Source: Tolypothrix bouteillei VB521301 | GTDB lineage: Bacteria > Cyanobacteriota > Cyanobacteriia > Cyanobacteriales > Nostocaceae | Reading direction: 5' to 3' | Assembly: GCF_000760695.4 (NCBI RefSeq) | Contig: NZ_JHEG04000001.1 | Span: forward strand, 6,330,204-6,394,203 | Length of the DNA: 64,000 nt | Shown here: positions 1 through 64,000 of the stretch, piece after piece | Numbering within the stretch: position 1 is the stretch's first letter | Layout: the number at the start of each line of letters is the position of its first letter | Notes under the pieces: generated by a model | The model's database searches: none | What the model was told of the DNA's origin: nothing | The model's input: the letters and a program-made list of their open reading frames with translations, nothing else | Position numbers and translations under genes: made by a program

Positions 1-57
1 TATCTCATACGCGACTTTGGCGATATCTCCTTCCCGTGCATAAATATGAATTTGCAT
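1..57 (-). CDS. Partial N-terminus, probable ankyrin-repeat protein
   Basis: An ATG at 57-55 on the minus strand opens a frame that runs off the left edge. The 19 visible residues begin MQIHIYAREGDIAKVAYEI, which has the look of the first helix of an ankyrin repeat (x-AxxGDIxxV). A purine-rich stretch (AGGAGTTAA) lies about 14 bases upstream of the start. The identity rests on very few residues; any other protein starting with a similar helix is possible. Confidence 0.4.
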   Translation of the reverse strand, partial: MQIHIYAREGDIAKVAYEI

Positions 58-323
58 AATTTTTCCGAGTTAACTCCTGTTATCAAGTTAGGCTTGACTC
101 AAAAAAATTATGCAGATTACACAATTTTTTAGTGCCTCATGATGAACTAACACCCTTTCTCCTGATAAGGGAATTGACCAAGGTGCCGCTACTTAGCTAA
201 AGGGAAAAGCGGAGCTTACTGGTAATATAAGTTACAAGCAACCGCCGCCATCTTCCCCACAAAAACCTTATAGAAGTTAACTAAATATAAACATCTTGGG
301 AATTGGGTAGTCAAGCTTACCTG

Positions 324-443
324 ATGGCAGTTGAGCAAGTCGCTATGAGAGCCAAGATTGAAGGACTGCAACGAGCTATAAATACTTTACTTCAAGGGTC
401 AGCTGATTTGATAGACGAAGCTAAAAAATATAAGCAAGATTAA
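324..443 (+). CDS. Small unrecognised ORF (39 aa)
   Basis: A short open frame with ATG at 324 and TAA at 441-443. The product is a 39-residue, charged, probably helical peptide ending in EAKKYKQD. There is no clear ribosome binding site, and the frame stays open upstream to about 291. It could be a real small protein, or the tail of a decayed gene. I do not recognise it. Confidence 0.2.
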   Translation: MAVEQVAMRAKIEGLQRAINTLLQGSADLIDEAKKYKQD

Positions 444-606
444 TCACGTTGTTCGTAAAAAATTTTCGCGAACACATCTTTTTTGTCCAAAGTCCAATTC
501 AGTGGATTAACTTGGTTAGACTGGATGGAAGGAACAATCGCATTGTTATACTTGTTGCGGACACAATACAAATAGAAATTTATCCCAACGCAAAGGTAAC
601 TGTTCA

Positions 607-795
607 ATGACTAAACTGAATTACAATGCTATATCTGATAACGACTTGCTAAACTACGTTAAACAACATTCCGAAGATAATGAAGCTTTTTACACGTATA
701 TTGATAGCAAACGTGCTGCTCAACCCGATCCAAAACCCATGTCAGTAGAAGAAGCCGAAGCTGAATTGCAACGGCGAGTTGGTCAGCCGTTGTAG
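607..795 (+). CDS. Small conserved cyanobacterial protein (DUF6887-like), 62 aa
   Basis: The 62-residue product starts MTKLNYNAISDNDLLNYV and has the layout of a family of small cyanobacterial proteins (DUF6887-type): a helix with D-x-[DE]-L, a D/E-E-A-F segment, and a C-terminal acidic helix. Such genes are often followed by a second small gene (DUF6888-type), giving a toxin-antitoxin-like arrangement; no partner is visible here. The function is unknown. The family assignment is from memory of its general pattern and needs a profile search. Confidence 0.55.
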   Translation: MTKLNYNAISDNDLLNYVKQHSEDNEAFYTYIDSKRAAQPDPKPMSVEEAEAELQRRVGQPL

Positions 796-1026
796 GGTAC
801 AATGCCAACTAAAAGCTTGGTATGGTACAAAAAAACTTCAGGAAATCAATAGCTCTCTCCTCTTACCGCTGCGTACTCTGTGTCTTAGCGGTTCAATAAA
901 TGAATTTCAACCGCATAGGAGATTCAGAGCTTAGAGAGAGGGCGATCGCGACTCATTAAAAATTAGATACGGCGGTGTAATACTCACTCAATTCTCATCC
1001 AAAATTCTAAAATCTAAAATCACAAA

Positions 1027-4000
1027 ATGCCAGTCAAAATCGAACTATTAAATCGTTACCAACTACGCTTAAAAGACGACGATCTTTTACTGCTACCCGT
1101 TATTGAAATTAAACCAACTGATAACTTCAACTTACCCCACATTTCCAGAATTGATATCTCTGTCACTGGAACACCAGAAGATTTAGCACTACAGATACAA
1201 TCAGCTTATAAAAGTGTCAATTTCAGTACAAGTAAACTTTTAAAACTGACAACTCCACAACGATTAAAGCAAATAGATTGCAGGTGGGATAGACCTTTAT
1301 CAATGCGTGTCAACTGCATTCTCTTGGTCACTGTGGAATATTTCGATTCTGATGAAGTTGGTAACCCAAAACTGTTTGCCACACAAATTGCCGTGTCTGA
1401 ATGTAATATATGGACTAGCGCACCAGTTGAAGAAACAGAAACTAAAGTTTCATCTGCACTCATCACACCACCACCTCCAGGACCTTTTTTTAAATCAGAA
1501 CCAATACCAGAAATGCAAAAGCCAGAAATTTCCTATCCAGGTTGGTTTGCCATAGATTTTGGTACGTCTAATTCTACAATTACGCTGTACGATCCTAAGG
1601 TGATTGTGACTCCAGATAGCTTTCCCAGCGAGCAAGAAGCAAGGTTGCGGGAACGCATGGCGTCATGGCTGAACCACCGCCCTGTAGATAATATACCGGG
1701 TATTAGTCGGGATGCATGGGAACAAGAATGGCAAAAGTTTTTGACCGAACTGAGTAAAGATTTGAAAGAAATCAATTCTGTGACTCGTCACAATTTGGGA
1801 GATCGACTTTTTCGGGGTGTAAACAATATTGATTTGTTGGAAACTATCAGACAAATTGAAATTTGTTTGAGCAAACGTCTGGGTTGGTTTCGCCGTGCAG
1901 CAAGCAAACGGTTGAATCAAATCTATCATGAAGTTTTCCGCGTACCTCCGTTAGAATGGCAAAGTTTAATACCAGTAGAATTAGATAAAGATCGCCGTCT
2001 GAATGAAATTTCTAGTGAGTTGGAAGTTTCTCATTTGGAACCATCTCTACCAAAAAACGATCGGGCAAAAGTTAAAGTGGTTTTGGGCGAACAAGCCAAG
2101 CAGCACCGACTCGATGCGATTAGGAATGGAGAGGATATTGAAGGTAGGTTTTTGCATTCTCCCAAACGTTACTTTGGACAAGAACGTTCTTTTCAAATTA
2201 CACTGAATGGCAACTCTGAAAGCATTGAAGTCAACAAACTCCTTCAAGCTGCTTATGCTCAACTGATAGAGTTAACTGAGAAGTACCGCCAACGCTATCC
2301 CGGTAGATGTTCTGAAGGAAAATTCTATCGCGCTGTCGTAACTTATCCAACGATTGCCTCACCGTTTGTTCGTCGTGAAATTGAAAATTTGGTGAGACAA
2401 TTGGATATTGAAGATGTGCAAATGGCTTACGATGAAGCTATATCGGTCGCCCTCTTTTTTCTCTGGCGGGAATTTGGTGGCGATCTGAATGTGGGGATTG
2501 AGTCATTTAAAACCCGTTGCCGTTACAATGGGGATAAATGGTGGCAAAATGTCCTGGTTTTAGATATTGGTGGCGGAACGACGGATCTGGCATTGATTCG
2601 CCTGACGTTGGAAGAAATTAATCCCTTTGAGCCAGGAGAAGATCGGGGTGATGGTGGGAGATATTACAAACTGACTCCTAAATTACTGGGTTCTTCCGGT
2701 CATTTGCAATTGGGTGGTGAGTTGATTACTTTGCGATTGTTTTTGTTGTTGAAAGCAGCGATCGCAGACTGTTTGCTAACGGCTGTTGTCCGAGAACGGC
2801 TAGACAAGGATGTTTTAAAAGTACAACCAGAAGAGTTAAGCGATTACTTCCTCGATAATGGTAAATACTTACCCGGTAGTTTGTTAGCTTATGTGGATAA
2901 AGAAATTCGAGAAGGTGATGCTTATAAAGATGCATTAAATGCAGCAGAAAAAGTAATTCCAACTCGTTGGAAATATGCGTCATCCCGCGCTCAAACTTTT
3001 TACACTCTCTGGGAACAAGCAGAGAATGCAAAAATTATACTCGGTCAAAAGCGACAGAAAGATGCTCCCGAACCAGTGTTTGTTGTCAACGGGCAAAAAA
3101 TCTTTGAGATGCTGCAGCAAAATGATATTCAATTACCAAGTGAGGCGATCGATACCCTCAGTGTAACCCTGACAGTCAAGCAATTTGAAAGAGCCGTCTC
3201 TCCTGTCATTCGAGAAGCGATCGGTATTGCTCAAGGTTTAATTGAGAATGCGTTTGGAAGCAAGGTACCTGAGTCTCAAAATTCCCAAAACAACAAAGAG
3301 CAAGTTGATTGGTTTATTTTATCAGGAAAAACCTGCAATCTTGAATTGGTCAGTCGAGAACTCTATCAAGTTTTTAGCAAGTCAGATTATTTTGTTTGGA
3401 ATGACGAGCGAGTTACCTTTGAACCAGAATATACAAAATTGGCGACTTCTGCAGGGGCTTGTTTTGCTGAAAAAATTAGACAACTGGGTTTCTCTCCTAA
3501 AGATTCAAAAGAATTGCTGCGTAGAGGCGCAAACCAGCTTTATATAGATGTTAAAAATTTATTTTATTTCCTCCCTTGCTCCTTTAAACGAGAAGTCATT
3601 GGAGGAAATTTAGATCCTATTTTCCAAGCAGGTCAAGAACTTTATCAACTCCAAGTGAATGACTCGCTTGCAAGATTTCGCAGTACCTGGCAAGGGATGC
3701 AATTAACAAATAATATCATTCGTCAAGATTTTGAGAATATCAAGCCTCAACTTTGGGGAAGCTACAACGGTGAGGCGTTGAGAAGAAAACTAGACATGAG
3801 TGAGGAAGATTTTAAAAACCTCATCAAAATTCAGTTTGAAATCAATCAAAAGCTTGATATCGATTTACTACTTTGTCAGAGTAATCCACACTACTTAATT
3901 CCGATTAATCTTCCTTGCTTGGATGCAGCAAAAGCGATTTCAACACCAACAGTCATTTCTGATGATGGTCAAGTTATCTGTGATATCGCCGTTAACGTTG

Positions 4001-4440
4001 CAGAATCGGCAAATGCTTTAAAAACAGATGCTCACACCGTTATCTTTCAGGCTCAGAAAGACTACAGCAACGATTTAAGAGTTTTTCGCTATGATGACGG
4101 AGATGTACAGCCCCAAGGAAAAGGATTAATTACAGAATTACCTGCATTTCCTGCTAGTGGAAAACACACTTTTTACTTTCAATTTCACAACCCACAATCA
4201 AATAAATGGGAACTCATCGGTCAGTTACCGGAACCAGAAGTGAAAACAGAATATCCCTGTCGATATTACGTTTCTTTAAATGAGAAAGGAATTCTGAGAG
4301 TGCATGCATTTGAAGTTCCTTACCTAACTTCATCAGATCCGAATTGTCTTAAACAAGAAGGATATGTTTTTCGAGACACCCTCCAACCCCAACCCAATGA
4401 TGTGAAAGCAGAACGCGATCCCTTTTCTGGAGAACACTAA
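1027..4440 (+). CDS. SrfB-like / Hsp70-actin-fold ATPase, 1137 aa
   Basis: Large cytoplasmic protein with an actin/Hsp70-type nucleotide-binding core. A phosphate-1 loop, DFGTSNSTI, starts at about residue 177. A phosphate-2 loop, DIGGGTTDLALI, starts at about residue 513. An LSGK adenosine-type motif is near residue 766. The first ~170 residues form a separate, beta-rich-looking region, and the last ~250 residues look beta-rich again (FYFQFHNP, RVHAFEVP). Length and motif order fit the proteins annotated as virulence factor SrfB, whose biochemical role is not established; an Hsp70-like chaperone is the other reading. The insert between the two phosphate loops is far longer than in DnaK. The gene at 4703 on the same strand may be its partner. 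The start is the first ATG after an AT-rich leader without a clear Shine-Dalgarno site. Confidence 0.7.
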   Translation: MPVKIELLNRYQLRLKDDDLLLLPVIEIKPTDNFNLPHISRIDISVTGTPEDLALQIQSAYKSVNFSTSKLLKLTTPQRLKQIDCRWDRPLSMRVNCILLVTVEYFDSDEVGNPKLFATQIAVSECNIWTSAPVEETETKVSSALITPPPPGPFFKSEPIPEMQKPEISYPGWFAIDFGTSNSTITLYDPKVIVTPDSFPSEQEARLRERMASWLNHRPVDNIPGISRDAWEQEWQKFLTELSKDLKEINSVTRHNLGDRLFRGVNNIDLLETIRQIEICLSKRLGWFRRAASKRLNQIYHEVFRVPPLEWQSLIPVELDKDRRLNEISSELEVSHLEPSLPKNDRAKVKVVLGEQAKQHRLDAIRNGEDIEGRFLHSPKRYFGQERSFQITLNGNSESIEVNKLLQAAYAQLIELTEKYRQRYPGRCSEGKFYRAVVTYPTIASPFVRREIENLVRQLDIEDVQMAYDEAISVALFFLWREFGGDLNVGIESFKTRCRYNGDKWWQNVLVLDIGGGTTDLALIRLTLEEINPFEPGEDRGDGGRYYKLTPKLLGSSGHLQLGGELITLRLFLLLKAAIADCLLTAVVRERLDKDVLKVQPEELSDYFLDNGKYLPGSLLAYVDKEIREGDAYKDALNAAEKVIPTRWKYASSRAQTFYTLWEQAENAKIILGQKRQKDAPEPVFVVNGQKIFEMLQQNDIQLPSEAIDTLSVTLTVKQFERAVSPVIREAIGIAQGLIENAFGSKVPESQNSQNNKEQVDWFILSGKTCNLELVSRELYQVFSKSDYFVWNDERVTFEPEYTKLATSAGACFAEKIRQLGFSPKDSKELLRRGANQLYIDVKNLFYFLPCSFKREVIGGNLDPIFQAGQELYQLQVNDSLARFRSTWQGMQLTNNIIRQDFENIKPQLWGSYNGEALRRKLDMSEEDFKNLIKIQFEINQKLDIDLLLCQSNPHYLIPINLPCLDAAKAISTPTVISDDGQVICDIAVNVAESANALKTDAHTVIFQAQKDYSNDLRVFRYDDGDVQPQGKGLITELPAFPASGKHTFYFQFHNPQSNKWELIGQLPEPEVKTEYPCRYYVSLNEKGILRVHAFEVPYLTSSDPNCLKQEGYVFRDTLQPQPNDVKAERDPFSGEH

Positions 4441-4702
4441 ACATTTTGAATTCTGGATTGATTGATTTTAGATTTTGAATTCTAGATTGATTGATTTTGG
4501 ATTGATTGATTGTAGATTCATAATTCATAATTCATAATTCATAATTGATTTTAGATTGGCTCGAGCCCAGGTTCTACCTGGGACTACCTTCTCAGAGGCA
4601 GAGCCTCTGGTAAACTTAATGGAGGCATAGTCCTCCGCTCGTAGCAGTTATGCATGGGAAGACAGCGCTACTACGAACCAATGAGGACACATCGGAGGAA
4701 TT
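4441..4702 (+). repeat. Tandem AT-rich repeats and palindromic repeat between ATPase and partner gene
   Basis: From 4441 to about 4556 the sequence is built of repeated GATTGATTTTAGATT and TTCATAA units. From about 4557 to 4660 there are GC-richer palindromic blocks (CCCAGGTTCTACCTGGG; GAGGCAGAGCCTC) that share words with the MITE at 58741. This separates the two genes but shows no terminator with a T-run, so read-through from the ATPase gene is possible. Confidence 0.6.
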
Positions 4703-5845
4703 ATGCAGCACCTCAGCAAGTTATTGGAAATTGAAAACTCAAATTTAGCTTGGGTACTGCGGTTGGGATTGCACGGACTGCGAACTCAATTACAGGAAGC
4801 ATTAAAAATGGTGCAGACCGATCCGGGAAACATGGCGTGTGAGGAATTGCTGAGGGAATTGGATGTTCTTTTGCAATCTGTCAATACACCGCAATCAACT
4901 CACGAAAAAACGATCGCATCCGAACAAGATGATGCTTCTTGGGAAGATGTGTTGGAACCAGTTGCAGGTGAGTTGAAACTCAGACAAATTTGTGAAGCTT
5001 TGTTGGTTGACCGAGAATTAAGCAATTATATCGGTCAGTATGAATTTTACAGCACAAGTGATGCCGATTTATGGAACGAGATACAACGTCTGCTACTGCG
5101 AGTTCCTGAAAAATTAGCTCATACTTGGCGAGAGTATCTCGTAAAAGCACTAGCTCAAGTAGGGGCTGTGGAGGACAAGGAACTCTACTTATCTTTACCC
5201 TTTACTCGCCATGAATGTATTTATCCCGGTTTGGGTGGAAAAGTTAAAGCTTCTGGATTGTGGTTTTCAGATCGAGTTGATTTTGACTCAAGACTGATGG
5301 TGGAAAGGAGTGGAGGAGAACTAGATTTTCTTGCAGGAGTTGTTTCTATTTGTCTCCAATTTATTGAAAGCGATCCGCTTGTACATCACGCGCTGAAAAG
5401 TGTAGATAGATTTGGGATTCGGTCTTTGAGCTTGGAATCAGAAAAATCTAAGTACGTCACTGCGTTGATCGATCGTTTTCGCCGCGTCCAAGCAACCGCA
5501 GACAATAGCGACTCGGCTGTGGCATTGCGTGCGAGACTGGATTTAGATGAAGCAATCCACTCGTTAGTTTACTTACCCTGTAGCGATCGCTTTTCTTGGT
5601 GGGGGAAACTGCAACAAGAAACACGGCGCACTCTTGACTTAGTAGTCGCAAAAGCACGCCAAGCCGGACACCAGGTACAAATTCGCCCGTTATGGGGAAT
5701 TTACGCTGATGTTTTCAATTGGTCAAAAGACGATTTGCAACTAGATATCGGCGGTGTACCGGGGGAAGTCTCTGCGTGTTTGCGAGTTTACGCCAAGATT
5801 GATGACGAGCTGCTTCCAGGACGAGTACTTTTCCGGTCATCTTGA
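4703..5845 (+). CDS. Hypothetical protein, putative partner of the SrfB-like ATPase, 380 aa
   Basis: I do not recognise a named domain. The protein is soluble, with no signal peptide or membrane segment. The first ~80 residues are leucine-rich and helical; the middle region (about 155-270) contains YLSLPFTRHECIYPG and a block of aromatic residues; the C-terminus returns to a helix-strand pattern ending RVLFRSS. The start is supported by a strong GGAGG five bases before ATG. It is on the same strand as the SrfB-like gene, 262 bases downstream, so a functional link is likely but inferred from position only. In enterobacteria srfB is also followed by large genes of unknown function; I see no sequence match to those. 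Confidence 0.6.
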   Translation: MQHLSKLLEIENSNLAWVLRLGLHGLRTQLQEALKMVQTDPGNMACEELLRELDVLLQSVNTPQSTHEKTIASEQDDASWEDVLEPVAGELKLRQICEALLVDRELSNYIGQYEFYSTSDADLWNEIQRLLLRVPEKLAHTWREYLVKALAQVGAVEDKELYLSLPFTRHECIYPGLGGKVKASGLWFSDRVDFDSRLMVERSGGELDFLAGVVSICLQFIESDPLVHHALKSVDRFGIRSLSLESEKSKYVTALIDRFRRVQATADNSDSAVALRARLDLDEAIHSLVYLPCSDRFSWWGKLQQETRRTLDLVVAKARQAGHQVQIRPLWGIYADVFNWSKDDLQLDIGGVPGEVSACLRVYAKIDDELLPGRVLFRSS

Positions 5846-5962
5846 TGAGTTTGCGCGATCGTCGCACGTTTTACAGTGTGCTCTTTTATGCACTTATTAA
5901 ATCAAAGCCCTATCCCAATCGCCTATCCTAGTATTTAGAATTCTTAATTAATCCTAAAAGCC

Positions 5963-6208
5963 ATGAGTATCATCATTCCAGATGAAGTATTGCAAGCAAC
6001 CCAAATGTCTGAGCCTGAGTTATTGACTGAAATTGCAGTCATGCTTTTTCAAAAGGAAAAATTTACTTTAGGTCAAGCAAGTCGTTTTGCAAAAATGAAT
6101 CAACTCCAGTTTCAACACTTACTTGCAAGTCGTCAAATTCCTCTCCATTACGATGTTGCCGAACTCAAGGAGGATGCAAAAAGTCTGGAAGCAAATAATT
6201 GGAAATGA
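5963..6208 (+). CDS. UPF0175 family antitoxin-like protein
   Basis: The 81-residue protein has the UPF0175 layout: an N-terminal strand (MSIIIPDEVLQ), a helix with E-x-EL-L-x-E-I-A, then a helix-turn-helix-like segment L-G-x-A-S-x-F-A-x-M with a conserved Q-FQHLLASR-I-P-x-H-Y. In cyanobacteria this family is normally paired with a DUF3368 (PIN-like) gene, as here. The stop codon overlaps the start of the next gene (ATGA), so the two are translationally coupled. Expected role: neutralise the toxin and bind the operon promoter. Confidence 0.85.
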   Translation: MSIIIPDEVLQATQMSEPELLTEIAVMLFQKEKFTLGQASRFAKMNQLQFQHLLASRQIPLHYDVAELKEDAKSLEANNWK

Positions 6209-6687
6209 TTGTAGTTAGCGATACATCACCTATTAGTAATTTGGCTGCTATCGGTCAATTAGAATTACTGCAACAACTTTATGGTAGTGTAATTGTTCCT
6301 ACAGCCGTTTATCAGGAATTTCTCAATTCAGGAGAGACAGATCCCGCTGTTTTGGCGATTCAAACTGTCAACTGGATTGAGATTCGTTCTGTCGCTAATA
6401 TTACTTTGCTTCAAACTTTGCAAAATAATTTAGATATCGGCGAAGCTGAAGCTATTACCCTTGCTGTTGAATTAAATGCTGATAGATTAATTATAGATGA
6501 ACGAAGAGGTAGAAATGAAGCAATTAGGTTGGGTCTTCAAGTAACTGGAATATTGGGGATATTGCTAGCAGCAAAACAACAAGGATTAATTTCGTTGATG
6601 CAGCCATTATTAGACGATTTGATTGCTAATGGCTTCTGGATTCGAGAACAATTGTACGCAGAAGCTCTTAAATTAGCTGGGGAATAA
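6205..6687 (+). CDS. DUF3368 (PIN-like) putative toxin nuclease
   Basis: The 160-residue product starts MIVVSDTSPISNLAAI: an aspartate near the N-terminus (D6) in the SDTSP motif, a second acidic cluster D-I-G-E-A-E-A around residue 91, and L-I-I-D-E-R-R-G around residue 107. These are the acidic residues of PIN-type nucleases of the DUF3368 family, expected to cut RNA with Mg2+. I chose ATG 6205 rather than the TTG at 6199 because it gives the classic 4-base ATGA overlap with the antitoxin stop. The gene ends one base before the end of the convergent SDR gene. Confidence 0.85.
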   Translation: MIVVSDTSPISNLAAIGQLELLQQLYGSVIVPTAVYQEFLNSGETDPAVLAIQTVNWIEIRSVANITLLQTLQNNLDIGEAEAITLAVELNADRLIIDERRGRNEAIRLGLQVTGILGILLAAKQQGLISLMQPLLDDLIANGFWIREQLYAEALKLAGE

Positions 6688-6688
6688 C

Positions 6689-7600
6689 TTAAAAATTTAC
6701 CCCGAACGGAAAACTATCCAGATAGGATGCACTATTTTCAACGTTCCGGTCGAAGTAATTTCCCCAATGAGGCTTTCTACCATCAATATCTGTAAAGCCA
6801 TACTTTGTTGACAGGTTCCACGAACTCAGAACCTTTCCTGAGTACTGCTTAACCTCCGGATCGGCTGCAAGTGCTGCGATCGCACGACCAATGAAAAACG
6901 GAGTTTCAGACGCAATGAAATGAGGATCTTTTTTCGCTCCTTCTTGCCAATTTGCTTCGGTGACACCAAAATGCTCTAGCATGGCTTCCGAACGCAGAAA
7001 GCCCGGAGTCACAGCAACAGATGTAATGTTGTAAGGGAGCAGTTCTTTTGACATTGCGTAAGCAAGGCGAATAATGGAAACCTTTGCCAAGTCGTAGAAG
7101 AAGTTACCGCGATACCCCAAACTATCGCCATCAGTGACTTCAACAATCAATCCTTGTTTTCGCTCAACCATCAACGGGATAGCATAATGGCTGGTGATGA
7201 TATGCGTGTGGATGCCCCGTTGTTGCATGAGTAGCCCGTTTGATAGCGACTGCTCCCAAAAAGGTTTACCCCACTCCATCAAAGTGTCTCCACCCCAAAT
7301 GTCATTTACGAGAATATCGAGTTGTCCTTGCTCGCTCTTAATCTGCTCGAATAAAGATTTTACTTGCTCCTCAACGGTATGATCGACTTGTACGGGGATA
7401 CCCACACCACCCCAAGCGTTAACCATCTCTGCTGTTTCTTCAATTGTTTCAGGACGATTGCCAGTTGCGGGTTTGCCCCGAACGCTGCGTCCCGTGCAGT
7501 AGACTGTTGCTCCCGCTTCACCCAGCATGCAAGCTATTCCACGTCCCGCTCCACGAGTTGCTCCCGTCACAACTGCTATCTTACCTTTTAAAGGTTGCAT
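6689..7600 (-). CDS. SDR family oxidoreductase, 303 aa
   Basis: Short-chain dehydrogenase with a Rossmann fold. The NAD(P)-binding loop is TGATRGAGRGIA (residues 13-24) followed by CTGRS, which favours NADP. The N-N-A-G motif is replaced by NDIWGG. The active site carries Y-D-L-A-K (Y-x3-K) after a VTDGDS segment, so the catalytic Tyr and Lys are present. At 303 residues it is longer than a minimal 250-residue SDR; the extra length lies after residue 250. It resembles DHRS1-type SDRs, substrate unknown. The start has a good GGAGG site. It is convergent with the toxin gene. Confidence 0.85.
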   Translation of the reverse strand: MQPLKGKIAVVTGATRGAGRGIACMLGEAGATVYCTGRSVRGKPATGNRPETIEETAEMVNAWGGVGIPVQVDHTVEEQVKSLFEQIKSEQGQLDILVNDIWGGDTLMEWGKPFWEQSLSNGLLMQQRGIHTHIITSHYAIPLMVERKQGLIVEVTDGDSLGYRGNFFYDLAKVSIIRLAYAMSKELLPYNITSVAVTPGFLRSEAMLEHFGVTEANWQEGAKKDPHFIASETPFFIGRAIAALAADPEVKQYSGKVLSSWNLSTKYGFTDIDGRKPHWGNYFDRNVENSASYLDSFPFGVNF

Positions 7601-7730
7601 TCTGCCCTCCAGTAATAGTCTTTGAGAGATAGCTGTTTTTTAAGCTAACAGTTGCTCCTTGATAGTAAATAGTCTAGCCTAAGTGTAAATAATATTCATT
7701 TAAAAATAATTTTATTAGGAATTTTTACAT

Positions 7731-8264
7731 ATGACTATATTGTCTGATATCAGTGATGACTTGAAAAACCCGTTTATCCTTTTATCTTTAGGTTTTGGCT
7801 TTGTCTGCTTAGTTTCAAGAATTTGGAACGACCCCTATACCCTCTTGCATCATGTAGTATCATTTGGTCAATTGAATATAGTGAAAATCTTACTTAAATG
7901 GGGCATTAGTGCTGATGTCAAAAAACATAAAAGTATGGCTCCACTTTGCGTTGCTGCAAAGTATGGATACAGAGATATCGCTCTCATACTGATTGAGAAT
8001 GGGGCAGATATCAACGAAGGATTATATGAGGAAAGCGGATGGAATCCATTGATTGAAGCTGCAATATATAACAATGAAGAAATGATTGAAATTTTAACAG
8101 CAATTGGAGCCAAAAAAAGTCCACATTTTGCTGCAATTAGAGGCGATATAAACTTAACCAGACCTGGTAAGCTAAACTTTTTTGAACTAATTAAAATGTT
8201 TTCAATTTTATATACTGTTCGACATACTGCGGATTCTGAAAGTCCCCAATCTAATCCAATATGA
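7731..8264 (+). CDS. Ankyrin-repeat protein, truncated by a transposase fragment
   Basis: A 177-residue frame. After a hydrophobic N-terminus (about residues 13-32) come ankyrin repeats with the usual words: T-L-L-H-H-V-V-x-F-G-Q-L-N-I-V-K-I-L-L, A-P-L-C-V-A-A-K-Y-G-Y-R-D-I-A, and W-N-P-L-I-E-A-A-I. Homology stops near residue 143; the last ~34 codons are the antisense strand of an IS transposase fragment (8162-8467 minus), so the natural C-terminus is missing. Ankyrin repeats bind proteins; no catalytic part is visible. Function of the shortened product is doubtful. Confidence 0.65.
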   Translation: MTILSDISDDLKNPFILLSLGFGFVCLVSRIWNDPYTLLHHVVSFGQLNIVKILLKWGISADVKKHKSMAPLCVAAKYGYRDIALILIENGADINEGLYEESGWNPLIEAAIYNNEEMIEILTAIGAKKSPHFAAIRGDINLTRPGKLNFFELIKMFSILYTVRHTADSESPQSNPI

Positions 8265-8467
8265 TAATAAGTACGGTATTCTCTCCAATATTGAATTACC
8301 ATTAAAACTTGGTCTTCAATAATTAATTTAGGACGACGACCAGATTTCTTTTTCTTTTTTTCATCAGCTTTAACTACATCAACCATAGAATCAAAGGTTT
8401 TACGGCTTACACCAGTCATGCGCTTAAATTTTTTTGCAGTAAGCTGCTTGGCTTTCTCTATTTTCAC
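8162..8467 (-). pseudogene. IS5-type transposase, N-terminal fragment
   Basis: About 102 codons of a transposase N-terminus: KKFKRMTGVSRKTFDSMVD, a run of lysines, GRRPKLIIEDQVLMVIQYWR and a helix-turn-helix ending in KFSLPG. This pattern is the DNA-binding part of IS5-type transposases common in cyanobacteria. The DDE catalytic part is absent: after LPG the frame continues into the antisense of the ankyrin gene. The start ATG is intact (8467). It is therefore a deletion remnant that cannot move itself. Confidence 0.7.
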
Positions 8468-8663
8468 GGCTCCTCAAAGTCCCAATTACAAATTGCAAAG
8501 CCCTTAACTATACTACAAAACACTTTTGCAAGAGTCCTTAACTGTTAACTGGGCTGTTGAAGCCGTTGCTCGTCTTGGCACCCTCTGATTTTGGCTAAGG
8601 TATTGTTATGAAAATTAGTGTATAGTTTGAGGTAAGCCAGATCATATTCACCAGAGAAGCTTT

Positions 8664-11600
8664 ATGATTGCTCTACCTGGTATCGCCATCCAAGACAAGA
8701 TATACGAAAGCTCTAATTCTCTAGTGTATCGAGGCATGAAAGACGATGGAGTAGCGATCGTCGTAAAAATGCTCAAGCAGGATTATCCCTCACCTCAAGA
8801 ACTAATCCGCTACAGACAGGAATATAGAATTACCAGTTCCCTCAACTTGGAAGGAGTTATCAAGGCATACAGCCAGCAAAACTATCAACGCACTCTGGTG
8901 ATGATTTTAGAAGATTTTGGGGGAGAGTCATTAGAGCAATGGATGCACAAGCGCCCAGATATTTTCTGCCCGATGCCTTTATCAACTTTTCTTGGTCTGG
9001 CGATCGCCCTCACCGATATTTTAGGCAAAATCCATGCTGCCAATGTCATTCATAAAGATATCAACCCTGGAAACATAGTCCTAAATCTGGATACTGGCGT
9101 TGTCAAAATTATTGATTTTGGGATTGCCACCCAATTTAACTGCACGAATCCGACTTTCAATAGCCACTATGTTATAGAAGGGACACTCGCCTACCTTTCT
9201 CCAGAGCAAACAGGGCGAATGAACCGTTTGCTCGATTACCGCACCGATTTATACTCCCTTGGTGTGACGTTCTACGAACTGCTAACCGGACATCTGCCGT
9301 TTCAAACAATGGATATGCTAGAACTAGTCCATTGTCATATTGCCAAACGACCCCCTTCACCTCATGAAATAAATACAAATATTCCCAAACCAGTGTCAGA
9401 TATTATTTTGAAACTGATGGCGAAAAATGCAGAAGATCGCTATCAGAGTGCCTGGGGAATAAAAGCAGATTTAGATATCTGTGTTCAACAATTAGAAGAA
9501 ATCGGTCAAATTTTTAGCCTTCATCTGGCGCGTCAAAATGTTTCGGGTCAGTTTCAAATTCCCCAAAAACTGTATGGGCGGAACAAGGAAGTTGCAATAT
9601 TACTGGCGGCTTTTGTTCGCGTAGCATGTCCGGAGGACAATCGTGTAGCGTGTCCAGAAAACAATCGCATTTCTTCTTTACCAAACAATTTAGAAACGAT
9701 TTCAGAAAGGGAAGCAACGGGCAATTCAAAATTCTCAGTTGAAATGATGCTTGTCTCTGGCTACGCCGGAATTGGTAAATCAGCATTAGTGCAGGAAATT
9801 TATAAACCGATTACCCAAAAACGTGGCTATTTTATCTCTGGGAAATTCGATCAATTCCAGCGCAATATACCTTACAGCGCGATCGCCGATGCTCTGCGAA
9901 AATTGGTGCAGCAAATACTGGGTGAACCAGAGAAACAAGTGCAACAATGGCGATCGTACCTGTTGACAGCATTGGGAAGTAACGGACAAATCATCATAGA
10001 TGCGATCCCAGAAGTTGAGCTAATTATTGGTAAACAACCACCTGTACCGTCCGTTGGAGCAACTGAAGCTCGAAACCGCTTTAACCGAGTCTTTGGGCAG
10101 TTTGTGCGGGTGTTTTGTACCAAGGAACATCCACTTGCGATCTTCTTAGATGATTTGCAGTGGATAGACTCAGCAACCCTGAAGTTAATTGAGTTGATGC
10201 TGCTTGATGAGCAAACCCAATATTTATTTTTGATTGGAGCCTATCGAGATAATGAAGTCAATGCAACGCATCCACTAGTATTAATGTTAGAGAGACTGCG
10301 AAAACAAGGAGCAGTGCTTAAAGAAATTATCTTAGCACCCTTAACGCTAGAGGCATTAAGCCAGTTGATTGCTGAAACATTATATCAGGATGCTGAAACT
10401 GTTCGTTCCTTAGCTGAGTTGGTACTACGTAAAACTGAGGGTAATCCTTTCTTTATCAATGAATTTTTGAGAATGCTGTATAGCGAAAATTTATTGACTT
10501 TTGATACACAACACTTAAGTTGGCAATGGGATATTGCTCAGATTCAAGCTCAAAATATCACTGATAATGTTGTGGAGTTGATGCTCCTCAAGCTGAAGAA
10601 ACTTCCAGAGGTGACACAGCAAATTCTCCGGTTAGCCGCTTGTGTTGGGGCTGAATTTGATTTGGAGACGTTATCGATTGTTTGTGAAAAAAGTCCTAAA
10701 GTGGTTTTCCAAGATTTACTAGCAGCCATACAAGTAGGACTAATTCAGCCCCTCTTAGAATTAGACGAGAACTTGCTAGTTCAAGATTATAAGTTTTTGC
10801 ACGATCGCGTGCAGCAAGCCGCCTATGCCTTAATTGATGGCTCGCAACAACAGCTTGTGCGCTTACAAATCGGTCATAATCTCCTAGAAAAAACCTTACC
10901 AGAGCGGCTAACAGACAAATTGTTTGAAATTGTCGATCATCTGAATTATGGAATTGAGCTTGTCACCGATCGAGTAGAACGAGATGAAATTGCCAAGTTA
11001 AATTTAATGGCAGCTTACAAAGCAAAGGGGGCGATCGCCTACGATGTAGCTGCAAAATATCTGGACTCAGGAAGATTATGGCTGGCAGCTTCTAGTTGGC
11101 AAACCAACTATGACCTAACTTTAGAGTTATATCTAGAAACAACAGAAGTCGCGTACTTATGTGGCGAATTTGAGCGAGTAGAAGACTGGGTAGCGATCGT
11201 TATAAAAGAAGCAAAAACTATTCTTGACAGCGTGAAAGTTTACGAAGTCAAAATTCAGACCGACATTGCACAGAGCCAGCTATTAAAAGCAATCAATACT
11301 GCACTGTCAGTTTTGCAGCAACTGGGGATCGATTTTCCCGAAACACCCAGTCAGGGAGATATTCAGCTTGAACTAGACGCGATTGCATCTATTTTGAGTG
11401 AGAAACCGATCGAGGACTTGATCCATTTGCCCCAGATGACAGAGCCGAGCCAGTTAGCAGCGATGCGAATTCTATCAAAGATAGCGATTTCTGCCTATAT
11501 TGCTGCCCCTAATTTGATGCCTTTACTGGTGTCTCAACAGGTCAAATTGTCCGTCCAGTACGGTAATGCGTTGGTATCTCCTTTTGCGTATGCCAACTTT

Positions 11601-14600
11601 GGATTAATTCTTTGTGCAATAGTCAAAGACATAGAGTCTGGCTACCAGTTTGGAAAGCTTGCTTTAGGGATGTTGTCACAGTCAAATTCTCATGGGCTTA
11701 AATCTAGGACTTTAAACATTGTAAATAACTTCATTATCCACTGGAAAGAACATGCAAGAGTCCTATTGAAGCCATTACTAGAAGGCTATCAAAGTGGGCT
11801 GGAAACTGGAGATTTAGAGTTTGCCGCTTATTGCGCTTATACTTACTGTTTTCAATCCTATGCCAATGGAAAAGAACTTGTAGAGGTTGAACGTGATATG
11901 GCAATCTATGGTAAAGCAATCCATCAAATCAAGCAAGAAACAGCACACACCTGGAATCGAATCTTTCGACAAGCTATCATCAACTTGATGGGATACTCAG
12001 TCAATCTAACTCGTCTCATTGGCACATCCTACAACGAGGAAAATGAACTGTCACAATATGAAGCAGCAAATGATGGAAGCAGTATATTTGCTGTATATTT
12101 CAACAAACTTTTTCTATGCTACCTATTTTATGAATATGCTCAAGCCGTTGAAAACGCAGTCCTAGCGGGAAGTTACTTGATCCGATTAACAGGCACAACC
12201 CTTGAGCCTTTGTACTATCTCTATGATTCTCTGGCAAGACTTGCAACTTATCTCGATAGCAGCGCTCAAGTGCAGGAGGAAATCCTGGAAATAGTTGTAA
12301 TTAGCCAGAAGAAAATGCAGCAATTGGCATATTATGCACCAATGAATTATTTGCATAAATATCAATTGGTGCAAGCGGAGATGGCACGAGTTTTGGGCCA
12401 GTTACTTGAGGCAGAAGAGTTCTACGAACAAGCAATTGTTGGTGCAAGAGACAACGAGTATCTGCAAGAAGAAGCATTAGCATACGAGTTAGCTGCGAAA
12501 TTTTACCTGTCTCGTGGTCGGGAAAAGTTTGGACAAACCTACATGAAAGAAGCTCATTACTGCTACCAACGCTGGGGAGCGACGGCGAAGGTGGAAGATT
12601 TAGAAAATCGTTATCCGCAACTATTTCCTCAATTGTCTGGTGGGGCTTACACGCCAATCGACACAACTTCTAGAAGCACTTCTAACACCTCACCTGTCGC
12701 TTTCGATTTAGTAACGGCGATCAAAGCATCTCAAGCAATTTCAAGTGAAATTGAACTCGATCGATTGCTTTGTTGCTTAATGAAGATATTAATCGAAAAT
12801 GCTGGCGCACAAACAGGTTTTCTAATTTTAGAAAACTCAGGAAAATGGGTGATTGAAGCCTCTGGTGAACTCATAGAGGGTGAGAATGTTTATGCTACAC
12901 AATTACTGCAATCTATCCCAACTGCAAATCATCTACCTGAATCAATTATTAATTATGTTATTCGCACTCATGAATGTGTCATTTTAAATGATGCTACCCG
13001 TGAAGGTAATTTTATTCATGAATCATATATTCAAGACAATCAAATTCCATCAATCTTATGTTTGCCTCTGCTGAATCAAGGTAAGCTAGTGGGCGTGTTG
13101 TATCTAGAAAATAAATTAGCGGTTGGAGCATTTACACCAGAGCGATCGCAAATTTTGCATCTACTCTCCACACAGGCAGCCATTGCGATCGAAAATGCCA
13201 AACTCTACTCACAGCTACGCACTAGCCAAAGCCAGATGGCTCAATTTCTAGAAGCAATTCCAGTGGGTGTTGCCGTCGTGGATACAGCAGGTCGCCCTTA
13301 CTTCGTCAACCAACGGGCAACTCAGCTAACAGGCAAAGGGGTTGTGTGTTCTGTGACAGCCGATCAACTCGCCCAAACGTATCAAATTTATCTGGCGGGA
13401 ACCGATCGACCTTATCCCACTGAAAAACTGCCAGCAGTCTTAGGTTTGCATGGCGAACGCAGCAGAATTGACGATATGGAGATTCAGCAAAACGGCAAAA
13501 CGATTCCAATTGAAGTGTGGGGAACACCAGTTTTTGACGAACAGGGCAATGTGATTTATGCGATCGTAGCCTTTCAAGATATCACAGAGCGCAAACAAAC
13601 AGAGCAATTGGTAGCTGATTACAACCGCACCTTAGAGCAACAAGTAATTGAACGAACTTTGCTTCTTTCTCAGGAGATTGAAGAGCGCCAACGAGTGGAA
13701 ATTGCTTTGCGACATAGTGAAGAGCAATACAGGCTGACAATGGACTTCACCCACATTGGCAGTTGGAGCTGGAATATCATTGAAAATACAACAGATTGGA
13801 ACGATAACCACGCTCGATTGCTGGGGTTAGTACCAGGTGAAGTTGAGAGTAGAACTCAAGCATGGCGCGATCGCGTTCATCCAGAAGACATTCATCGGGT
13901 TGAGCAAGTTGTTGAAGCATCTCTAGCAACCCATACCGATTGTGAAGTAGAATATCGAGTCATCCACCCAGATGGTAGTATTCACTGGTTGATTAGCAGA
14001 GGCCGAGGCATTTATAACTCAGCCGGACAACCTGTGCGAATGTTGGGTGTGATTCTTGATATTAGCGAACTGCACAACGCAGCACTGCGTGAACGCAAAC
14101 TTGCCGAAGCCACGTCAATTCTGGAAGAACGCAACCGTATGGCGCGAGAAATCCACGACACTCTAGCACAAGCTTTTACTGGCATTCTACTGAATGTTGG
14201 AGCAGCGACACAAGTGCTAACAGATGATTTGGAAGCGACACAGGCACATCTTGAAATGGTGGAGGATCTGGCACAAACTGGGCTTGCCGAAGCACGTCGT
14301 TCTGTAGCAGCACTCCGCCCCCATCTCTTGGAATATGGCAACTTGCATAGCGCCTTATATCGTCTGGTGGCTCAGATGAGAGCTGTTGCCGATACATCTC
14401 TTATTTACGAAATTAAAGGCACAGCCTATCCAATGCCTGCCGAGGTTGAGAATAATTTACTACGGATTGGACAGGAAGCATTAACCAATGCCGTAAAATA
14501 CGCTCATGCTTGCGAAGTTCGGGTTGAGTTAGTATATGAAAATACACAATGTATCTTGCGCGTTAAAGACAATGGACGGGGCTTCGGGGTTGGTAGTATT

Positions 14601-14726
14601 CCAAGAGTTGGCGGATTTGGATTGCTGGGAATGAGCGAGCGTGCAGAAAATATTGGAGCGCAACTGAGGATTGTGAGCCAACCTGGACAAGGAACAGAAA
14701 TTGTTGTCATTGTAAATCGAGAGTGA
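8664..14726 (+). CDS. Ser/Thr kinase - AAA ATPase - GAF/PAS - histidine kinase hybrid, 2020 aa
   Basis: Giant multi-domain signalling protein of a type common in Nostocales. Order seen: Ser/Thr kinase (about 8-275; Lys35, HKD 130-132 in place of HRD, DFG 151-153, SPEQ at 179-182); AAA/STAND-type ATPase with Walker A GYAGIGKS at 366-373 and a LDDLQW Walker B; a long helical TPR-like region (about 700-1330); GAF (about 1365-1512); two PAS domains (about 1524-1642 and 1689-1800); and a HisKA_3 segment MAREIHDTLAQ with phospho-acceptor His1831. A HATPase follows (N box near 1929, DNGRGFG near 1966, GGFGLLGM). The HisKA_3 type normally pairs with a NarL/LuxR response regulator, and a decayed tail of one follows directly. 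Residues ~317-334 are encoded by a dispersed repeat. A purine-rich AGAGAAG precedes the ATG. Confidence 0.92.
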   Translation: MIALPGIAIQDKIYESSNSLVYRGMKDDGVAIVVKMLKQDYPSPQELIRYRQEYRITSSLNLEGVIKAYSQQNYQRTLVMILEDFGGESLEQWMHKRPDIFCPMPLSTFLGLAIALTDILGKIHAANVIHKDINPGNIVLNLDTGVVKIIDFGIATQFNCTNPTFNSHYVIEGTLAYLSPEQTGRMNRLLDYRTDLYSLGVTFYELLTGHLPFQTMDMLELVHCHIAKRPPSPHEINTNIPKPVSDIILKLMAKNAEDRYQSAWGIKADLDICVQQLEEIGQIFSLHLARQNVSGQFQIPQKLYGRNKEVAILLAAFVRVACPEDNRVACPENNRISSLPNNLETISEREATGNSKFSVEMMLVSGYAGIGKSALVQEIYKPITQKRGYFISGKFDQFQRNIPYSAIADALRKLVQQILGEPEKQVQQWRSYLLTALGSNGQIIIDAIPEVELIIGKQPPVPSVGATEARNRFNRVFGQFVRVFCTKEHPLAIFLDDLQWIDSATLKLIELMLLDEQTQYLFLIGAYRDNEVNATHPLVLMLERLRKQGAVLKEIILAPLTLEALSQLIAETLYQDAETVRSLAELVLRKTEGNPFFINEFLRMLYSENLLTFDTQHLSWQWDIAQIQAQNITDNVVELMLLKLKKLPEVTQQILRLAACVGAEFDLETLSIVCEKSPKVVFQDLLAAIQVGLIQPLLELDENLLVQDYKFLHDRVQQAAYALIDGSQQQLVRLQIGHNLLEKTLPERLTDKLFEIVDHLNYGIELVTDRVERDEIAKLNLMAAYKAKGAIAYDVAAKYLDSGRLWLAASSWQTNYDLTLELYLETTEVAYLCGEFERVEDWVAIVIKEAKTILDSVKVYEVKIQTDIAQSQLLKAINTALSVLQQLGIDFPETPSQGDIQLELDAIASILSEKPIEDLIHLPQMTEPSQLAAMRILSKIAISAYIAAPNLMPLLVSQQVKLSVQYGNALVSPFAYANFGLILCAIVKDIESGYQFGKLALGMLSQSNSHGLKSRTLNIVNNFIIHWKEHARVLLKPLLEGYQSGLETGDLEFAAYCAYTYCFQSYANGKELVEVERDMAIYGKAIHQIKQETAHTWNRIFRQAIINLMGYSVNLTRLIGTSYNEENELSQYEAANDGSSIFAVYFNKLFLCYLFYEYAQAVENAVLAGSYLIRLTGTTLEPLYYLYDSLARLATYLDSSAQVQEEILEIVVISQKKMQQLAYYAPMNYLHKYQLVQAEMARVLGQLLEAEEFYEQAIVGARDNEYLQEEALAYELAAKFYLSRGREKFGQTYMKEAHYCYQRWGATAKVEDLENRYPQLFPQLSGGAYTPIDTTSRSTSNTSPVAFDLVTAIKASQAISSEIELDRLLCCLMKILIENAGAQTGFLILENSGKWVIEASGELIEGENVYATQLLQSIPTANHLPESIINYVIRTHECVILNDATREGNFIHESYIQDNQIPSILCLPLLNQGKLVGVLYLENKLAVGAFTPERSQILHLLSTQAAIAIENAKLYSQLRTSQSQMAQFLEAIPVGVAVVDTAGRPYFVNQRATQLTGKGVVCSVTADQLAQTYQIYLAGTDRPYPTEKLPAVLGLHGERSRIDDMEIQQNGKTIPIEVWGTPVFDEQGNVIYAIVAFQDITERKQTEQLVADYNRTLEQQVIERTLLLSQEIEERQRVEIALRHSEEQYRLTMDFTHIGSWSWNIIENTTDWNDNHARLLGLVPGEVESRTQAWRDRVHPEDIHRVEQVVEASLATHTDCEVEYRVIHPDGSIHWLISRGRGIYNSAGQPVRMLGVILDISELHNAALRERKLAEATSILEERNRMAREIHDTLAQAFTGILLNVGAATQVLTDDLEATQAHLEMVEDLAQTGLAEARRSVAALRPHLLEYGNLHSALYRLVAQMRAVADTSLIYEIKGTAYPMPAEVENNLLRIGQEALTNAVKYAHACEVRVELVYENTQCILRVKDNGRGFGVGSIPRVGGFGLLGMSERAENIGAQLRIVSQPGQGTEIVVIVNRE

Positions 14727-14741
14727 AAATATCAAGAATGC

Positions 14742-14846
14742 ACTGGTTACAAACGCAACGTAAATCGAATTTTAAGTAAATAGGGAGTAAACGATCGCAC
14801 TCAAGCTGTGATTATTGCTGTTAAACAAGGGATTATCAATTTGTAA
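14742..14846 (+). pseudogene. Remnant of a NarL/LuxR-type response regulator C-terminus
   Basis: In one frame after the kinase gene the sequence reads NVNRILSK, a TAG stop at 14781, then GVNDRTQAVIIAVKQGIINL and TAA at 14844. This is the end of the GerE/LuxR helix-turn-helix of NarL-type regulators (recognition helix followed by DRTQAV-x-A-x-x-x-G). Everything upstream, including the receiver domain, is lost and the frame carries the internal stop, so this is a relic. Its position right after a HisKA_3 kinase suggests it was the cognate regulator. Confidence 0.65.
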
Positions 14847-15228
14847 GTAAGTTTTACTAAAGTTGGACTCCAAATTCCAACTTTAGTTAGAGCCAACCAT
14901 CCATCTTGAAATCGACTTATTTATCAATCGCTCAATTGAGCAAAAGTTTGAACTTTTAGCGGACGACAAATCAGAGTCAATTGCATATATTAGCTATATA
15001 CAACCACTAATTACAGCAGATTCGGAGTTAATGAGGTACAGTACCTAATTCAAATTCCGACGTTTAAAAGCGACTCTGCAATTGTTGTACCTCACATACC
15101 TCAAAAGTGCTGTATGTAATATGTTTAGATTGAGATTCCAAAACCACATTACTGCCTTTCTAGTCGCCTTCTAATTTTCTTCTGAATGACTTAGACCTTT
15201 CCAAAAACTAGTTTTTAGCTCAGTTAGT
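14847..15228. other. Non-coding stretch, no gene recognised
   Basis: About 380 AT-rich bases with stops in all frames. I see no promoter or terminator that I could defend. It lies between two gene relics and is probably decayed coding DNA. Confidence 0.4.
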
Positions 15229-15348
15229 AATCAAAGGGGAGTAGAAGCGGCACCAGGTTTGTTTGTGAATGGAATACGTTATATCAATCGCTGGAACCAG
15301 GAGCAGATTATCGCAGCTATTTTTCAAAGCCACAAATTAAGTAAATAA
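15229..15348 (+). pseudogene. Relic of a DsbA/thioredoxin-like protein C-terminus
   Basis: An open frame without a usable start reads GVEAAPGLFVNGIRYINRWN, then a helix, and ends HKLSK stop. This is the cis-proline end of DsbA-like thioredoxin domains (G-V-x-x-x-P-x-x-F-V-N-G-x-R-Y). Such domains occur alone or fused to NhaA-type antiporters in cyanobacteria. The CxxC half is absent. Confidence 0.5.
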
Positions 15349-15373
15349 CGATCGCCAAATGTTTTGTTCCCGT

Positions 15374-15482
15374 GGTAACGCCTGATAACATTGCCAAAGC
15401 TGTTATCTTTCTTGCATCAGATGGCGGTAACTTTGTAAACGATATCTCGCTATTTGTCGATAGCGAGATGGCACAGATTTGA
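15374..15482 (+). pseudogene. Relic of an SDR oxidoreductase C-terminus
   Basis: The frame reads PDNIAKAVIFLASDGGNFVN, then I-x-L-F-V-D-x-x-M-A-Q-I and a stop at 15480. This is the usual C-terminal signature of SDR dehydrogenases (EDIAxAVxFLASDxSxFVNGxELFVDGGMAQI). The N-terminal Rossmann half and active site are gone. It follows the DsbA relic by only 25 bases. Confidence 0.65.
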
Positions 15483-15660
15483 ACTTCACCTCTATACATT
15501 TAACAAATTATGGAGACTGTTAATCTGTTTTTAGACCCGATCGGCGCGATTTTAAAGACAAGATCGAGCCGGACTATTTCTACGAAGGGAAGTAGAGACC
15601 CCGCGCTGGTGCCAGCGACTCGTTGTTGATTCTAAAACTTATTAAAAAAGGAACAATCTA

Positions 15661-16110
15661 ATGACACAATCTTTCTGGTTATTCGGTTCTTGCATGCGTA
15701 TTCTTGCAGATGCTGCAACTACCGCAGGTCAGTACGACCTGGTTGAAGAATATATCCTTCCTGGCTCACAAACACCTCCCCATCTCCACACGCGCTATTC
15801 TCAACAAATGTACGTGTTAGAAGGAGAAGTCACGGTCTGGGCGGGTGATAAAAAGGTCGTGCTGAGTGCGGGTGAAAATCTCCTAATTCCAATTGGCACA
15901 CCTCATATGGTTGCTGTCTTCGGCACTAAACCAGCTCGCAATTTAGTGATCAATGCACCAAGCGGTCCTGCTCGGTTGATTGAAGCAGTAGGTACGCAAA
16001 ATGAAACGGAAACCCCAGATATGGAGTTACTTTTGAAAATTTCCGCCGAGCTTGGTGACGAAATTCTGGGTTCCCCCGGAGCCTTACCCTTCGCTGTTAA
16101 AGAAGCATAG
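15661..16110 (+). CDS. Cupin-domain protein, 149 aa
   Basis: Single-domain cupin. Motif 1 is present as P-H-L-H-T-R-Y-S-Q-Q-M-Y-V-L-E-G-E (His41, His43, with Gln near position 48 where Glu is usual), and motif 2 as I-P-I-G-T-P-H-M-V (His82). A metal site with three His and one Gln is therefore possible, as in quercetinase-like cupins; the reaction is unknown. AAAGGA lies eight bases before the ATG. The GMC oxidoreductase pseudogene begins 35 bases later with its own strong site, so the two probably formed an operon. Confidence 0.85.
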   Translation: MTQSFWLFGSCMRILADAATTAGQYDLVEEYILPGSQTPPHLHTRYSQQMYVLEGEVTVWAGDKKVVLSAGENLLIPIGTPHMVAVFGTKPARNLVINAPSGPARLIEAVGTQNETETPDMELLLKISAELGDEILGSPGALPFAVKEA

Positions 16111-16145
16111 CTAATTCATTGCAGACAACGTAAAGGAGAATTAGC

Positions 16146-16713
<568 letters not shown>

Positions 16714-16959
16714 CAAACTCTTCTTACAAAGAAAGGCAGCCTTGCTGGAGGCAGCTATGCTGAAGGGATTCTGTCTCCTGTCCTCTGAAATAAAAATGCG
16801 CGTTGTGGGAGTAGCGCCCACTAAAAAAAAGATGTTTTTCCAAGATGCGTAGCACGAGGAAAAACGGCGTCCTTGTTTCAATCCCCTGTCTTGAGGCAGG
16901 GGTCCTTCTGCCCTCTGCCCTCGTACTTCTGCCTTCTGAACAGGATGTAACTGAATTTT

Positions 16960-17628
16960 ATGAAATTAGCAACTCCTTTGCTTGCGCTCGCTTTTACTGG
17001 CAACTTAATTCTCGCCGCTTGTTCAAATGCCCTTAGGACCTCATCTGTCGGCTATCAATCTGCCTCACCCTCGCAAGATGTGGTACAAAGCCCAATAGGC
17101 AATATGGATCGGGGTTCTATGAATATGAACCTGGGGCCCAAAGATGCAAATTTCGATTTGCGGTTCATTGATGGCATGACTCCCCATCATCAAGGAGCGG
17201 TGACAATGGCGCAAGAGGCTTTACAGAAGTCACAGCGACCAGAAATCAAGCAGCTAGCTCAAGCTATCATCAATGCTCAGGAAAAAGAAATTGCTCAGAT
17301 GAAAGCATGGCGGACAGCTTGGTATCCGACTGCTAGTGCAAAACCTGTGATGTATGACGCTCAGATGAAAATGGACATGCCTATGACGGATTCTATGCGT
17401 TCTAGCATGATGATGAATGGCAATTTGGGAGCCGCAGATGATCGGTTTGATTTGCGCTTCCTCAACGCCATGCTGCCTCATCATCAAAGCGCACTGACGA
17501 TGGCGAAAGAAGCTTTGGAGAAGAGCGATCGCCCTGAAACCAAAAAGCTGGCTCAAGATATTATCAATAGCCAGCAGCAAGAAATTTCTCACATGCAGCA
17601 GTGGAGAAAAGCATGGTATGGACAATAA
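16960..17628 (+). CDS. DUF305 lipoprotein with two DUF305 domains, 222 aa
   Basis: Exported protein: a hydrophobic signal ending in the lipobox L-A-A-C (Cys21). Two copies of a DUF305 unit follow, at about residues 60-110 and 155-215; each has F-D-L-R-F-[IL]-x-x-M-x-P-H-H-Q, a helix A-x-[EK]-A-L-[EQ]-K-S, and an M-x-x-W-R-x-A-W-Y end. The region between is Met-rich (MKMDMPMTDSM). Met- and His-rich DUF305 proteins in cyanobacteria include periplasmic copper-binding proteins of CopM type, so metal binding in the periplasm is a reasonable inference. Confidence 0.85.
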   Translation: MKLATPLLALAFTGNLILAACSNALRTSSVGYQSASPSQDVVQSPIGNMDRGSMNMNLGPKDANFDLRFIDGMTPHHQGAVTMAQEALQKSQRPEIKQLAQAIINAQEKEIAQMKAWRTAWYPTASAKPVMYDAQMKMDMPMTDSMRSSMMMNGNLGAADDRFDLRFLNAMLPHHQSALTMAKEALEKSDRPETKKLAQDIINSQQQEISHMQQWRKAWYGQ

Positions 17629-17715
17629 TTTAGCAAAGGTACAGAGATGAGACGGCGGTCTACAGCCGTTAAGGGGGCAGAGAAAATTGATTTTCACAGA
17701 TATCTGACAAAAACC

Positions 17716-18744
17716 ATGAAAGCAATTGCAGTTGATTACACTCGTCCTAACCATACACCAGAATGCTTTGCTGAAATTACGATTGAACAACCCACCATTG
17801 GGGCAAAAGATTTGCTAGTGCGCGTACAGGCAATATCAGTCAACCCAGTCGATTACAAAGTTCGTTCATCTATTCAAGACAAACAATCTACACCCCGAAT
17901 TTTAGGATGGGATGCGGCTGGAGTGGTAGAACAGGTCGGGTTACAAGTCAGCTTGTTCAAGCCGGGAGACGAGGTATATTACGCAGGCAGTATTACCCGT
18001 CCTGGAAGTAACAGTGAGCTTCATGCTGTCGATGAACGAATTGTCGGTAGAAAACCTGCTTACCTTTCGTTTGAACAAGCGGCGGCACTACCATTGACTA
18101 CCATTACAGCTTGGGAAGCGTTGTTTGAGCGAATGGCGATCGCCCCACAAACGTCAGCCAGTAAACGTGATAAACACATTCTGATTATTGGTGGTGCAGG
18201 TGGTGTCGGATCAATCGCCATCCAATTGGCAAAACAGGTTGCTGGACTAACGGTCATTGCAACAGCATCCCGACCTGAAACATTTGAGTGGTGTCTCAAC
18301 ATGGGAGCGGATTACACCATCAACCACCATCAACCATTCAAGACAGAACTTAAGAAGATTGGTATTCAGGAAGTAGATTATATTCTCTGTTTGAATGACA
18401 CAGAGCAACATTTGGTAAATATGGCAGAGACGATTAAACCGCAAGGGAAAATCTGCTCGATCGTGGAAACAGAACATCCCCTCGACATGAATTTACTCAA
18501 GAACAAAAGTGTAACGTTTGCATGGGAGTTTATGTTTACGCGCTCTATGTATGAAACTGATGACATACAAGCTCAACATGAAATATTGAATAAAGTTTCT
18601 ACATTAATAGATCAACAAGTAATTCAAAGTACAATGACCGAGCATTTGGGAGCTTTAAACCCAGAGAATCTCGCCAAAGCCCATACTCAACTGGAATCTG
18701 GGCGAACGATTGGCAAATTGGTTTTGTCCGGATTTGCCCAATAG
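17716..18744 (+). CDS. Zinc-type alcohol dehydrogenase-like (MDR) protein, 342 aa
   Basis: Medium-chain dehydrogenase/reductase of the quinone-oxidoreductase-like group. Seen: an N-terminal GroES-like domain with V-R-V-Q-A-I-S-V-N-P-V-D-Y-K-V-R and GWDAAGVV, then a Rossmann loop GGAGGVGSIAIQLAK, and a C-terminal GRTIGKLVLS. The cysteines that bind zinc in classical ADHs are absent, so the enzyme is probably NADPH-dependent and zinc-free. I use ATG 17716 (MKAIAVDYTRP), the normal family start; an in-frame ATG at 17647 would add 23 unconserved residues. The gene is 87 bases after the DUF305 gene. Confidence 0.85.
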   Translation: MKAIAVDYTRPNHTPECFAEITIEQPTIGAKDLLVRVQAISVNPVDYKVRSSIQDKQSTPRILGWDAAGVVEQVGLQVSLFKPGDEVYYAGSITRPGSNSELHAVDERIVGRKPAYLSFEQAAALPLTTITAWEALFERMAIAPQTSASKRDKHILIIGGAGGVGSIAIQLAKQVAGLTVIATASRPETFEWCLNMGADYTINHHQPFKTELKKIGIQEVDYILCLNDTEQHLVNMAETIKPQGKICSIVETEHPLDMNLLKNKSVTFAWEFMFTRSMYETDDIQAQHEILNKVSTLIDQQVIQSTMTEHLGALNPENLAKAHTQLESGRTIGKLVLSGFAQ

Positions 18745-18970
18745 CGTGGATAACTTTTTCAAACTCAATTTTACCAAGTTTAGAGTTAACTAGTGAAGAA
18801 GAAACTGCGCTTTTACTGCCATCAATTAGACTCATGCCAATCAAATCGTGTTTGATACAACAACGGAATCATATGAGGAAGCACTTAGCCATGCAATGCA
18901 GCTAACAAAGTTTGATTCGATTTCAATGTGCTGGAATTAATTGTCACCTTACAACAAGGAGCAAAGTACT

Positions 18971-19834
18971 GTGTTGCATTCAGAAGAAGCGATCGTCAGG
19001 ACTCAAGGTCTCAAGCTCTGGTATAAAGTCTCCGGTACGGGTCCTATCTGTATCATGCCTACTCCAGGCTGGGGGCCGAGTTCAGATATGTACTTTCAGA
19101 CATTGACCCCGCTCGAAACGATGTTCACCCTTGTCTATCTCGATACACGCGGCACTGGTCACTCAGAGCGACCGACACAAGCAAATGCGTATACATACGA
19201 TCAATTCGCTGCCGATGTTGATGCGCTCCGATATCAATTAGGACAAGATCGCGTCTGGTTAATGGGACACTCTGAAGCTGGGCGTCACGCGCTCTATTAT
19301 GCCTTACAGTACCCTGACCATTGTGCTGGTCTCATCCTTCTTGACGCAGTAAGCTTCCAAGATGAGCAGTCGCGTATGGATATGGAAGCACGTATCCAGA
19401 AACGCCAGCACGAACCCTGGTTTGACCTCGCTTACCAAGCCTTCACAAGTCAGAGGATGCCAGAGTCAGATGCAGCCTTGGCGACGTTGGTTCAAAGCAT
19501 CTTGCCATTCTATTACTACGATGTCGCTAATATCGAGATGAATGCAGTCTACCATGCTGCAACCTCAATGTCTGTGGATGCGTTTAAGGGTTCTACTCAA
19601 TGCCAGTGGCACAAAACCAATCTGATGCCGCGCCTTGGAGAGATACGTGTTCCAACCTTGGTTGTAGTTGGCAGCCATGACTTTATTTGCTCACCACTCC
19701 ATGCTCATCGACTCCATATGGGAATTATAGGCTCTAAGCTCATTTTGATTGAAAATGCGGGTCATTTTTCCTGGTTTGAACAACCCGATCTGTTTTTCAG
19801 CAAAGTGAAAGAAGGTTTAACCACCGTTCAGTAA
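18971..19834 (+). CDS. Alpha/beta hydrolase, 287 aa
   Basis: Alpha/beta-hydrolase of the proline-iminopeptidase/epoxide-hydrolase type. Visible: oxyanion region P-T-P-G-W-G-P, D-T-R-G-T-G-H-S, the nucleophile elbow G-H-S-E-A-G (catalytic Ser), an acidic residue in V-V-V-G-S-H-D, and the catalytic His in E-N-A-G-H-F. I choose the GTG start at 18971 because AAGGAG sits nine bases upstream; the TTG at 18941 has no such site. The substrate is unknown. No signal peptide. Confidence 0.85.
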   Translation: MLHSEEAIVRTQGLKLWYKVSGTGPICIMPTPGWGPSSDMYFQTLTPLETMFTLVYLDTRGTGHSERPTQANAYTYDQFAADVDALRYQLGQDRVWLMGHSEAGRHALYYALQYPDHCAGLILLDAVSFQDEQSRMDMEARIQKRQHEPWFDLAYQAFTSQRMPESDAALATLVQSILPFYYYDVANIEMNAVYHAATSMSVDAFKGSTQCQWHKTNLMPRLGEIRVPTLVVVGSHDFICSPLHAHRLHMGIIGSKLILIENAGHFSWFEQPDLFFSKVKEGLTTVQ

Positions 19835-19904
19835 AATCTTGTATAAAACCTATCTGGCATTTACATATTCCTTAGTACACGTCACCGGAAAAACGGGTCG
19901 GAAA

Positions 19905-20138
19905 TTATGCGGCAATCACGAGGTCACTTGGAGTCATATTCTTGGAGTCTTGTTTCAGGCATTTTGTAAGAATTTTTAAAGTTGACTTTTCACTCCAATG
20001 AAAAGGGTGCGCGACGGTATTCCATTCATCGATAAAAGCTTTCAAACGTTCGCTCAAAGCCTTTTTATTAGCAAAGTCAGCGATTTTTAGACGTTTACGT
20101 TGGAGAATACTAAACCGAATGGCACTAAGAAAAGCTGA
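19905..20138 (-). pseudogene. IS630-type transposase, C-terminal remnant
   Basis: On the minus strand a frame reads SAFLSAIRFSILQ, then LKAFIDEWNTVAHPFHWSEK, L-K-I-L-T-K-C and ends DLVIAA stop. The A-F-I-x-x-W-N-x-x-A-x-P-F-x-W pattern is the end of IS630-family DDE transposases. No start and no catalytic triad remain. The 17-base word CTTAGTGCCATTCGGTT inside it recurs on the plus strand at 20278-20294. Confidence 0.5.
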
Positions 20139-20433
20139 AAGCTCGTCTGGGCAGGGTGTAGGGGGTAGTGTTTAAAACAATTAAATTTTAGTTGCTCAAA
20201 GCGTTCAACATCTTCTTAATTCACCACACCCTACACCCCACACCCCAAAGTTAGTTATATCAAGGGTTTACGCTTAACTTAGTGCCATTCGGTTCATAGG
20301 TAGTTAATTCATAACCCTCTTCTGTCACTTTCCGGAATAAGCAAGTAGTTCAGGAGCTAAATCATCCAGAAGTATAAAAGGGTTTAAATTGATTCATTGT
20401 GGCAATTAAATACTTGATAATTTACACCCTACT

Positions 20434-20537
20434 CAATACTGCAAGGGCTGAGAAAATTGTCGCTACAGACAAGCACCTTTGTGCAGGGGTTGCAGGGGGT
20501 GCAGGGGAGGAAAAAACGGCTTAACCGACAAGTATTG
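20434..20537. repeat. MITE-like element A, copy 1 (104 bp)
   Basis: Bounded by short inverted ends CAATACT/AGTATTG. The body (AAAATTGTCGC, AGACAAGCA, TTTGTGC, GGGAGGAAAAAACGGC) matches the element at 45001-45088, with an extra GGGGTTGCAGGGGGTGCA block here. It has no coding capacity. Confidence 0.6.
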
Positions 20538-20659
20538 ACACCCTACTAGTCCACCACACAAACTTTGACAGATAAATTTTCCTGGAAAGCTTGCTTGAAA
20601 AGCAATCTGACGATTGGCAACCTGTTAAAATCAATGTAGTCAAGTACTACTGGTTCATC

Positions 20660-20855
20660 GCATTAATTTTGCTGGGTAAGCGAACGCACTACCGACTCTC
20701 GTTCCCTGGTTCTACCTGGGAACACAGTCGGCTAGGCAGAGCCTCGCGCTCCACTGGAGGCTCCGCCTCCAGTAAGGCATTCCCAGGCGGAGCCTGGGAA
20801 CCAGGTGTGCGAAGTTTTGACAGCCTATCAAAACTTTTGCGACAGACCACTACCA
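20660..20855. repeat. Degenerate copy of the 201-bp MITE family
   Basis: Shares long blocks with 58741-58941: GGGAACACAGTCGGC, GCGCTCCACTGGAGGCT, CCTCCAGTAAGGCATTCCCA and AGGCGGAGCCTGGGAAC. The right end (GACAGACCACTA) is preserved, the left inverted end is not. The open frames across it are artefacts of the palindromic blocks. Confidence 0.65.
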
Positions 20856-21040
20856 GGAAAAAATTACAATTCATAGTAGGCTGAAACAATTACCTAGCAA
20901 CGGTTTCAAAACTTAGAGGAATTCCGAACGCGTACTATTTTCCCGTTTTGGCACGTTCTTGGCTGCTTCACCCTGGGGGGTCTTGTAAGGCTCGTTTTCA
21001 TACAGAATGAGATCGATCCCTCAAATGTGTTCGCCTTCTT

Positions 21041-21430
21041 ATGCAGTCATTAAAAAAGTTTGCCAAGAAACTTAAACAAGAAGTTTATGCTGTTTATCTC
21101 GCTAGTAAAGACCCCAGAACTCCTTGGTATGCTAAAGTTTTAGCAGTTATTATTGTTGCTTATGCTTTTAGCCCTCTTGATTTAATTCCAGATCCGATTC
21201 CCTTACTTGGTTATTTAGACGATCTCATTATCATTCCACTAGGTATTTGGTTGGTTCTGAAGTTAATTCCTCCATCTGTATTATCCGAATGCCGAGAGCG
21301 GGCTGAGATAGAAAAGTTGCAGGGTAAACCAACTAACTGGATAGCAGCAATATTCATTGTGGTTATTTGGCTGCTGTTAGGAATAGCGATCGCAATTTGG
21401 TTAAATAATATTTTTGCCTTTGTTAAGTAG
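21041..21430 (+). CDS. DUF1232 (YkvA-type) membrane protein, 129 aa
   Basis: Has the DUF1232 core: T-P-W-Y-A-K-V-L-A followed by a helix and F-S-P-L-D-L-I-P-D-P-I-P-L-L-G-Y-L-D-D (about residues 43-64), which is the family hallmark. Hydrophobic segments lie at about 31-45, 65-78 and 100-122; the last is a clear transmembrane helix. Function of the family is unknown. The gene stands alone, with repeats upstream. Confidence 0.9.
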   Translation: MQSLKKFAKKLKQEVYAVYLASKDPRTPWYAKVLAVIIVAYAFSPLDLIPDPIPLLGYLDDLIIIPLGIWLVLKLIPPSVLSECRERAEIEKLQGKPTNWIAAIFIVVIWLLLGIAIAIWLNNIFAFVK

Positions 21431-21488
21431 ATTCACTATACTTAGAAAGATAAAAAAGATAAGCTTTTGACATTCTTCAGGTCCTATT

Positions 21489-22034
21489 CTAACTCTCTAA
21501 AATGTTAGAATCTGTTGCCAGAGTTTGTGCTGCTGTTTGCATCAGTTCAATATCCGATGGTGACCAAGAACGGGGCTGTTGACAGTGATGGGCGGCTAAC
21601 AATCCCCACAGTCCTCTGGGGATCACAATTGGTACGACTAGGTTAGCACGCACTTGTATGCTGCGAAGAAAATCTCGGTGACACGTGAGGATGGGTTCTA
21701 ATTCAATATCCGCGATCGCTCTCACCCGTCCTGCTAAATACAGACCTGCGTACTTGTCACTAAAACAATCATCTGCCCCTGTTGAACCTAATATTGAAAA
21801 TTTATTATGGCTTAAAGACTCAAAAGTTACCTGCCCGTGCCACTGCCAGTAAAAGTAATACAAAACCACGCGATCGGACGCAAGTGTTTCTCTAAGTTGA
21901 TTGGTTGTATGTCGAATGAATTCATCCCGATGCATTGTTCTGACAAGTCTGTCTAGAACTCTTTGCAAGCCCTGTTCAATGTGAGTGTTGGCGCTAGGGC
22001 CAACCTCTGACTGAGAATGAATTTGAATTTGCAC
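21489..22034 (-). CDS. Stand-alone GAF protein, candidate DXCF-type cyanobacteriochrome, 181 aa
   Basis: The protein is a single GAF domain. It carries the two cysteines of DXCF cyanobacteriochromes: D88-D-C90-F91 and the canonical bilin-binding Cys118-His119, in the order DXCF, then GRVRAIADIE, then TCHRDFL, then QVRANLVVPI and GLWGLLAAHHC. The Cys-Cys distance is 28 residues, as I recall for TePixJ (Cys494/Cys522). Such GAF domains bind phycocyanobilin/phycoviolobilin and often sense blue/green light through a second, reversible thioether. No output domain is attached, so it would need a partner, or be a truncated sensor. Start is GTG at 22034; no better start lies nearby. It is flanked by AT-rich DNA and has no operon partner. 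Confidence 0.82.
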   Translation of the reverse strand: MQIQIHSQSEVGPSANTHIEQGLQRVLDRLVRTMHRDEFIRHTTNQLRETLASDRVVLYYFYWQWHGQVTFESLSHNKFSILGSTGADDCFSDKYAGLYLAGRVRAIADIELEPILTCHRDFLRSIQVRANLVVPIVIPRGLWGLLAAHHCQQPRSWSPSDIELMQTAAQTLATDSNILES

Positions 22035-22360
22035 AATTCTACAATTACGAATAGCTAAAGACTGTCACATTTATATAATAATTTATCAAACTTCTTCTGA
22101 AAAAAGCAGACTAAATGTCAAGTACTCATTAGATTTCTATCGAATCAAACACTTATTGTAGTTTTCAAGGTAATTGAGAATTAAAAATCTCAACTTGAAT
22201 GCCATAATTTCTTTACAGAATTCATCATGAAAAATAAATAATTAATAATTCTTAAAAAAAATTAATTTAAATTTTAACTAATTTACTTCTTAACTGTTAA
22301 ATATAGCTGAGCATCGGTACATTACGTTCTTACAGGCTCATGCATGACCCCAAACAAGTT
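22035..22360. other. AT-rich intergenic region
   Basis: About 325 bases, strongly AT-rich, containing the leader of the GAF gene (minus strand). I see no ORF or convincing hairpin. Confidence 0.4.
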
Positions 22361-23458
22361 TTAAAGGTTTTTCCGTTCAAGTTGTTTGAGTGCCCAATTA
22401 GCTTTCTCTCGGGCTTCTGAAAGAGCAATGCGATGGCACCATGAAAGTGATGGTACAAACACCGGAAGAATCGATCGATTGTTTTGCAAAAATTGTTTTA
22501 ACGCTCCAATGGCTCTAGTATCTCCTAGCTTACCAAGCGCTTCTGCTGCTTGATTGGCAACAGCATATCGACTGTCTCCCGAAAGCCGATGCTCTAATGC
22601 TCTCATGAGAGGTTCCACCGCTCTCAAATCTCCGAGTTCTCCAAGAATCATAGCTGCTCGCAAGCGAATCACAATGTTTTTTTCTTCATCCTCCACCTCA
22701 GATAAAGGAATATGGAGAGCATAAAGCATTGGTTCTAGAGTTCTTGGATCTGGCAACCGCATTAAAGTATTAAAGACCTTGCTGTTCAGCAAGGAAATGG
22801 GGTGACGTAATGCTTCTAAGGCTTCTTCTAGTAACTCAAAGCAATACTTACTTTCACTCTGGGTTACTTGTTTTTTATCTTGTTCAAGACATGCTATGTA
22901 ATAAGAAGCATACTCGGAGTTTTCGTCCATATAGTAAGCACCCGTTTCATAGCATTCCGCTACAATTAACATGAGAGTTGTTAGACTTGGGTATTTAATT
23001 TGAGGTAGGCTTCCACCTCCTAAATGGCAATGAATGACAGGTGAGATTTTATTATCTGTGGAATCTCCAAAAACAATTAAGTATTCCAAATCATCATACG
23101 CAAAAATCGGAAACCAAGGTTTATGACAATTCTCAGCATTAGGTGATGTGTATTTATATCTAAATTCTTCAATTTCTTGAGACTCTTCTATTGCTTGCTC
23201 TAAAGATAGAAAATCAAAATAAGGAATAAATCTAGTATCCAAGATTAAATTATTACTTCTTGAAATACTCAAAAAATCTATGCCATTATGCCACTGGTAA
23301 AGTTCAAAAACTTCTTGTGGTAAACGAAAGGGAAGGTTTTTCACTTGAGATTCAATTTCTTCAAGCGTTAATCCTGGTTTAAGAAGTGATGCTACCTCCG
23401 GTCTGTGTTGTTGCAGAGAATGAAAGATTCTGTCTAAAGCTTTGGTAAGAACTGACAT
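22361..23458 (-). CDS. SMI1/KNR4 (SUKH) domain plus HEAT-repeat protein, 365 aa
   Basis: N-terminal ~190 residues look like a SMI1/KNR4 (SUKH) domain: L-P-x-E-V-F-E-L-Y-Q-W-H-N-G, then F-x-P-Y-F-D-F-L-S-L-E-x-A, W-F-P-I-F-A-Y-D-D, L-I-V-F-G-D. The C-terminal half has HEAT/PBS-lyase-like repeats: I-V-I-R-L-R-A-A-M-I-L-G-E-L-G-D-L-R-A-V-E-P-L and A-A-E-A-L-G-K-L-G-D-T-R-A-I. SUKH proteins often act as immunity proteins to secreted toxins, but in cyanobacteria many stand alone; no toxin is nearby. Cytoplasmic, no signal. Confidence 0.8.
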   Translation of the reverse strand: MSVLTKALDRIFHSLQQHRPEVASLLKPGLTLEEIESQVKNLPFRLPQEVFELYQWHNGIDFLSISRSNNLILDTRFIPYFDFLSLEQAIEESQEIEEFRYKYTSPNAENCHKPWFPIFAYDDLEYLIVFGDSTDNKISPVIHCHLGGGSLPQIKYPSLTTLMLIVAECYETGAYYMDENSEYASYYIACLEQDKKQVTQSESKYCFELLEEALEALRHPISLLNSKVFNTLMRLPDPRTLEPMLYALHIPLSEVEDEEKNIVIRLRAAMILGELGDLRAVEPLMRALEHRLSGDSRYAVANQAAEALGKLGDTRAIGALKQFLQNNRSILPVFVPSLSWCHRIALSEAREKANWALKQLERKNL

Positions 23459-23542
23459 TGCAATTACCGGAACAATTTATGTATGATAGGAAATACCTTC
23501 TTTCTTTCCTCAAGTTCTTAGAGCCTTTGTAGTTCATTGAAA

Positions 23543-23860
23543 TCATATCCTGCCGCAGACCCCAGTTTCATTGATGCGGAAAACGTGCAGCCTCACATTC
23601 GGGTATTTTTCATGTACCATCTGGGCAACTGCTAAGGCATCCTCATTAATAAAATATTCCCCACTTTCTGGTTCAACTGCCACATACCAGTTGTAGTGAG
23701 TTTCAATTAATTCTGGCTGCAATTTTTTAAAGATCTGTTCGCAACGCTGCTTAAATTCTGCTTTTTCAGCAAGCCATTGAGCTTTCTTCTCTTCTGACCA
23801 CTGGATTTGGGGAAATACTCTCCCCCGGCGCACTGTACGAATAGACTTGGCTTCAGTCAT
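23543..23860 (-). CDS. Conserved hypothetical protein, 105 aa
   Basis: A small soluble protein with a basic N-terminus (TVRRGRVFPQIQW), a charged helix, and a compact end N-W-Y-V-A-V-E-P-E-S-G-E-Y-F-I-N-E-D followed by H-V-F-R-I-N-E-T-G. The WYVAVEPxSGEYF segment recurs in small cyanobacterial proteins, often next to retropepsin-like or RHH genes. No function can be assigned. Confidence 0.55.
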   Translation of the reverse strand: MTEAKSIRTVRRGRVFPQIQWSEEKKAQWLAEKAEFKQRCEQIFKKLQPELIETHYNWYVAVEPESGEYFINEDALAVAQMVHEKYPNVRLHVFRINETGVCGRI

Positions 23861-23902
23861 GGTTGGTTCTGCTTCACAGTAATTTAAGGCGGAAGCCCAC
23901 CA

Positions 23903-23940
23903 GTTAAAGGGAGAAAACCGAAAAGTTTTCTCCCTTTAAC
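23903..23940. repeat. Perfect 16-bp hairpin at transposon edge
   Basis: GTTAAAGGGAGAAAAC and its exact reverse complement are separated by a 6-base loop (CGAAAA). It overlaps the end of the RHH gene. It may be an end structure of the adjacent transposon or a transcription stop; no T-run follows on either strand. Confidence 0.7.
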
Positions 23941-24268
23941 GTCCTTCAGGGGTGGGAGGAAGCCGTAGGCAGACGCCAGTCCGCTCAACGGGGGGAACCC
24001 TCCGTTCGCGTAGCGTGTCCGTTAGGACATAGTTTGCGGCTTGGGGGTTTCCCCCAAGCCGCAACTTCTCTTTGCACGCGGCTGGCTCCTTTAGCTGCCG
24101 TCCCCACCTTTCAACTAATTCGCTAATACTGACACCTTCAGACTCAGCCACTTGTTTCATTTTGTCCCAGGTACTAGGGGTGATCCATATTCCTTTTTGT
24201 ATTTTGGTTTCTTCGTACAATAGCGGCTCATTTCTCTTAGCTTTTCTCTTTGGTCTAGAATTTGACAT
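23936..24268 (-). CDS. Ribbon-helix-helix-like protein with repeat-derived C-terminus, 110 aa
   Basis: The first ~60 residues contain K-I-Q-K-G-I-W-I-T-P-S-T-W-D-K-M-K-Q-V-A followed by S-I-S-E-L-V-E-R-W, a ribbon-helix-helix-like DNA-binding pattern. Residues after about 75 (NYVLTDTLRERRVPPVERTG and beyond) are encoded by a dispersed repeat also present at 34160-34306, so the real protein may originally have been shorter. It diverges from the tnpB gene with 54 bases between starts, and may regulate it or be unrelated cargo. Confidence 0.5.
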   Translation of the reverse strand: MSNSRPKRKAKRNEPLLYEETKIQKGIWITPSTWDKMKQVAESEGVSISELVERWGRQLKEPAACKEKLRLGGNPQAANYVLTDTLRERRVPPVERTGVCLRLPPTPEGR

Positions 24269-24322
24269 AGACTAGCTCCATGCATTAAGCTAATCGTAGG
24301 TCGATAAAGAGGATGAGTCAAG

Positions 24323-25822
24323 ATGCAAGTTAGTTACCAGTACAAATTGCGCCCTAGGGAAAATCAATCAAAAGTTATGGATTCGTGGTTGGATATGCAG
24401 CGTAGTTTGTTTAACTGGTTTCTGGCTGACCGTATTGACGGCTATTATCAAACCTTTGTTATGGGTGAGTATTGCGATATTAGAACAAGAACTGAGCAAT
24501 GCCCATTAACTTGTTCGTTGAGCAAGAACTCAAATTTGCACAATCCTTGGAAAAACCCAGACAAAAACGGAGTAGTCAAAAAGCGTTCTGCAAGTTTAAT
24601 GCAAGATGCTTATTTGGCAGAAATGAAGCAAGCTAGACCTTGGTATAAGACAATCCACTCAAACGTGTTGCAAATGCTGGTAAAGCGTCTTGAGTGTTCT
24701 ATGGAAGGCTTCTTTAAACATGGTCGTGGGTTTCCTTCATTTAAGAACAGGTCTAACTTTCGCTCTTTCCAGTACAAGCCAGGTGACGTTAAGCTCGACG
24801 GGAATAAAATATATCTGCCATTAATAGGGTGGATGCGTTTTTATAATTCTCGTCCTATCCCACAAGGATTCCAGATCCGTACCGTAACACTGCGTAAAAA
24901 AGCAGATGGTTGGTACACGAGTATATTAATTAGAGATGATTCAGTTCCTGATTATCCAACCCCAAAAGAAGTTAATACTATTGTGGGAGTGGATATGGGA
25001 TTGACTAAGCTTGTTCATTGCTCAGATGGTTCTGAGTTTGACAATCCTCGTCCTAGTACGTCCAAGAAAGGTAAACGCACTCTAAAAATCAGGCAGCGAC
25101 GTTTATCTAGGAAAAAGAAAGGTAGCGCAAACCGCAAGAAAGAGGCGCAAAAACTGGCTCGACTCCACAAAAAACGCGCTGATAAACGTAGTGCCTACCA
25201 ATGGCTAGTTGCCAGCAAGATAGTTAGAAAAGCTGACGCTATTAGCGTGGAAGATCTCAACATCAAAGGGATGAAAGCAAGGTGTAAGCCTAAGCCTGAT
25301 GATGTTAAACAAGGTCGATTTCTCAAGAATGGTCAATCCGCTAAACGCGGTTTGAATCGTTCTATTTCAGATGCTTCATGGGGAACTTTGATAGAAAAAA
25401 TTCAGTACGCGGCTGCGAAGTCGGGAAAAAGTTTTTTCAAGGTTGATCCAAAAAACACGAGCCGTACTTGTTCCAAGTGTGGTGTCGTTGATGCCTTGTC
25501 TCGCTTTGGAGAAAAGTTTGTTTGCACATCGTGCGGACATGAAGCGCACGCAGACAAACAAGCGGCAGTTAACATTAAAACCCGTGCTGTACAACAAAAC
25601 GGGTTAACAATCAAGAAACTTAAAAAGGTACGCAGGGACTCTGCGGAACCCAAACAATTAATATTGTTTGAAACGCCCAACCCTGAATTAACAGGGATTA
25701 AAAGGAGACACCGTGCCAGCAATGGCGAGCGCGGTGTGCCTGGGAACCCGCCAACCTCAGTACAACTGAGTCTGTGGGATAACGCGGAAATGGCATATTC
25801 GCGTGAATCCCACCCCTTCTAG
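24323..25822 (+). CDS. tnpB: TnpB, RNA-guided RuvC-like nuclease, 499 aa
   Basis: The RuvC triad is intact: Asp224 in GVDMGLTKL, Glu310 in ISVEDLNIKG and Asp411 in HADKQAAVNI. A zinc ribbon has Cys383, 386, 401 and 404. The N-terminus (YQYKLRP-x4-Q) and the G-x-P-x-F-K-x-R-x-x-F-R-S-F-Q-Y segment are normal for TnpB. It is about 100 residues longer than a typical 400-residue TnpB; the extra residues after ~430 lie over the right end, where the guide (omega/re) RNA of such elements is encoded. Known role of the family: nick or cut DNA matching the RNA guide at a TAM, helping the transposon to persist. Start ATG 24323 follows AGAGGATG. Confidence 0.93.
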   Translation: MQVSYQYKLRPRENQSKVMDSWLDMQRSLFNWFLADRIDGYYQTFVMGEYCDIRTRTEQCPLTCSLSKNSNLHNPWKNPDKNGVVKKRSASLMQDAYLAEMKQARPWYKTIHSNVLQMLVKRLECSMEGFFKHGRGFPSFKNRSNFRSFQYKPGDVKLDGNKIYLPLIGWMRFYNSRPIPQGFQIRTVTLRKKADGWYTSILIRDDSVPDYPTPKEVNTIVGVDMGLTKLVHCSDGSEFDNPRPSTSKKGKRTLKIRQRRLSRKKKGSANRKKEAQKLARLHKKRADKRSAYQWLVASKIVRKADAISVEDLNIKGMKARCKPKPDDVKQGRFLKNGQSAKRGLNRSISDASWGTLIEKIQYAAAKSGKSFFKVDPKNTSRTCSKCGVVDALSRFGEKFVCTSCGHEAHADKQAAVNIKTRAVQQNGLTIKKLKKVRRDSAEPKQLILFETPNPELTGIKRRHRASNGERGVPGNPPTSVQLSLWDNAEMAYSRESHPF

Positions 25823-25829
25823 GGGTGGG
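25809..25829 (+). repeat. Right-end hairpin of the TnpB element
   Basis: CCCACCCCT and AGGGGTGGG form a 9-bp stem with a TCT loop; the tnpB stop codon lies inside it. In IS605-type elements the right-end hairpin is also the 3' part of the guide RNA scaffold, so the guide would begin a few bases downstream, near 25837. Confidence 0.7.
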
Positions 25830-25838
25830 TGCGTCAAC

Positions 25839-26207
25839 ACGAGCTAAAAAAGTAACTACATTAGAAGCTGTTCCTCCAGGACTTGCACCCACAAGAATCA
25901 CTCCCAATGCCAACATAGGTGGTAATTTCAAAACTGTTGCAGCTAACCATCCTACAATTGGCATGATAGTAAACTGTAGCAAGACCCCCAAGATTAATGC
26001 CCTACCAGCTTTTCGCAAGCTTTGTAATTGCTGTGTAGTGATTGTTAAACCCATTCCTAACATCACCACTCCCAGCGCTATTGAAATGTTACCACTACCA
26101 CTTGCAGCAATTTTTGGAAAAAAATAACCCCAAGTAGCACCAATTAATACCCAAGCAACAAATAAATCTTGGCTGAACTTGATGAGACGATTGATTTTGT
26201 GAGACAT
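25839..26207 (-). pseudogene. Bile acid:sodium symporter (BASS) family, 3' truncated
   Basis: The intact start and first ~123 residues show BASS family helices and motifs: I-A-L-G-V-V-M-L-G-M-G-L-T, then L-G-V-I-L-V-G-A-S-P-G-G-T-A-S-N-V-V-T-F-L-A-R. At this point the frame runs into the right end of the TnpB element and the remaining ~6 helices are missing; full-length proteins are about 300 residues. It cannot be functional. It diverges from the methyltransferase-PIG-L-BshC fusion gene at 26616. Confidence 0.85.
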
Positions 26208-26615
26208 TTGCTGCAGCTTATTTTATGTAAAAATAAAATACTATATATCTATAGATTTACTGGATTTTTGATTTTCCAAGAAGCTTAGCTTCCCAATTTC
26301 TTACAGAAGTCAGAGATCTGAAGATATTTTACTTCAACAATTCAGGGATTTGACATTTTTTTGTCACATTCATTAACCAGACTAAAAATAACAAGGACTG
26401 AGAAGTCCATAAAAATCTCGCCCCAATTCTTGCTTGGGGATTTCCAAAGCTAATTTCCTTTATCCTCACCCTCTCTCAAAGTAGAGACCCCTTCTCTCTG
26501 GGGGAGAAGAACGGGGATAAAGGCAAAATTAGCACGATTTGTGACGCCAATTTAGAGTTAAGAGTTCAGTTTCTGGATTTAAGAACTTTACGAATTCTCA
26601 AAGAGCGTACTTTCT
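26208..26615. other. Divergent intergenic region upstream of the fusion gene
   Basis: About 400 bases. AT-rich at first, then a block with CCTCACCCTCTCTC and CCCTTCTCTCTGGGGGAGAAG (imperfect palindrome) near 26465-26515, of the dispersed cyanobacterial type. It should hold the promoters of the symporter and the fusion gene; I cannot point to defined boxes. Confidence 0.4.
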
Positions 26616-29600
26616 ATGAAAGAAGTCATTAAGATGACCCAAAACACTGTATCCAACGTCAATCTAAACCCACGCGATCGCTATGATTTTTGGGCGGAAT
26701 CTTACGACAAAAGCACCGCCAGTTTTGGGTGGACAGCACCGCAATTTCTGCTCGAAGCCACAATACATCATGCACCCCCTGCGGGATTTTTGCAAGTGCT
26801 TGATGTCGGTGTTGGAACTGGACAAGCAAGTCTTCCTTATCTTGAAATAGGGGCTTGTGTCACTGGATTAGACGTATCACCGCAAATGCTGCAACAAGCT
26901 CAATCCAAATACCCCCAGTTTCACGCCCTGATCGAACACGACTTCAATCACCCACTCGTTGAAGCCGGTTTGCAAGCTCAGAGTTTTGATGTCGTCCTAA
27001 GCTGCGGAGCACTTCACTTTGCAAAGGATTTAAGTCGAACCCTCGCAGAGTTAAGATGGGTGCTTGCAGCTGGTGGAGTGCTAGCATTTACCTACATTCC
27101 TCCCCAAGGGCGAAAATTTAGCACAGCCGCATGTCTCTACGATCCAAACACTGTCGAGCACCTACTGCAGCAGCTCGATCTAACCGTTCTAGACCATCAA
27201 TCATTTGTAGCTTACTATGAGGGCGGCGATTTCCAAGACCCCGTGGTCTATCAGCGAGTTGTAGCACGTTGTTCTCAACAAGGAATATCGCTTCCAGCCA
27301 TTCTTCGGGATATAGACCGAACCGCCTGTGTCGATCGCTCTCGTTTGTTAGACCTTGTCAGTCAACCTTTAATGACAGGAACGCTCGCCACAGATTGGAC
27401 ATATGAATATACCAAAGTCCGTAATGAAAATCAAAATTTAGTTGAGACATTGCGATCTCAACTTAAAACGGGACAAGTCAAGCCAAGACATCTACCATTA
27501 CCGAAGACCACAGGGGAGTCAGCGCGTCAGGGAAAGCCAGAATGTGATGTATTGGTACTTATGCCACATCCTGATGATGAATCAATCTATGCTGGTGGGA
27601 CAATCGCAGCCCTAACAGAAGCAGGAAAGCGAGTGAGATTGGTTGTCGCAACAGATGGTGCAGCAGGACGTGGAGGCGAACACTCAAGAAGAGTTGAGCA
27701 AAGAGCATTAGAACTGCGCCGTGCAGCTGAATGTCTCAATATCGAGCAAGTAGAATCCCTGGGATTGGTTGATTTTGGCAAATATCGAGATGTTTCTCGG
27801 ATGCAACCGACAACAGCCGCCGATGCACTGCAAAGATGGGAACTCGATCCAACGCTAGCGCTTCTCGTGCGTACAATCCGCAAGCACCGCCCGCAAATAC
27901 TCTTAACACTGCATCCAGAGGTCGATCCAAACTATTCGCTGCACGGACACCATCTTGGTTTGGGAGTTGCTGCTCTAATAGCATTCCACCTAGCAGCCGA
28001 TCCGGGCTTTATCGTTCCAGAAGCGACTCACTTGCTTCCCTGGGCGATCGAACAGCACTATACAATGGTTCCCACCCATCATCAGGGTTCTAATATCTTG
28101 CGAGTTGAAATCGATCGCCAACAGAAACTGAAAGCATTATTTGCTTACGAGTCACAGCACTACTCAACCCAACGCTTGATAACAGACTTGAAAACAGACA
28201 CTCCTAGTGCAAGCTTCGAGACTCTCCAACTCTTACAAGCGCGATGTCATGGAACTTTAATTGCAGCCACTGTGTTGCGATCGCATCCAAAGCTTCACAA
28301 ACTGGCAATTAACCGAGACTGGGTGTCTGCATACAAAAATCTGCGTCAGCGTCTTTATCCAAGAGAAGCATTAACCAAACTATTACAACAACAAGCCGAA
28401 TGCTGGGGGTCATCAGAAGCAGCCTTTGCCAACATCAAAAAACTCTCTCATCCCCATACAGTTGCAGTCGTGACAGGACAGCAAGTGGGTGTTTTTGGCG
28501 GACCTGCTTACACCCTTTATAAAGCACTCGGAGCCATTCAACTAGCCCAGCACTTGACAGTGCAAGGAATTCCTGCAGTTCCCATCTTTTGGATGGCAAG
28601 TTACGATAGTGACCTTGATGAGGTGCAGCACGTTCAGCTATTAGCTCATCAAACCGAACCAAAAATACTCAGCCTGGAATTACCCGTTACCCAACGTTTA
28701 GTTGGTTCTACCCCTTTAGGAGAAGGCATTCATGCTCTATTAAAACAGATAGAACAAACACTCGCTCAACGCCCTCACAGTCAAGAAGTCGTTGCAGCCC
28801 TACAAACCATTTATCAACCAGGAACCACCTTTGCAGAAGCCTTTGCTCGTTGGTTGAGCTTGCTGACAAAGGAATTTGGGCTGATTGTCCTCGATCCATC
28901 AACTCGTGAATTTGCCGAACTTGCTCGTAATGCGATCGCAAAAGAACTCTTTGGTGATGAACGTTCTCAAATACCTCTGACTCGCGCCCGCCAAGCATTA
29001 GCCGAGCGGGGGCTTTCCGAAACTATTCCCACAGATCGCGATGTGCTGCAAGTCTTTTTTGTAGATGCAGATGGAACTCGCAGACGCATGCTTCCAGCCA
29101 AGGAAGGCTTTGCATTGCAAAACAGCAAGATTCATCTCACTGATGATGCAGTCAGAACTTTGTTAGAGCAACAACCCGAACGATTTACACCAAGCGCCTT
29201 ATTACGTCCCATTTGTCAAGATACAGTCTTACCCACCATTGCTTGCGTTGCAGGTCCCACCGAACAGCAATATTTTGCTCAACTTAGGGAAGTTTATACC
29301 TGGGCAAACATCCCCATGCCTCAAATTGTAACCCGTCCTTCATTTACGGTTTTAGATAGCACCATTTCCAAACAACTCGTTGATGCAGGAGGAACAAATT
29401 TATTGTTGTCCAGTGATGACCCTAGCAACCGTTTGGGAAGAGTCGGTCTTCCCGAAGAACTTCGGATTGCTTTTGACAAGTTAGAGACTTTGCAACAGCA
29501 GTGTTTTGCATTACGAACAGCAGCTGTAGTGGGTCAATCGATCGCTCAAGAAGCGATCGCCCTCAAACATTCTATCGAGCAATGGCTATCCACAACTGAG

Positions 29601-29984
29601 CCCATTCTGAAATCCTGGGGAGCAAAACGTCCTTTAGAGGCTTTTACACGTGCAAAAGTAGAGCTTCCTCCTCTTATAGCAACTGTTTGCTCGGATTTAC
29701 AACGTTCCGGGAGCCGCAGCAACCCTCCTCCCACACGAAACGTAGTCGCCCTCGCTCAAACTTTATCCCGTCTGGAATCGACACTGATTCGCGAAGGAAG
29801 GAGACAAAATGCGTCTGGTCTTGCTGCTTTTGCCTGCATCAGCCCCAAAGGTAAACCTCAAGAACGCCATCTAAGTGTTGCGGAACTGATTGCAACACAT
29901 GGTTTTGCGATCGTATCCCATCTTTTGCCCATCTCGTGTCCCGATCTTATTGAAACAAGAGTCATAACTGTCCACCATTCATAA
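26616..29984 (+). CDS. Methyltransferase - PIG-L deacetylase - BshC fusion, 1122 aa
   Basis: Three enzymes in one chain. Residues ~20-290: class I SAM methyltransferase (motif I VLDVGVGTGQ at 61-70, then L-D-V-S-P-Q-M-L). Residues ~310-560: PIG-L/LmbE zinc deacetylase with MPHPDDE (316-322) and HGHH (443-446), related to BshB of bacillithiol synthesis. Residues ~580-1122: BshC family, with VVTGQQVGVFGGPAYTLYKA at 618-637 and A-V-P-I-F-W-M-A-S-Y-D-S-D. BshC adds cysteine to glucosaminyl-malate in Firmicutes; N-methyl-bacillithiol is known from green sulfur bacteria and made by a SAM methyltransferase. So the fusion could make an N-methylated bacillithiol-like thiol or a related cysteine-bearing sugar product. 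The enzyme logic is inference. The start could also be ATG 26634 (MTQNT). Directly behind lie a glycosyltransferase-like start and an MFS relic. Confidence 0.88.
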   Translation: MKEVIKMTQNTVSNVNLNPRDRYDFWAESYDKSTASFGWTAPQFLLEATIHHAPPAGFLQVLDVGVGTGQASLPYLEIGACVTGLDVSPQMLQQAQSKYPQFHALIEHDFNHPLVEAGLQAQSFDVVLSCGALHFAKDLSRTLAELRWVLAAGGVLAFTYIPPQGRKFSTAACLYDPNTVEHLLQQLDLTVLDHQSFVAYYEGGDFQDPVVYQRVVARCSQQGISLPAILRDIDRTACVDRSRLLDLVSQPLMTGTLATDWTYEYTKVRNENQNLVETLRSQLKTGQVKPRHLPLPKTTGESARQGKPECDVLVLMPHPDDESIYAGGTIAALTEAGKRVRLVVATDGAAGRGGEHSRRVEQRALELRRAAECLNIEQVESLGLVDFGKYRDVSRMQPTTAADALQRWELDPTLALLVRTIRKHRPQILLTLHPEVDPNYSLHGHHLGLGVAALIAFHLAADPGFIVPEATHLLPWAIEQHYTMVPTHHQGSNILRVEIDRQQKLKALFAYESQHYSTQRLITDLKTDTPSASFETLQLLQARCHGTLIAATVLRSHPKLHKLAINRDWVSAYKNLRQRLYPREALTKLLQQQAECWGSSEAAFANIKKLSHPHTVAVVTGQQVGVFGGPAYTLYKALGAIQLAQHLTVQGIPAVPIFWMASYDSDLDEVQHVQLLAHQTEPKILSLELPVTQRLVGSTPLGEGIHALLKQIEQTLAQRPHSQEVVAALQTIYQPGTTFAEAFARWLSLLTKEFGLIVLDPSTREFAELARNAIAKELFGDERSQIPLTRARQALAERGLSETIPTDRDVLQVFFVDADGTRRRMLPAKEGFALQNSKIHLTDDAVRTLLEQQPERFTPSALLRPICQDTVLPTIACVAGPTEQQYFAQLREVYTWANIPMPQIVTRPSFTVLDSTISKQLVDAGGTNLLLSSDDPSNRLGRVGLPEELRIAFDKLETLQQQCFALRTAAVVGQSIAQEAIALKHSIEQWLSTTEPILKSWGAKRPLEAFTRAKVELPPLIATVCSDLQRSGSRSNPPPTRNVVALAQTLSRLESTLIREGRRQNASGLAAFACISPKGKPQERHLSVAELIATHGFAIVSHLLPISCPDLIETRVITVHHS

Positions 29985-29992
29985 TTCAGCAT

Positions 29993-30097
29993 ATGAAGTT
30001 GTCGTTTGCTCGCGTTCCAAACATTGCTCCATATTTCAATAGCTCTGCGTATCACATTGCCTCAGAGATTGCATCAATGAACTACCCCGCCGTATAG
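29993..30097 (+). pseudogene. N-terminal stub, possibly a glycosyltransferase, cut by a transposon end
   Basis: ATG 29993 lies 8 bases after the fusion gene stop. The frame encodes M-K-L-S-F-A-R-V-P-N-I-A-P-Y-F-N-S-S-A-Y-H-I-A-S-E-I-A-S-M and then enters the TnpB right end (hairpin from 30085). The strand-loop-helix pattern resembles the start of GT-B (GT4) glycosyltransferases, the family of BshA, but 29 residues cannot prove it. The downstream body is missing. Confidence 0.35.
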
Positions 30098-30435
30098 ACG
30101 GACGGGGTTTCTAATTCCCCGTCTGGCTCATGGTTGAGTTTTTGACGCTTCAACTGTCCAAGTTGCTTCATCGAGCCAGTATGCTTACGCTTTTTGGTCG
30201 AATCAGTAGAGCTTAGACATCCACAGTCTACGAGGCTAGTCCCTAACCCCGGTTGCCGATTCGTCGCAACGTTGTACATGACCATCACAGAACCTCTATC
30301 ACGTGGTATTTCAAATCCACAATCTGAGCATACATGGTGACGATTTGACAATTCTGCCCAGTGTTTATGGATTTTCCCACAATTAGGACAACGTTGTGAT
30401 GGTTTGATTTGTTTGGTAGGAAGTACAAGCATCAA
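30082..30435 (-). pseudogene. TnpB C-terminal remnant with right end
   Basis: Minus-strand frame with a zinc ribbon R-C-P-N-C-G and C-S-D-C-G followed by R-D-R-G-S-V-M-V-M-Y-N-V-A, the RuvC-III region of TnpB (Asp retained). The first two RuvC motifs are lost. A hairpin at 30085-30107 (CCCCG-CGT...ACG-CGGGG) marks the right end of this element. It sits between the glycosyltransferase-like stub and the MFS relic. Confidence 0.75.
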
Positions 30436-30798
30436 GCCACCCTTTTGTTCTGTTTGGTTTCTGCTGTCTTATTTGCAGTGACCCCTTTCGTTGTGTTTGA
30501 TATACTCTCGGCTTACGTTGTCTTTTTCTTGATAATGATGCTACTGGCATTAAGATTAAGCCCACTGCAAGCACTTCTGACAACCCTTGTTCCCGATGCT
30601 CGTCGCGGTTCTCTCATGAGTTTGGTGGTGGCGATCGGACAAGTAGGCGGTGGGCTTGGGGGTGCGATCGCAGGAGTCGTCTACGCACAAGTTGGTTATT
30701 TAGGCAATGCTATCTTATCGGCATTGGCAATAACCGCAACTGGAGTTGTGATTCTGTCGAGTTTATCTGAACCCAGCTTGAAAGAAGATTGCTCTTAA
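30436..30798 (+). pseudogene. MFS transporter, C-terminal fragment
   Basis: The frame encodes the last four or so transmembrane helices of a major facilitator: FCLVSAVLFAVTPFVVF, then A-Y-V-V-F-F-L-I-M-M, the cytoplasmic loop T-L-V-P-D-A-R-R-G-S-L-M-S-L, then G-G-G-L-G-G-A-I-A-G-V-V-Y-A-Q-V-G-Y and a final helix. The first ~8 helices are missing, replaced by the TnpB remnant. An ATG at 30409 lies in transposon-derived sequence and is not a natural start. It was probably the exporter of the product made by the fusion enzyme. Confidence 0.75.
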
Positions 30799-30900
30799 AC
30801 TGGGGTTGTTGTAACCGAAGGGGAATACAGGCAAGTATACAACGCGATCGCCTCCCTCTAAACTGAAATACAATAAACACAAACACTGACTGCTAAGAAT

Positions 30901-31065
30901 TTGGTTGATTTAATTATTCCTTTGTGCTCAAAAATTTTCTTTCCTGAATATTGGGTTGAAAGAACAAAATCAGGGGCATTTCGGACTCTAAAACATATTC
31001 TTAGATATTGTGACGATATTGAATTACAGCAGCAACGCTTAAGTCAAGTTGCAGAAATTAATTAA
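30901..31065 (+). other. Unrecognised open stretch, possible gene relic
   Basis: An open frame of 54 codons with a TTG as the only plausible start and TAA at 31063. The peptide includes K-I-F-F-P-E-Y-W-V-E-R-T-K-S-G-A-F-R-T-L-K-H-I-L. Its composition looks coding, but I do not recognise the family. It may be the end of a decayed gene. Confidence 0.25.
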
Positions 31066-31103
31066 TGTAATCCGAATATATTTGTTGTAATTTACAAGAC
31101 GAG

Positions 31104-31137
31104 AAAAACCTGATTGTGCTTAAACAACCAGGTTTTT
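31104..31137 (-). terminator. Hairpin terminator downstream of ndhD
   Basis: AAAAACCTG and CAGGTTTTT form a 9-bp stem; TTGT and ACAA inside extend it. Read from the minus strand it ends in a T-run, 80 bases after the ndhD stop. It would also work on the plus strand for the relics to its left. Confidence 0.7.
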
Positions 31138-31217
31138 CAAATTTATAGTAATTTTAATGCTAATCAAGTACACACCATCTGCGGTTTATTACATATCTAG
31201 TAAACCGCACCAAAGTC

Positions 31218-32915
31218 TTACTTAACAATGCTTGAAACAGTTGCTATTTCAGGCTCCCCAAAATGTGGAGAAATAAAATCCTTTGCGTATATCCGGGGAT
31301 TCTCTTGAGCGATTTGGACATAAGATTGGCGTACCTGAGTGTTTACCGCAACAGTTTTCATATCGTACAATTGCGTAGCCAACTTGGGATAAACCCCAAT
31401 GCCAATAATCAACACCAGAAAGCAAGCGGCGATAAACATTTCACGAGGTTTGGCATCGCTGTATGCTGACTCAGCAGGTAACAGACAGTCTGTTCCAAAG
31501 CAAGCAGTTCCTTCATCCTCCTGATTCTCGAACCCTGCATTGTTAACATCACAGGTGAGTTTTGCACCAGTTCCATAAAATACCTGCTTCAACATGGAAA
31601 GCAAATAGATTGGCGTCAATATAACTCCCACTGCGGCTAAGAATACCATCACAGTGCAGAAAGTCGGACTGTAAATATCGCTAGTGGTGACACCCACAAA
31701 GACTTGAAGTTCGCTCACAAAACCGCTCATTCCCGGTAAAGCTAGGGAAGCCATCGCACCGGCTGTAAATAGAGCAAAAACTTTGGGCATGGCTTGAGCA
31801 ATTCCACCCATACTTTCCATCGCCATCGTGTGAGTGCGATCGTAGGTAATGCCAGCCAGGAAGAATAACACTGCAGCAATCAAACCGTGAGAAAGCATTT
31901 GGAGCATTGCACCACTCACTCCCACATCGGTGAAGGAAGCAATACCCAACAGCACAAATCCCATGTGAGAAACTGACGAATAAGCGAGGCGACGCTTCAT
32001 ATTATTTTGGGCAAAAGAGTTCAAAGCGCCATAAATAATATTGATAACACCCAATGTTGCCAGCACGGGAGCAAAGTAAATGTGAGCATCTGTCAGCAAC
32101 TCTAAATTGAGACGAATCAAACCGTATCCGCCCATTTTGAGCAAGACACCAGCCAAAATCATCGATACAGGAGCAGAAGCTTCACCGTGAGCATCTGGTA
32201 ACCAGGTGTGCAAGGGGAAAATTGCCAGCTTGACACCAAAAGCAATCAGCAATCCCGCGTAAAGCAAAAGTTCTAAAGCAAGAGGATAATTTTTTGCACC
32301 AAGTTCGACTATGTCGAAGGTCAAATTATCTCCATAAAGAGCCATTGCCAGACCAGCTACTAAAATAAAAATTGAAGCAGCTGCGGTATAAAGCAAGAAT
32401 TTAGTAGCGGCATAGCGACGTTTTTGACCGCCCCAAATAGAGACAAGCAGGTAGACGGGAACCAGTTCCAGTTCCCACATGATGAAGAACAGCAGTAAAT
32501 CTTGGGCAACAAACACCCCAATCTGAGCGGCATACAGCACCAGCATCAGAAAATAAAACAAGCGAGGCTTCAAATTAACTTGCCATGCGGCAAACATTGA
32601 GAGCGTCGTTACCAACCCTGCTAGCAGTACGAGGGGAACAGATATTCCATCGACTGAAACAGCCCAACTCAAACCTATCTGAGGCAACCAGGCATATTTC
32701 TCCACGAGTTGAAAAGTCGCACTGCTTGCATCGTAATGCTTCCAAAAGGTGTAGCACATCAGAACAAAATCCGCGATACCCACACCGAGGGCATACCATC
32801 GCACTCGTTTGCCGTCTTTATCAGGTAGCAATGGAATAAGCGTAGAAGCAACGAGTGGCAACAGGACAATCGCGGTCAGCCAAGGAAATCCATCCATCAT
32901 CATGGCGTTGAGCAA
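31218..32915 (-). CDS. ndhD: NAD(P)H-quinone oxidoreductase chain 4 (NdhD), 565 aa
   Basis: Antiporter-like membrane subunit of the photosynthetic NDH-1 complex in the thylakoid/cytoplasmic membrane; part of cyclic electron flow and respiration, thought to carry protons. About 14 transmembrane helices. Conserved pieces: [12 protein letters not shown] (key Glu), [17 protein letters not shown] (key Lys), [11 protein letters not shown] and [12 protein letters not shown]. Length fits NdhD1 (about 530-565). Several starts are possible (M1, M5-M7); family members begin close to the FPWLTAI segment. The gene is single here, with a terminator behind it. Confidence 0.95.
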
Positions 32916-33294
32916 AAATACTTATTGGGGAATATTACTATTGTATTAAACTCTGTAAAAATTCCTCATAAAACTTTACCGCAGCTTAGTATAGATGAAA
33001 TTTATATCTAAAGATAGAAGAATTCATATAACAAAGAAGACTTATTAGCCGCCAATGACCAAGACCCCTCTCGTTCCGGTGGCTCCAGTGGAGAATGCAG
33101 ATCTAAGTGGTCATGTACAATAGATTATTTAATTAAGAGAGGGAACTCCGAACAGGAAACGGGCAACAGTACTGGAGTACAGCGATTTCAATGGCTTGCA
33201 AAAATATCTATATATTGTTGCGTAAGTACTTGGAGGCTCTGCGCCAACCCAATCGCTAAATGGAAAGGTAGCCCGCCAATGACCCGTGCAAAGG
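32916..33294. other. Intergenic region with short repeats
   Basis: Holds the ndhD leader (minus strand) and the word GCCGCCAATGACC / GCCCGCCAATGACC twice (about 33049 and 33271), the second followed by an inverted GGTCATCGGTCATTGG. No gene seen. Confidence 0.4.
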
Positions 33295-33870
33295 TCATCG
33301 GTCATTGGTCGCTGTTGGACGCTTGCGAAATACTCCAGTCATATTAATTCCGGTAATCAGCATTGCGGCTAACCCCAAACCAACTAAAATCACGTACAAT
33401 ACTCGAAGATGCGGACCCAAATACGTCCCCTGGTGAATTCTCAAAAGAAGTGCGGTTTGTTCCCCAGGCATACCGAACCAATTTCTACCCAATCTGTACA
33501 AAATTCCCGTTAATGCACTGACAGCCAAGGGCAAAAACGTAATGGGAGCAAGAATGCCGTGAATTTTGCGAAAATCAAGCTTTGATGCTTTTGGCGAAGG
33601 GAGATTTTTTCCAAATAATCCGGTCATGCTCAAACCAGTCACAATCATACCTATCAGCCCCAAACCAACTAAGAGCACGTAAATAGGTACTAATGGTTGA
33701 CCGAGATACTCACCTTGATGAATCACCATTAAAAAATCGGCTACTTGATTCGGGATATTAAACCAATATCTTCCTACACGATAGGCAATTCCAGTTAAGG
33801 CACTTGCTAATAGTGGTAGGAAAAGAATGGGAGCAAGTTTTCGATGAATTTTCCGAAAATTGAATTTCAT
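33295..33870 (-). CDS. PepSY-associated-type membrane protein, internally duplicated, 191 aa
   Basis: Two tandem ~95-residue units. Each has F-R-K-I-H-x-x-L-A-P-I-x-F-L-P-L, A-L-T-G-I-x-Y-R-[LV]-G-R-x-W-F, then I-H-Q-G-x-Y-L-G and a final helix L-V-G-L-G-L. Four transmembrane helices are expected, with paired His residues (R-K-I-H and I-H-Q-G) that could hold a haem or metal, as in PepSY-associated transmembrane proteins. Cytoplasmic membrane; function unknown. No operon partner. Confidence 0.7.
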   Translation of the reverse strand: MKFNFRKIHRKLAPILFLPLLASALTGIAYRVGRYWFNIPNQVADFLMVIHQGEYLGQPLVPIYVLLVGLGLIGMIVTGLSMTGLFGKNLPSPKASKLDFRKIHGILAPITFLPLAVSALTGILYRLGRNWFGMPGEQTALLLRIHQGTYLGPHLRVLYVILVGLGLAAMLITGINMTGVFRKRPTATNDR

Positions 33871-34159
33871 TGATTTTCTCCAAAAATCTTTAAGAGGATG
33901 TTTGTAAAGTCTATCGTTGTCTCAAAATCTCTCCCTAAATCTCTTGAAAACGAGGGAGAAAATAACTTTTTTCAGGAGACTTTATGAGGTTCTAAAATTT
34001 TGGATACCTCAGCAAGCACTTTTAAAACATTCTCTAATAAATATAGAAACCTTAAATTCTTTCTAAAAAATTTTCGGTGGGATGGACAATTGTCAGCAAA
34101 ATTAAGAAGTCAGCTATTTCGAGGGCAGAGGGCATTCATGTAATCCCCACAAATAAATT

Positions 34160-34306
34160 AAGGGGCTTTAAACCATCTGGCAGAGAGAAGTTGCAAGGAG
34201 GAGCCAGCCACGTGCGGGGGTTTCCCCCGTTGAGTGGACTGGCGTTGGTTTCCCTCCGGGCAAACTATGTCCTTACGGACACGCTTCGCGAACGGAAGCA
34301 CAGATG
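34160..34306. repeat. Dispersed repeat, also next to the TnpB element and in the kinase gene
   Basis: The blocks AAGGAGGAGCCAGCCACGTGC, GGGTTTCCCCCGTTGAG, GGACTGGCGTT and CAAACTATGTCC...GGACACGC...CGCGAACGGA recur, partly reordered, at 23945-24085 in the other orientation. A shorter piece (GTTCGCGTAGC...TGTCCG) sits inside the kinase gene at 9615-9660. ORFs called across this region are artefacts. The rest of 33871-34411 shows no gene. Confidence 0.7.
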
Positions 34307-34411
34307 ACTTACCTTTGTCTAAAGAATAAAAATCTTTCCTTCTGCCATCTGCCATCTGCCCTCTGCCTTTCTTCTGGTAATATGTCAAATAGAATCTCGG
34401 ACATTGATTGC

Positions 34412-35080
34412 TTATACATCAACCCATTTCCGAAGTAGATTGGCATGGGTTTTGCTAATTAAATCAAACTCTGGGGTTTTACCATATTTCTGAAATATCA
34501 CTTGCCGAACAGTCTCTAAATCAAATAAAATTTCTCGTTCTGCGGAGTCGCGAATCAGACTTTGTACCCAAGATATAGCTGCAAGTCTTATACCATCAGT
34601 TACTGTTTCGACTCGATGTAACGTTGAAGATGGATAAACAATCATCGAACCTGCATCCAGTTTAAAAGTTTGTTCTCCCAAAGATGTATCAATGACTAAT
34701 TCTCCACCCCCATAACTTGACGCAGGACTAAGAAACAGAGTAAATGACACATCAGAACGAGTGAAAGTTCCATCCCCCATCAGTGCGTTATCAGTATGGG
34801 AACCGTAGTACATTCCCGGTTCATAACAACTAAATATGATGGGTTGAATAATTTTAGGTCTGACTGTTGCTTGAAACAAAGGATTGCGTTTTAGTGCCTG
34901 CGTAACAATTCCTCTCATCTCTTGTGTGAGATCATTGTTTGGCAACTGCATATTATTCTTGACTAACTTAGCGTGCCATCCTGCCGTGTTTTTACCATCA
35001 ATAAATTCAGCATTCTTAAGCTTTGAAACAAGAAAATCTAATTCATCAGAAGTGAGAACATTATCAATGCAAAGAATCAT
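34412..35080 (-). CDS. PKHD-type Fe(II)/2-oxoglutarate hydroxylase, 222 aa
   Basis: Resembles YbiX/PiuC proteins (about 225 residues). Fe(II) ligands: His95 and Asp97 in Y-G-S-H-T-D, and His155 in S-T-L-H-R-V-E. The 2-oxoglutarate-binding Arg is Arg165 in G-I-R-L-A-A-I-S-W. The N-terminal L-T-x-x-E-L-D-F-L and a G-G-E-L strand are also typical. Related genes are iron-regulated and lie next to TonB receptors in proteobacteria; no receptor is seen here. Substrate unknown. Confidence 0.92.
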   Translation of the reverse strand: MILCIDNVLTSDELDFLVSKLKNAEFIDGKNTAGWHAKLVKNNMQLPNNDLTQEMRGIVTQALKRNPLFQATVRPKIIQPIIFSCYEPGMYYGSHTDNALMGDGTFTRSDVSFTLFLSPASSYGGGELVIDTSLGEQTFKLDAGSMIVYPSSTLHRVETVTDGIRLAAISWVQSLIRDSAEREILFDLETVRQVIFQKYGKTPEFDLISKTHANLLRKWVDV

Positions 35081-35173
35081 ATGTTGAATTGAAAATAAGG
35101 GCCAATCAGCTTTCGCTGCAATTCGTAATTCGTAATTTGTAATTATGAATTACGAAGTCGCCCGTTGACCTAA

Positions 35174-35398
35174 TTATTTACCTTTACCACTTTCACCACC
35201 TTCACCACCTTCACCACCTTCACCACCTTCACCACCTTCTGTAGGTGTTGCAGTTGGTTGAGTCGTTGGCGCTGTTGTTTGACCACCTTCGCCACCTTCA
35301 CCGCCTTCACCACCATTTTCAGTTGCACCGCTACATGCACTGACGGTAGCTGCTAAACCCAAAGAAAGAAATAAGGCGATCGCTTTTTTGGAACCCAT
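35174..35398 (-). CDS. Small lipoprotein with Gly-Gly-Glu repeats, 74 aa
   Basis: Signal peptide MGSKKAIALFLSLGLAATVS followed by A-C: a lipobox with Cys22. The mature part is only ~52 residues, made of E-G-G repeats on both sides of a Thr/Pro-rich spacer (TTAPTTQPTATPT). In DNA this is a 9-bp TTCACCACC-type tandem repeat, prone to change in length. Probably anchored on the periplasmic side of a membrane. No function known. Confidence 0.7.
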   Translation of the reverse strand: MGSKKAIALFLSLGLAATVSACSGATENGGEGGEGGEGGQTTAPTTQPTATPTEGGEGGEGGEGGEGGESGKGK

Positions 35399-35733
35399 GG
35401 TCAGATTCTCCCGATTTTATAATTTGCATCATTTGCAATTTCTTTCAAAATACAGCAATGCAAAACTTTTTTCTATGTATAGGATAGGAAAAGGGGTTAA
35501 GGGTTAAGGTTTTTTCATGGTTACCTCCGCACGCGATCGCAAACTAGAGGCGGAGCCCCTAGCTATACATTCCCACGGGGAGCCACCAGAACGAGACCAG
35601 CACTCAGCGGTCGGTGGTTACTGCTCATCGGTCATATTTCCTTAAGAAAAACCTCGTCTTCGCATAGCCCCACTGTACTCAACTACAATGAAGATAGTGT
35701 TTGTTGAGAATTGTATAGTTAGGACAAGCTGTC
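35399..35733. other. Intergenic region between lipoprotein and ABC transporter genes
   Basis: Divergent spacer of about 335 bases that must hold both promoters. It contains a HIP1-type GCGATCGC and a short GC-rich block (GGCGGAGCC) of the dispersed type. No gene seen. Confidence 0.4.
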
Positions 35734-36753
35734 ATGGCTCCTGCCGTTTTCATTGAAAATTTAAAAAAAAGCTACGGCACGGTGGTCGCCGTAAAGGACG
35801 TTTCCTTTAAGGTAGAACCGGGCGAGATTTTTGGTTTGCTTGGTCCCAATGGTGCAGGGAAAACAACAACTTTGCGTTCTTTGTGTACTCTCACCACTCC
35901 CGATGCTGGAAAAATTGAGGTTTCTGGTATCTCTGTATTAGACAATCCCAGAGCGGCGAGGAAACGCTTGGGTTATGTTGCTCAGGAAGTTGCATTAGAT
36001 AAAGTTCTGACAGGAAAAGAACTTTTACAACTACAAGCAGCACTCTATCACCTACCAAGTACAGTTGCCAAGCAGCGCATAAACACAGTGCTGGAATTAC
36101 TTGGCTTGCAGGAATACGCCGATAAAAAGACCGGCACTTACTCAGGCGGTTTACGCAAGCGTTTGGATTTAGCAGCAGGATTGCTCCATGCACCAGACGT
36201 CTTAGTTTTGGATGAACCAACAGTAGGACTGGATATTGAAAGCCGTTTTGTCGTTTGGGATTTCTTGCAAAAGTTACGCCAAGCGGGAACAACAGTAGTC
36301 ATTACCAGCCATTATCTCGAAGAAGTTGATGCTTTAGCCGATCGCGTGGCGATTATTGACCGAGGTGTGGTCATTGCGACTGGAACACCATCCGAATTAA
36401 AAGATAGAGTGGGAGGCGATCGCATTACTTTACGCATCCGCGAATTCTCACCCATCGAAGAAGCAAATATTGCTAAAGAACTACTGCAATCGCTGCCTTT
36501 TGTTCAAGAAGTGATTGTCAACAGCGCTCAAGGGAACTCCCTTAACTTAGTAGTCACACCGCAACAAGATGCTTTAATTACCATCCAGCAATCCCTAAAT
36601 TCGTCAGGGTTACCAATTTTTGGTATAGCCCAATCTCGTCCAAGCTTAGACGATGTCTACCTAGCAGCGACGGGAAGAACCCTAATGGATGCAGAACTTG
36701 CAGCCGTTGCAACTCGCGATCCAAAAGCTGAGAAAAAACAAAATATGAGATAG
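35734..36753 (+). CDS. ABC exporter ATP-binding protein (DrrA type), 339 aa
   Basis: Nucleotide-binding subunit with Walker A G-P-N-G-A-G-K-T-T (about residues 38-46), signature Y-S-G-G-L-R-K-R-L-D-L-A, Walker B V-L-V-L-D-E-P-T-V-G-L-D and the switch His in T-S-H-Y-L-E-E. A C-terminal ~100-residue extension is typical of DrrA (daunorubicin-resistance-type) proteins. It pairs with the ABC-2 permease that starts 69 bases on. The substrate of this conserved cyanobacterial exporter is unknown. Confidence 0.93.
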   Translation: MAPAVFIENLKKSYGTVVAVKDVSFKVEPGEIFGLLGPNGAGKTTTLRSLCTLTTPDAGKIEVSGISVLDNPRAARKRLGYVAQEVALDKVLTGKELLQLQAALYHLPSTVAKQRINTVLELLGLQEYADKKTGTYSGGLRKRLDLAAGLLHAPDVLVLDEPTVGLDIESRFVVWDFLQKLRQAGTTVVITSHYLEEVDALADRVAIIDRGVVIATGTPSELKDRVGGDRITLRIREFSPIEEANIAKELLQSLPFVQEVIVNSAQGNSLNLVVTPQQDALITIQQSLNSSGLPIFGIAQSRPSLDDVYLAATGRTLMDAELAAVATRDPKAEKKQNMR

Positions 36754-36822
36754 AAAATAGCTAATGGCTAATAGTTAATTTTCTATTAGCAATTAGCAAT
36801 TAGCAATTAGCAAGCAATTATT
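36754..36822. repeat. Heptamer repeats between the ABC genes
   Basis: GCTAATGGCTAATAG and four TTAGCAA units fill the spacer. They belong to the same short repeat family as at 41297, 48977 and 54580. Confidence 0.6.
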
Positions 36823-37719
36823 ATGAGTGGCACTGTCTTACCTCCAAAATCGGATATCAACTGGCAACAAGTCGTATCACCTCAAAGTTATGCCGATGCG
36901 TCTCCCAATGTGTTCAATGAATTTGTTCAAGAAACTTTAGCTTTAACTCGTCGCCTGTTTATTCAACTGACTCGGCGTCCCTCAACCTTAATTGCAGGAA
37001 TTATTCAGCCAGTGATGTGGTTGGTATTGTTTGGCGCGTTATTTCAAAATGCACCAAAAGGGATTTTTGGCAATACAACAAATTACGGTCAATTTTTAAG
37101 TGCTGGGGTTATTGTTTTTACAGCATTTGCTGGAGCTCTCAATGCCGGTTTACCCGTGATGTTCGACCGAGAATTTGGTTTTTTGAATCGGTTGTTAGTT
37201 GCACCTCTAGCCTCTCGGTTTTCCATCGTTTTAGCTTCAGCAATTTTTATCATCAGCCAAAGCTTGATACAAGCAGCTGTAATTGTCACAGCTGCGGCTT
37301 TTCTTGGTGCGGGCGTCCCCGATCTTGCAGGGTTGGGAATTATCACCTTAATTGTCTTCTTGCTTGCACTCGGTGTCACTGCTATCAGCTTGGGCTTGGC
37401 TTTTGCCTTACCCGGACACATTGAACTGATTGCAGTTATTTTTGTTAGCAACTTACCGTTGTTGTTTGCCAGTACCGCCTTGGCTCCTTTATCATTTATG
37501 CCGGGTTGGTTACAAGTTGTCGCTGCTCTCAATCCCCTCAGCTATGCGATTGAACCAATTCGCTATCTATACGTCCATCAAGATTGGGGCTTAAACAGTG
37601 TAGTCATGCATGCTTTCTGGGGTGATGTTACCTTTGGAAGTGCATTACTTGTATTGTTTGGCTTTGCTATTGTCGCACTATTGAGTATTCAACCTCGATT
37701 GCGACAAACTCTGGCATAA
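36823..37719 (+). CDS. ABC-2 type permease (DrrB type), 298 aa
   Basis: Six transmembrane helices expected. The cytoplasmic start holds T-L-A-L-T-R-R-L-F-I-Q-L-T-R-R-P; then helix 1 (G-I-I-Q-P-V-M-W-L-V-L-F-G-A-L-F), the M-F-D-R-E-F-G-F-L-N-R-L-L-V-A-P-L loop typical of DrrB/ABC-2 permeases, and the L-S-Y-A-I-E-P-I-R region near the end. It forms the exporter with the upstream ATPase. A secreted 120-residue protein follows 97 bases later on the same strand. Confidence 0.92.
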   Translation: MSGTVLPPKSDINWQQVVSPQSYADASPNVFNEFVQETLALTRRLFIQLTRRPSTLIAGIIQPVMWLVLFGALFQNAPKGIFGNTTNYGQFLSAGVIVFTAFAGALNAGLPVMFDREFGFLNRLLVAPLASRFSIVLASAIFIISQSLIQAAVIVTAAAFLGAGVPDLAGLGIITLIVFLLALGVTAISLGLAFALPGHIELIAVIFVSNLPLLFASTALAPLSFMPGWLQVVAALNPLSYAIEPIRYLYVHQDWGLNSVVMHAFWGDVTFGSALLVLFGFAIVALLSIQPRLRQTLA

Positions 37720-37816
37720 GATAAAAAGTATGAAGGGTAAAGGATAAAGGATAAATAACTCATCCGTACTTGATTCTTTATCTTTCATACTTCATCCTTC
37801 ATACTCGACACTTTTT

Positions 37817-38179
37817 ATGAAAACTCTGTCTTTACCAATAAAAGGGCTGATTGCTATAGCTGTTGCAGGCATGAGCTTTACTACCATCCTAGGGCAACAG
37901 TTTACCCTAGCGGATACGGGAAGAAGTATTTTGCAAGATCTCGATCCACAACGAGGTAACGATCCGTTGGGACCTCGTTCCGATGAAGTTGATAATTTGG
38001 GTCTTTTCGATCTCATTCATCGATTTAATCAAGGCAGTACTGTTTGGGATTCAAAACAACAAGACCAACAACTCAATGATGCTACTGCGGAATTCAGGAA
38101 AAAGCAGCAATACCTGCTGCAGCAACAAGGAGCACAACAACAAAACAAACCAGTCCTTCCAGTGACCAACCAGCAGTGA
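37817..38179 (+). CDS. Secreted hypothetical protein, 120 aa
   Basis: Begins with a signal-like helix (K-G-L-I-A-I-A-V-A-G-M-S-F-T-T-I-L-G, about residues 9-26). The mature part contains D-L-D-P-Q-R-G-N-D-P-L-G-P-R and a Gln-rich C-terminus (QQYLLQQQGAQQQNK). No domain recognised. Its place behind the DrrAB-type genes suggests a link with them. Confidence 0.6.
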   Translation: MKTLSLPIKGLIAIAVAGMSFTTILGQQFTLADTGRSILQDLDPQRGNDPLGPRSDEVDNLGLFDLIHRFNQGSTVWDSKQQDQQLNDATAEFRKKQQYLLQQQGAQQQNKPVLPVTNQQ

Positions 38180-38234
38180 TTGGCGATCGCCAGCCAAGTC
38201 CAAAAAACCAAAATATTGCCAACAGAACCTGTAG

Positions 38235-38254
38235 AGACGCGCCGTAGCGCGTCT
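38235..38254. repeat. Perfect palindrome AGACGCGC-CGTA-GCGCGTCT
   Basis: An 8-bp stem with a 4-base loop, lying between convergent genes. This word (GTAGAGACGCGC...GCGCGTCT) is a common dispersed cyanobacterial repeat. It may act as a bidirectional stop, but T-runs are short. Confidence 0.6.
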
Positions 38255-38279
38255 TTACTTTATATTTTTCTGGAAACAG

Positions 38280-38717
38280 TTACAAACCCAATGCAGTCAA
38301 AACATCGCTGGCATGGGTGGATGTATTTACACTAGAATCAACGTGAATGATTTTACCGTTACCATCAATCACGTAGGTAACGCGTTTGGCATAACCACCA
38401 CCATCGACATCATAAGCATTCACGAGAGTTTTTTGGGTATCAGCAAGTAGTGGGAAATTCAGATTGTATTTTTGGGTAAATGCCTGATGGGAAGCCTCAT
38501 CATCCACACTAACTCCCAAAACTACTACGTCTTTGCCCTGATACTCGGTGCTGGCATCCCTAAAACTACAAGCTTGCTTGGTGCAACCTGGGGTGTCATC
38601 TTTGGGATAGAAATATAAAACCACTGTTTTGCCCTTGAAATCAGACAATGAAACGGTGTTACCGTTTGTGTCTTTAACGGAAAAGTTCGGTGCATCGCTA
38701 CCAACTGCTAAAGGCAT
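38280..38717 (-). CDS. prxQ: Peroxiredoxin Q / BCP, 145 aa
   Basis: Thiol peroxidase of the PrxQ/BCP group. Peroxidatic Cys45 and resolving Cys50 lie in T-P-G-C-T-K-Q-A-C, the five-residue spacing of PrxQ. Y-F-Y-P-K-D-D-T-P-G-C and the downstream R-V-T-Y-V-I-D-x-x-G-K-I are normal. It reduces hydrogen and alkyl peroxides with thioredoxin as donor. Single gene; cytoplasmic, no signal. Confidence 0.95.
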   Translation of the reverse strand: MPLAVGSDAPNFSVKDTNGNTVSLSDFKGKTVVLYFYPKDDTPGCTKQACSFRDASTEYQGKDVVVLGVSVDDEASHQAFTQKYNLNFPLLADTQKTLVNAYDVDGGGYAKRVTYVIDGNGKIIHVDSSVNTSTHASDVLTALGL

Positions 38718-38961
38718 AGTGTGAGTGTTGCTCCTAAATACAGAGGTTATTTTTCTTAGCAGGGGTCATTGTAACAAATTTTATGTACTTCTTTTAAGGT
38801 AATAGTTTGAACTGTTGGTAGGAAATGACCTTGCAGAACTCCCCAACAGAGCCTTTGTAGTAAAATAAAATATGAGTATCTCCTAAACTAGTCCTCTAGT
38901 GCTGCTTGTGTTGCGGCCATTAGATATCTCTCAGTAAAGAAAATAGATCGAGAGAGCAAGA

Positions 38962-39366
38962 ATGTCTGTTACCAATTCCCCAAGCCCTAAAATCTTTACC
39001 TACCCTCGTAAAACCATAGAACGAGCAGAGAGAGCGCTAGTGTGTTCTCCATTTCAGCTTAATTTGTTTGAAACAATGCTCTCTCGCAGTGTAGCACTCA
39101 GTGAGATAACTGGTAGTACAGGTGTCCAAAAGGGCTTTACAAAACGGTTGGCGTCAGAATTGTCCGCAGATAACGATCTGGTCTGGCTGATTCAAGTGGG
39201 TGTATTGCGCCGAGAAGTAGATGGTCAGGGAATTACAGATAGCTTCCGCCTGACTCCTTTGGGTCGTCAGTTAGTAAAACAATGCCATCAGACACCTTGG
39301 AGAGCTCCCTCATGGAGCGATCGCCTTTATGATACTGCAATTCGTTGGTTGAAATTACCCTTGTAA
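38962..39366 (+). CDS. Conserved cyanobacterial protein (Npun_F0494-like), 134 aa
   Basis: A soluble protein starting MSVTNSPSPKIFTYPRKTIE and including E-R-A-L-V-C-S-P-F-Q-L-N-L-F-E-T-M; later V-G-V-L-R-R-E-V-D-G-Q-G-I-T-D-S-F-R-L-T-P-L-G-R. The latter looks like a winged-helix wing (as in MarR/PadR ends). I recall this family as Npun_F0494-type, of unknown function. It lies 200 bases before the cobyric acid synthase gene. Confidence 0.6.
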   Translation: MSVTNSPSPKIFTYPRKTIERAERALVCSPFQLNLFETMLSRSVALSEITGSTGVQKGFTKRLASELSADNDLVWLIQVGVLRREVDGQGITDSFRLTPLGRQLVKQCHQTPWRAPSWSDRLYDTAIRWLKLPL

Positions 39367-39566
39367 TACAGTATGCAGTTAACTGGTTATTGTTAATTGT
39401 TGGGAGTAAAGGGGAACAATAAATACGGAAGCTGTAACTTCTTTCATGAAGTCTTTACCATTGCTACCCGATTATGTTGGTGTTTAGTCAATAGTCAGAG
39501 TCAGTTGACTATTGACCATTGACTATTGACCATTGACTACTAACCATTTATGATGGAACGTTGACT

Positions 39567-41046
39567 TATGAAAGCTATTATGGTATTGGGAACGACATCC
39601 CACGCAGGAAAATCGTTGTTAACTGCAGCTATTTGTCGTATGTTGTCACGCCGTGGTTGGCGAGTGGCTCCCTTTAAAGGTCAAAACATGGCGCTAAATG
39701 CATATGTGACCCCCAACGGTGGCGAAATTGGTTATGCTCAGGCAGTGCAAGCATGGGCTGCAGGAGTTGTACCTTGGGTAGAAATGAACCCCATCTTATT
39801 AAAGCCCCAAGGAGATATGACTTCTCAAGTCATCATCAAGGGTAAGTATGTGGGTAGAGTGAATGCTTCAGATTACTACGAACAATATTTTGATGTCGGT
39901 TGGCGGGCTATTGAAGAATCTTTACAGCACTTAAGTACGGAATTTGATTTACTTGTATGCGAAGGTGCGGGAAGCCCAGCAGAAATCAATCTCAAACATC
40001 GAGATTTAACTAATATGCGGGTGGCAAAACACTTAAACGCATCTGCTTTATTAGTTGTAGACATTGACAGAGGGGGCGCTTTTGCCCATATTGTGGGAAC
40101 TCTGGAATTATTGGAACCAGATGAACGCCAATTAATTAAGGGTATAGTCATTAACAAGTTCCGAGGGCAGCGATCGCTTCTCGAACCAGGGATAAAGTGG
40201 TTGGAAGAACGGACTGGTATTCCTGTTGTGGGAGTGATTCCTTATTTAGAACATATATATCCTGCCGAAGATTCCCTCGATTTGCTAGACAGGAGAGTAG
40301 TAAAATCGAACACAGAACTCAATGTCAGTGTCATCCGCTTGCCAAGAATTTCTAACTTTACAGATTTCGATCCTCTAGAATCAGAACCTACAGTTACAGT
40401 CAAATACTTAAGTCCCAAGCAAGATTTGGGACATCCCGATGCAGTCATTATCCCTGGTACAAAAACCACAATTCCCGACTTGTTAATACTGCAAAAAAGC
40501 GGAATGGCAGAAGCAATTCAGCACTACGCCGCCGCCGGGGGTACAGTTTTGGGTATCTGTGGGGGGTATCAAATCCTGGGTCAAATGATAGCAGATCCAG
40601 AAGGGATAGAAGGACAAGCCGGTAGATACCAAGGATTGAATTTACTACCCATCAAAACTGTCATTACAGGACAAAAAATCGCCCGCCAGCGACAAGTGAC
40701 ATCAAACTATCCGCAAATGGGCTTACCCGTTGTCGGATTTGAAATTCATCAAGGGCGATCGCGTACAGAAACTCAAGGAGTAGACCCTCAAGCATACCAT
40801 CCCCTGTTTGATGATGCTAATTTAGGGTTAGTAGATAGTTGTCTGTCGGTTTGGGGAACTTATCTCCACGGTATATTTGATAACGGTCCTTGGCGACGCG
40901 CTTGGTTAAATCGCCTGCGCCAACAAAGGGGGTTAAAATCTTTACCGACTGGTGTTGCCAATTATCGGGAACAAAGAGAAGGCATTTTAGATTCCCTTGC
41001 TATAGAAGTTGAACGCCATTTAGACCTAACAGCATTTTTATCTTAG
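39567..41046 (+). CDS. cobQ: Cobyric acid synthase, 492 aa
   Basis: Amidates cobyrinic acid a,c-diamide at four side chains in cobalamin (pseudo-B12) synthesis. ATP-grasp-free, P-loop-type synthetase domain first: M-V-L-G-T-T-S-H-A-G-K-S-L-L (residues 5-18), D-L-L-V-C-E-G-A-G-S-P-A-E-I-N-L. Then a class I glutamine amidotransferase: Cys331 in L-G-I-C-G-G-Y-Q and the His in Y-L-H-G-I-F-D-N. Length is normal. The start ATG is at 39568. A small ferredoxin gene follows 10 bases later. I see no cobalamin riboswitch in the leader, only TTGACTATTGACCA heptamer repeats. Confidence 0.95.
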
Positions 41047-41056
41047 GGTAGTTGCT

Positions 41057-41296
41057 ATGACTGTTCGCGTCCATTTTTTACCTGATAATGTCGCCATTGA
41101 TGCTGAAGTCGGAGAACCTCTGCTTGATGTTGCAGATCGAGCAGGTGTATTTATTCCTACAGGTTGTCTGATGGGTTCATGTTTTGCTTGCGCGATCGAT
41201 ATAGAAGATGGAGATACTATCCGCGCTTGTATTAGTTCAGTTCCTCCGGATCGCGAACAGTTGACCATTAATTTATTTAGCGATCCGACTTGGTAA
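41057..41296 (+). CDS. Small 2Fe-2S ferredoxin-like protein, 79 aa
   Basis: A short plant-type ferredoxin fold. Cys37, Cys42 and Cys45 give C-x4-C-x2-C; the fourth ligand is Cys58 only 12 residues later, closer than the ~29 of photosynthetic ferredoxins, so the domain is reduced in size. It is 10 bases behind cobQ and probably co-transcribed, which could mean a redox role near cobalamin synthesis, but that is inference. Confidence 0.85.
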   Translation: MTVRVHFLPDNVAIDAEVGEPLLDVADRAGVFIPTGCLMGSCFACAIDIEDGDTIRACISSVPPDREQLTINLFSDPTW

Positions 41297-41420
41297 TTGC
41301 TAATAGCTAATGGCTAATAGCTAATGGCTAATAGCTATTAGCTAATGGCTAATGGCTAATAGCTAATAGCTAATAGAAGACTGGCTAATAGCTAATGGAA
41401 GACTGGCTAATAGCTAATGG
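41297..41420. repeat. Heptamer tandem repeat array (CTAATRG)
   Basis: About 17 copies of CTAATAG/CTAATGG-type heptamers, with GAAGACTGG words. The block CTAATGGAAGACTGGCTAAT returns inverted at 41640-41660. Between them (41421-41639) I see no gene. These are the short tandem repeats known from heterocystous cyanobacteria. Confidence 0.8.
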
Positions 41421-41665
41421 TTGATGAGTCATTGTAACTAGCTACAAACAAAGTCCACCTGTGTGGACTTTAGAAAATACTTTTATGTTCGCGTTATCCC
41501 AAACATAAAATTATAGAAATATCATCTGCGTTCGTATTCAATCGAGTTCCGCAATAGTGTAAATGGTTGACAATAATTTGTTTGGCAATCCAAGAGAGTA
41601 AAAGCTAATAGCCATCTGCTAACGCTTCATAAACTATTAGCCATTAGCCAGTCTTCCATTAGCCA

Positions 41666-42109
41666 TCAAGAAGATTTCTCCTTAATTGCATACTCTCTAA
41701 AGCGTTCCATATTCGCTTGAAGAGTTGATTCTACAGCTCGCCCTAAAAATAAATTGTCCATGATTTTCCCAAGAATACCGGGGATAGCATAGGCAACAGA
41801 AAGTTTAACAATACTGCTCCCGCGGCGATCGTAAAAACGCACTGCTCCCCGATTTGGTAACCCATCCACAGATTCCCATTGAATGATTTGGTTTGGAACA
41901 ACTTTGAGAATTCGAGATTTCCAAGTAAACTCCAAACCACCAGTATTCAATGTCCACAAAGATATATCTGGATTCTCCGGCGGAACCTTAACAGATTCAA
42001 TCCACTTCATCCAGCGAGGCATCTGTTCCAAATCGGCCCAGAGACCCCATACTAAATCAATAGGAGCCTCTACTTCTACTTGTACGCTGTGTTCTAACCA
42101 ATCTGCCAT
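41666..42109 (-). CDS. SRPBCC (START-like) family protein, 147 aa
   Basis: A helix-grip fold typical of polyketide cyclase/dehydrase-type SRPBCC proteins: V-Q-V-E-V-E-A-P-I-D-L-V-W-G-L-W-A-D-L-E-Q-M-P-R-W-M-K-W at the start, a beta-rich middle, and the long C-terminal helix L-Q-A-N-M-E-R-F-R-E-Y-A. It lies 28 bases after crtQ on the same strand, an arrangement that I recall from other cyanobacteria. It may carry or shape carotenoid intermediates; this is inference. Confidence 0.88.
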   Translation of the reverse strand: MADWLEHSVQVEVEAPIDLVWGLWADLEQMPRWMKWIESVKVPPENPDISLWTLNTGGLEFTWKSRILKVVPNQIIQWESVDGLPNRGAVRFYDRRGSSIVKLSVAYAIPGILGKIMDNLFLGRAVESTLQANMERFREYAIKEKSS

Positions 42110-42137
42110 TATTTGTTTGCGCCCTTCTCTTTGCGGT

Positions 42138-43577
42138 TTATTTCTTCACAGTCTCCAAGATCGCTTTTGCTGCACGCTTGCCTGAAAGTGTAGCACCTTC
42201 CATACTATCGATATAATCTTGCTGCGTATAACTCCCTGCAAGAAAGAAGTTGGGAATTGGTGTCTTTTGTCCCGGACGATAAATATCCATTCCCGGTGCT
42301 TCCCGGTAGAGAGACTGTGCGAGTTTGACCACGTTATACCAGGTCATGTTTAACTCTCGCGAGGAGGGAAACAACTCGTGTACTTGCTTGAGAACGTGGG
42401 CTGCGATCGCTTCATTACTTTGTTTAATAAAAGGATCTCCTGGTGTTAGCACAAGCTGTAACAAAGATCCTTGTCCTTCCCGATAATAATCAGCCGGACT
42501 AGTCAAAGCCAAATCGGCAAAACAAGAAAAATCAGCATCTGCAGTATAGAGTAGATTGTCAATTCCTGCTGCTTGCTTTAACTGTTTGCGTTTATCTGCA
42601 TCATTTAATTCTGTAACCCAGCCATCAAACCGCAGTTGAACGGTTGCTACTGGCACGGCATCCAATTTGTATATATTATCGAATTCAGACCACTTGCGCC
42701 ACGCTTCAGGCAACACTCGCTGAATTCCTGGAACATCACAAGCAGCAACGTAAGCATCAGCAGTTATTAATTCTTCTGTATCACCATTTGCTACGACTAA
42801 ACCAGTGACACGAGTCTGTTCTCCTTCCCCAGAAAATTTAATTTCTCGCACTTGACGGCGTGTATAAATCTTCGTCCCCCTAGCTTCAATGTATTCCACA
42901 ATCGGTTTGTGTAAGTACTCATAGGGAGAACCTTCCAGCATCTGTAGTTTCGACGCTTCTGTCCTGACAGCAAACAACTGAAAAATAGTCAGCATACAAC
43001 GAGCAGAAATATTTTCGCAGTCAATAAAGCCAAGGGCGTAGGCAATTGGATTCCACATCCGCTTGATACTACCCTCGCTACCGCCGTGACGTCGGAACCA
43101 ATCGGCAAAGCTGACTTTATCCAAGTCGCGAATGTTTTGCATTGCACCGTTAAAGTCAACCAAACCCCTGACGATCGGGCTAGTTCCCAAAGCCACAGCA
43201 TTTTGCAACTTATCCAAGATTGAAAGTTGGGAAGTTGTAAAAAACGCCTTTAATCCGTTAACAGGCGCACCCATAAAAAAGCGAAAATCTAGCTCTCCTG
43301 TCTTTCCCCCCTTATTGATGAAAGTATGGGTGTGAACTTTTGGACGCAAGTTATTTTGCGCTCCCACTTTTTTCATCAATTCCAACAGTTGGTAGTAGTT
43401 GCCAAAAAAGACGTGCAATCCCATTTCAATATGATTGCCATTGCCATCCACCCAACTACTAACCTTTCCTCCAACAAACGGACGGGACTCAAAAATCTGG
43501 ATTTCACAGCCAGCATCAGCTAGATCTACAGCGGTTGCTAGTCCAGCAAGTCCCGCACCTATGATTGCAACACGCAT
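42138..43577 (-). CDS. crtQ: Zeta-carotene desaturase (plant type), 479 aa
   Basis: FAD-dependent amine-oxidase-fold enzyme converting 9,9'-di-cis-zeta-carotene to prolycopene via neurosporene. The N-terminus has the dinucleotide loop [11 protein letters not shown] followed by [10 protein letters not shown]. The interior F-F-G-N-Y-Y-Q-L and H-M(G)LHVFFG-type segment fits plant/cyanobacterial CrtQ/ZDS rather than bacterial CrtI. The end, [22 protein letters not shown], is the FAD-binding tail. Length is normal. Followed by the SRPBCC gene. Confidence 0.95.
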
Positions 43578-43703
43578 TCCGTTTTTCCTTCTCAGTTTCT
43601 TTACAAATTGTAACTGGGTTGGTGTCGGAATTTGCGCCTCGTACCAACGGGTGTTAACAGTTGATTGTTAAGCTTTGAGCATTAACTGTTAACAAGCTTT
43701 GTC

Positions 43704-43877
43704 TTAGTTGTTAGTGACGTCCTTGGAATCATCGTTAACTGGTAAGGCTCGGATAAGTTCGCGGATCACGTCAGTGGCTGGTCTACCAGTCTGACGGCAA
43801 TACTTTTCCAGTTTTTCTGCCTCCTGAGTTGCTAAATTGACAGTGATACGTTTTACAGCCCATTTTTTATTTGTCAT
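43704..43877 (-). CDS. Ribbon-helix-helix (CopG-like) protein, 57 aa
   Basis: A short basic protein: W-A-V-K-R-I-T-V-N-L strand, then A-x-K-L-E-K-Y-C-R-Q-T-G-R-P-A-T-D-V-I-R-E-L-I-R-A-L, the two helices of an RHH DNA-binding fold. I prefer ATG 43877 (MTNKKWAVKR); an upstream ATG at 43910 would add 11 residues. It may be an orphan antitoxin or repressor; no toxin is next to it. Confidence 0.7.
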   Translation of the reverse strand: MTNKKWAVKRITVNLATQEAEKLEKYCRQTGRPATDVIRELIRALPVNDDSKDVTNN

Positions 43878-43910
43878 TTTATTGTTGTATTTGCTGGTTA
43901 TTAACATCAT

Positions 43911-45000
43911 CTAAGGGAACAAACTAGAGATGAAAAGGATAACTTATCAGAGTTTTTGTCAGGAAACAAGTAATTTGGTAAAGACTAAAAACTTTGTTTG
44001 GTTTTGTGAATGTATCTTTCATTTTTCGATAGAGTATAGAGAGTACAACAACCGAATGTACTAACAAAGTGTGAAAATAAAGTACACCTGCTGCCAATTG
44101 AATCAAGTTAGCAACAGGCTGTCTTTGCTTCATAAAGAAATTGTATAAATTTGATGACAAAATCTTCTATCAAGCAAGAGACAAATTTTAGTATTGTGAG
44201 GCTTAGTACGTTGTTAGAATTAGCTAACAGCAATCAGCCGAGCACCTTGTAAAAAAAAAGATATGCCATCAACCCGGAGCATGGCATTTACAGGCTGGTT
44301 TATGGTGGAGCCAACAAGAACGTTTGTGGCTCGTGAGATTCTTACTGCATCTCCCGTTCATTGAAAATCGATAGCAACACACCAGACAATTACTTTCTTT
44401 GTTGCACGGTCAGATATTCATAACCACTCTTAGTCAATATTCGATCGGCACATTGTATTGAAAAATACAGATATTCATGAAAAATTTCAGCGTAGCTTCT
44501 TCTGTTAGAAGGTTTCTTACTTATCCATAATAGATATCACAGACTTCCATAATTAGGTACGAATTAAAGTGTCTAATTACCACATTGTATATCCTTTTAT
44601 TAAAGATTTTAAGTCTTTACTTACTCTTTACAATTTTTGTTAAAAAAATTAAACCTTCTTTAATTTACGGTAGTTTATGAATTTTTGATAGACTCGAAAC
44701 AAGGATTAAAAAACTTTTTTACTTATCTTTATGAATCTAAGTTACATGTTATTCAATTAGAATTTCTCCTGTTGCTAGAACCAAACTTGACTTAACATTA
44801 AGAAACCTAGTTTTTTAGCTCTAGTAAGAACGAAATTGCAGCTACACCAGCGAACTCAGCAATGCATTTCATTGCAATTAGTGAACAAATTCCCTTGATG
44901 AAAGGAACACATTGAGAGACCTCTAAATCAACGCTACTTACTACAAGTCGAAAAAACTACAATGGTGCAGCAAGCTTCTCTGAAAAAGCTACAGTGTGCC
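43911..45000. other. Long AT-rich stretch without a recognised gene
   Basis: No convincing gene on either strand from 43911 to 45000. A 7-bp hairpin ATGCCAT...ATGGCAT lies at about 44262-44288. A 78-codon minus frame (43924-44160) has no start context and no recognisable domain. The stretch could hold a non-coding RNA, but I cannot show one. Confidence 0.4.
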
Positions 45001-45088
45001 CAATACTGCAAGATCTCTCGAAAATTGTCGCGAGAGACAAGCAACTTTGTGCGGGGGAGGAAAAAACGGCAAAACCCGATAAGTATTG
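45001..45088. repeat. MITE-like element A, copy 2 (88 bp)
   Basis: CAATACT and AGTATTG ends; the interior AAAATTGTCGC, AGACAAGCA, CTTTGTGC and GGGAGGAAAAAACGGC is shared with 20434-20537. An open frame across it (44962-45156) is not a real gene. Confidence 0.6.
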
Positions 45089-45774
45089 ACAGTGTACCTA
45101 CCAGTCAGAAAGATTTGTCAGATAAAGGTTTGAGTGTCAGTTTTACCCCACCTTAGACCTCAAGCGTGAAAGGGGAGGGAACTGAATATCAAACCTCTCC
45201 CCAAACCTCTCTCCAATGTATTGGGAGGATTCAAGGGGTAAATCTAACTTGTACGTACCGCAATCTCTCAGAACACGGGATGATGCCAAAATCATCAGGG
45301 TGAAGCAGGAATTCAGCTTTAGAGTTCAGCTAGACCAGTAACGAGAAATGTTTGGCCTTCTTGGGTCAGCTGTGAAGCATTTCATGTTCTCACGTTGGTT
45401 GAAGGGGAGGGTTTGACTGAGTTTTTCCAAAAACTTAGAATATGCAAATTATGGCGCGACAGTTTAACTTTGGGTAAGTCTAAAGTAACGAAGGAGCAAC
45501 TCCAAAACAATCGGGGCTTGAAGCCCTTCTCCCATAAGGAGAGAGGTTTGGGGTGTAATACAGTGAAGTCTGTTATGACTTCATCGAACTTACGATATTG
45601 AGAGAATCAGTCTTATAGAAACTCACCCAGCTTCTAAAAGAAACCGGGTTTGTGTTCGTTCAAATATAAAGGGTTTCGCTGACTGCAACACAAATAATTG
45701 TCTTGTGGAATGGACGAAATGTCGCATCAGGAAGGATAACAAATTTCATTTTTCATCTTTTATTCTTCCTTCAG
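45089..45774. other. Intergenic region with purine-rich repeats
   Basis: Contains AGGGGAGGGAACT / GAAGGGGAGGGTTTGACTGAG words and CCTTCTCCCATAAGGAGAGAGG (45525-45546), a palindrome of the dispersed type. No gene recognised; a 68-codon plus frame at 45395 lies on these repeats. Confidence 0.4.
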
Positions 45775-47457
45775 TTACTCAAATTGCAGTTGAGGCATGA
45801 GTTGTAAAGTTCCAATGCCTATATCTTTAGGTGAAAGGAATCTCGCTTCAAACAAAGCCATCATATCCCGTGGCTGAGGATTACCACGAGAAGAGCCGGT
45901 TAATCCTTTAGCAATCACCAAACCGCAGTATCCCTTAGTATTTTTACATCGCTGATTCCACTTTTGTCGGTCTTCTATATGTACGGGGTCATCATCCTCA
46001 AACTCACCAAACAAAATCAATTCGTCATTTTCAGTTTGTAACAAACCCAAATCGTAATCTTGCTCGTCAAAAGGATCTGCACCAGGATTAAAACCGATCC
46101 CCTTTAAACCACCTGCTTGTTCTATGTTCTCAATTAGGGTCTTTGCCTTAGGACGGGATGTTTGAATTAATATGACAGGTAATCCATCACCTACTTGTGT
46201 CATTTCACCAATCTTATGGTAGTTCGATCCCTTCCGCAAGTCATCCAAAGTTTCCCAAGACACAACACTTAAACTGATGAATGAATCTTCTGGTATCACA
46301 TCATCTCGTAATGACTGAAACAGAGACATTTCTTCATCGTCTTCATCGTCTTCATCGTCTTCATAACTATCATAATCATCGTCATCATCAAAACTGAAAC
46401 CCGCTATTTCCTCTAACTCTTCTGCTAACTGTGGCATGGTAGAGACAACAACAGGAATTGACTTTCCTGGGTCATTATTTGATGACTCAGGAAGAGTAAT
46501 GCGGTAGCGACGACTGAGGGTGGGGAAAGTGTCATCACTTAGTTGGCGACGGTAGTCCCGAATAAAACGGTATAAGCTTTCTAACGCTACGAAGACCACG
46601 AGTGCTTCTTCATCATATAAAACCGATCTCAACCCTTCTAATGGATGAATATTACCGAAGGTGGGTTCTATGTCTGAAAGTGACAAATCTGCTAAATCGA
46701 AAAACTCATCATCTTCATCATCTATTTCATCGGTACTCTCAAAAGTGAGAAACAGACAATCCTGCTTGAGAAAAGCTTCTTCTAAACGCCCCTGTAATTC
46801 ATCATCTCTTAAAACTGTGGCTCGAAACTGTTTTAACGATTCTTCAGAGCGATATAGTAAAATTCCGTATTCCATACCCAGCATACCCATAACGCTGGCA
46901 TAAAGAGTTCCGACATCCCACCGATCGATCTCAATTGATAAAATTTGCTGTTCTTCTAAAAATTCCCAAGGGGCTGCTTGCCAAATGGCAAATGCTTTTT
47001 CTCGCAGCACTTGTACGTACTGTGGGGGTAAGTCAGGAACTTGGCTATCCAAAATTTCAGCAAACCCACGAAATAATTCGTCAATTAACGGCAATTCTGG
47101 TGAATATTCTATTGCTATGTCTAAATCTTGGAGGACTCCGCGCAGGTAGAATTGAATTTCTCTGTCTCTAACCACAATTCTTTGGGGACGAGCAGGTTTC
47201 GCCGGACTGTGAGGATGCTCCATTGCTCGCATCAAGGTACGAACAACTGCTTCCGGACCGGTTTCTGGTGCTACTACATCCATACCCCGGACAATACCCT
47301 GCGTGCCGTCCACCCACAAAATGCACTCACCCTTGACCTCGGTTTCCAGGCTTTGGCTTGGCGGTGATAACAACGGACGGCGATCGCCCTCCCATACAGA
47401 AGGAATTTGAGTTAATTTCTTCAGCCGACGACTGGTAGAGCGATTAAAACTTGTCAT
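45775..47457 (-). CDS. Acidic cyanobacterial protein (DUF6930-like), 560 aa
   Basis: Large soluble protein conserved in cyanobacteria (DUF6930-type as I recall). Basic N-terminus (STSRRLKKLTQ), then L-W-V-D-G-T-Q-G-I-V-R-G-M and V-V-R-D-R-E-I-Q-F-Y-L-R-G. Near residue 355-375 is a stretch almost wholly of Asp/Glu/Tyr (DDDDDYDSYEDDEDDEDDEE), written in DNA as CTTCATCGT-type repeats. Close to the end Y-C-G-L-V-I-A-K-G-L-T-G-S-S-R-G-N-P-Q-P-R-D. No catalytic motif recognised. Function unknown. Confidence 0.65.
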   Translation of the reverse strand: MTSFNRSTSRRLKKLTQIPSVWEGDRRPLLSPPSQSLETEVKGECILWVDGTQGIVRGMDVVAPETGPEAVVRTLMRAMEHPHSPAKPARPQRIVVRDREIQFYLRGVLQDLDIAIEYSPELPLIDELFRGFAEILDSQVPDLPPQYVQVLREKAFAIWQAAPWEFLEEQQILSIEIDRWDVGTLYASVMGMLGMEYGILLYRSEESLKQFRATVLRDDELQGRLEEAFLKQDCLFLTFESTDEIDDEDDEFFDLADLSLSDIEPTFGNIHPLEGLRSVLYDEEALVVFVALESLYRFIRDYRRQLSDDTFPTLSRRYRITLPESSNNDPGKSIPVVVSTMPQLAEELEEIAGFSFDDDDDYDSYEDDEDDEDDEEMSLFQSLRDDVIPEDSFISLSVVSWETLDDLRKGSNYHKIGEMTQVGDGLPVILIQTSRPKAKTLIENIEQAGGLKGIGFNPGADPFDEQDYDLGLLQTENDELILFGEFEDDDPVHIEDRQKWNQRCKNTKGYCGLVIAKGLTGSSRGNPQPRDMMALFEARFLSPKDIGIGTLQLMPQLQFE

Positions 47458-47836
47458 AGAGTCATTTCATCAAAAAAATAATAAAGAAATCAATTTTTGG
47501 GTTATACAAATACCCAGAGCCAAAAGCCCTGGCTATTTGTGAAGAGCGATAAACTGGGTACAGCTTGCGCTTTGCGAGCGCGGATAACAACCGTTACAAA
47601 GCATAAATTTCAAAAATATTGAATTTTTACATACCGAATCTCTCAATTCTAGAATAAAAATCTTGGCCTGCTTTTAACGGAGTATTTATAATTTGCCAAC
47701 TCGGGGCACTAATGTCGCTACAATAGAAGCAAAAAAGGCGTGAGAAACTCACATTGGCGGCAGGATGTAGGTTTAATTCTCTCACTCTGCTGCGGTATGG
47801 TTAAGCTTAAACGAGGTAAGGAGTATAAACAAACAT
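47458..47836. other. Divergent intergenic region upstream of the SufA/IscA gene
   Basis: About 380 bases between divergent genes, so both promoters should be here. Near 47815 GGTAAGGAG gives the ribosome binding site of the SufA-type gene. No gene or clear regulatory box otherwise. Confidence 0.4.
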
Positions 47837-48193
47837 ATGACACAAGCCATTCAACCTCAACAAAAGGGAATTCAAATTAGCGATGCCGCACTGCAACAGG
47901 TAAAATTCTTGCGAGATAGGCAAGGTACAGACCTCTGCTTGCGGGTCGGAGTTCGTCAAGGTGGTTGTTCTGGAATGTCTTACTTAATGGATTTTGAAGA
48001 CCCCAGCAAAATTACCCCCCACGATGAAGTTTATGATTATGACGGCTTCAAAATTGTATGCGATCGCAAGAGCTTATTATATCTCTATGGTTTAATACTA
48101 GATTATAGCGATGCCATGATTGGTGGTGGCTTTCAGTTTTCCAACCCCAATGCTAACCAAACCTGTGGTTGTGGTAAATCGTTTGGTGTGTAA
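47837..48193 (+). CDS. Iron-sulfur carrier of the IscA/SufA (HesB) family, 118 aa
   Basis: A-type Fe-S carrier. The three conserved cysteines are present: Cys44 in Q-G-G-C-S-G-M-S-Y, and Cys110 and Cys112 in T-C-G-C-G-K-S-F. It carries 2Fe-2S/4Fe-4S clusters to targets, downstream of the SUF machinery. The sufS and sufD genes are 14 kb away in this window, so it is not part of that operon. A TPR gene follows 31 bases later on the same strand. Confidence 0.92.
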
Positions 48194-48224
48194 CCACCTG
48201 ACCTATGACCCGTGACTCAGACAA

Positions 48225-48647
48225 ATGACTCAAACAGTTGAAACCCTCTTTGATACAGGATTAGAACGTTATAAAGCTGGAGAATCAGCAGAGACTTTAA
48301 TTCCTGTATTTAAAGAAATTTGCGATCGCGCCCCTAAAAACAGCGCTGCTTGGACGTGCTTGGCATGGCTGTATCTGTTAAACGACAAAGCAAACGCAGC
48401 ATTCAAAGCCGCTCAAAAAGCTGTCAAGTTGAATCCCCAAGACCCTCAAGCAAGGGTCAATCTTGCTGTTGCAATGTTAGAAACAGGTCAAAAAGGTTTG
48501 CGCGAGCACGTTGACTTTGCACACCAGCTGATCTTTGTAAATCCTGACTGGCAAGAAGAAATCAAAAGCAGCATAGAAGATGGCTTAAACAGAAAACCAG
48601 ATTGGCAAAGTTTGAAAAAAGTTAAAGGTTGGTTGTTTCCTGAGTAG
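48225..48647 (+). CDS. TPR-repeat protein, 140 aa
   Basis: At least two tetratricopeptide units: S-A-A-W-T-C-L-A-W-L-Y-L-L-N-D-K-x-N-A-A-F-K-A-A-Q-K-A-V-K-L-N-P and P-Q-A-R-V-N-L-A-V-A-M-L-E-T-G. The end is basic (W-Q-S-L-K-K-V-K-G-W-L). Cytoplasmic. It sits 31 bases behind the SufA/IscA-type gene, and the two are likely co-transcribed; it may serve as an adaptor for Fe-S delivery, an inference. Confidence 0.88.
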   Translation: MTQTVETLFDTGLERYKAGESAETLIPVFKEICDRAPKNSAAWTCLAWLYLLNDKANAAFKAAQKAVKLNPQDPQARVNLAVAMLETGQKGLREHVDFAHQLIFVNPDWQEEIKSSIEDGLNRKPDWQSLKKVKGWLFPE

Positions 48648-48733
48648 TGGTTAGTGGTTAGTGGTTGGTTGTTGGTAATTGTAAACTACTAACAAATAAC
48701 AACTAACCGCTAACTATCATTTCCCAATTTCTT

Positions 48734-48976
48734 ATGAAAGATAAATTCATAAACTGGCTCAACTTTATCCTAGTTGCGGACGTATTTCTGGTCTTGTTTG
48801 GCTTTGCATGGTTAGCAGTAGCAGCAATCGGCCAAGCAAGCGGAGTCGCACTTGGCTTAGATTTATGGTACAAGCTGTGGCAACCCGTATTTAATCCAGC
48901 TATTGGCATCCTAATGGCAGGCGCTCTTGTCAGTGGAATTACCAGTTGGGTGTCTAGGAAATTTCAGAAGAGCTAA
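48734..48976 (+). CDS. Small membrane protein, 80 aa
   Basis: Two transmembrane helices, at about residues 9-32 (L-N-F-I-L-V-A-D-V-F-L-V-L-F-G-F-A-W) and 52-72 (F-N-P-A-I-G-I-L-M-A-G-A-L-V-S-G), with basic ends. The product is conserved in appearance but unnamed to me. TTAGTGGTTAG repeats separate it from the TPR gene. Confidence 0.7.
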   Translation: MKDKFINWLNFILVADVFLVLFGFAWLAVAAIGQASGVALGLDLWYKLWQPVFNPAIGILMAGALVSGITSWVSRKFQKS

Positions 48977-49324
48977 TGGAAGACTGGCTAATGGCTAATA
49001 GCTAATAGCTAATGGCTAATGGTGAGTTCTGTCCTGTAGGCGGTGAGTCCAGTGCTGTAGGCGGGTTTCCCGCGCCCTGGCAACTGGTGAGTCCAGCCCT
49101 GATAGCGAAGCGTGGCGCGAATGCGCCATAGGCGGGTCTCCCGCGCCCTGGGGACTGGCGAACCCGTATAGCCCTGCGGGCATAGCTTCGCAACGCGTAG
49201 CGTCTGTGCTCCTGAGATAGGGCGTATAGCCCTGCGGGCATAGCTTCGCATCGCGAAGCGTCTGTGCTCCTGAGATACAAGGGAGGGCAATTAGCAATTA
49301 GCCATTAGCAATTAGCCATTAGCC
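48977..49324. repeat. Composite repeat region
   Basis: Heptamers (CTAATGGAAGACTGGCTAAT) at the left and GCAATTAGCCATTAGC at the right frame a GC-rich block. Inside are GGTGAGTCC words, GGCGGGTTTCCCGC, CGCGCCCTGG twice, and a tandem duplication of about 59 bp (GTATAGCCCTGCGGGCATAG, then GCGTCTGTGCTCCTGAGATA) at about 49166-49280. Three overlapping minus-strand frames are artefacts of this repeat. Confidence 0.8.
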
Positions 49325-50248
49325 CTATTTCAAAATTTGCGCTAGTGCCGGTTCAACCGAGGGGTATTTGTACTGAAAGCCAATGCTTTGAGTGCGTTTG
49401 GGAAGCACTTGCTGACCTTCCAGAACAACTATCGCTCCTTCTCCTAAAAGGGCTTCTATTGCAAAGGAAGGTACGGGTAACCAAGAGGGACGATTCATAA
49501 CTTGTCCCATAGTTTTGCTGAGTTCTGTCATGCGGACTGGAGAAGGAGCTGTTGCATTATAGACTCCTTGCATATCAGTTCTGGTTAAAGCCTGTAAAAT
49601 CAAGTTAACAACATCATCTACATGAATCCACGAAAACCACTGCTGACCGTTGCCAATAGGACCGCCCGCATAGAGTTTAAATGGAGTAATCATTTTACCT
49701 AAGGCACCACCAGTACCCAAAACAATGCCCAAGCGTAAAACAACCAATCGCACGCCAGCTTCGGTGACTTTTTGAGCTTCTGCTTCCCAAGCTTGACAGA
49801 CTTGGGCAAGAAAATCATTACCTGGTGGGCTAGTTTCATCAAAAGTAGCTGTTTCACTTGTGCCATAATAACCAATCGCTGAGGCGTTAACCAGCACATT
49901 TGGTTTAGGATTGCTGCTAGCTATAGCTTCTACGATTTTTTGCGTTCCAAGCTTGCGACTGTTTAAAATTTCCTGCTTGCGTTCTGAAGTCCAACGCCCC
50001 TCACCAATAGGTTCTCCTGCAAGATTAACAACTCCGTCACAACTCGCAATGGCGCTTTGCCAAGAACCAGATGCGGTGGGTGTGTAGGTCACAACCTTAA
50101 CATTTGGAAAAGCTGTAGATGGAAAAACTTTTTGGGCAAAGGAAGCGCTACGGGTTAAAATAACCACTTCCATGCCCTCTTTCTGGAGCCGTTCTACCAA
50201 ACGACTACCCACAAATCCTGTTGCTCCAGCGATCGCTACTTTCATCAT
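49325..50248 (-). CDS. thyD: TIGR01777 family NAD-dependent epimerase (ThyD/YfcH-like), 307 aa
   Basis: Extended SDR: NAD-binding I-A-G-A-T-G-F-V-G-S-R-L, G-V-V-N-L-A-G-E-P-I, N-A-S-A-I-G-Y-Y-G, and W-I-H-V-D-D-V. This is the TIGR01777/SulA-type layout. In cyanobacteria this protein is named ThyD, linked with thylakoid membranes and cell division (SulA/Slr1223 group). The Y-x3-K is degenerate (GYYGTSE), so catalysis is doubtful. Length is normal. Confidence 0.88.
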   Translation of the reverse strand: MMKVAIAGATGFVGSRLVERLQKEGMEVVILTRSASFAQKVFPSTAFPNVKVVTYTPTASGSWQSAIASCDGVVNLAGEPIGEGRWTSERKQEILNSRKLGTQKIVEAIASSNPKPNVLVNASAIGYYGTSETATFDETSPPGNDFLAQVCQAWEAEAQKVTEAGVRLVVLRLGIVLGTGGALGKMITPFKLYAGGPIGNGQQWFSWIHVDDVVNLILQALTRTDMQGVYNATAPSPVRMTELSKTMGQVMNRPSWLPVPSFAIEALLGEGAIVVLEGQQVLPKRTQSIGFQYKYPSVEPALAQILK

Positions 50249-50469
50249 TATTAACTGCGAGTCTTCACCAGACCCCTATTTTACTAGCAATTAGCAATGA
50301 CTCCCGAACTCTCCGCTATATTACCTAAAAGGGTAGCACCCACCCTACTGTTCCCTATTCTCTGTTTCCTCTAAATAGCAGTTCGCTTTTTAATTAAACT
50401 GTAATAACTTGCCTATTGGGTAGTTGGATATTATAGGATGGACGGAGTGTTGCACGGCGTGGGGCTATT

Positions 50470-50817
50470 ATGGCTCGCTATACCTGTTCGTTTATTCTTT
50501 CGGTTGCTCTCAACCATCTTCAGCCATTAATGGTAGAACTTCTACAAGACTGCAATCTAGAAGTACAATATTATACTTCTGATTACATAATGGCACGTGA
50601 GATTCCTGGGACTGTACCCTTTTCTAAATTAGTAACGGTGGAAGCGTTGATTGATAAAAGTTCGGCTACTGAAACAGAGACGCGGATGAGCATTGTGATT
50701 AAAAACGAGGAACTACCTCTCCAACTGGATAATCACTGCCGACAAATGTTTGAGTTTATCAAACAGGAGATTGAACATTGCCGTCATTGGCATCTTATAG
50801 AAAGTCTTGCTGGCTGA
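50470..50817 (+). CDS. Conserved hypothetical protein, 115 aa
   Basis: Soluble protein with strands and helices alternating: T-C-S-F-I-L-S-V-A, then Q-P-L-M-V-E-L-L-Q-D-C-N-L-E-V-Q-Y-Y-T-S-D-Y-I-M-A-R-E, and C-x3-F-E-F-I-K-Q-E-I-E-H-C near the end. It looks like a conserved cyanobacterial protein; no name known to me. It is preceded by GGGGCTATT and stands alone. Confidence 0.6.
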   Translation: MARYTCSFILSVALNHLQPLMVELLQDCNLEVQYYTSDYIMAREIPGTVPFSKLVTVEALIDKSSATETETRMSIVIKNEELPLQLDNHCRQMFEFIKQEIEHCRHWHLIESLAG

Positions 50818-50936
50818 GGTTATTAGCGCTGGTAACGCTTGTGCTCGAGCTAGCAATTCAATTAGCTAGCTTGTAGCAAAATGCTTGAGCGAGCATACAA
50901 GCTAGCAGCAGAAATTTTCTGCCAACAGTTCAGTTA

Positions 50937-51437
50937 TCAGTCTTCTAGATCCTCTGTCATTCCAGGATTAATGAGTGTAATATCATACTCACTAGCATCT
51001 GTCTGTCCTGTAGACCGCATGCTGTCCCGCAGTAAGTAATAAATGGCACGAACCTGCGGACCAAAAACAACTTCATCCTCATTTTTAAGATCGTGGGCTG
51101 GAATTTTGCGACCGTTAATCATTAAACCGTTGGAACTCGTTTTGCCTTTGGCATCACCATCGACGATTCGGTAATAATAGCCCCGTTTTTTATCATCACG
51201 CGGTAGCCTAACGAGAGTTGCATGACGGCGCGAGACAAATTGTGACACAAGGCGAATATCGCACTCCCGATCTCTACCGATAGAATAAGTAGGACGATCT
51301 AACGTGAACTCTTTACGTCCTTGGTCGTCTTCTATAATCAGTAAATGACTTTCATTAGTTTCTGCTGCCATTGACACGTTTTTTAAATCAGATGGACTGT
51401 TATCAATAAAAATTTGTTGAGAATTTTTTTCTGTCAT
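50937..51437 (-). CDS. FHA-domain protein, 166 aa
   Basis: Forkhead-associated domain (about residues 45-130): Y-S-I-G-R-D-R-E-C-D-I-R-L, then F-V-S-R-R-H-A-T-L-V-R, and S-S-N-G-L-M-I-N-G-R-K-I, with the phosphothreonine-binding Arg, Ser, Arg-His and Asn. The protein should bind phosphothreonine peptides made by Ser/Thr kinases of the cell. I prefer ATG 51437 (MTEKNSQ); ATG 51512 would add 25 residues that include no conserved motif. The C-terminus is acidic (MTEDLED). Confidence 0.9.
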   Translation of the reverse strand: MTEKNSQQIFIDNSPSDLKNVSMAAETNESHLLIIEDDQGRKEFTLDRPTYSIGRDRECDIRLVSQFVSRRHATLVRLPRDDKKRGYYYRIVDGDAKGKTSSNGLMINGRKIPAHDLKNEDEVVFGPQVRAIYYLLRDSMRSTGQTDASEYDITLINPGMTEDLED

Positions 51438-51666
51438 GTTACTAGGTAGCGTTAAATCGTCGTTAATCGGTATTAATCGGAATAAAACTGTAGCTGTACC
51501 CGTCTCTCGCACTCATGCCCCTAAACTATAGTGATAATTAAATAGTACTTATACTGTTATATTGTATGCTCACCTAAAAGAGTAGAACATTTCGTTCTAC
51601 TCGTGATTGTTTTTGTGAGTCTGCTAATAGGGAAACCTTGTCAAATCATACCTCTACAGTGAGAGT

Positions 51667-54153
51667 TCAGTCAGGGCGAGCAAAACGTCTTAACAATAAA
51701 GAATTTGTGACTACGCTGACTGAACTAAAAGCCATTAATGCAGCCGCACCAGAGGGGCTTAAGACAAAACCGAAACCGGGCAACAGAACACCAGCTGCTA
51801 AGGGAATTCCAAGTGTGTTGTACGCGAAAGCCCAAAATAAGTTCTGACGGATTTTACTGAAAGTGGCGCGGCTGAGTTGGATGGATTCAACCACGTCTGT
51901 TAAGCGATCGCGCATTAATACGATTTCAGATGTTTCCGTGGCAACATCTGTTCCTGAGTGTAACGTAATACCTACATCTGCCTGAGACAAAGCAGGGGCA
52001 TCGTTAATACCATCGCCTACCATGGCAATGAGGGACTTCGGCTTGGGCAAATTAATTCCCACTCCCCATTCGCTACTTTCTATTCCCCCCTGTAACTCTT
52101 GAATGACAGAGGCTTTCTTTGTAGGGGGAACGCCAGCTACAACATCAGTGCTTGAAAGTCCCAGTTGATTGGCTACAGTCTTTGCTGCTTCTAGTGAGTC
52201 ACCGCTTAACATCATGACCCGCAGACCCATTTGGCGCAACTTGTCTACTGTTGCTTTGGCATCTGGTCTTATCGTGTCTTGAACAGCAATCAGTCCGGCT
52301 ACAGTGCCTTCAAATGCTATAAAAACAACTGTTTTCCCATCCGCCGCTAGTGTTTGAGCTTGTTGTGCAATGGTTTCGCCGATCTCAATTCCATGCCAGT
52401 GCAACCAGTCGCTATTACCCAAAAGCACCAAACTCCCTTCCACAAGAGCAGATACACCAAATCCAGGTTCTGTACGAAAATCCGTAGCATTGGGGATTGG
52501 CAAACCTTGTTTTTGTGATTCTTGTACGATCGCTTTTGCCAGCGGGTGAATTGTTCCACTTTCCACAGCGGCTGCTATTTTGAGCAGAAATTGGCGATTG
52601 AGAGACAAGGTGGAATTTTCTCCCTTGTCTCCCCAAACGGGGATACAGTCTGTTATGACAGGATGACCTGTTGTCAGAGTCCCGGTTTTATCAAAAACAA
52701 CAGTGCCTAGAAGGTGTACTTTCTCCAAAACGTCGCCACCTTTGATTAAAAGACCTCTCTCCGCACCAATAGTTGTCCCAACAAGTATAGCTGTGGGTGT
52801 TGCCAGCCCTAAAGCACACGGACAAGCAACTACCATAACTGCGATCGCTAGTTTAAGGCTGATAAGAAGCGGTGAGGGGGTGAGGGGGTGAGGGGGTAAG
52901 GGGGTGAGGGAATGATGAGCGGTGTTCATTCCAACGGACACACTTAAATCGTGCCAAAGGTGGGTGCCGAAAAAGTACCAGAAAACAAATGTTAACAGCG
53001 CGGCTGTCAATACCCCGTAGGTAAAGTATCCTGCTACTGTGTCTGCTAATTTTTGTACGGGTGCTTTCCGAGTTTGGGCTGTTTCTACTAAGGCAACAAT
53101 CTGAGCTAAGGTTGTATCGCTTCCTGTTCGAGTGGCTCGAATTGCGATCGCTCCTGACAGATTTATTGTCCCTGCTACTACGAAATCTCCCGGTTGCTTG
53201 ATAACTGGCATTGCTTCTCCAGTCAGCATCGACTCATCTAGAGTTGTTTGTCCGTCTACAATCTCACCATCAACGGGAATTTTATCTCCGGGAAGAACTT
53301 GCAACCATTCACCAACACGCACGACTTCAGCAGGAATTTCTACAACTTCCCTATTGGCAGAAACTGTAAGAGTCGTATCTTCCTCTGTTTTTGGTTTCGC
53401 TATCAACCGGGCTACTTGCGGTTGGAGGGCGAGCAATCCTTTAAAGGCGACAGCCGCACGATTTCTGGCTCGTTTTTCCAATGTACGCCCTAACAAAATA
53501 AAGCCCAGCATCATCACTGGCTCATCGAAGAAACATTCCCAACCCAGTTGGGGAAACACTAAGGCGACTAAGCTGGCAATGTAGGCTGTTAGCGTTCCCA
53601 ATCCTACAAGGGTATTCATATTAGGTGCATTGTGCCGCACCCCAAGCCACCCATCCACCAAAATTGGACGACCGGGGATAAGTATGGCGACAGTTGCCAA
53701 GCCACAATGGAACCAAATGTTTTGCAAAACTGGCGGTATCGGTCCGCCAAGGCTGCCAATATGCCCGGTAATTGACAGTACCAGAAGTATTGCTGCGATC
53801 GCCAACTGCCGCCGCGCTGACTTGATTTCTTGGCGCTGGCGTTCTTCTAGGCTGGGTATTCCTTGTGTCTCGCTTGCTCCTTGCCCGCGTAATTTCCGAG
53901 GTTGAGTCGGGAATCCAGCCGATGTTAATTTCTCTGCTAGTGCTTCTGGCGGTACTGCACCAGTTTCTAATTCTACGACTGCGACTTCTGTCGCTAGGTT
54001 CACACAAGCGCTTTTAACTCCCGGATGTTGAGTTAGCTGGCGTTCTACTGCCTTTACACAGCCAGCACACTTCATACCCCTAACATCCAAAGTAATTTTC
54101 TCTGTTGTTAGGGCTGGTTCTGAGGGAAGGTTAGTCTTCGAGACAAATTGCAT
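51667..54153 (-). CDS. ctaA: Copper P1B-type ATPase (CtaA-like), 828 aa
   Basis: Membrane Cu(I) pump. N-terminal HMA domain with G-M-K-C-A-G-C-V; the ion-site motif A-C-P-C-A-L-G-L-A-T-P-T; D-K-T-G-T-L-T (phosphorylated Asp); H-P-L-A-K-A-I; T-G-E-A; and G-D-G-I-N-D-A-P-A-L. The GMKCAGCV form fits CtaA (copper supply for plastocyanin and oxidase) better than PacS; this choice is tentative. I choose ATG 54153 (MQFVSKTNL), since an ATG at 54252 adds an unconserved 33-residue basic stretch. A proline-rich insert (S-L-T-P-L-P-P-H-P-L-T-P-S-P) before the CPC helix is made by a tandem DNA repeat. Confidence 0.92.
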   Translation of the reverse strand: MQFVSKTNLPSEPALTTEKITLDVRGMKCAGCVKAVERQLTQHPGVKSACVNLATEVAVVELETGAVPPEALAEKLTSAGFPTQPRKLRGQGASETQGIPSLEERQRQEIKSARRQLAIAAILLVLSITGHIGSLGGPIPPVLQNIWFHCGLATVAILIPGRPILVDGWLGVRHNAPNMNTLVGLGTLTAYIASLVALVFPQLGWECFFDEPVMMLGFILLGRTLEKRARNRAAVAFKGLLALQPQVARLIAKPKTEEDTTLTVSANREVVEIPAEVVRVGEWLQVLPGDKIPVDGEIVDGQTTLDESMLTGEAMPVIKQPGDFVVAGTINLSGAIAIRATRTGSDTTLAQIVALVETAQTRKAPVQKLADTVAGYFTYGVLTAALLTFVFWYFFGTHLWHDLSVSVGMNTAHHSLTPLPPHPLTPSPLLISLKLAIAVMVVACPCALGLATPTAILVGTTIGAERGLLIKGGDVLEKVHLLGTVVFDKTGTLTTGHPVITDCIPVWGDKGENSTLSLNRQFLLKIAAAVESGTIHPLAKAIVQESQKQGLPIPNATDFRTEPGFGVSALVEGSLVLLGNSDWLHWHGIEIGETIAQQAQTLAADGKTVVFIAFEGTVAGLIAVQDTIRPDAKATVDKLRQMGLRVMMLSGDSLEAAKTVANQLGLSSTDVVAGVPPTKKASVIQELQGGIESSEWGVGINLPKPKSLIAMVGDGINDAPALSQADVGITLHSGTDVATETSEIVLMRDRLTDVVESIQLSRATFSKIRQNLFWAFAYNTLGIPLAAGVLLPGFGFVLSPSGAAALMAFSSVSVVTNSLLLRRFARPD
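52868..52913. repeat. In-frame tandem GGTGAGGG-type repeat inside the copper ATPase gene
   Basis: Five or so near-identical 8-base units (GGTGAGGG, with one GGTAAGGG), in total about 40 bases, coding for alternate Leu-Thr-Pro and Pro residues between two membrane helices. Confidence 0.85.
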
Positions 54154-54311
54154 GGAAATGTTTAGATTTGCTACGAAAGAAATATAAACGCGCTTATTTA
54201 AGCGCCTCTTATTTGAGCGTAGGCGAAATCTGAAGCATTGACAGATTGTCAAACATATTAAGTTTTGTTAAGCGCAGGTCGTTGGATGTTATCCCCGATC
54301 CTTTCTCTTCA

Positions 54312-54500
54312 TTATTTTATGGGACGATGATACCAACGCCAATACATCACGTAAATTAACGCGAGTCCCTGTAATGGTATGAGAACAAATTCCCCTTTTA
54401 AAAATGGGTGTATTTCCAAATGAGACATAGTACTGAAATAAGCCATTGCCATGAGAGCAAGAGCGATTAAAGTTATATTTTTCCCTTTGAGAGCCAACAT
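54312..54500 (-). CDS. Small membrane protein, 62 aa
   Basis: Two hydrophobic helices (I-T-L-I-A-L-A-L-M-A-M-A-Y-F and F-V-L-I-P-L-Q-G-L-A-L-I-Y-V-M-Y-W) and a basic tail. It has a short loop with H-L-E-I-H-P-F. Conserved-looking, no name known to me. It lies downstream of the DUF2752/TM2 genes and upstream of nothing on the same strand except the copper ATPase 159 bases on. Confidence 0.65.
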   Translation of the reverse strand: MLALKGKNITLIALALMAMAYFSTMSHLEIHPFLKGEFVLIPLQGLALIYVMYWRWYHRPIK

Positions 54501-54559
54501 ATTCTTAAATACTATTTAGTTTCTCATAAACACTAACACAACTATAGCAATCCTAAATT

Positions 54560-54665
54560 ATTTGTAAAAAATTTGGATGGCTAATTGCTAATTGCTAATA
54601 GTCAGAAAGCCATTAGCCATTAGCCATTAGCCATTAGCCATTAGCTATTAGCTATTAACAGTCTT
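54560..54665. repeat. Heptamer repeats (GCCATTA)
   Basis: Seven or so GCCATTA/GCTATTA units with the GGCTAATTGCTAATTG counterpart just before, forming a long imperfect inverted repeat. Confidence 0.7.
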
Positions 54666-54680
54666 CTCATTTATGACTCC

Positions 54681-55172
54681 TTAATGGACTTGTATAGAAA
54701 GAAGAAATTGCCCGAGAGGAGAATGTATAAAAGAAATATAAAGTTCTCCCGTTTTAAATAAATGAAATAAACGCAAAATATAATACAATAAAGCTATAAA
54801 AAAAGTAATTGAGTGTATTTTTTTGATTTTTATCAATTGACAATAGAAAGCAGTCATTTGACGTTTCAACAGTAATTCTACAGCAACATGAATGACTGCA
54901 ATGAAAAAGCTAGTAAATAAGATAATCCCAAACACATTTTCTGATGCTGCTTGTTCTAAATTCCCACGTGCGATCGCCATAAAAGAACGAGTCATACCGC
55001 ATGTCGGACAAGGAATTCCAGTGAAGTGTCGCACCGGACAAACTAGGAAAGCTATTCTATAACCTTGGTTGTAGAATAGCGTTCCCAGTAAAGGAGTACT
55101 ACAAAATCCAAGTATACCCCAACGAACAAACTGACCCCTGTAAGATAAAGGAGAGCGAGATAATTTCAACAC
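54681..55172 (-). CDS. DUF2752 membrane protein, 163 aa
   Basis: The DUF2752 hallmark C-P-T-C-G-M-T-R-S-F-x-A-x-A-R-G is at about residues 54-69, after a first hydrophobic helix. Three more helices follow (F-G-I-I-L-F-T-S-F-F-I-A-V; I-T-F-F-I-A-L-L-Y-Y-I-L). The protein is longer than many DUF2752 members (about 120-140). The family often occurs next to TM2-domain genes, as here. Function unknown; the CxxC could bind metal or be redox-active. Confidence 0.9.
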   Translation of the reverse strand: MLKLSRSPLSYRGQFVRWGILGFCSTPLLGTLFYNQGYRIAFLVCPVRHFTGIPCPTCGMTRSFMAIARGNLEQAASENVFGIILFTSFFIAVIHVAVELLLKRQMTAFYCQLIKIKKIHSITFFIALLYYILRLFHLFKTGELYISFIHSPLGQFLLSIQVH

Positions 55173-55323
55173 CTGTTTCTTTAGGCTGAGACAAAAAAGG
55201 ATAAAGGATAAAAAATAGGTTGATAAATGAATATAAGCCCCTCAATTTATTGATGGGGTTTTAAATTATATTTCTACATACTTCATATTTCATCCTTCGT
55301 CCTTCAGTAGACTTTTAAAATGG

Positions 55324-55587
55324 TTAAAGCCATTTCTTTTTATTTACTACATAAGTACTGACAAATTCTTCATCGCTTTTGGTTAAATACATAATACCCT
55401 CAACCAAACCAAGAATACCCATGAATGGTGCTCCGATACCACATGTCAGTAACGAAACAAGCAGCATGATAATACCTTCGGTATTATAACCAAGAATAAA
55501 CTTATGAATACCTAATGCTCCAATTAGGATGCCACAAATACCAGCAGTCGTTTTCTTGCTAGCATCGCTTGAGGTTCCATTTGACAT
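55324..55587 (-). CDS. TM2-domain protein, 87 aa
   Basis: Two helices with a short turn, the TM2 pattern: K-x-T-A-G-I-C-G-I-L-I-G-A-L-G-I-H-K-F-I-L-G-Y and a second helix with G-I-G-A-P-F-M-G-I-L-G-L-V-E-G-I-M-Y-L. The end E-F-V-S-T-Y-x-x-x-K-K-W-L is shared with the paralogue at 55916. Unknown role in the membrane. Confidence 0.9.
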   Translation of the reverse strand: MSNGTSSDASKKTTAGICGILIGALGIHKFILGYNTEGIIMLLVSLLTCGIGAPFMGILGLVEGIMYLTKSDEEFVSTYVVNKKKWL

Positions 55588-55915
55588 TTGAGTGCAACTC
55601 CCGTATTTCTCATCATGACGTCACAATGCTAGCGTTGAGTTTTTTACCTACAAACCGTAGAAGCACTTAATTTTTTACAAATATCCTGAAAGGGATAAGG
55701 GAGTCGAGAAATAATGTATTATGTTATGCGGCAACACAAATTGCTAGTAATTCGTTGCTTGTGAACCCAGTCCTACAGGCAGTGAAATGGGTGCTAATAG
55801 CGTATAGCCCTACAGGCAAAGCCTGCGGCTGACGCCACGGCTTTGCAAGGCAACCCGTAGCGTCTCCTTCAGGAAATACCCTGAGAGTCATCGATCGCTG
55901 GTGACTTGTTAGTAA
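55588..55915. repeat. Palindromic repeats between the two TM2 genes
   Basis: Contains GTATAGCCCTACAGGCAAAG, GCCTGCGGCTGACGCCACGGC and CCCGTAGCGTCTCCTTCAGG, related to the repeat at 49166-49280. No gene seen. Confidence 0.65.
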
Positions 55916-56191
55916 CTAAAACCAACCTTGTCTGTTCAAGAAATAGGTACTGACAAACTCATCGTGTGATTTGTTTAGATAAATCATTCCTTCAATTAAA
56001 CCAACAAGCTGCATAATGAGTAATGTCAAACCATAGGTAAAATAACTGCCAACTAAAGAAATGATTAGCATGACAAATCCTTCCGGAGCATAACCAAGAA
56101 CGAACTTATGGATACCAAAACCTCCAAAGATAATACCGCAGTATCCCGCTAAAAGTTGTTTGGTAGCATGACTGGGGCTGAGTTTAGCCAT
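55916..56191 (-). CDS. TM2-domain protein, 91 aa
   Basis: Paralogue of the neighbouring 87-residue protein: K-Q-L-L-A-G-Y-C-G-I-I-F-G-G-F-G-I-H-K-F-V-L-G-Y, a second helix L-L-I-M-Q-L-V-G-L-I-E-G-M-I-Y-L, and the shared tail H-D-E-F-V-S-T-Y-F-L-N-R-Q-G-W. The two genes look like a local duplication now separated by repeats. Confidence 0.9.
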   Translation of the reverse strand: MAKLSPSHATKQLLAGYCGIIFGGFGIHKFVLGYAPEGFVMLIISLVGSYFTYGLTLLIMQLVGLIEGMIYLNKSHDEFVSTYFLNRQGWF

Positions 56192-56947
56192 GGGTTTATT
56201 TCCTTTGCTTTATGAGTGATTTATATGTAAGACCTATAAGTTGTAGCTAATTAAGGCTTTTAGTTGACTTAACAAGCGATCTCGGTAGAAGCACTGATAA
56301 CAATAGATATGCAGAAGTTGCGATTCACCAATGCATGGCGAATCGCTACCGACACGAACAACTCACAGCTTTCAGACATAGCTGAAGCTGCGCTCCCTCG
56401 TGACTCTGCTATCTTTACTTTAGCTAGAAAATCCGGCAAAGGGATTTTACAGCACGTTAGGCTGTAAAATTCTTCGATGGAGAATTAGCTACAAGATTCG
56501 TAAAAATACAAAGACTCTAGTATTTTTTACTAGTCAAGCTGTGCTCTCTCCGGATTCTTTTGATATTTCTACAGTGATAAAAATACTGGTGTAGATCTCT
56601 AAGTTCTGAAGTGATTTCCTAGAAGTTAGGATACCAAGTCGATAAAAATAGCACTAACTGTATGACTCGCTGTCTGCTAACCATTTCCATACAGAACAGT
56701 AAACAGACAGGGGAGCGGTTTTAGCTATTCATGCCATCAAACGAACCTACACCTATGAATAGACAGAATCGATCGTGCTACCACTAGCGTGACTCTTTCA
56801 CTATTGATTTCACATAGTTGCTAAGTTATCTTTAACTTTAGCGTCTTTGCTTCAAAGTAGCATTTATCAACATTAAACACCAAGGTTTACGAGTAAATTT
56901 TTGTAAAAGTTTAAGCAAAGAATTGGTAAAGTTGGCTGCTAGAAAAA
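56192..56947. other. Intergenic region, no gene recognised
   Basis: About 750 bases. A 9-bp hairpin TTTTACAGC...GCTGTAAAA lies at about 56446-56471. Otherwise AT-rich with stops in all frames. Confidence 0.4.
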
Positions 56948-58582
56948 TCATTGACTCGGACTACCTAAGATAAAAAGGCTGAGGAGGGTTCCGCTATTCC
57001 AGAGGCTGTGGAGAAGCATGGGAGCGAGGAGGTTGCGCGATCGCGTATAAACAACACCGAGTACAATGCCCAAAGAGAACAGGGGGAGAACTTCTGCCAA
57101 GCTAAGGTGAGCAGCCGCAAATAAAAAACTACTGATGAGGATCGATCCCCACACGGGGAGGTAACGGGTAAGAGAGGGTAACAAGAAACCGCGAAAGAGA
57201 ATTTCTTCAAAGAAGGGAGCCGCGATCGCCGCCGTCGAGAAAAATATACTCAGTGCGACAGAATCTTGACTTTCAAGCACCAGTTGCAACAGGGGATTGC
57301 TCCCGCCTTGTCCTTTCCACAATTGTTGGTTCACCAAAGATACAATAACTACTACAGGCAATGCTACGCAGTAACCACCCAATCCCCAAAAAAACCATTT
57401 ATCCTTAAACCGGAAGCGAAACCAGCCATCAGGTAGAGGCAAAAATCGGTTGATAGCTAAATACAGTACAGACAAAGCCCCTAAGGCGACGAACAAGTAA
57501 CTTACAAAAACAGATAGTGCTTGAATTCGCACGCTAGAGACGAGGGTTTTGATAGGGAGAACCGATTTTACTAAAGGTACTAGGAATGCTTTGATTGCTA
57601 CAGGTACGAGGAATTGTCCCGTGAAGAAAAAACCAACAACAAAGACTACCAAAATCGTTTCTGCATCCCAAGGCGTTGACCAAGTAACATCTGCATTTTG
57701 AGCAAGTATTGCAGTTTTTCCCTTGAAGAAACGTTCTGCGAGCAAAAAGAGCAGTAAACCTACTCCAATAAGAGCAGCAATGACCGGGACAGTACCTATC
57801 AGTGATAATCTCAACATCGCTGTTTCAGCAACTTCCTGTTGAGAGGCTTTTAAACTTGTGAGAGCATCTTGCCGTTGCTGGAGTTGATAGAGTTTTTCCA
57901 ACGCAATATATTTAAACCAGCCATCTAAATTAGCTTGAATCAGAGCTTCAGAATCAGGCAAAAGACGGGGGGGATCGCTCCACAGCCCCGACATCACTGC
58001 TGCAACCCTACCAAATTCAGAATTACTTCCCAAACTTTGCTGCATTTCATCCCACGTTTTCACAGCAGCATCAGTTTTTCCTTGCTGTGCTTGTAAGATT
58101 CCCAATCGCAAATCTAATTCAGGAATTAATTTTTGCACTTGATTCAGTGACTGCTGCAACAGTTGCTGCTGTTCGGAAGCGGGGTTAGTTGCAGGAGGTT
58201 GCGATTGAGATTGAGAGGTTGCAGGAGCCGTTGCTGGTTGGGATTGGAGTTGTGCTAGTTGAGTTTTAATTTTTTCTAAATTACTTTGAGCCGATTCCCT
58301 TGCTTCTTGATACTGCTGTGCTGCTGCATCCAGAGGTTTAGCACCCAGGATGGCATCTTGCAAGGACTTCACACTTGCGGGATCGCTATCCGATGCTTCC
58401 AAAGAGACGGCTTGTAGTGCAAGATTGGTTTGGTAAAGTTCCAAGCGACTTTGAAACTGAGGTTGCTGCCAACTCGATAATAAGGACTGACCGGCAGTTA
58501 AGATTGTCACTAGAGTCAGAACTATTAAAATAAACCGCCCTGCGGTTCTTACAAACTTTGAACTTGACTGCTCGTGACTCAT
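56948..58582 (-). CDS. CPBP family intramembrane glutamic endopeptidase, 544 aa
   Basis: An N-terminal transmembrane helix (about residues 15-33), a long soluble Gln-rich region with coiled-coil-like helices (to ~245), then ~8 transmembrane helices carrying the CPBP (Abi/Rce1-like) protease core: E-E-I-L-F-R-G-F (catalytic Glu pair), F-x-x-x-H-L-S, and H-S-L-W-N-S. It probably cuts membrane proteins. The start is ATG 58582, preceded by GGGAGG; upstream ATGs at 58594 and 58624 add unconserved residues. The extra periplasmic/cytoplasmic domain makes it much longer than a basic 250-residue CPBP. Confidence 0.9.
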   Translation of the reverse strand: MSHEQSSSKFVRTAGRFILIVLTLVTILTAGQSLLSSWQQPQFQSRLELYQTNLALQAVSLEASDSDPASVKSLQDAILGAKPLDAAAQQYQEARESAQSNLEKIKTQLAQLQSQPATAPATSQSQSQPPATNPASEQQQLLQQSLNQVQKLIPELDLRLGILQAQQGKTDAAVKTWDEMQQSLGSNSEFGRVAAVMSGLWSDPPRLLPDSEALIQANLDGWFKYIALEKLYQLQQRQDALTSLKASQQEVAETAMLRLSLIGTVPVIAALIGVGLLLFLLAERFFKGKTAILAQNADVTWSTPWDAETILVVFVVGFFFTGQFLVPVAIKAFLVPLVKSVLPIKTLVSSVRIQALSVFVSYLFVALGALSVLYLAINRFLPLPDGWFRFRFKDKWFFWGLGGYCVALPVVVIVSLVNQQLWKGQGGSNPLLQLVLESQDSVALSIFFSTAAIAAPFFEEILFRGFLLPSLTRYLPVWGSILISSFLFAAAHLSLAEVLPLFSLGIVLGVVYTRSRNLLAPMLLHSLWNSGTLLSLFILGSPSQ

Positions 58583-58740
58583 TTTTCCTCCCATAACTAA
58601 CCAGTGCAGGGTCCATCGTCTCACCCCTTAAGAATTATCGCAAGAAAATGCGTTGAGTGGTTAGTAGTTGGTGGTCGAGAGTTTTATAATTTGGTATAAA
58701 TAGCTACTATTGATAACTAAATAAAGCGCAAATAACAATC

Positions 58741-58941
58741 ACTAGTGGTCTGTCCCAAAAGTTTTGACTGGTGAACGTTTTTATCTCGTTCCCAGGCGGA
58801 GCCTGGGAACACAGTCGGCGAGGCTCTGCCTCGCGCTCCACTGGAGGCTGAGCCTCCAGTAAGGCATTCCCAGGCGGAGCCTGGGAACTAGGTGTGCGGA
58901 GTTGTGACAGCCTAGCAAAATTAATGGGACAGACCACTAGT
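58741..58941. mobile_element. Complete 201-bp MITE with perfect 17-bp inverted ends
   Basis: ACTAGTGGTCTGTCCCA at the left is the exact inverse of the right end. The interior is palindromic (GGCGGAGCCTGGGAAC twice, CCACTGGAGGCTGAGCCTCCAGT). If TA is the target duplication, as for IS630/mariner-type elements, the inverted repeat starts GTGGTCTGTCCCA. A degenerate relative lies at 20660-20855. Non-coding; the 76-codon frame across it is an artefact. Confidence 0.85.
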
Positions 58942-59212
58942 TCGTAATTTATGATGTATGCGCTCCTAGCGCAACTGCGAACGGAATTCTAGAAATTTTA
59001 TATTTTCTTATACCAATTCTTTAATGAGGTTGCGCCAAATTTCTTTAGTTTTTTCTTTGTGTCCTTTGCGCCCTTCGCGGTTCGTTATATAATTCGGCGC
59101 ATCTTTATACGGATTTGGTGTTATTTTATATATTTGTGTTTTTTCTCGTCGGTTGACTTATAAGACTCTTATTTGATAAGACCTCAAGCCAAAACTTTAA
59201 ATCTAAAATAGA

Positions 59213-60685
59213 ATGCGTTATCTTCGGAAATTTTCGGTACTATTTATTGCTAGTCTTCTTGCGGTTGCAATTTTTGGAGTTATCGGTCCCGGTAATCTAA
59301 TATTCTCTGCAAATTCCAGCCTTGCAATTAAAAATAGTTTTGCCCGATCGCCAACCTTTAATTTTTATAATGTTCTCACCTCAAGTGGAGCCGATCCGTG
59401 GGTGTACAAACACACAGACGGATATTATTACATGACCTACTTAACAAATCAAAATATCACCATTTTTCGGTCTTTGACACTTTCAGGTATTGTTGGAGGA
59501 GAAAGAAAAACAGTCTGGACACCACCTAAGTCAGGTTCAAATAGTCAAAATATATGGGCACCAGAATTACATTTTCTAGATGGTAAGTGGTACATATATT
59601 ACACGGCAGATGATGGTAATACTCTAAACCATAGAATGTTTGTGCTTGAAAATGCTAGCCCCGATCCATTTCGCGGAAATTTTGTGGATCGAGGCAAAAT
59701 ATTTGACAAAAAAAACGATAAGTGGGCAATTGATGGTACTGTCTTAACTGTCAGTGGGAAAAGATACTTTATTTGGTCTGGATGGGAAGGTGATAATAAC
59801 GTACAACAGAACTTGTATATTGCACCGATGAGCAATCCGACAACACTCGGTAGTTCTCGAGTTAAGATTTCAAGCCCAACTTATCCATGGGAAAGTTTTG
59901 GTAGCCCGCCCACGGTGAATGAGGGACCGCAAGTTATTATTAAAGACAAAACTATTAATCTCATTTACTCTGCAAGTGTAGGTTGGACAAATAATTATGC
60001 GTTGGGTTTATTAACAGCAAAAGTTGGTAGTAACCTCTTGTCTCCATCGGCTTGGCGTAAATATAAAGAACCGGTGTTTCAAAGTGGGAATGGCGTGGTT
60101 AGTCCGGGACACTCCAGCTTTGTAAAATCTCCAAATAACAAAGAGGACTGGATTGTTTACCATGCAGCCAATTTTTTAAGCGCTGGATGGAACCGACATA
60201 TCAGAACTCAAAGATTTGGATGGAACCGCGATGGTACTCCTAACTTCGGTTCTCCAGCACCTGTTAATGCTCCTATTAGTTTACCAAGTGGAGAACCCCA
60301 ACACGATCGCTACCAAGCCGAAGATGCTCTTTTTACTGGTGCTGCCAAAATAATATCCAATCCAAACGCATCAAACGGAGCAAAGGTTGGTTACATTGAT
60401 AACCCACAAAGCAATGTAGAGTTTCGCGTTCGGGTAAACAAACGGGGAACATATAATATGTCAGTTAGATTTGGGAATGGCACTGAAGGTGGCAAGGAAG
60501 CAAGTCACAAATTATACATAAATGGTAAGGAGCTTCCAGCATTAAGATATGTGTGGACGGGATGGGACAACTGGTTAAATTCTGTTATTAGAGTACAATT
60601 AAATACTGGTGTTAACCAAATTCGCTTTAGCAAAGGCGAAAATTTCGCGGAAATTGATTCTATTGATATATTTCCTCTTCGCTGA
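59213..60685 (+). CDS. Secreted glycoside hydrolase family 43-like with C-terminal CBM, 490 aa
   Basis: Signal peptide at residues 1-33. A five-bladed beta-propeller catalytic domain (about 48-355): base Asp61 in G-A-D-P-W-V, pKa-modulating Asp174 in W-A-I-D-G-T-V, acid Glu237 in N-E-G-P-Q-V, as in GH43. Residues ~365-490 resemble a CBM35/CBM6-like sugar-binding module: Y-Q-A-E-D-A-L-F-T-G-A, then the final E-I-D-S-I-D-I-F. It probably removes arabinose or xylose from polysaccharides outside the cell. No sugar cluster nearby. Confidence 0.9.
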   Translation: MRYLRKFSVLFIASLLAVAIFGVIGPGNLIFSANSSLAIKNSFARSPTFNFYNVLTSSGADPWVYKHTDGYYYMTYLTNQNITIFRSLTLSGIVGGERKTVWTPPKSGSNSQNIWAPELHFLDGKWYIYYTADDGNTLNHRMFVLENASPDPFRGNFVDRGKIFDKKNDKWAIDGTVLTVSGKRYFIWSGWEGDNNVQQNLYIAPMSNPTTLGSSRVKISSPTYPWESFGSPPTVNEGPQVIIKDKTINLIYSASVGWTNNYALGLLTAKVGSNLLSPSAWRKYKEPVFQSGNGVVSPGHSSFVKSPNNKEDWIVYHAANFLSAGWNRHIRTQRFGWNRDGTPNFGSPAPVNAPISLPSGEPQHDRYQAEDALFTGAAKIISNPNASNGAKVGYIDNPQSNVEFRVRVNKRGTYNMSVRFGNGTEGGKEASHKLYINGKELPALRYVWTGWDNWLNSVIRVQLNTGVNQIRFSKGENFAEIDSIDIFPLR

Positions 60686-60740
60686 GTTTGGCGATCGCAT
60701 TTATAGCAATCCGAACAAGCGGATAAGGAAAACACTTTCA

Positions 60741-61358
60741 CTACAAAGCAGAATCAAAAATTTGCTGGGCTGTTAGATTGAGTTGAGGGAAACTAGGAGA
60801 TATAATTGCAGTGTTTCCCCTAAACAAATTCATTTGATATTCCCCATTCAGCAATCGGCATACAAAAATAGCAGGTTCTTTGGGGTTACCAATAAAATTG
60901 CGTCCTCCGAATGCAGCATAATCGGCAATCCAAAACTCAGGAATACCCATTTCTTCATAATCGGCAAACTTTTTATAGTAGTCATCTCGCCAGTTAGTGG
61001 AAACAACTTCAACAACTAAAGGAATAGATGCAGGTTGAGAAACAGTAGATTCGTTCTCCCATAACGGTTCGTTTGAAAGATTTTCGCGATTTATTAATAA
61101 AATATCTGGTGAGTAGGCTGATTCTTGGTTTGGTGGTTTAACTAATGCAGTTTTGGGAATGTGATAGGGAAGGTTGAGGCGATCGAACTCTACAGTTATT
61201 TTACGTGCTAAGAACCCAACAACATTTTCATGCTTCCCGGTTGGTTGAGCCAGCTCGACAATTGCTCCATTGTGCAGTTCGTAGCGTCCACCTTCAGGAC
61301 GCCATGCTGTAAATTCTTCAAAAGTAACTGGTTTGGGTGAGACTGGCGCAGTAGTCAT
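60741..61358 (-). CDS. Uma2 family endonuclease-like protein, 205 aa
   Basis: The Uma2 (DUF820) fold: M-T-x-A-P-x-x-x-x-T-F-E-E-F at the start, then E-L-H-N-G-A-I-V-E-L, S-P-D-I-L-L-I, and V-V-E-V-V-S-T-N-W-R-D-D-Y-Y-K-K-F-A-D-Y-E-E-M-G-I-P-E-F-W-I-A-D. The PD...E-x-x restriction-like core is intact. Cyanobacterial genomes carry many copies; the role is not known. Confidence 0.93.
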   Translation of the reverse strand: MTTAPVSPKPVTFEEFTAWRPEGGRYELHNGAIVELAQPTGKHENVVGFLARKITVEFDRLNLPYHIPKTALVKPPNQESAYSPDILLINRENLSNEPLWENESTVSQPASIPLVVEVVSTNWRDDYYKKFADYEEMGIPEFWIADYAAFGGRNFIGNPKEPAIFVCRLLNGEYQMNLFRGNTAIISPSFPQLNLTAQQIFDSAL

Positions 61359-61503
61359 AAATTCTTTTGATGATATGAGTTTCGCTCAATCATTGGCGAT
61401 CGCATTCATAGGAAATTGCATACAAACCAGCATAGCCTGCGCGTGCAGGCTTCGGTTGCATATTTTAAAATTTATTGCGTGGGGCATTATAAACCCCTAA
61501 AAT

Positions 61504-62766
61504 TTAACTTTCAAAACTGCCAAAGAATTCTAAAGTTTCCTTTAATGCTTTCACAAAAATGTCAATTTCTTCACGAGTATTGTAGAAAGATAAACTGGCT
61601 CTTGCAGTTGCTGCAATCCCTAAGTGACGGTGTAATGGTTGAGTACAATGATGTCCGGAACGAATAGCAATACCTTCTTGATCTAACAATGTAGATATAT
61701 CATTAGCATGGACATCTTTTGCCGTGAAAGCAGAAAGTGCGGCTCTCCCCAAACCTGCGACTTTGGGCAATGGACCAAACAGACGAATTCCGGGAATTTG
61801 GACTAGCTTTTCAAAAAGATAACCAGTCAATTCAGATTCATAAGCATAGATTTTATCCATGCCAATATTGCTCAGGTAATCCACTGCTGCACCTAGAGCG
61901 ATTGTTTCCGCGATCGCAGGTGTACCCGCTTCAAATTTATGAGGTAAATCGGCGTAGGTAGAACGATCTAAAAACACTTCAGAAATCATTTCCCCACCAC
62001 CAAAAAAGGGAGGCATTTGCCGCAGCAGTTCTAACTTGCCATACAAAAAGCCAATTCCAGTTGGAGCACACATTTTATGACCGGAAGCGACCAACCAATC
62101 ACAGTCAAATTGCCGGACATCGATTGGCATGTGGGGGACACTTTGGCAAGCATCAATTAAAACTTTGGCTCCATATTCATGGGCGATCGCGCAAATGTCT
62201 TTTACAGGATTAATACAACCCAAAGTATTAGAAACATGCACCACTGATACCAATTTTGTTTTGTCAGAAATCAGTGTTTTAAACTGTTCCAAATCAAAAC
62301 TTTCCTCGGCTGAGAGTTCCACAAACTTCAGCACAGCACCCGTTTTTTGTGCTACAAAATGCCAAGGAACCAAATTACTGTGGTGTTCTATAACTGAGAG
62401 AATAATTTCATCTCCCTGTTGCAAATTATTCATTCCCCAACTGTAAGCAACTAAGTTAATAGCCTCAGTTGCATTACGGGTAAAAACAATTTCCTGACGC
62501 GATGCTGCATTTACAAATGCAGCCACTTTATCTCTGGCTGCTTCATAAGCTTCAGTCGCTTTAGCACTGAGAGTATGGACGCCACGATGCACGTTAGAAT
62601 TGTACTGTTCGTAATAATCTCGCAAAGTATTCAGTACGAGCAAAGGTTTTTGTGACGTAGCAGCATTATCGAAATAAATTAAAGGTTTCCCGTTGACTTC
62701 CTGATGGAGTATTGGGAAGTCAGAACGGACTCGATCGGCAAGAGTTTTTTCTTGGGTATAAGTCAT
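61504..62766 (-). CDS. sufS: Cysteine desulfurase SufS, 420 aa
   Basis: PLP enzyme giving persulfide sulfur to the SUF Fe-S assembly system. PLP-binding Lys231 in A-S-G-H-K-M; active-site Cys374 in R-S-G-H-H-C-T-Q-P, the group II (SufS) form; the T-R-N-A-T-E-A-I-N phosphate-binding motif. Length is normal. It lies 55 bases after sufD on the same strand, so they form a suf operon with sufB and sufC expected to the right of the window. Confidence 0.97.
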
Positions 62767-62821
62767 GGATTTTGAATGGTTGGTTGTTGGTTGTTGGTTA
62801 AAAATGACTAGCTACTAGCTA

Positions 62822-64000
62822 CTAACCACTAACCTTTTGCATAAGGGATTGTCTGACGGAAGGAACAGGTATTTGATTGATGGCTTCAGTTGCAAAGGCG
62901 TTAACTAATAAGTTGCGAGCATCATTCGCATCAATACCGCGACTTTGCAGATAGAAGATTTCATCATCCTCTAACTGGCTAACGGTAGCACCGTGGGCGC
63001 ATTTGACGTTATCAGCTGTAATCTCTAATTGAGGCTTAGTATCAATTCTGGCTTTAGAGGATAGTAACAAATTTTGGTTTAACTGGGCCGCATCTGTCAA
63101 TTGTGCGGGTTTTGGCACAAAAATTTTACCGTTAAACACTCCATGAGCGCGATCGCTCAGAATACACTTATGCAATTGTTTGCTAGTACCGTGAGGATAA
63201 TTGAGCGCTATTGCACTGTGAGTATCCGCTAACTGTTGTCCCCCAATTATCGTCAATCCATTGAGGACAGTTTCTGTCTGCTCCCCAGTTTGCAAAATCT
63301 CTAGATTGTGACGTGAAAGCTTTCCACCAAAAGTTACGGCGTGACAGCTATACCAACTGTAACGAGCTTGAGAAACAGCAGTTTTCCCAATATGAATAGC
63401 CTCTGCATTTTCCATCTCAAGCCGAGTATGATTCACCCGAGCATTTTCCCCGACCCAAATTTCCGTAACCGCATTAGTAAAATATACGCTCTCTTCCTCT
63501 GTGCTCTCCGCGTCTGTGTGGTTCGCATACTCTTCCACTAACGTCACGCTACTACCAGTCTCCGCCACAACCAAGCAACGCGGAAGAGAAATTCCAGACT
63601 GCTCGCCAGTAGCAAGAAATACCAAATGAATTGGGGTCTCGACCACCACATTTTTTGATACCCAAACGACTGCGACATCAACCATTCCACTCGTATTGAG
63701 AGCAGTAAACAGTTCGTGTGCGCCTTCAGTTTGAGCTAAATATTTCTGTACCTCTTGAGTGTACGTAGCAGATAAATCGGCTAAATTGCTAACGACAACT
63801 CCATCTGGTAAAAGAGAAACTGAGGACAACTCAGATGAATAAACACCATCAACAAACACCAACCGACTTGTAGCTGCTTCTGGTAGCGATCGTAAAGATG
63901 AGCCAACAGACGCGCTACCCTTCGTCCCCACATGAAATTGAATTTTCCGCAAAAAAGATAAATCGGCGAAGCGCCATTCTTCATCACGAGTTGTAGGCAA
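62822..64000 (-). CDS. sufD: SufD, Fe-S assembly scaffold subunit (N-terminus beyond the window)
   Basis: The frame runs off the right edge; about 392 residues are seen of the usual ~440-450. Visible: T-R-D-E-E-W-R-F-A-D-L-S, a beta-helical core, H-N-L-E-I-L-Q-T-G-E, and the conserved end A-H-G-A-T-V-S-Q-L-E-D-D-E-I-F-Y-L-Q-S-R-G-I. SufD forms the SufBC2D scaffold. The TTG at 64000 is not the real start. Confidence 0.96.
   Translation of the reverse strand: MPTTRDEEWRFADLSFLRKIQFHVGTKGSASVGSSLRSLPEAATSRLVFVDGVYSSELSSVSLLPDGVVVSNLADLSATYTQEVQKYLAQTEGAHELFTALNTSGMVDVAVVWVSKNVVVETPIHLVFLATGEQSGISLPRCLVVAETGSSVTLVEEYANHTDAESTEEESVYFTNAVTEIWVGENARVNHTRLEMENAEAIHIGKTAVSQARYSWYSCHAVTFGGKLSRHNLEILQTGEQTETVLNGLTIIGGQQLADTHSAIALNYPHGTSKQLHKCILSDRAHGVFNGKIFVPKPAQLTDAAQLNQNLLLSSKARIDTKPQLEITADNVKCAHGATVSQLEDDEIFYLQSRGIDANDARNLLVNAFATEAINQIPVPSVRQSLMQKVSG

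What the first reader, a model, noticed from the sequence alone, without database searches (positions are those of the whole stretch)
26616..29984. Three-enzyme fusion: SAM methyltransferase, BshB-like deacetylase, BshC
BshB (PIG-L) and BshC are the last two steps of bacillithiol synthesis, and cyanobacteria are thought to use glutathione. Here both are fused, with a methyltransferase in front, all with intact motifs (SAM motif I, HPDDE/HGHH, and the BshC VTGQQVG region). N-methyl-bacillithiol, made by a SAM methyltransferase, is known from green sulfur bacteria, so the fusion would fit one-chain production of a methylated bacillithiol-like thiol or a cysteine-bearing natural product.
Basis: partly seen in the sequence, partly recalled or inferred. 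Interest (0 to 1): 0.88.

Follow-up and report, generated by a model that had tools for sequence, protein, structure and literature searches.

The report
Fused bacillithiol pathway in cyanobacteria
A rare gene in some cyanobacteria joins three enzymes of bacillithiol-type thiol synthesis into one protein and, in related strains, sits in an operon with the missing first enzyme and a transporter; in this strain that partner gene is destroyed.

Summary
The fusion is real: one 1,122-aa ORF (26616-29984, +) with a SAM methyltransferase, a PIG-L zinc deacetylase and a BshC cysteine ligase, motifs present.

The main new result is the neighbourhood. In 8 of 9 other genomes of its family with the gene, a BshA-type glycosyltransferase gene follows it, and in 7 of 9 an MFS transporter comes next; in the rest the contigs end. 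In 7 of 84 family members, in two parts of the tree outside the cyanobacterial group, a GT4/BshA part is fused to the same chain. So the operon carries a complete bacillithiol-type pathway plus methylation and a transporter, possibly an exporter.

The hosts keep a glutathione enzyme (9 of 10), with no bacillithiol reductase above cut-off and no bacilliredoxin (0 of 10 each), so a specialised thiol is likelier than a redox buffer. In the window's strain bshA is reduced to about its first 28 codons and the MFS gene to its last third around a TnpB relic, with no other copy found: the pathway is probably dead there.

The parts
26351..26366 (+). Conserved upstream element (tandem TGTCAT-like repeat, 11-bp period; here TGACATTTTTTTGTCA), 283 bp before the 26634 ATG
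   Evidence: Aligned upstream regions of 8 operons share it while the rest of the upstream DNA diverges; 107-283 bp before the start used for each ORF; pattern rare elsewhere in 9 genomes (the pattern was designed on these loci)
26616..29984 (+). Fusion gene: SAM methyltransferase - PIG-L (BshB-like) deacetylase - BshC ligase, 1122 aa (1116 aa from the ATG at 26634)
26661..27278 (+). Methyltransferase domain, about residues 16-221, motif I DVGVGTG at residues 63-69
27312..27338 (+). Linker motif IDRTACVDR (residues 233-241), low confidence in the model (mean pLDDT 65 for residues 231-240)
   Evidence: CVDR in 73 of 84 aligned members, also in members whose methyltransferase motif is lost
27537..28253 (+). 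PIG-L deacetylase domain, about residues 308-546, HPDDE 318-322 and SLHGHH 441-446
28311..29972 (+). BshC domain, about residues 566-1119 (Rossmann core plus C-terminal helical part)
29993..30097 (+). Remnant of bshA: about 28 N-terminal codons of the GT4 gene, running into a stop inside the inserted DNA
   Evidence: tblastn with the intact gene of L104 matches its residues 1-42 only; DNA match ends at 30076; translation ends in a stop after 34 residues
30076..30435 (-). IS605/TnpB-type relic (ORF 30082-30435 with the C-terminal TnpB/Cas12f1-like piece) standing where most of bshA and most of the MFS gene are in relatives
   Evidence: a 74% identical copy elsewhere in the same genome
30406..30798 (+). 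Remnant of the MFS transporter gene: last third (residues 298-421 of 427 of the L104 protein)
   Evidence: tblastn 86% identity; blastn 92%; Pfam MFS_1

Best explanation
The fusion is the core of a compact operon for a bacillithiol-type metabolite: fusion (methyltransferase + BshB-like deacetylase + BshC ligase), then bshA, then an MFS transporter. Inferred order of work: BshA joins GlcNAc from UDP-GlcNAc to L-malate; the PIG-L domain removes the acetyl group; the BshC domain adds cysteine to the freed amine; the methyltransferase domain methylates the product or an intermediate at an atom not yet known; the MFS protein moves the product out of the cell. Shown here: domain content, catalytic motifs, conserved gene order, BshA-type sequence of the partner, and fusion of a GT4/BshA part to the same chain elsewhere. 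Inferred: substrates, methylation site and export. In the window's strain a TnpB-type relic stands in place of most of bshA and of the MFS gene, so the fusion is an intact orphan of a broken operon, lost recently enough that it shows no sign of decay.
For: Domains and motifs; BshC and PIG-L folds. Gene order fusion-bshA in 8 of 9 other genomes and fusion-bshA-MFS in 7 of 9 (contigs end in the rest; in L103 two transposase genes lie between fusion and bshA). Five GT4s score 244-277 bits with the BshA model (cut-off 273.7; 1 of 5 above). The nearest solved relatives of the L101 GT4 are at 138-173 bits, among them the entry named BshA (5d00, 169.7), while the entry named as the mycothiol enzyme reaches 35.7. 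A GT4 part at the C-terminus in 7 of 84 members, in two separate parts of the tree; 4 of the 7 were scanned and match the BshA model at 181-222 bits. Hosts keep the cyanobacterial GshA in 9 of 10; Bdr/YpdA above cut-off in 0 of 10; Brx in 0 of 10. Window strain: truncated bshA and MFS, no second bshA at E <= 1e-30, no BshA-model hit above cut-off among 75 matches. Fusion dN/dS about 0.2 against the sister, 0.17-0.23 by part; relative-rate tests against L104, P0002 and P0003 show no acceleration (9 of 9 not significant).
Against: No chemistry is known. Four of five scanned GT4s fall a little below the BshA cut-off, as do the four scanned fused ones, and the PIG-L part is far below the BshB1/BshB2 cut-offs (51.8 and 39.5 against 182.5 and 195.25), so the scaffold could be a relative of bacillithiol. 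Direction of MFS transport is not readable from sequence: in the 25 NCBIfam rows shown for each of two MFS proteins, efflux and uptake families are mixed and none is above its cut-off. Absence of Brx is weak evidence: of three control genomes with BshC only B. subtilis has that family. The BshC part of the window's clade has Ser665 in place of a mostly conserved His. In many other members the methyltransferase motif is lost, so methylation is not essential to the core reaction.
Confidence: 0.6

Rival explanations
1. The operon makes N-methyl-bacillithiol for use inside the cell as a second redox thiol beside glutathione, as in green sulfur bacteria.
For: BshA, BshB-like and BshC parts plus a methyltransferase; N-Me-BSH is an established thiol made by a SAM methyltransferase (PMC6282198, passages; PMC12719100, abstract, passages and sections 2.1 and 4.1).
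Against: The methyltransferase is not NmbA-like in sequence (9RI2: E 0.057; rank 58, 22 bits as profile). Bdr/YpdA above cut-off in 0 of 10 and Brx in 0 of 10 (the Brx control is weak), while GshA is kept in 9 of 10. A conserved MFS gene in the operon fits transport better than storage.
Confidence: 0.15
2. A specialised metabolite built on a different acceptor: BshA-like GT4, deacetylase and ligase make a cysteinyl-glucosamine glycoside that is not malate-based, with the methyltransferase capping a carboxyl, amine or thiol.
For: 4 of 5 GT4 scores lie below the BshA equivalog cut-off; the PIG-L part is not a BshB equivalog; the methyltransferase's NCBIfam matches include BioC and trans-aconitate methyltransferase, carboxyl methylators (recalled), at low scores; MFS in the operon.
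Against: The GT4 is far closer to the solved BshA group than to the mycothiol enzyme; the BshC part passes the BshC cut-off.
Confidence: 0.2
3. In the window's strain the fusion still works, taking GlcNAc-malate or a similar substrate from another glycosyltransferase or from outside the cell.
For: Intact ORF, dN/dS 0.17-0.23 in every part, no acceleration in relative-rate tests against L104, P0002 and P0003.
Against: No GT4 of this type elsewhere in the genome at E <= 1e-30 and no BshA-model match above cut-off; the transporter is broken as well. A recent loss explains the low dN/dS equally well.
Confidence: 0.1

Closest known systems
Bacillithiol biosynthesis BshA-BshB-BshC (Bacillus subtilis type)
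   Different: Deacetylase and BshC are one chain with a methyltransferase in front; bshA and an MFS gene follow in relatives; the hosts keep cyanobacterial GshA in 9 of 10 and show no Bdr above cut-off and no Brx (0 of 10 each).
N-methyl-bacillithiol and NmbA (Chlorobaculum tepidum CT1040; PDB 9RI2)
   Same: A SAM methyltransferase tied to the three Bsh functions.
   Different: The methyltransferase domain shows no close sequence relation to NmbA. The 2025 survey of the pathway required hits of similar length to the single enzymes (PMC12719100 section 4.1), so fused proteins would probably have been left out.
Mycothiol biosynthesis (MshA, MshB, MshC)
   Same: Similar logic: glycosyltransferase, PIG-L deacetylase, cysteine ligase (recalled).
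   Different: The ligase is BshC and not MshC, a different enzyme type (recalled); the GT4 matches the BshA group far better than the mycothiol enzyme.
LnmX and other natural-product PIG-L proteins
   Same: PIG-L fold and zinc motif; LnmX is the best single-sequence PDB match of the PIG-L part.
   Different: Here the PIG-L part is fused to BshC and, in relatives, beside bshA.

Membership tests
BshC (bacillithiol cysteine ligase) | Score above the NCBIfam TIGR03998 equivalog cut-off | tested here: met
   343.8 bits against 265.8
BshC (bacillithiol cysteine ligase) | Fold of B. subtilis BshC over the whole length | tested here: met
BshC (bacillithiol cysteine ligase) | Conserved core residues shared with B. 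subtilis BshC | tested here: inconclusive
   GQQ, GP-YT--K, FW-A, D-D-LDE, RP-Q and AGP-E patterns shared (GQQ in 76 of 84), but residue 665 is Ser where B. subtilis and 67 of 75 members have His; which residues are catalytic was not available
BshC (bacillithiol cysteine ligase) | Cysteine ligation to GlcN-malate | not testable with these tools
   needs enzyme assay
BshB (GlcNAc-malate deacetylase) | PIG-L zinc motif HPDD and histidine cluster | tested here: met
   HPDD and HxHH in 84 of 84
BshB (GlcNAc-malate deacetylase) | Score above BshB1 or BshB2 equivalog cut-offs | tested here: not met
   51.8 against 182.5 and 39.5 against 195.25; so PIG-L deacetylase with a BshB-like role by context, not a BshB equivalog
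BshB (GlcNAc-malate deacetylase) | Closest fold is BshB rather than MshB or other PIG-L | tested here: inconclusive
BshA (operon partner, in relatives) | Score above TIGR03999 equivalog cut-off 273.7 | tested here: inconclusive
   276.8 in L101; 270.1, 255.6, 251.4, 244.1 in L100, L102, L104, L103: 1 of 5 scanned above
BshA (operon partner, in relatives) | Closer to BshA than to the mycothiol enzyme MshA by sequence | tested here: met
   for the L101 protein: 5d00, named BshA, 169.7 bits; 7qsg, named D-inositol 3-phosphate glycosyltransferase, 35.7 bits. The other top entries (3mbo, 2jjm, 6d9t, 6n1x) are only named glycosyltransferases there; that they are BshA is recalled
NmbA (N-methyl-bacillithiol synthase) | Full-length sequence similarity to NmbA | tested here: not met
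   9ri2: 40 residues, E 0.057; profile of 11 domains: 22.2 bits over positions 54-159, rank 58
NmbA (N-methyl-bacillithiol synthase) | NmbA-type cap domain fold | tested here: inconclusive
NmbA (N-methyl-bacillithiol synthase) | N-methylation of the cysteinyl amine of BSH | not testable with these tools
   needs enzyme assay
Bacillithiol-based redox buffering | Bdr (YpdA) above the TIGR04018 cut-off | tested here: not met
   0 of 10 genomes above cut-off (weaker matches in 10 of 10); above cut-off in 3 of 14 controls
Bacillithiol-based redox buffering | Bacilliredoxin BrxA/B (PF06491) | tested here: not met
   0 of 10 genomes; control found only in B. subtilis, though three control genomes have BshC, so this row weighs little

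The most novel reading that the evidence does not exclude
A compact pathway, in some bacteria apparently a single four-part protein (methyltransferase-BshB-BshC-BshA), makes a methylated bacillithiol-type thiol that is exported, for example as an extracellular metal ligand, redox agent or signal. Its methylation evolved independently of NmbA, and it occurs patchily in a few glutathione-using cyanobacteria, where bacillithiol chemistry serves secretion instead of cytosolic redox balance. The IDRTACVDR loop would be part of substrate handling between the domains.
Probability: 0.35. Interest if true: 0.82.

Novelty: new variant of a known kind. Interest (0 to 1): 0.66.

Why it matters
Cyanobacteria are described as glutathione users (PMC6282198, passage), and a 2025 survey of the bacillithiol pathway looked for proteins of single-enzyme length (PMC12719100 section 4.1). 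This family shows a complete bacillithiol-type gene set packed as a multi-enzyme chain in a few filamentous cyanobacteria, next to a transporter and without a Bdr reductase above cut-off. If confirmed, bacillithiol chemistry would have a secreted or specialised role and a second, unrelated methylation route. It also offers a covalently linked deacetylase-ligase on which the BshC reaction, which I recall as poorly understood, could be studied.

Tried and rejected
N-Me-BSH by an NmbA homologue: not supported at sequence level; 9RI2 is also not among the 50 rows shown for the methyltransferase model, which by itself excludes nothing. Plasmid location: a tblastn of the fusion against 72,556 plasmid records at E <= 1e-30 gave one match, a Deinococcus bshC matching residues 583-1104 only. 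Relatives of the methyltransferase plus linker alone: 10 hits, the best three looking like N-terminal pieces of fusions, two of them labelled partial cyanobacterial sequences. I found no known domain for the linker motif in the scans of the whole protein. Malate-binding residues of BshA could not be read: the paper is not held and another does not list them in the passages seen. Whether the upstream repeat is a regulator box stays open; its likeness to an E. coli Pho box is recalled and untested. Paper searches with bacillithiol or BshC and cyanobacteria, fusion, cluster, exporter, thiol, Calothrix or Rivularia showed no listing that describes this fusion or operon; most lists were cut at 12-20 rows and only open papers are held.

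Dropped rows: 84 rows were aligned (the window protein, P0001-P0057, P0070-P0095; P0001 is the window's own database copy). P0058 (BshC-aldolase), P0059 and P0096-P0109 (mainly polyketide synthases) and P0060-P0069 were left out. The rule for methyltransferase motif I gave 55 of 84 and includes P0043, which looks degenerate; P0030, P0031, P0079 and P0086 lack the region. GQQ is missing in 8 of 84, all 521-645 aa long without that part. The tree used 75 rows (P0001 and rows with 35% or more gaps removed), is one FastTree run rooted at midpoint; most degenerate-methyltransferase members form one clade, but P0042 and P0083 fall elsewhere. A relative-rate test against P0004 was significant in 3 of 3, P0004 being the faster. 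In one search the pattern was designed on the same loci, so its 7 operon hits are by construction; it also gave 3 other hits in nine genomes, and the reversed control pattern gave 3. A first count of residue 665 included one misaligned short row; one search replaces it (67 of 75).
Full report

The family. Two protein searches gave 59 and 96 hits. I aligned 84 sequences, counting the window protein and its own database copy: HPDD and the histidine cluster are kept in 84 of 84, GQQ in 76 of 84 (the other 8 are short and lack that part), a linker motif with CVDR in 73 of 84, and methyltransferase motif I by a simple rule in 55 of 84; 49 of 84 have all three catalytic signatures. Source names include Scytonema, Calothrix, Rivularia, Scytonematopsis, a Leptolyngbyaceae MAG, and, for members with a lost methyltransferase motif, Nannocystaceae and Myxococcota MAGs; many have no name. 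In a tree of 75 sequences the members with cyanobacterial names group together; most of those with a degenerate methyltransferase form one clade.

The missing first enzyme. Seven of the 84 carry about 340-390 extra C-terminal residues with GT4 domains, in two separate parts of the tree (P0037-P0041 and P0070; P0047). Four of the seven were scanned, and that part matches the BshA model at 181-222 bits, below its cut-off of 273.7: order methyltransferase-BshB-BshC-BshA. In the cyanobacterial genomes examined BshA is a separate gene. Of 217 genomes of the window's family (the names point to Nostocaceae) 10 have BshC, including the window's own; in a sample of 386 genomes of the phylum only the own genome has it. 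In the nine others, bshA follows the fusion in eight and an MFS gene follows bshA in seven; the rest are contig ends (L091, G543). In L103 two transposase genes of IS4 and Tn5 type lie between fusion and bshA. The GT4 of L101 matches the solved enzyme named BshA (5d00) at 169.7 bits and the named mycothiol glycosyltransferase (7qsg) at 35.7; five scanned GT4s score 244-277 bits with the BshA model, one above the cut-off.

The window's own copy of the operon is broken. Downstream of the fusion only about the first 28 codons of bshA remain (29993 to about 30076); then comes a TnpB-type relic (to 30435) with a 74% identical copy elsewhere in the genome; then the last third of the MFS gene. About 2 kb present in the sister locus L104 is missing. 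No other copy of this bshA was found at E <= 1e-30, and none of 75 matches reaches the BshA cut-off. The fusion shows dN/dS of about 0.2 against L104 (0.17-0.23 by part), and its protein does not evolve faster than that of L104, P0002 or P0003. A recent loss is the simplest reading.

What it makes. BshA, a GlcNAc-malate deacetylase and BshC are, by established knowledge of the bacillithiol pathway, the three steps from UDP-GlcNAc, L-malate and cysteine to bacillithiol. The added methyltransferase is not close to NmbA: single-sequence E 0.057 over 40 residues, profile rank 58 with 22 bits. So the site of methylation is open; N-, O- and S-methylation are all possible. A survey of N-Me-BSH required hits of similar length with over 80% coverage (PMC12719100, section 4.1 read), which would probably leave these fusions out; its section 2.1 and the passages seen name no cyanobacteria as carriers, but its supplements were not seen.

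What it is for. The ten genomes keep the cyanobacterial glutamate-cysteine ligase in 9 (the tenth is 84% complete). YpdA/Bdr is above cut-off in 0 of 10, with weaker matches in all. BrxA/B is found in 0 of 10, but among the three control genomes with BshC only B. subtilis has it, so that absence weighs little. With a transporter gene in the operon this favours a specialised, perhaps exported thiol over a redox buffer. Export is an inference: the MFS proteins match efflux and uptake models alike, none of the rows shown above cut-off.

Further features. A tandem repeat close to TGTCAT-N5-TGTCAT lies 107-283 bp upstream of the start used in all eight operons examined, in otherwise diverged DNA. 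The pattern designed on them, with one mismatch allowed, hits 7 operons and only three other places in nine genomes, as many as a reversed control pattern (3); the diverged forms of the window and L104 are not matched by it. The linker motif IDRTACVDR lies in a low-confidence stretch of the model (residues 231-240, mean pLDDT 65) and is kept even where the methyltransferase motif is lost; its role is unknown. Position 665 of the BshC core is Ser in the window's clade, Ser, Ala or Thr in four others, and His in 67 of 75 members and in B. subtilis.

Verdict. I found no description of the fusion or operon in the papers searched (listings, with passages of a few), although NCBI already labels such proteins BshC.

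Noticed in passing
26351-26366 and the same position upstream of the L099-L105 operons: Short conserved tandem repeat (TGTCAT-like, 11-bp period) upstream of the fusion in all eight operons examined; rare elsewhere in nine genomes. Regulator unknown.
   Followed up: partly
27312-27338 (residues 233-241 of the fusion): Linker motif IDRTACVDR conserved in this family, kept even when the methyltransferase motif is lost; low confidence in the model.
   Followed up: partly
24323-26207: A TnpB/IS605 OrfB gene (24323-25822) overlaps a short sodium-bile-acid-symporter-like ORF (25698-26207, minus strand) matching only part of the family profile: possibly a second TnpB-associated gene disruption just upstream of the fusion.
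   Followed up: no
22361-23458: SUKH-1 domain joined to PBS-lyase HEAT repeats on the minus strand.
   Followed up: no
8664-14726: 2,020-aa signalling protein with Ser/Thr kinase, AAA, GAF, PAS and histidine kinase domains.
   Followed up: no
P0058 (789 aa): BshC fused to an HpcH/HpaI-type aldolase, a different BshC fusion from the one studied here.
   Followed up: partly
L099:15604-17286 and window 31218-32915: Homologous genes (NADH dehydrogenase-like by eye) lie near the operon in both the window's strain and G537, on different sides of it.
   Followed up: no
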